DNA of 13,097 bases from Candidatus Bathyarchaeota archaeon (GTDB lineage Archaea > Thermoproteota > Bathyarchaeia > TCS64), in the NCBI GenBank assembly GCA_030601645.1, contig JAUWBQ010000028.1:1-13097 (forward strand). The letters run 5' to 3'. A program made the translations under genes and the position numbers. The notes below the pieces were generated by a model, which was not told where the DNA came from, searched no databases, and saw nothing but the letters and a program-made list of their open reading frames with translations. Below are positions 1 through 13,097 of the stretch, one piece after another. Position 1 is the first letter of the stretch, and every line of letters starts with the position of its first letter.

Positions 1-168
1 GTGAGAGCCTCTGGGGGGGCCTACGGGCGGGGTCGGAGGGATCTAGGCCAAGGTTCATGGGTGGATTTGAGGTTGTTCTATCCTCAATTCAGCGCTGATT
101 CACATCTATTAGGAGAGAACAAAGTAAATCGGAATCCTCTACTGATATTTTAACCGCTCAGAAAGGCT

Positions 169-543
169 CTAGGCGAAGCGGCGCTTAGCTAACCAGTATA
201 CAGCGAACGCAATGGTTAGGTTCACGATCAGGGTCCCGAACACAGGGGTGTAGCTCGTCAGACCGCTTGCCGCTGTCTTAGCTTCTTCAGCGGCTTTAGC
301 GGCGTCCGAGGCCGTTGCCGCAGAGGACGTCGAGTCAGTAAGTCCTGCAACATCATCAGTGAGTGTTTCCCCTGTACCTTCGGTGCTTGGCGGTGCTTCA
401 TCTGGGTCTGGACCTCTAATGCTCTCTCCTTCAGGCTGCACTGCCTCGAACAGAGGTGGGGCTAGCTGCGATGGAATCGTTGAGACGAAGACGTACCCTA
501 AGGTAATCGCCAGCACCGTATAGACGATCAGCTTGGACTCCAA
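169..543 (-). CDS. Small two-helix membrane protein, unknown function
   Basis: I do not recognise the family. The product, about 124 residues, has a hydrophobic segment near the N-terminus (about residues 5-25), a 70-residue linker rich in Asp, Glu, Ser, Thr, Ala and Pro with no hydrophobic stretch, and a second hydrophobic segment near the C-terminus (about 99-119) ending in KRRFA. The positive tail suggests both ends are cytoplasmic and the acidic linker is outside the cell (inference). Two starts are possible: GTG at 552, which lies directly against the AAGGAGGG ribosome site, and TTG at 543, which has that site about 8-10 bases upstream. I chose TTG on spacing. A TATA-like box at 603-611 precedes the gene. 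It appears to be transcribed alone. Confidence 0.6.
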   Translation of the reverse strand: MESKLIVYTVLAITLGYVFVSTIPSQLAPPLFEAVQPEGESIRGPDPDEAPPSTEGTGETLTDDVAGLTDSTSSAATASDAAKAAEEAKTAASGLTSYTPVFGTLIVNLTIAFAVYWLAKRRFA

Positions 544-602
544 CTCACGCACCCCTCCTTCCCATATTTCGCTTCAAGGTCTAAGAAAACTACTGTGGTG
601 GG

Positions 603-611
603 TATATATAG
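603..611 (-). promoter_or_regulatory. TATA box for the small membrane protein gene
   Basis: Read on the minus strand the site is CTATATATA. A transcript starting about 25 bases downstream would begin near 580 and leave a leader of about 30 bases, including the AAGGAGG ribosome site at about 554-560. Confidence 0.6.
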
Positions 612-807
612 TACTACACTTTAGAACAGCCTTTCCGCTTAGATTGGGGTCAAACTCGTTCTCTGACGGGTTTTTCAGTACATCCTTATTGATCAATACT
701 AGTTTTCTTATCGGTTTTACATTGGATTGCGCGGAATCGGTGTGTCTAATTACTAAAAAAGTGGTTTTTATTTCTTAAATATAAATCCTGGGCTTTTCAT
801 GTATCCT

Positions 808-823
808 GTTCTAGGCCTAGAAC
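808..823. repeat. Perfect 16-bp palindrome
   Basis: GTTCTAGGCCTAGAAC is its own reverse complement over all 16 bases. It lies in the AT-rich spacer, 15 bp past the stop codon of the winged-helix membrane gene. No T-run follows on either strand, so it does not look like an intrinsic terminator; a dimeric operator is more likely. A TATA-like stretch (TTAAATATA) on the plus strand lies about 25-35 bp upstream, so the palindrome could cover the start point of an unrecognised rightward transcript. Confidence 0.55.
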
Positions 824-838
824 TCTCTGAGACCTCCC

Positions 839-1279
839 CTAGCGTGGCCTCTCTCTCCATATGCGTACCGTCTCGTACCACAGGATGATGACCGGTACGG
901 CTCCCAGGATGAGGGTGGTGATGTTCTGCCTCGTAGGTTCCATTGGGAACTGCAACACATACGTGACCAGCATCGTGGTCATTAGGACAGCGTAGAAGAG
1001 GAACCTCGGGAGCATGATCCCTCCCAAGGTGACGAACTGCCTGAGCACCCCGACCTTCACCTCCCGGACCAGGATGTAGTCCCCCCGGATGCTCTCCACC
1101 AGCCCGAGGTCCTTGAGCTTGTTCAGGTGGTAGGCGGAGACGCTGGGGCTGCTGAAGTTGAGGGCCCTCTGGACCTCCCGCACTCCAACGGAGTGCTTGT
1201 CCGCCCTGAGGATGTACATGTAGACGAGAAGGGTCTTCCCCTTCAGCTCAGACTCTATGACTTCCTCGTCCGTGGCCAA
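839..1279 (-). CDS. Membrane-anchored winged-helix protein
   Basis: This 146-residue protein has an N-terminal winged helix-turn-helix (about residues 10-72; helix SSPSVSAYHLNKLKDLGLV fits a recognition helix leading into the wing) followed by two hydrophobic helices (about 89-110 and 119-140) and a basic tail. It is probably a DNA-binding domain tethered to the cytoplasmic face of the membrane, perhaps a one-component sensor; the ligand and targets are unknown. The start is a TTG with a strong AGGAGG site 8 bases upstream. A TATA-like box (1311-1320) lies between this gene and the stop of the SPOUT gene, so it can be transcribed on its own. The winged-helix assignment is from pattern only. 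Confidence 0.7.
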   Translation of the reverse strand: MATDEEVIESELKGKTLLVYMYILRADKHSVGVREVQRALNFSSPSVSAYHLNKLKDLGLVESIRGDYILVREVKVGVLRQFVTLGGIMLPRFLFYAVLMTTMLVTYVLQFPMEPTRQNITTLILGAVPVIILWYETVRIWRERPR

Positions 1280-1310
1280 GCCCTGAACCTCCTAACATTA
1301 GGAAATGATT

Positions 1311-1320
1311 CAACATAAAA
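1311..1320 (-). promoter_or_regulatory. TATA-like box before the winged-helix membrane gene
   Basis: The minus strand reads TTTTATGTTG. It is 32-41 bases before the TTG start, which leaves a very short leader that just holds the AGGAGG site at about 1288-1294. Moderate support only. Confidence 0.4.
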
Positions 1321-1323
1321 CAG

Positions 1324-2184
1324 TTAGGAGTGGCCATGGGGTTCGAGGATGTTGAGGAGCGCCAGCGTGGCGTTGATGGCCTCCTCCGTCCGCACAGTCT
1401 CGGGCCCTTGACCCGGTATAGCATTTACGGTGAAGTCGAAGGCCCGATCTAGATCCAGCCCTTTCTCGGATGATAGCTCCCTGAGACCTTTCCTCGGAGA
1501 GCCGAATGCCACTAGGACGTTCCTTGCGTCTCCAATCCTTGAACAGATTTCGGATTCCAACTGCCTGAAAGTTTGAGCATGTCTCGAAGTGGCAATTTTC
1601 AAATCGAAATTCCCGATGGATCCAATTTTTTCGATGCCGCCGCGCACCACGTGGACTTCGTATCCCCAGTAGAGATCGACGTCTTTCCTCCTCACGAATC
1701 TACCCCTCAGGTCGGGGGAGACATCGGAAACAATGACCGTGGCCCTGCTCCCCGGAGACGGCGCCCTCCCCGTCGCCCTCAACGGCCTGTCGACCCCTAT
1801 GTCTACTCGAAACTCCCCGGCCTCCTCAGACAGTACGACGCCCTCCCGGAATTCGCCTATCTTCAACTTGTCCGCCCGCTTCTCGAGGGGGTGGTGGGGG
1901 GTGCGGAGCGGGGGGAGGATCCCTACGTACCTTAGCTCATCCATCTTCTTGAAGAGGCGCTTCCTGAGGTATTGGGGAGTCTCGACATAGCTGAGGAGCA
2001 GCCTGACAAGCCTGGACTCGTCTGGATCGTCCCGATATATGTAGACGTCGTCGACCCGGTATATCGCGGCGGCCCTAGCCACCTGGCCTATGATCCCCGT
2101 CTTCTCCCTGAGGTGGGGCACCTCGGAGACCAGGGACGAAGGTATGGCGATGGAGAGCCTGTAACCCCTGTGCTTTGAAGTCAT
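1324..2184 (-). CDS. SPOUT-family RNA methyltransferase (DUF171, archaeal knotted protein family)
   Basis: This is probably an S-adenosylmethionine-dependent RNA methyltransferase of the SPOUT class, the family of archaeal MTH1-type knotted proteins and human SPOUT1 (proposed rRNA uridine-N3 methylation; the exact target is not shown here). With the start used, the 286-residue protein has an N-terminal Rossmann-like half, an inserted OB-like region (about residues 96-175), and a C-terminal knot half with FGSPRKG (227-233) and the family motif NAIPGQGPETVRTEEA (254-269). I chose ATG at 2184 because it overlaps the TGA of the upstream gene as ATGA, a typical coupled start; an in-frame start at 2217 would lie deep inside that gene. 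In many archaea this gene lies by the uL3 gene; here it does not. Confidence 0.85.
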   Translation of the reverse strand: MTSKHRGYRLSIAIPSSLVSEVPHLREKTGIIGQVARAAAIYRVDDVYIYRDDPDESRLVRLLLSYVETPQYLRKRLFKKMDELRYVGILPPLRTPHHPLEKRADKLKIGEFREGVVLSEEAGEFRVDIGVDRPLRATGRAPSPGSRATVIVSDVSPDLRGRFVRRKDVDLYWGYEVHVVRGGIEKIGSIGNFDLKIATSRHAQTFRQLESEICSRIGDARNVLVAFGSPRKGLRELSSEKGLDLDRAFDFTVNAIPGQGPETVRTEEAINATLALLNILEPHGHS

Positions 2185-2627
2185 ATCGAACCCATACCTT
2201 TTTTCAGTCGGGGCCACGATTTCCAGCCCGTCTTGACGAACCGCTCTCTGTTCTCTAAGTCATCGAGGACCCAGTTCAAAAAGGCGTCGAAGCTCCTCAT
2301 CCCGGCGACAGCCTCCTCGTCACCAACCCCCATCCGTACAAGGCTCCTCTTGAACTCGCGCTCTGCCAGGGCCTGGGTCCGGCCCGTGATTTTTGCGGTG
2401 ACGATCATGTACCCCCTCATCTCCATCTCGTCCCTGATCTTGGACAATATGTACCCGCTACAGACGTGGATGGGCTCTTCCTTTGAGATCTCAAGCCTCT
2501 CTACGCCTTCGAGGGCGATTTCAAGCGCTTTTTCCAAGTACTGCTTCTCATTGAACACGGCGCCTTGGAACAGCTCTAGGGGCACCTCTCCAGAGTAGCG
2601 TTCTCCCGTCCCCACTCGGCGCATCAC
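2181..2627 (-). CDS. Conserved-looking protein of unknown function, possible RNase H-like fold, N-terminus in doubt
   Basis: I do not recognise the family with certainty. The open frame from GTG at 2627 gives 148 residues with alternating strands and helices: a strand near EEPIHVCSGYIL (about residues 50-61), a strand near GYMIVTAKITG (72-82), a basic helix (84-96) and a charged C-terminal helix. The order of elements would suit an RNase H-like fold, which is inference. The frame stays open upstream for a further 27 codons with protein-like content (GGRQSGWGDLLGGAVI), but contains no ATG, GTG or TTG. The nearest ATG with a promoter, at 2706, is in a different frame that hits TAG at 2679-2677. 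The gene may therefore be frameshifted, or start at a rare codon. It overlaps the SPOUT gene by ATGA, so the two are probably one operon. Confidence 0.6.
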   Translation of the reverse strand: MMRRVGTGERYSGEVPLELFQGAVFNEKQYLEKALEIALEGVERLEISKEEPIHVCSGYILSKIRDEMEMRGYMIVTAKITGRTQALAEREFKRSLVRMGVGDEEAVAGMRSFDAFLNWVLDDLENRERFVKTGWKSWPRLKKGMGSI

Positions 2628-2706
2628 GATGACGGCGCCGCCCAGCAGGTCGCCCCAGCCCGATTGACGCCCGCCCCTAGCGAGTATCGTCCAGTTCGAC
2701 GACCAT
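2628..2706 (-). other. Probable displaced 5' end of the unknown gene, interrupted by TAG
   Basis: ATG at 2706 opens nine codons (MVVELDDTR) and then meets TAG at 2679-2677. Skipping one base at CGC-T-AGG joins this to the downstream frame and gives MVVELDDTR followed by RGGRQSGWGDLLGG. A TATA box 34-42 bases upstream places transcription start about 12 bases before this ATG, which favours it as the original start. The joined N-terminus would carry acidic residues on the first strand, as RNase H-like nucleases do. It may be a sequencing error, a pseudogene or programmed +1 frameshifting. Confidence 0.5.
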
Positions 2707-2739
2707 GTATCTCTTCAGAAACAAGAGGCATGAGCCTTC

Positions 2740-2748
2740 TATTAAAAT
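2740..2748 (-). promoter_or_regulatory. TATA box of the unknown gene/SPOUT operon
   Basis: The minus strand reads ATTTTAATA, 34-42 bases before ATG at 2706. A small inverted repeat, GAAGC-CC-GCTTC (2750-2761), sits directly upstream and overlaps the stop codon of the isomerase gene. It could act as an operator, or, with the TTTT behind it on the minus strand, as a weak end signal for the isomerase transcript. Confidence 0.55.
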
Positions 2749-2760
2749 GGAAGCCCGCTT

Positions 2761-3813
2761 CTACTCCCTCTTCAGCTCGTCGATAGCTCCCATAGAACTG
2801 GGATCGTGGCCATAAAGGAAAGCGAGATAGGTCGAGACGTAGTCCCCAATGAGGAGGACGGAGAACATCCTGGCAAGCTTCCCCCGCCCTCTGGATCTCA
2901 CTTCCAGCACGATCCCCACCCGGGACTCGAACAACGCCTTGAACCTGTCGATCTTCCTTGACATTTTTTCCGACTCGAGGGGATCTCTGATGAAAAGCAG
3001 GCAGAGGGACTCCAGCACATCCCGGGGAGCCTCGCTGGCCAAAGCTGCGTTGTGGAAGAGCTCGGGGAAGGACCCTGAGCCGGCCGGGACCTTGCTGTTC
3101 TCGTTGAGCTGGGTCCCAAATCTGTAGGCCACGCTGCCAAACAACTTCGAGCCGTAGACGAGCGGGACCTTGCTGTACAGGTCTAGGGCCAGCTTTTTCG
3201 CAGGGTTTGACGCCGCGGGGATCTCAGGCACCAATTCATCCCTGACCTCGCCGAGGACCTCGATGGCCTCATCGATCTCCTCTGTGCAGGGCGCCAAGCC
3301 AAGCCTCTCCAGAACCGTCACGAGTGTGAAGAACTGATAGGGGAGCGCCGCCCTGGGCTTCAATCCGGCGGGCATCGACGCGATGGGCAAGCCCCTGTCC
3401 CTCGATAGCCGCTCCAGCTTCCCTCCGGAAGTGAACGAGACGATAGGAGATCCAGCCTCCAACGCCTCATGGAACATGCTTAGGGTCTCCTCGGTGTTCC
3501 CGGAGTAGCTCACTGTCAGGACCAGGGTCTCTCCATCGACGAACCCCGGGAGGTGATATCCGCTGGAGACCAGCATGGGGATCCTAGACTCGCCAGAGAG
3601 CCAGTCGGCGATGAGCCTGCCTCCTATGGCGGAGCCCCCCACGCCTGCGAAGACCACGGCATTGAACGTCTTGCCGCCCAGATCCCCCAGGGAAACGGCT
3701 TCGGCGTTTTCAATCGCCAGCTTGCAGTCTTCGGGGAACCTTCCCAGGTTTTCCAGCATACCGCCCTTGTCCAGTTCCACGATCCTTGCGAGCGCGTCCA
3801 GGTTGGAGACCAT
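2761..3813 (-). CDS. Bifunctional phosphoglucose/phosphomannose isomerase
   Basis: It interconverts glucose-6-phosphate or mannose-6-phosphate with fructose-6-phosphate in the cytoplasm, linking glycolysis/gluconeogenesis to mannose-sugar synthesis. The 350-residue protein has two SIS sugar-isomerase domains. Visible motifs are GVGGSAIGG (about 57-65), the phosphate-binding SYSGNTEET (about 103-111), NENSK with the probable catalytic Glu (about 238), PELFHNA with the active-site His (about 254), and a C-terminal Lys in DELKRE, all as in archaeal PGI/PMI enzymes. An in-frame GTG exists at 3831, but the TATA box (3837-3845) is only about 10 bases from it and 28 from ATG 3813; I therefore chose ATG 3813, which would give a leaderless or nearly leaderless mRNA. 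Confidence 0.9.
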   Translation of the reverse strand: MVSNLDALARIVELDKGGMLENLGRFPEDCKLAIENAEAVSLGDLGGKTFNAVVFAGVGGSAIGGRLIADWLSGESRIPMLVSSGYHLPGFVDGETLVLTVSYSGNTEETLSMFHEALEAGSPIVSFTSGGKLERLSRDRGLPIASMPAGLKPRAALPYQFFTLVTVLERLGLAPCTEEIDEAIEVLGEVRDELVPEIPAASNPAKKLALDLYSKVPLVYGSKLFGSVAYRFGTQLNENSKVPAGSGSFPELFHNAALASEAPRDVLESLCLLFIRDPLESEKMSRKIDRFKALFESRVGIVLEVRSRGRGKLARMFSVLLIGDYVSTYLAFLYGHDPSSMGAIDELKRE

Positions 3814-3836
3814 CACCCAATAATGCGACACGAACC

Positions 3837-3845
3837 AGATAAAAG
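3837..3845 (-). promoter_or_regulatory. TATA box of the isomerase gene
   Basis: The minus strand reads CTTTTATCT. Its distance of about 28 bases to ATG 3813 means the transcript should begin at or very near the start codon. Confidence 0.55.
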
Positions 3846-3851
3846 CTCTTC

Positions 3852-3918
3852 AATGGGGCCATTTCCAAAAGCGGGCGAATGACCTGAGATCGGAGTGGCC
3901 AATGACCACGGAGGTCAT
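3852..3918. promoter_or_regulatory. Inverted and direct repeats upstream of the isomerase promoter
   Basis: AATGG-GG-CCATT (3852-3863) lies just upstream of the TATA box. Farther upstream, ATGACC occurs at 3879-3884 and 3902-3907, and its complement GGTCAT at 3913-3918; the last two form an inverted repeat with a 5-base spacer. These could be regulator sites for the isomerase gene. They are short, and no regulator is identified. Confidence 0.3.
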
Positions 3919-3920
3919 CT

Positions 3921-3934
3921 GAAATTAAAAGAAA
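3921..3934 (-). terminator. T-rich stretch after the ferredoxin gene
   Basis: On the minus strand TTTCTTTTAATTTC begins about 29 bases past the ferredoxin stop. Archaeal transcription often ends at T-rich tracts without a strong hairpin, so this is a plausible end point. Confidence 0.35.
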
Positions 3935-3962
3935 TGGGGCTGAGTATTGCAGTGTTATGACG

Positions 3963-4145
3963 CTACTCGTCGACGATTATGGCACCGACGGGGCATGAGG
4001 CCTCGCAGGCGCGGCAGGCGATACACTGGTCCTCCTGGGCGACGACGACCGTGTCCCCCTGGGCCTCGAAGACGCCCATCGGGCAGGTGTTCACGCATGT
4101 CTGGCAAGCATTACAAGTGTCTTGATCGAGGGTCACACTGACCAT
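3963..4145 (-). CDS. 2[4Fe-4S] ferredoxin
   Basis: A 60-residue soluble electron carrier. It has two classic cluster motifs, C11-x2-C14-x2-C17-x3-C21-P and C41-x2-C44-x2-C47-x3-C51-P, in the usual arrangement where the fourth Cys of each motif serves the other cluster. There is no extra domain, signal peptide or zinc-binding N-terminal extension, so it is the short bacterial/clostridial-type form common in anaerobic archaea. The ATG start has a GGTGAT ribosome site about 6 bases upstream and its own TATA box at 4188-4196. It is probably monocistronic; its redox partners are not in the window. Confidence 0.93.
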   Translation of the reverse strand: MVSVTLDQDTCNACQTCVNTCPMGVFEAQGDTVVVAQEDQCIACRACEASCPVGAIIVDE

Positions 4146-4187
4146 GGCTTATCACCTTGTTGGATTCCTCTGATCTTGCTGCTTTCC

Positions 4188-4196
4188 GAATAAAAG
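4188..4196 (-). promoter_or_regulatory. TATA box of the ferredoxin gene
   Basis: The minus strand reads CTTTTATTC. Transcription would begin near 4165, giving a leader of about 20 bases that contains the GGTGAT ribosome site. It lies in the gap after the ribophorin-like gene, so the ferredoxin need not depend on readthrough. Confidence 0.6.
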
Positions 4197-4212
4197 TGTT
4201 GAGGTGGGTGCG

Positions 4213-5892
4213 TCAGCCCCTGGAGCCGAGGGATTCCAGCGCCTGCTCGATCCGCCTTATCGCCTGGCTCCTCCTCCTGAGGCGGTCCTTCCTCCTCCGC
4301 TCGTAGTCCCTGCGGGAGACCCGCCTAGCCCTAAGCCGCACGTCAAGGTTCCTCATGTCCTGGCTGATGCGTTCCAGCTCTCCCTCGGCCCTCTTGATCT
4401 CTCCCAGCCTCTCTGCGATGTCCGGATCCTCCTCCTCCAATGTTCTCTCCAGCTGCCTCAGGGATCGGGTCAACTCGCCAAGGCTACGGTTGATCCCTGC
4501 TGTGCGCTGGTCGAGCTGTTCGCGGCTTATCTCGCCTTCTTCGAGTTCCAGCTCCAAGCCCTCGACCTCCCTGAGGAGGGCGATCCGCTCCATGCTCTGA
4601 GTTATGAAGTCGGAAAGCTTCAGCGCCTCCACCTCGATGGGTTTCACCTCCATCTTAGTCTTCCGTCGCTTCAGGATCAAGGAGACCCCTACGGCTCCGG
4701 CTGCGACCAGGAGCACTGCGATGGGTCGGAGGATCGGCATGATCGAAGCCGAGGGAAGGTCGGCCGCGATCTCGGTTCGCTCCCAGGGTAGGAGGGCCCC
4801 GTACTCGAAGCTCAGGCTCTCGCTCTCGGGCCAGGTGACCACCGCGGAGAGCTCCCTCACATAGAAGGGGAAGTCGCTGTTGGGGTAAGCGAGCGTTGAT
4901 ACGCCTCCCGTCGTGGTGACGTAACCGCCACTGGGCACGGTGTAGGACACTGCGAAGCTCCACCGGTCCCCGTTCATCAGGTACCACCTCGTGGAGACGT
5001 ATGCATCGACGTAATCTTCCCCTTCTTCGCTGGAGACCTGCAACGGGCCGACCCCGTCCCTGGCCTTGATGTCCGATGCCTCAAGGGGGAGCTCCAGGTG
5101 GATGCGGTTCTTTGGGGCTCCGGTGTTGATCAGGGTGTAGCTGTCCTCTATCCTCATGCTCCCCTGCTTCACGGTGATCTTCCTTTCAAGCCTCTCACAG
5201 TCTAGGATGTATTCATCGTCTGGAGCCGGAAAGTACGATATTGTAACGTTCTCGTTAGCGTAGGCTTGGATCGACTCCGACCCGTAGTCCAAGGTCCAGA
5301 TCCCGTCCTGGTTCGAGTCGGTGAAGTTCAGGTCAGAGACGGTCTCCTCGAACTCCGCTTCAAGGGGCATCTCGGCGTGAAACACGAACATAGAGATGTT
5401 ATACGCCAATGCAGGGTAGACGGGCATCCAAGCTGAAAATGTATATTGGCTCTCACCCACCATGTCAACGAACAGGTATGAAGCCCTGAGCCTCAGAGAT
5501 AATTCTCCGGTCATACTCGAAAATACGCCCCCAGTCAGCCTGACAGGCGAGGGGAGAATTATTTCATACCCTTCGAAGCCTTCCCTCGCCTCTTCGTCGA
5601 AGGTCATCGGGGTCCAGTCGGAACCCTGCCAGACCTCGAACGTTTGCCGCTCGCTGGCGAAAAATGGGTGGAACCCCATCCAGAATTCTCGGATTTCGAC
5701 ATCCTCTCCGAGTGACGCCCTCAACGTAAACTCATCGGTCATCCATATGATTCCGGCGTTCTCGATCCGGATCTCTCTATGGACATCGACGATGGGTTCG
5801 GGCGGCTCGACGCCGGTATCAGCCTGGACCGTATGAAAGGGCAACGCTGAAAATATTATTGCGACGATGAATATCACCGTGGAACGTCTCAT
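4213..5892 (-). CDS. Ribophorin I-like secretory membrane protein (possible oligosaccharyltransferase subunit)
   Basis: The 559-residue protein has a clear signal peptide (MRRS, hydrophobic core, about residues 1-24), a beta-rich external part of about 360 residues, one membrane helix (about 386-406, followed by KRRK) and a charged coiled-coil cytoplasmic tail (about 425-555). Length and layout match eukaryotic ribophorin I: two beta-sandwich halves, one membrane helix, then a coiled-coil tail. Local resemblances run in the same order: LERKITVKQGSMRIEDSYTL to the ribophorin segment ending in an EVSHWGNIAVEENY-type strand, SFAVSYTVPSGGYV to YIVGYNLPSYEYL, and VVTWPE to KIILPE. Ribophorin I homologues have been reported in Asgard archaea. 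Possible N-glycosylation sites are N165, N189 and N215. I chose ATG 5892 because the TATA box at 5928-5937 overlaps the longer TTG start at 5928. No STT3 gene is in the window; a role in N-glycosylation is inference. Confidence 0.65.
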   Translation of the reverse strand: MRRSTVIFIVAIIFSALPFHTVQADTGVEPPEPIVDVHREIRIENAGIIWMTDEFTLRASLGEDVEIREFWMGFHPFFASERQTFEVWQGSDWTPMTFDEEAREGFEGYEIILPSPVRLTGGVFSSMTGELSLRLRASYLFVDMVGESQYTFSAWMPVYPALAYNISMFVFHAEMPLEAEFEETVSDLNFTDSNQDGIWTLDYGSESIQAYANENVTISYFPAPDDEYILDCERLERKITVKQGSMRIEDSYTLINTGAPKNRIHLELPLEASDIKARDGVGPLQVSSEEGEDYVDAYVSTRWYLMNGDRWSFAVSYTVPSGGYVTTTGGVSTLAYPNSDFPFYVRELSAVVTWPESESLSFEYGALLPWERTEIAADLPSASIMPILRPIAVLLVAAGAVGVSLILKRRKTKMEVKPIEVEALKLSDFITQSMERIALLREVEGLELELEEGEISREQLDQRTAGINRSLGELTRSLRQLERTLEEEDPDIAERLGEIKRAEGELERISQDMRNLDVRLRARRVSRRDYERRRKDRLRRRSQAIRRIEQALESLGSRG

Positions 5893-5927
5893 GGGGTACA
5901 CCGTACACAGTAAAGAAACACACCCCA

Positions 5928-5937
5928 AATTTAAAAC
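5928..5937 (-). promoter_or_regulatory. TATA box of the ribophorin-like gene
   Basis: The minus strand reads GTTTTAAATT. Transcription would start near 5905, shortly before ATG 5892. It faces away from the gcvPA promoter about 40 bp to the right, so this is a compact divergent promoter region. Confidence 0.5.
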
Positions 5938-5975
5938 GTAGGGCGCAAAGCCATGCCTCCCCCAAAAAAGGTATA

Positions 5976-5985
5976 GTTATAAAAG
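5976..5985 (+). promoter_or_regulatory. TATA box of the gcvPA-gcvPB operon
   Basis: GTTATAAAAG, with transcription expected near 6006. The leader then holds the GGAGG ribosome site at 6013-6017, eight bases before the TTG start. Confidence 0.6.
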
Positions 5986-6025
5986 GGAATGGAAGAGGAT
6001 TGCGTGTTAATCGGAGGACCCCTGA

Positions 6026-7408
6026 TTGAATAAACCCCACCCATATCTGCCTAACAGCGTCCCCGAGATCAAGGAGAAGATGATGGAGGAGATCGGCATA
6101 GACTCCATAGATGAACTCTTCTCCGACATCCCAGACGAGTTGAAGTTCCACGGCGAACTCGACATCCTCGGCCCCTACTCGGAGGCCGAGTTGCGGAAAG
6201 AGGTCTCCGGAACCCTAGAGAAGAACTGGAGCCTCAGGTGCCCCCCCTTCCTGGGCGGGGGCGTCTGGCCCCACTATGTGCCCGCGGTGGTCGACGAGAT
6301 CGTTAGCAGGGCCGAGTTCCTCACAAGCTACACCCCCTACCAGCCCGAGATCACCCAGGGGATGCTCCAATCCATATTTGAGTACCAGAGCCTAATGTGC
6401 GAGCTGCTCGGCATGGAGGTGTCCAACGCCTCCGTGTACGATTGGGCCACGGGCCTCGGCGAGGCCGCCCGAATGGCCAGTAGACTAACGAGGAAGACTT
6501 CCATTCTAGTCCCCAGCCTTATGAGCACCAGCCGACTCGCAGTACTGAGATCGTACGCCGAACCGGCTGACATCACGACCGTTCAGGTGGACTACGACAA
6601 GACCACAGGGCAGATGGACATCGAAGACCTGAAAGAGAAGATGGACGACAAGACCGCCGCGGTCTACATCGAGAACCCCTCGTATCTCGGGTTCATCGAG
6701 GAGGGAGTAGAGGCCATAGGCGAGGTGGCGCACGACTCCAAGGCGCTGTTCATCGTCGGCGTCGACCCCATCTCCCTCGGCCTCCTCAAGCCCCCGGGAG
6801 ATTACGACGCAGACATCGTGATCGGGGAGGGACAGCCCCTCGGCAACCACATGAACTTCGGTGGCCCCCTGCTGGGCATATTCGCCTGCAAGGACCAGCC
6901 CAAGATGATCAGGCAGATGCCAGGCAGGCTGATAGGCATGACCGAGACCCTCGAGGGCTCCAAGAGGGCCTTCGCGATGACCCTCCAGACGAGGGAGCAG
7001 CACATAAGGAGGGAGAAGGCCACGTCCAACATATGCTCGAACCAGGCCCTCTGCGCTTTGGCCAGCGCAGTGTACCTATCCTTGCTGGGTCCCAAGGGCA
7101 TGAGAGAGCTGAGCGAGGTGGTGGCGAGCCGAGCGAGGTACGCCATGAGGAAGATAGGCGAGCTCCCCGGGGTCAGGGCTCCGGTGTTCAACAGCTCCCA
7201 CTTCAAGGAGTTCACGGTCAAGTTCAGGACGAAATCCGTCTCGGAGACCCATCTCAGCCTTCTCGACAGGGGGATCCACGGCGGGAAGTCCCTGGTGAAC
7301 GAGTTCCCCGAGCTCGAGGAGACTGCCCTCTACAGCGTCACCGAGATGCACACTAAGAAGGACATAGACAGGCTGGTCTCGGTCCTCGGGGAGGCGCTGG
7401 AGGGATGA
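6026..7408 (+). CDS. gcvPA: Glycine dehydrogenase (decarboxylating) subunit 1
   Basis: This is the alpha subunit of the split P-protein of the glycine cleavage system. With GcvPB it removes CO2 from glycine and passes the aminomethyl group to the lipoyl arm of H-protein; the reverse reaction can make glycine. The 460-residue length and the N-terminal HPYLPNSVPEI and IDELFSDIP segments, TSYTPYQPEITQG and the ANMYDGAT-like NASVYDWATGLGEA match the family, as does the late IRREKATSNICSNQAL segment. Like other GcvPA proteins it is fold-type I but lacks the cofactor lysine. The start is TTG with GGAGG eight bases upstream. Its TGA overlaps the next gene as ATGA, so translation is probably coupled. 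GcvT and GcvH are not in the window. Confidence 0.95.
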   Translation: MNKPHPYLPNSVPEIKEKMMEEIGIDSIDELFSDIPDELKFHGELDILGPYSEAELRKEVSGTLEKNWSLRCPPFLGGGVWPHYVPAVVDEIVSRAEFLTSYTPYQPEITQGMLQSIFEYQSLMCELLGMEVSNASVYDWATGLGEAARMASRLTRKTSILVPSLMSTSRLAVLRSYAEPADITTVQVDYDKTTGQMDIEDLKEKMDDKTAAVYIENPSYLGFIEEGVEAIGEVAHDSKALFIVGVDPISLGLLKPPGDYDADIVIGEGQPLGNHMNFGGPLLGIFACKDQPKMIRQMPGRLIGMTETLEGSKRAFAMTLQTREQHIRREKATSNICSNQALCALASAVYLSLLGPKGMRELSEVVASRARYAMRKIGELPGVRAPVFNSSHFKEFTVKFRTKSVSETHLSLLDRGIHGGKSLVNEFPELEETALYSVTEMHTKKDIDRLVSVLGEALEG

Positions 7409-8940
7409 CTATGAGACGATTCAGGCAGGCAGACTGGGAGGAACCCCTCATCTTCGAGCTGGGCATGGAGGACAGGGTCGGCTTCACCGTCCCACACCTC
7501 GAACCGGAGCTGATCGACGCCATCGATGATATCGCCGAGCTCGTCCCCGAAGGGATGGTCAGGACCAAGCCGGCCAGGTTGCCGGAGGTCTCGGAGATCG
7601 AGGTCCTCCGCCATTACATCCACCTCTCCCAGATCAACTACGGCGTAAACTCGGGGGTCATCTATCCCTTGGGAAGCTGCACCATGAAGTACAACCCCGT
7701 CATCAACGAGGTCCTCGCGAGCCACCCCAAGATCACTGAGACACACCCGGAACAGGACGAAGCCTCTGTCCAAGGCACGCTCGAGTTCTTGCACAAGCTG
7801 ACGGAGGGTTTCCTGGAGATTACGGGCATGGACGACGCCAGCCTCCAACCGGCCGCCGGCGCCCACGGCGAGTACCTCGGCATCCTCATCATCTTGGCCT
7901 ACCACGCCGACAGGGGAGAGCTGGACACCCGCAGGGAGATCATCATCCCCGACTCTGCCCACGGCACGAACCCAGCGAGCGCCATGATGGCGAGATTCAA
8001 GACCGTGGAGGTCCCGTCCAACGAGGACGGCGGCGTCGACATCGAGGCCTTGAAGAGCGTGGTCGGGCCCCAGACTGCGGGGCTGATGCTGACGAACCCC
8101 AACACGCTTGGGATCTTCGACGAGAACATCGCTGAGATCGCTGAGATAGTCCACGAAGTGGGGGGGCTGATGTACTACGACGGGGCAAACCTCAACGCCA
8201 TAATGGGCAAGTGCAGGCCCGGCGACATGGGCTTCGACATCGTCCACGTCAACCTCCACAAGACCTTCGCCACCCCCCACGGGGGCGGGGGCCCGGGTTC
8301 GGGGCCCGTGGGCGTCAAAGCCTTCCTGGCCGACTACCTCCCGGTTCCCACCGTCGAGGAGGCCGACGGAGTCTACAGCCTCAGCTGGGAGAAGCCCAAG
8401 ACGGTCGGCAAGATCCACGGGTACCACGGCAACGTGAACGTGATGCTGAAGGCGTACGCCTACATGCTGTCCCTCGGGGGGGAGGGGCTCAAGGAGGCCT
8501 CCGAGCTGGCCGTTCTGAACTCGAACTACATCGCCCAGAAGCTGAAGGACGTGAGGGGATACTCCCTCCCATTCGGGGAGGGGAAGTGGCGGATGCACGA
8601 GGCTGTGCTGAGCGCATCCGAGATGGAAGAGGAGACTGGGGTCAGGGCCCTCAACGTCTCAAAGAAGCTGCTGGACTACGGCCTCCACGCGCCCACCACG
8701 TACTTCCCCCTCATCGTCCCCGAGGCCCTCATGATAGAGCCGACGGAGACGGAGCCCCTTGAGGCCCTCGACGAGTTCATAGAGGCCATGAAGGAGATAT
8801 CCAAGCTGGCATACTCGAATCCCGAGGAGGTTCTCGAGGCCCCGAAGAACACGACGGTAGGGATGCTCGATGAGGTCAGGGCCTCCCACCCTAAGACCCT
8901 CTGCCTGAGCTGGGGGACCTACTGCAAACTCCCTCTTTGA
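7405..8940 (+). CDS. gcvPB: Glycine dehydrogenase (decarboxylating) subunit 2
   Basis: This is the beta subunit of the split P-protein, which carries pyridoxal phosphate. The cofactor lysine is K286 in HVNLHKTFATPHGGGGPG, the family signature; other hallmarks are YPLGSCTMKYNP (about 87-98), LQPAAGAHGEY (about 147-157) and DSAHGTNPASA (about 183-193). The 511-residue length is normal for the family. The ATG start lies inside the ATGA overlap with gcvPA, so the two subunits are made in step. The long open frames on the opposite strand here follow from GC-rich codon use and are not genes. After its stop there are only 53 bases before the next gene, which has its own TATA box. Confidence 0.96.
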   Translation: MTMRRFRQADWEEPLIFELGMEDRVGFTVPHLEPELIDAIDDIAELVPEGMVRTKPARLPEVSEIEVLRHYIHLSQINYGVNSGVIYPLGSCTMKYNPVINEVLASHPKITETHPEQDEASVQGTLEFLHKLTEGFLEITGMDDASLQPAAGAHGEYLGILIILAYHADRGELDTRREIIIPDSAHGTNPASAMMARFKTVEVPSNEDGGVDIEALKSVVGPQTAGLMLTNPNTLGIFDENIAEIAEIVHEVGGLMYYDGANLNAIMGKCRPGDMGFDIVHVNLHKTFATPHGGGGPGSGPVGVKAFLADYLPVPTVEEADGVYSLSWEKPKTVGKIHGYHGNVNVMLKAYAYMLSLGGEGLKEASELAVLNSNYIAQKLKDVRGYSLPFGEGKWRMHEAVLSASEMEEETGVRALNVSKKLLDYGLHAPTTYFPLIVPEALMIEPTETEPLEALDEFIEAMKEISKLAYSNPEEVLEAPKNTTVGMLDEVRASHPKTLCLSWGTYCKLPL

Positions 8941-8951
8941 GGGGGGCAGCA

Positions 8952-8960
8952 TTTTTATTC
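8952..8960 (+). promoter_or_regulatory. TATA-like box of the insertase-cmk-rpl14e operon
   Basis: TTTTTATTC, about 34-42 bases before ATG 8994. Transcription would start near 8981, leaving a leader of about 13 bases that begins at a purine-rich GGAAGGGA stretch, which may serve as the ribosome site. Confidence 0.5.
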
Positions 8961-8993
8961 ACATAATACGAAGGAGGGCTGGAAGGGACCCCG

Positions 8994-9512
8994 ATGATGA
9001 ACCTACTATCGACTCTCGCCTCGGCAGACCTGAGCAGCCTGCAGCAGCCCCCAATGGCTACCATACTCATCCTCTTGTTGACCATCGCACTAAACCTAGT
9101 GATCGGCTTCTTGGGCAGGAGGAGCATGGACCTCGATGAGTATAGGAGGATCATGACGGAGTCTCGCATCGCTCAGCAGGAAGTGATGGCGGCGATGAAG
9201 AGCGGCAACCAGAGAAGGATCTCCAAGGCTCAGAAGAGGCAGCAGGAACTCTCCCAGGAACAGATGAAGATCTCGGGGAATAGGATGAAGACGTCTTTCT
9301 TCTACATTATCCCTCTGATGATCCTCTGGCCGGTCCTCCGGACATTCTTCGGCGATGCCATCATCGCCTACATGCCTTTCAAGTCCCCCATCTCGGGCCT
9401 CGAACTGAAGATGGGCAGCTGGTACTTCCTCTGCACATTCACGTCAAGCATCATCATACAGCGAGTCCTTGGCCTCACCTTTGAAATCGATCCCGAGGAT
9501 AGCGCCAAGTAG
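8994..9512 (+). CDS. DUF106/EMC3-type membrane insertase (Oxa1 superfamily)
   Basis: This 172-residue integral membrane protein has one helix near the N-terminus (about 22-41), a basic, Gln-rich coiled-coil cytoplasmic segment (about 46-98), and two further helices (about 101-119 and 142-161). That is the layout of archaeal DUF106 proteins, which belong to the Oxa1/YidC/EMC3/TMCO1 superfamily and are thought to help insert membrane proteins beside the ribosome and Sec channel. Its place before cytidylate kinase and eL14 is the conserved archaeal neighbourhood for this family. ATGATG gives two possible starts three bases apart; I used the first. The next gene begins 9 bases after its stop. Confidence 0.85.
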   Translation: MMNLLSTLASADLSSLQQPPMATILILLLTIALNLVIGFLGRRSMDLDEYRRIMTESRIAQQEVMAAMKSGNQRRISKAQKRQQELSQEQMKISGNRMKTSFFYIIPLMILWPVLRTFFGDAIIAYMPFKSPISGLELKMGSWYFLCTFTSSIIIQRVLGLTFEIDPEDSAK

Positions 9513-9521
9513 GTCTCAGAG

Positions 9522-10088
9522 ATGAACGACCAGGCGGATCAGGCCTCCGAGAGGGGGCTCGTGATAACCGTGAGTGGCGTCCACGGTTCTGGGCGCTCCA
9601 CCCACGCAAAGAAGCTGGCGGAGACCTTCGCCCTCAGGTACGTGTCCTCGGGGACCATATTCAGGCAGATGGCGGATGAGCGGGGTATAAACCTAGAGGA
9701 AATGTCAAAGCTTACGGAAGAGAACCCTGAACTTGACAGGATGATCGACGAGAGGGCCACGGAGGAATCCAAGAAGGGCGGGGTCGTGATCGACGCGACT
9801 CTCTCCGGCTGGATGGCCCACGACCCGGATATCAGGATCTTCCTTAAAACCCCCTTCGAGGCCCGGATAAGGAGGATTGCCAAGAGGGAGGGAATCCCCT
9901 ACGAGGAGGCTGAGAAGGAGACCACGGTCAGGGAGGAGAGCGAGAGGGAGAGGTTCCAGGAATACTACAGTTTAGACATCGCAGACCTCTCCATATACGA
10001 CGTGATCCTGAACACCGAACTCTATGAGCCGGAGGGGACGGCGCGAATCCTTAAAAGCGTGGTCGAGGAATACTGCTCGATCAGGTGA
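9522..10088 (+). CDS. cmk: Archaeal-type cytidylate kinase
   Basis: It phosphorylates CMP (and dCMP) to the diphosphate using ATP, in pyrimidine nucleotide supply. The 188-residue protein has a P-loop GVHGSGRST (about 19-27), the segment RYVSSGTIFRQMADERG (about 39-55), typical of archaeal CMP kinases, an acidic DxxIDE-like helix (ELDRMIDERA) and the lid region REESERERFQEYY with GIPYEEAE before it. Position 25 of the P-loop is Arg where most P-loop kinases have Lys; archaeal CMP kinases often vary here, so activity is still likely. The N-terminus has an extra ten hydrophilic residues before the first strand. Its stop overlaps the ribosome site of eL14, so the two genes are tightly linked. 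Confidence 0.92.
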   Translation: MNDQADQASERGLVITVSGVHGSGRSTHAKKLAETFALRYVSSGTIFRQMADERGINLEEMSKLTEENPELDRMIDERATEESKKGGVVIDATLSGWMAHDPDIRIFLKTPFEARIRRIAKREGIPYEEAEKETTVREESERERFQEYYSLDIADLSIYDVILNTELYEPEGTARILKSVVEEYCSIR

Positions 10089-10092
10089 TCGG

Positions 10093-10326
10093 ATGTCGGC
10101 CATGGATGTAGGGCGGATCTGCCTCAAACTGAAGGGGAGAGAGGCGGCGAAGCGCTGCGTCGTAGTTGACGTTATCGACAGGAACTACGTGATTGTGACC
10201 GGCCCCTTCGAGCTGACTGGGGTCAAGCGGAGGAGGGTCAACATGAGTCACCTGAAGCCCTTGGATGAGGTGATCGAAATCCCTAGGAACGCCTCGGACC
10301 AAGAGATAATTGACATCCTGGGTTAA
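10093..10326 (+). CDS. rpl14e: Large ribosomal subunit protein eL14
   Basis: This 77-residue ribosomal protein of the archaeal/eukaryotic eL14 family is a KOW-like small barrel that binds 23S rRNA. Family features are DVGRICLKLKGREAAKRCV near the start, VTGPFELTGVKRRRVNMSHL in the middle and a short NASDQEI tail. I chose ATG 10093 because the AGGTGATCGG ribosome site, which includes the cmk stop, lies directly before it; the longer frame from 10024 would run inside cmk and match nothing. ATG 10102 is possible but has no better ribosome site. In many archaea cbf5 follows this gene; here it does not. Confidence 0.93.
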   Translation: MSAMDVGRICLKLKGREAAKRCVVVDVIDRNYVIVTGPFELTGVKRRRVNMSHLKPLDEVIEIPRNASDQEIIDILG

Positions 10327-10360
10327 GGCCCTTCAATCCTTGCAGAGTTTATTGCCTGGG

Positions 10361-10560
10361 ATTGGATTTTCCGTTTTGTGGAGGGGCCTGGCCGCGTCGG
10401 CCGTCGTCCTTCGTTGCCGTTGGGGCGGCCCGTTTCCCCAGACCACTCGTGTGGGGTTCGGGCGGCCTTACCGTTCCTTTGGAGCCCGGCGCCCACGGGT
10501 TCGGCCCCTGATCCACCGTCTATGTCGTTCATGCGCCCTGTTGCTATGATGGAATCCATT
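10361..10560 (+). ncRNA. Candidate structured RNA of unknown class (GC-rich intergenic island)
   Basis: Between the convergent eL14 and TrmB genes lies a stretch about 72 percent GC over 10381-10500, while other intergenic regions are AT-rich. It is closed by a long-range stem: TGGATT-tt-CCGTT (10363-10375) pairs with GATGGAATCCA (10548-10558). Inner hairpins include GGCCG-cgt-CGGCC (10390-10402), TGGGG/CCCCA (10421-10440), CCAC-tcgt-GTGG (10443-10454) and CGGGC/GCCCG (10459-10488). G-U pairs extend the closing stem on the plus strand only. I found no RNase P, SRP, 5S, tRNA or box C/D signature. It may be a 3' UTR element of the eL14 transcript or a separate RNA; it has not been folded by computer. 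Confidence 0.35.
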
Positions 10561-11489
10561 TAGAGGGGCTGAGTCTTTAAGGGGGATTTTCGCTTCACGT
10601 CCGTCATGAGGAGGGACATGAGGGAGAGGATTGTTGAGTCGTCAGAGAATACTGCGAATTCTATGGACGGGGTCATCGTCTCCCGCTCGTCCAGTTTCGC
10701 GAGGACGAAGCGTCTGTGGTCCGAGTCTATGAAGAGGAGGGGGGTGGAGACCGCGACTTTCCTCACCTCGAACAGGTATGAGAGCTCCCTCGCCAGGGGG
10801 TTCGTCTTGGGGTTCAAGGGGGAGCAGATTCTGATCTCGACCCCTTCCTCCTTTACCTGGTCGAGGAGCTTGGGGGCGGAGTTGAATAGGAGTGAGAGCC
10901 CGTCTGCGCTCGTGAGGATGTCCAGAGTCTCCTCGGACTGGCTAATCATCTCGTGGCATTTTCCTATAATGTCGTCGTCTTTGTCGATGTACCAGATTAT
11001 CTTCTTCTTGGGAGATGCATCGCTCTTGATGAGTTCGTGGGTCCGTGTGAGGGTTTCGAGGACTGCGGAGAAGTCGTGGGCCTTGTTCTTCACCCTCTTT
11101 AGGGTCGCGCTGAACGCGTCTGTGGGGGAGGCGGGGGCGAAATACTTGGGGACTCCGGGTATTTCGACAACTATTCCGTATTCTATTAGTTTTTTTAGGG
11201 TTCCGTAAACTTTCGTCCTGGGAACGTTGCAAGTAATGCTGAGCTTTCTCGCTCCAGAGCACCCAAGGCCCAATAGGCTAAGATATACCTTGGATTCGTA
11301 CTCCGAAAGGCCAGCGTATTCAACCATTTTTGGCCAGATGAGAAGCAGGTCTACGATGTCGTTGTCTTCGCTCTTGTTTAGGGATCTTCGTTCTCTTGAA
11401 GTTTTAGTTAAATGAGTCAAAATTGTTCGTTCCCGTTGGTTTTTATTATGTTTATTATTTCTTGATACTGTCACTATCAGCACCCTCAT
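10560..11489 (-). CDS. TrmB-family transcription regulator
   Basis: This 309-residue protein has a TrmB-type winged helix-turn-helix (about residues 57-118; SEYESKVYLSLLGLG and VPRTKVYGTLKKL are hallmark segments), a helical linker (about 121-155) and a C-terminal ligand-type domain (about 162-300) like that of archaeal TrmB proteins, which often sense sugars or other small metabolites. The ligand here is unknown. The 53 residues before the domain are Asn/Lys/Arg-rich and lower in GC than the rest, so the true start may be ATG 11327 (residue 55) or TTG 11420. An AT-rich stretch on the minus strand (CATAATAAAAACC, about 11441-11453) would suit as promoter for the shorter forms; GTATACTT at about 11535-11542 would suit the long form. 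Confidence 0.8.
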   Translation of the reverse strand: MRVLIVTVSRNNKHNKNQRERTILTHLTKTSRERRSLNKSEDNDIVDLLLIWPKMVEYAGLSEYESKVYLSLLGLGCSGARKLSITCNVPRTKVYGTLKKLIEYGIVVEIPGVPKYFAPASPTDAFSATLKRVKNKAHDFSAVLETLTRTHELIKSDASPKKKIIWYIDKDDDIIGKCHEMISQSEETLDILTSADGLSLLFNSAPKLLDQVKEEGVEIRICSPLNPKTNPLARELSYLFEVRKVAVSTPLLFIDSDHRRFVLAKLDERETMTPSIEFAVFSDDSTILSLMSLLMTDVKRKSPLKTQPL

Positions 11490-11666
11490 CGTAGTTACAT
11501 CGTGAAGTTAGCGTTGGGGCTTCGATCAGTCCCAAGTATACCCCCGGGAACATATGGAAGACACATAGATTTCGAATTTTTTTTACAAACAATCGTTTTT
11601 TTTAACATCAAAAAATTGGTTATTACGTTTTTATGTAACTAAAAACTGCGAAAATAAGAGCCTATG

Positions 11667-11687
11667 TGCATCTGTTTTATGCATCTG
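11667..11687. repeat. Direct repeat TGCATCTG, candidate operator
   Basis: TGCATCTG occurs at 11667-11674 and again at 11680-11687, 13 bp apart start to start. It ends 12 bp upstream of the TATA box of the ArsR-like gene, a position where archaeal activators or repressors often bind. Confidence 0.4.
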
Positions 11688-11699
11688 AAAGTATCACTC

Positions 11700-11707
11700 T
11701 TTAAATA
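11700..11707 (+). promoter_or_regulatory. TATA box of the ArsR-like gene
   Basis: TTTAAATA, with transcription expected near 11730 and a leader of about 30 bases to ATG 11764. No clear ribosome site lies before the ATG. Confidence 0.5.
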
Positions 11708-11763
11708 TTCGTTTTCTCGTTACCATAATGTTTGATATTTTAATTCCGAGTCGGTATTGAAAC

Positions 11764-12075
11764 ATGGAAAACATAAGGATGCAGCTCAAAGTCCTCTCGA
11801 AAAGGCATTCCCTCGAATTAATAAGGCTCCTTTTCGAGGATCAGAAATACGTCTCCCAAATTTCGAAGGAAACAGGCATCCCATACACCACCGTTCAACA
11901 GAGAGTGTCAGAGCTAGAGAGAGCCGGAATTGTGGAAGTGGAGGCAGGAGTCGACGAAGCTTCGAAGAGGGCGATCAAGCTGGTCAGATTGGTGAATTTT
12001 AGGATCGAACTCACCCCTAGAGTAATCCAAAAGCTCGTTACCGGTGAAGACCATAGAGAGCTTAGAATAGGGTAA
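11764..12075 (+). CDS. Small ArsR-like winged-helix transcription regulator
   Basis: This 103-residue protein is almost entirely a winged helix-turn-helix of the ArsR/MarR-like type: helix pair LSKRHSLELIRLLFEDQ (about 11-27), turn with YVSQISKETGIPYTTVQQRV (about 29-48; recognition helix PYTTVQQRVSELE) and a wing through AGIVEVEAG. The tail has no metal-binding Cys/His motif, so it is not a classic metal sensor, and no ligand can be proposed. It probably binds as a dimer; the TGCATCTG direct repeat just upstream of its own promoter is a possible target (inference). Its stop is 2 bp from the end of the converging cysteine synthase gene, so each transcript probably runs into the other. Confidence 0.78.
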   Translation: MENIRMQLKVLSKRHSLELIRLLFEDQKYVSQISKETGIPYTTVQQRVSELERAGIVEVEAGVDEASKRAIKLVRLVNFRIELTPRVIQKLVTGEDHRELRIG

Positions 12076-12077
12076 AA

Positions 12078-13049
12078 TCAAGTGGTATACTTTTTCTCCG
12101 TTAAATAGCGATCCCTGCTATCCGGCAGAACCGTCACGACCCGGCGGCCCTCTCCCAATTCCTCCGCTACTCTGAGAGCCTGAAAGACATTAGCCCCGGA
12201 AGAGACGCCGCAGAAGAGGCCCTCCTCTCTGACGAGCCTGTCCGACATCTCGATGGCGTCGTGGTTGGTGACCTTGACTACCTCGTCCACTATACCGCTC
12301 TTCATCATCTCCTCGATGATCCCGCCTGTCACCTCACCGCCAAAGCCCGGAATCCTGTAGTATCCGCCGCTAATGGGATAGTTAGCCGAGGCGGGCTCGA
12401 CCCCGACGATCCTCACACCGGGCAACTTTTCCCGGAGAGCCTTCGCGACACCGTAAAGGGTTCCCCCAACGCCGATGGAAGCCACGAAGGCATCCACCCT
12501 GCCTTTCATCTGCTGGAGTATCTCCTTTCCGGTTTTAACGTGGGCCTTGGTGTTAGCGGGATTGCTGAACTGGCGGGCCCACCAAGTATTGGGTCGAGTT
12601 CGTTCCAGCTCTAGGCATTTGAGCCGTGTGTCGATCTCCACCTCGGCTCCCGCTACGCTCTTGTCCTCGGATGTAGATTCGAGCTTGAGCTGGTGGACCT
12701 CGGCGCCGTAGCTCTCAATGAGCCTGATCCGCTCGGGGGTCATCCCCTCCGGCATGTAGATGGCGACCTGGTAGCCGAGGTAGTTGCCGATGAAGCTGAC
12801 CGAGGTCCCCGTGTTTCCCGTGCTCGCCTCTATGATGGTGTAACCTGGCTTCAGCTTCCCTTCCGCCTCCGCCTCCCGGATCATCTCCAGGACTATCCGG
12901 TCTTTCAGGCTACCGCTGGGGTTCATGTACTCGCATTTCACGTAGACATCCGCCAAGCCCTTTTCCGGGACTTTCCTCAGCCTGACCATCGGCGTGTTCC
13001 CGATGAGATCTAGGACGCTGTCAACAACCTTCAAACTCAATCCCAGCAC
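12078..13049 (-). CDS. PLP-dependent cysteine synthase family protein
   Basis: It probably makes L-cysteine from an activated serine (O-acetyl- or O-phosphoserine) and sulfide. The 323-residue protein is fold-type II: LIGNTPMVRL (about 15-24), the cofactor lysine K49 in NPSGSLKDR, the substrate loop EASTGNTG (about 74-81), the phosphate cup GVGGT (about 193-197) and GVSSGA (about 281-286), whose Ser contacts the cofactor ring nitrogen. QFSNPANTKAH and LPDSRDRYLTEKKY also fit. The region after GVEPA is shorter than in bacterial CysK (no PGPH before the glycine-rich turn), so the donor substrate is uncertain, and cystathionine beta-synthase-type activity is not excluded. The start is GTG 13049, though TTG codons at residues 4 and 6 are possible. 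Confidence 0.9.
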   Translation of the reverse strand: MLGLSLKVVDSVLDLIGNTPMVRLRKVPEKGLADVYVKCEYMNPSGSLKDRIVLEMIREAEAEGKLKPGYTIIEASTGNTGTSVSFIGNYLGYQVAIYMPEGMTPERIRLIESYGAEVHQLKLESTSEDKSVAGAEVEIDTRLKCLELERTRPNTWWARQFSNPANTKAHVKTGKEILQQMKGRVDAFVASIGVGGTLYGVAKALREKLPGVRIVGVEPASANYPISGGYYRIPGFGGEVTGGIIEEMMKSGIVDEVVKVTNHDAIEMSDRLVREEGLFCGVSSGANVFQALRVAEELGEGRRVVTVLPDSRDRYLTEKKYTT

Positions 13050-13097
13050 TATTAGACAACGTTGGCGGGATAACAGTTTCCTTTGATCCTCACAAGG

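Follow-up and report, generated by a model that had tools for sequence, protein, structure and literature searches.

The ribophorin I family (human RPN1, yeast Ost1; OST1 hereafter) is best known from eukaryotes, and in the native mammalian complex the tail of RPN1 touches the ribosome. Of the passages that concern archaea, one from 2016 reported no promising archaeal candidates (PMC4973528), one from 2023 referred to earlier reports of prokaryotic OST1, in Asgard archaea (PMC10307638), and a single sentence from 2024 placed OST1 and OST3/6 in eukaryotes, TACK and Asgard archaea (PMC11417166). According to excerpts of the 2024 paper, the tail of the Asgard MK-D1 OST1 (crystal structure 8WHN) is a four-helix bundle that binds human ribosomes while the MK-D1 ectodomain does not, and the human RPN1 tail was also positive in a ribosome pull-down (PMC11417166). 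In the passages seen from papers on ribophorin or oligosaccharyltransferase together with Bathyarchaeota, OST1 was not reported for Bathyarchaeota.

Here we analysed a stretch of 13,097 nucleotides of Candidatus Bathyarchaeota DNA (hereafter, the window) that carries a gene we read, with a probability of roughly 0.87, as that of an archaeal ribophorin I, the OST1 subunit of oligosaccharyltransferase, which is non-catalytic and would act with STT3 and the ribosome. The case rests on sequence homology, predicted fold, domain order and the co-occurrence of STT3/AglB in most related genomes with OST1. MK-D1 belongs to another lineage than the Bathyarchaeota copy; ribosome binding was assayed for the MK-D1 and human tails in the excerpts cited above (PMC11417166), while the Bathyarchaeota tail is known from sequence and a structure model. 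The features of the gene are as follows.

4213..5892, minus strand: ORF of the probable OST1 / ribophorin I homologue, 559 codons from the ATG at 5892 plus stop
5821..5892, minus strand: signal peptide, residues ~1-24, MRR... and a hydrophobic core (hydropathy 2.03 over residues 4-22)
5227..5805, minus strand: ectodomain 1, residues 30-222, all beta in the structure model, homologous to ectodomain 2
4747..5226, minus strand: ectodomain 2, residues 223-382, almost entirely beta in the structure model, aligned to OST1
4672..4740, minus strand: single membrane helix, residues 385-407 (model, and hydropathy 2.16 over residues 390-408)
4216..4671, minus strand: cytoplasmic tail, residues 408-559 (152 residues), a four-helix bundle in the model
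4216..4329, minus strand: last helix of the tail, rich in arginine (residues 522-559; 14 R, 1 K, 2 D and 3 E, a net charge of +10)

Starting instead at a TTG, at 5928, would lengthen the protein by 12 residues. The hydropathy profile has two clear peaks (residues 4-22 and 390-408), and the signal peptide is probably cleaved after VQA, as judged by eye. In the predicted structure the strands lie within residues 34-379, giving an ectodomain of ~350 residues made mainly of beta strands, followed by a helix at 385-407 that leads into KRRKTK, presumably on the cytoplasmic face, and by tail helices at 426-451, 457-488, 490-521 and 527-556. The two halves of the ectodomain are homologous: aligned with each other by hhalign, using the rows of the wider alignment described below (A2), they scored 78.9 (E 2.8e-12, 166 columns). 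The controls gave 21.7 at best among 20 column-shuffled alignments, 13.3 with one half reversed and 6.7-6.8 with the tail. The protein thus has two tandem homologous beta ectodomains, a signal peptide and one membrane helix on the C-terminal side, as the OST1 family does, and its predicted tail has the cytoplasmic four-helix bundle of the human and Asgard forms. An earlier note on this DNA, made from the sequence alone, had proposed the ribophorin I layout of signal peptide, duplicated beta ectodomain, one membrane helix and tail, and hydropathy, the model and hhalign all bear it out. The note had also called the tail a coiled coil; a cytoplasmic helical tail stands, and the simple coiled coil gives way to a predicted bundle like that of 8WHN.

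In an hmmscan of the window protein alone, the best Pfam match was PF04597 Ribophorin_I (24.7 bits, E 1.6e-5), 0.3 bits below the curated cut-off of 25 bits, and NCBIfam gave only weak, below-cut-off matches in the tail. Coiled-coil families (SMC, DndD, DUF3040 and others) had weak scores restricted to the tail in both collections and were rejected. A protein database search recovered 22 homologues with 40-95% identity, 16 of which carry a precomputed PF04597 label. We aligned the window protein with 18 relatives (alignment A1; 18 of the 19 members match PF04597 at E 0.01), and the resulting profile matched human RPN1 in the PDB at 5e-7 through ectodomain 2, the membrane helix and the tail; yeast Ost1 (E 1.1) and 8WHN (0.027) were not significant with A1. 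The wider alignment A2 has 23 rows and adds two more close relatives and 12 proteins picked via PF04597 from genomes of the same class, which are 16-29% identical to the window protein and all match the A1 profile at ≤4e-22 in a small ORF set. With A2, human RPN1 was matched at 1.6e-27, yeast Ost1 at 6.5e-17 and 8WHN, the Asgard OST1 tail, at 6.7e-17. Because 12 of its rows were picked through PF04597, these values are only partly independent; the A1 value is independent. Ectodomain 1 is the weak part, the stretches containing it having i-Evalues of 0.022 (human) and 3.1e-4 (yeast) with A2. A repeat of the protein search with A2 gained only two fragments of the close family.

Three short segments that the earlier note had thought alignable to ribophorin I fall where A2 aligns with human RPN1: SYTVPSGGYV pairs with YNLPSYEYL, VVTWPE pairs with KIILPEG, and ERKITV..RIEDSYTL aligns to RPN1 ~230-250, a weak stretch when taken alone (i-Evalue 0.022). 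The ribophorin I identity proposed there is supported by the top Pfam match, obtained with hmmscan instead of HHpred, and by profile matches that are significant for human OST1 and, with A2 only, for yeast OST1. The structural comparison it had suggested gave the same answer, with OST1 chains as the best matches (Foldseek TM-scores 0.37-0.49). Identity is low, at 17% to human RPN1 and 15-19% to the human (6S7O chain E) and yeast (6EZN chain A) structures. The full-length rmsd of 28.9 Å reflects the uncertain placement of the tail relative to the ectodomain in the model (pTM 0.58), and the solved yeast Ost1 chain (476 residues) was matched only up to the membrane helix.

The same comparison bears on whether the protein might belong to another beta-sandwich membrane family, such as PIG-T or a secreted M1-aminopeptidase-like protein, and resemble OST1 in fold alone, which we consider very improbable. 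Some likeness is real: chain T of the GPI transamidase (8IMX, 7WLD), which we take to be PIG-T, was matched at Foldseek E 1.6e-8, and ectodomain 2 also aligns, as a fold, to the N-terminal domain of M1 aminopeptidases (LTA4H, ERAP1), a likeness in the fold of one domain that is limited to residues 222-381. Both were rejected as much weaker structural matches than OST1, whose lead is ~ten orders of magnitude in Foldseek E-value over the other folds and 13 Z units over the aminopeptidases; PIG-T had TM-scores of 0.17-0.20, and neither family appears in the profile lists up to E 10 (A1) or E 1 (A2). The earlier note had taken a better match to another family as refuting its reading; no such match emerged, and the GPI transamidase chain and the M1 aminopeptidase N-domain were left far behind.

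Although a scan of genome contigs with the single protein gave no match, the A1 profile detected three loci (L001-L003). These loci and the one named homologue of the 22 (P0019) are all from Candidatus Bathyarchaeota, and the gene order around OST1 is common to the window, two genomes (G002, G003) and others. An Asgard origin, to which the earlier note had linked its ribophorin I homologue, was accordingly ruled out: the homologue holds, and the organism is Bathyarchaeota-like by its named kin and gene order. The search for STT3 and OST3/6-like genes that the earlier note had suggested was made in relatives. The class surveyed (151 genomes) is that of G002, the genome in which L002 lies. With PF04597 alone, 50 of these and none of 14 control genomes had a match; with profile A2 at E 1e-6, a count made without control genomes, OST1 was detected in 114 of the 151. 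Across the phylum, A2 has matches in 164 of 398 genomes, a set that partly overlaps with the class genomes. STT3 was found in 136 of the 151 class genomes, among them 32 of the 37 without a detected OST1, so OST1 is either dispensable in places or was missed. Genome completeness and names were not given, so the absences of OST1 and STT3 are soft and the clades cannot be named. No sign of an OST1-STT3 operon was found in 14 genomes, read by eye from among the 104 with both genes, in which the two share a contig: they lie at least 55 kb apart. One genome (G130, ~1.5 Mb; contig C1 of 1,497,384 bases) has OST1 and an OST3/6-like match with internal stops, and no STT3 match.

The OST1 copies vary in their domains. 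Five (L039-L043, 406-433 aa) have no ectodomain 1 and keep ectodomain 2, the membrane helix and the tail. They fall in three places of the OST1 tree by eye, two of them on long branches, suggesting from the sequences that ectodomain 1 may have been lost repeatedly; the program's own count was one change for the short copies, against only 3 other labelled rows. Three others (L044, L045 and L056, 514-520 aa) begin with a segment that escapes the profile and looks unlike ectodomain 1. From the phylum, 11 loci were chosen from the A2 matches to cover different match patterns, and four of these copies (L065-L068) end 27-34 residues past the membrane helix in a basic, often proline-rich segment without a four-helix bundle. 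Ectodomain 2 and the membrane helix make up the core that the intact forms seen have in common.

The distribution makes a recent transfer from a eukaryote extremely unlikely: the family may be best known from eukaryotes, but copies occur in the numbers of class and phylum genomes given above and are very diverse, as the 16-29% identity of the added A2 rows to the window protein shows. A more serious competitor, still unlikely, is that the protein is a genuine OST1 homologue by descent whose role lies outside glycosylation, perhaps as a membrane-bound general receptor for the ribosome or SecY. Such a role would fit with OST1 genes that do not lie beside STT3, with the 10 of 114 OST1 genomes that have no STT3 match (G130 among them), and with the tail being the ribosome-binding part of the Asgard relative in the excerpts seen (PMC11417166). 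It fits poorly with the presence of both OST1 and STT3 in 104 of the 114, with the substrate-facing ectodomains kept in the full-length copies, and with the four of 11 fetched phylum copies that keep the ectodomain and membrane helix and lack the bundle.

Function as an oligosaccharyltransferase subunit is therefore the most likely reading, with STT3 association and ribosome binding as inferred parts of it. As such a subunit, the protein would place its two beta ectodomains outside the cell membrane beside STT3, where they may help to hold the protein substrate, and its single helix would pack against STT3. On the cytoplasmic side, the four-helix bundle would bind the ribosome, with the arginine-rich last helix as the putative contact. 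The enzyme would then stay next to the SecY channel, where proteins could be N-glycosylated as they emerge. By inspection of the alignment, this last helix is more arginine-rich in the archaeal copy than in eukaryotic OST1.

A partner of the OST3/6 type was sought in the same genomes. PF04756 at E 0.001 matched 136 of the 151 class genomes (50 over the cut-off) and 5 of the 14 controls (1 over the cut-off); the whole count is unusable because of the control matches and the many matches to the thioredoxin part. It was restricted to the membrane-part matches listed, which come from 56 genomes, a partial match in G095 (~25 kb from STT3) being excluded. Of the 56, 36 have the membrane-part gene and STT3 on one contig, always on opposite strands and no more than 10 kb apart; the two are on different contigs in 15, and 5 have no STT3 match. 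For four of these proteins (L059-L062, 131-140 aa), OST3_OST6 was the best Pfam family in all four, above the cut-off in three, and covered the membrane half only. The pattern points to a candidate OST3/6-like partner without the thioredoxin domain, as far as sequence and gene position tell.

The class and phylum counts back the wider view that OST1 extends beyond Asgard archaea, into TACK, and suggest that this helper subunit is older than eukaryotes. We lean slightly towards a ribosome-tethered oligosaccharyltransferase of STT3, OST1 and an OST3/6-like protein in the common ancestor of TACK and Asgard archaea; if true, N-glycosylation was coupled to translation before eukaryotes arose, and this coupling was no Asgard invention. 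Many sequences are now at hand to date the helper subunit and the coupling of glycosylation to the ribosome.

The genes around OST1 were compared at 41 loci using mechanically called ORFs. In general, the neighbours recur by lineage, and those scanned are housekeeping genes or have no assigned function. At 9 of the 41 loci (L034, L037, L038, L040-L042 and L053-L055), the gene immediately upstream of OST1, and on its strand, is a small one from a single cluster, of which the one member scanned is DUF2095. The window has an EMC3/TMCO1-like membrane insertase gene (8994-9512, plus strand, E 3.9e-17) ~3 kb from OST1, with a cytidylate kinase gene after it, and members of the insertase's cluster are found near OST1 at 6 of the 41 loci, the window counted.
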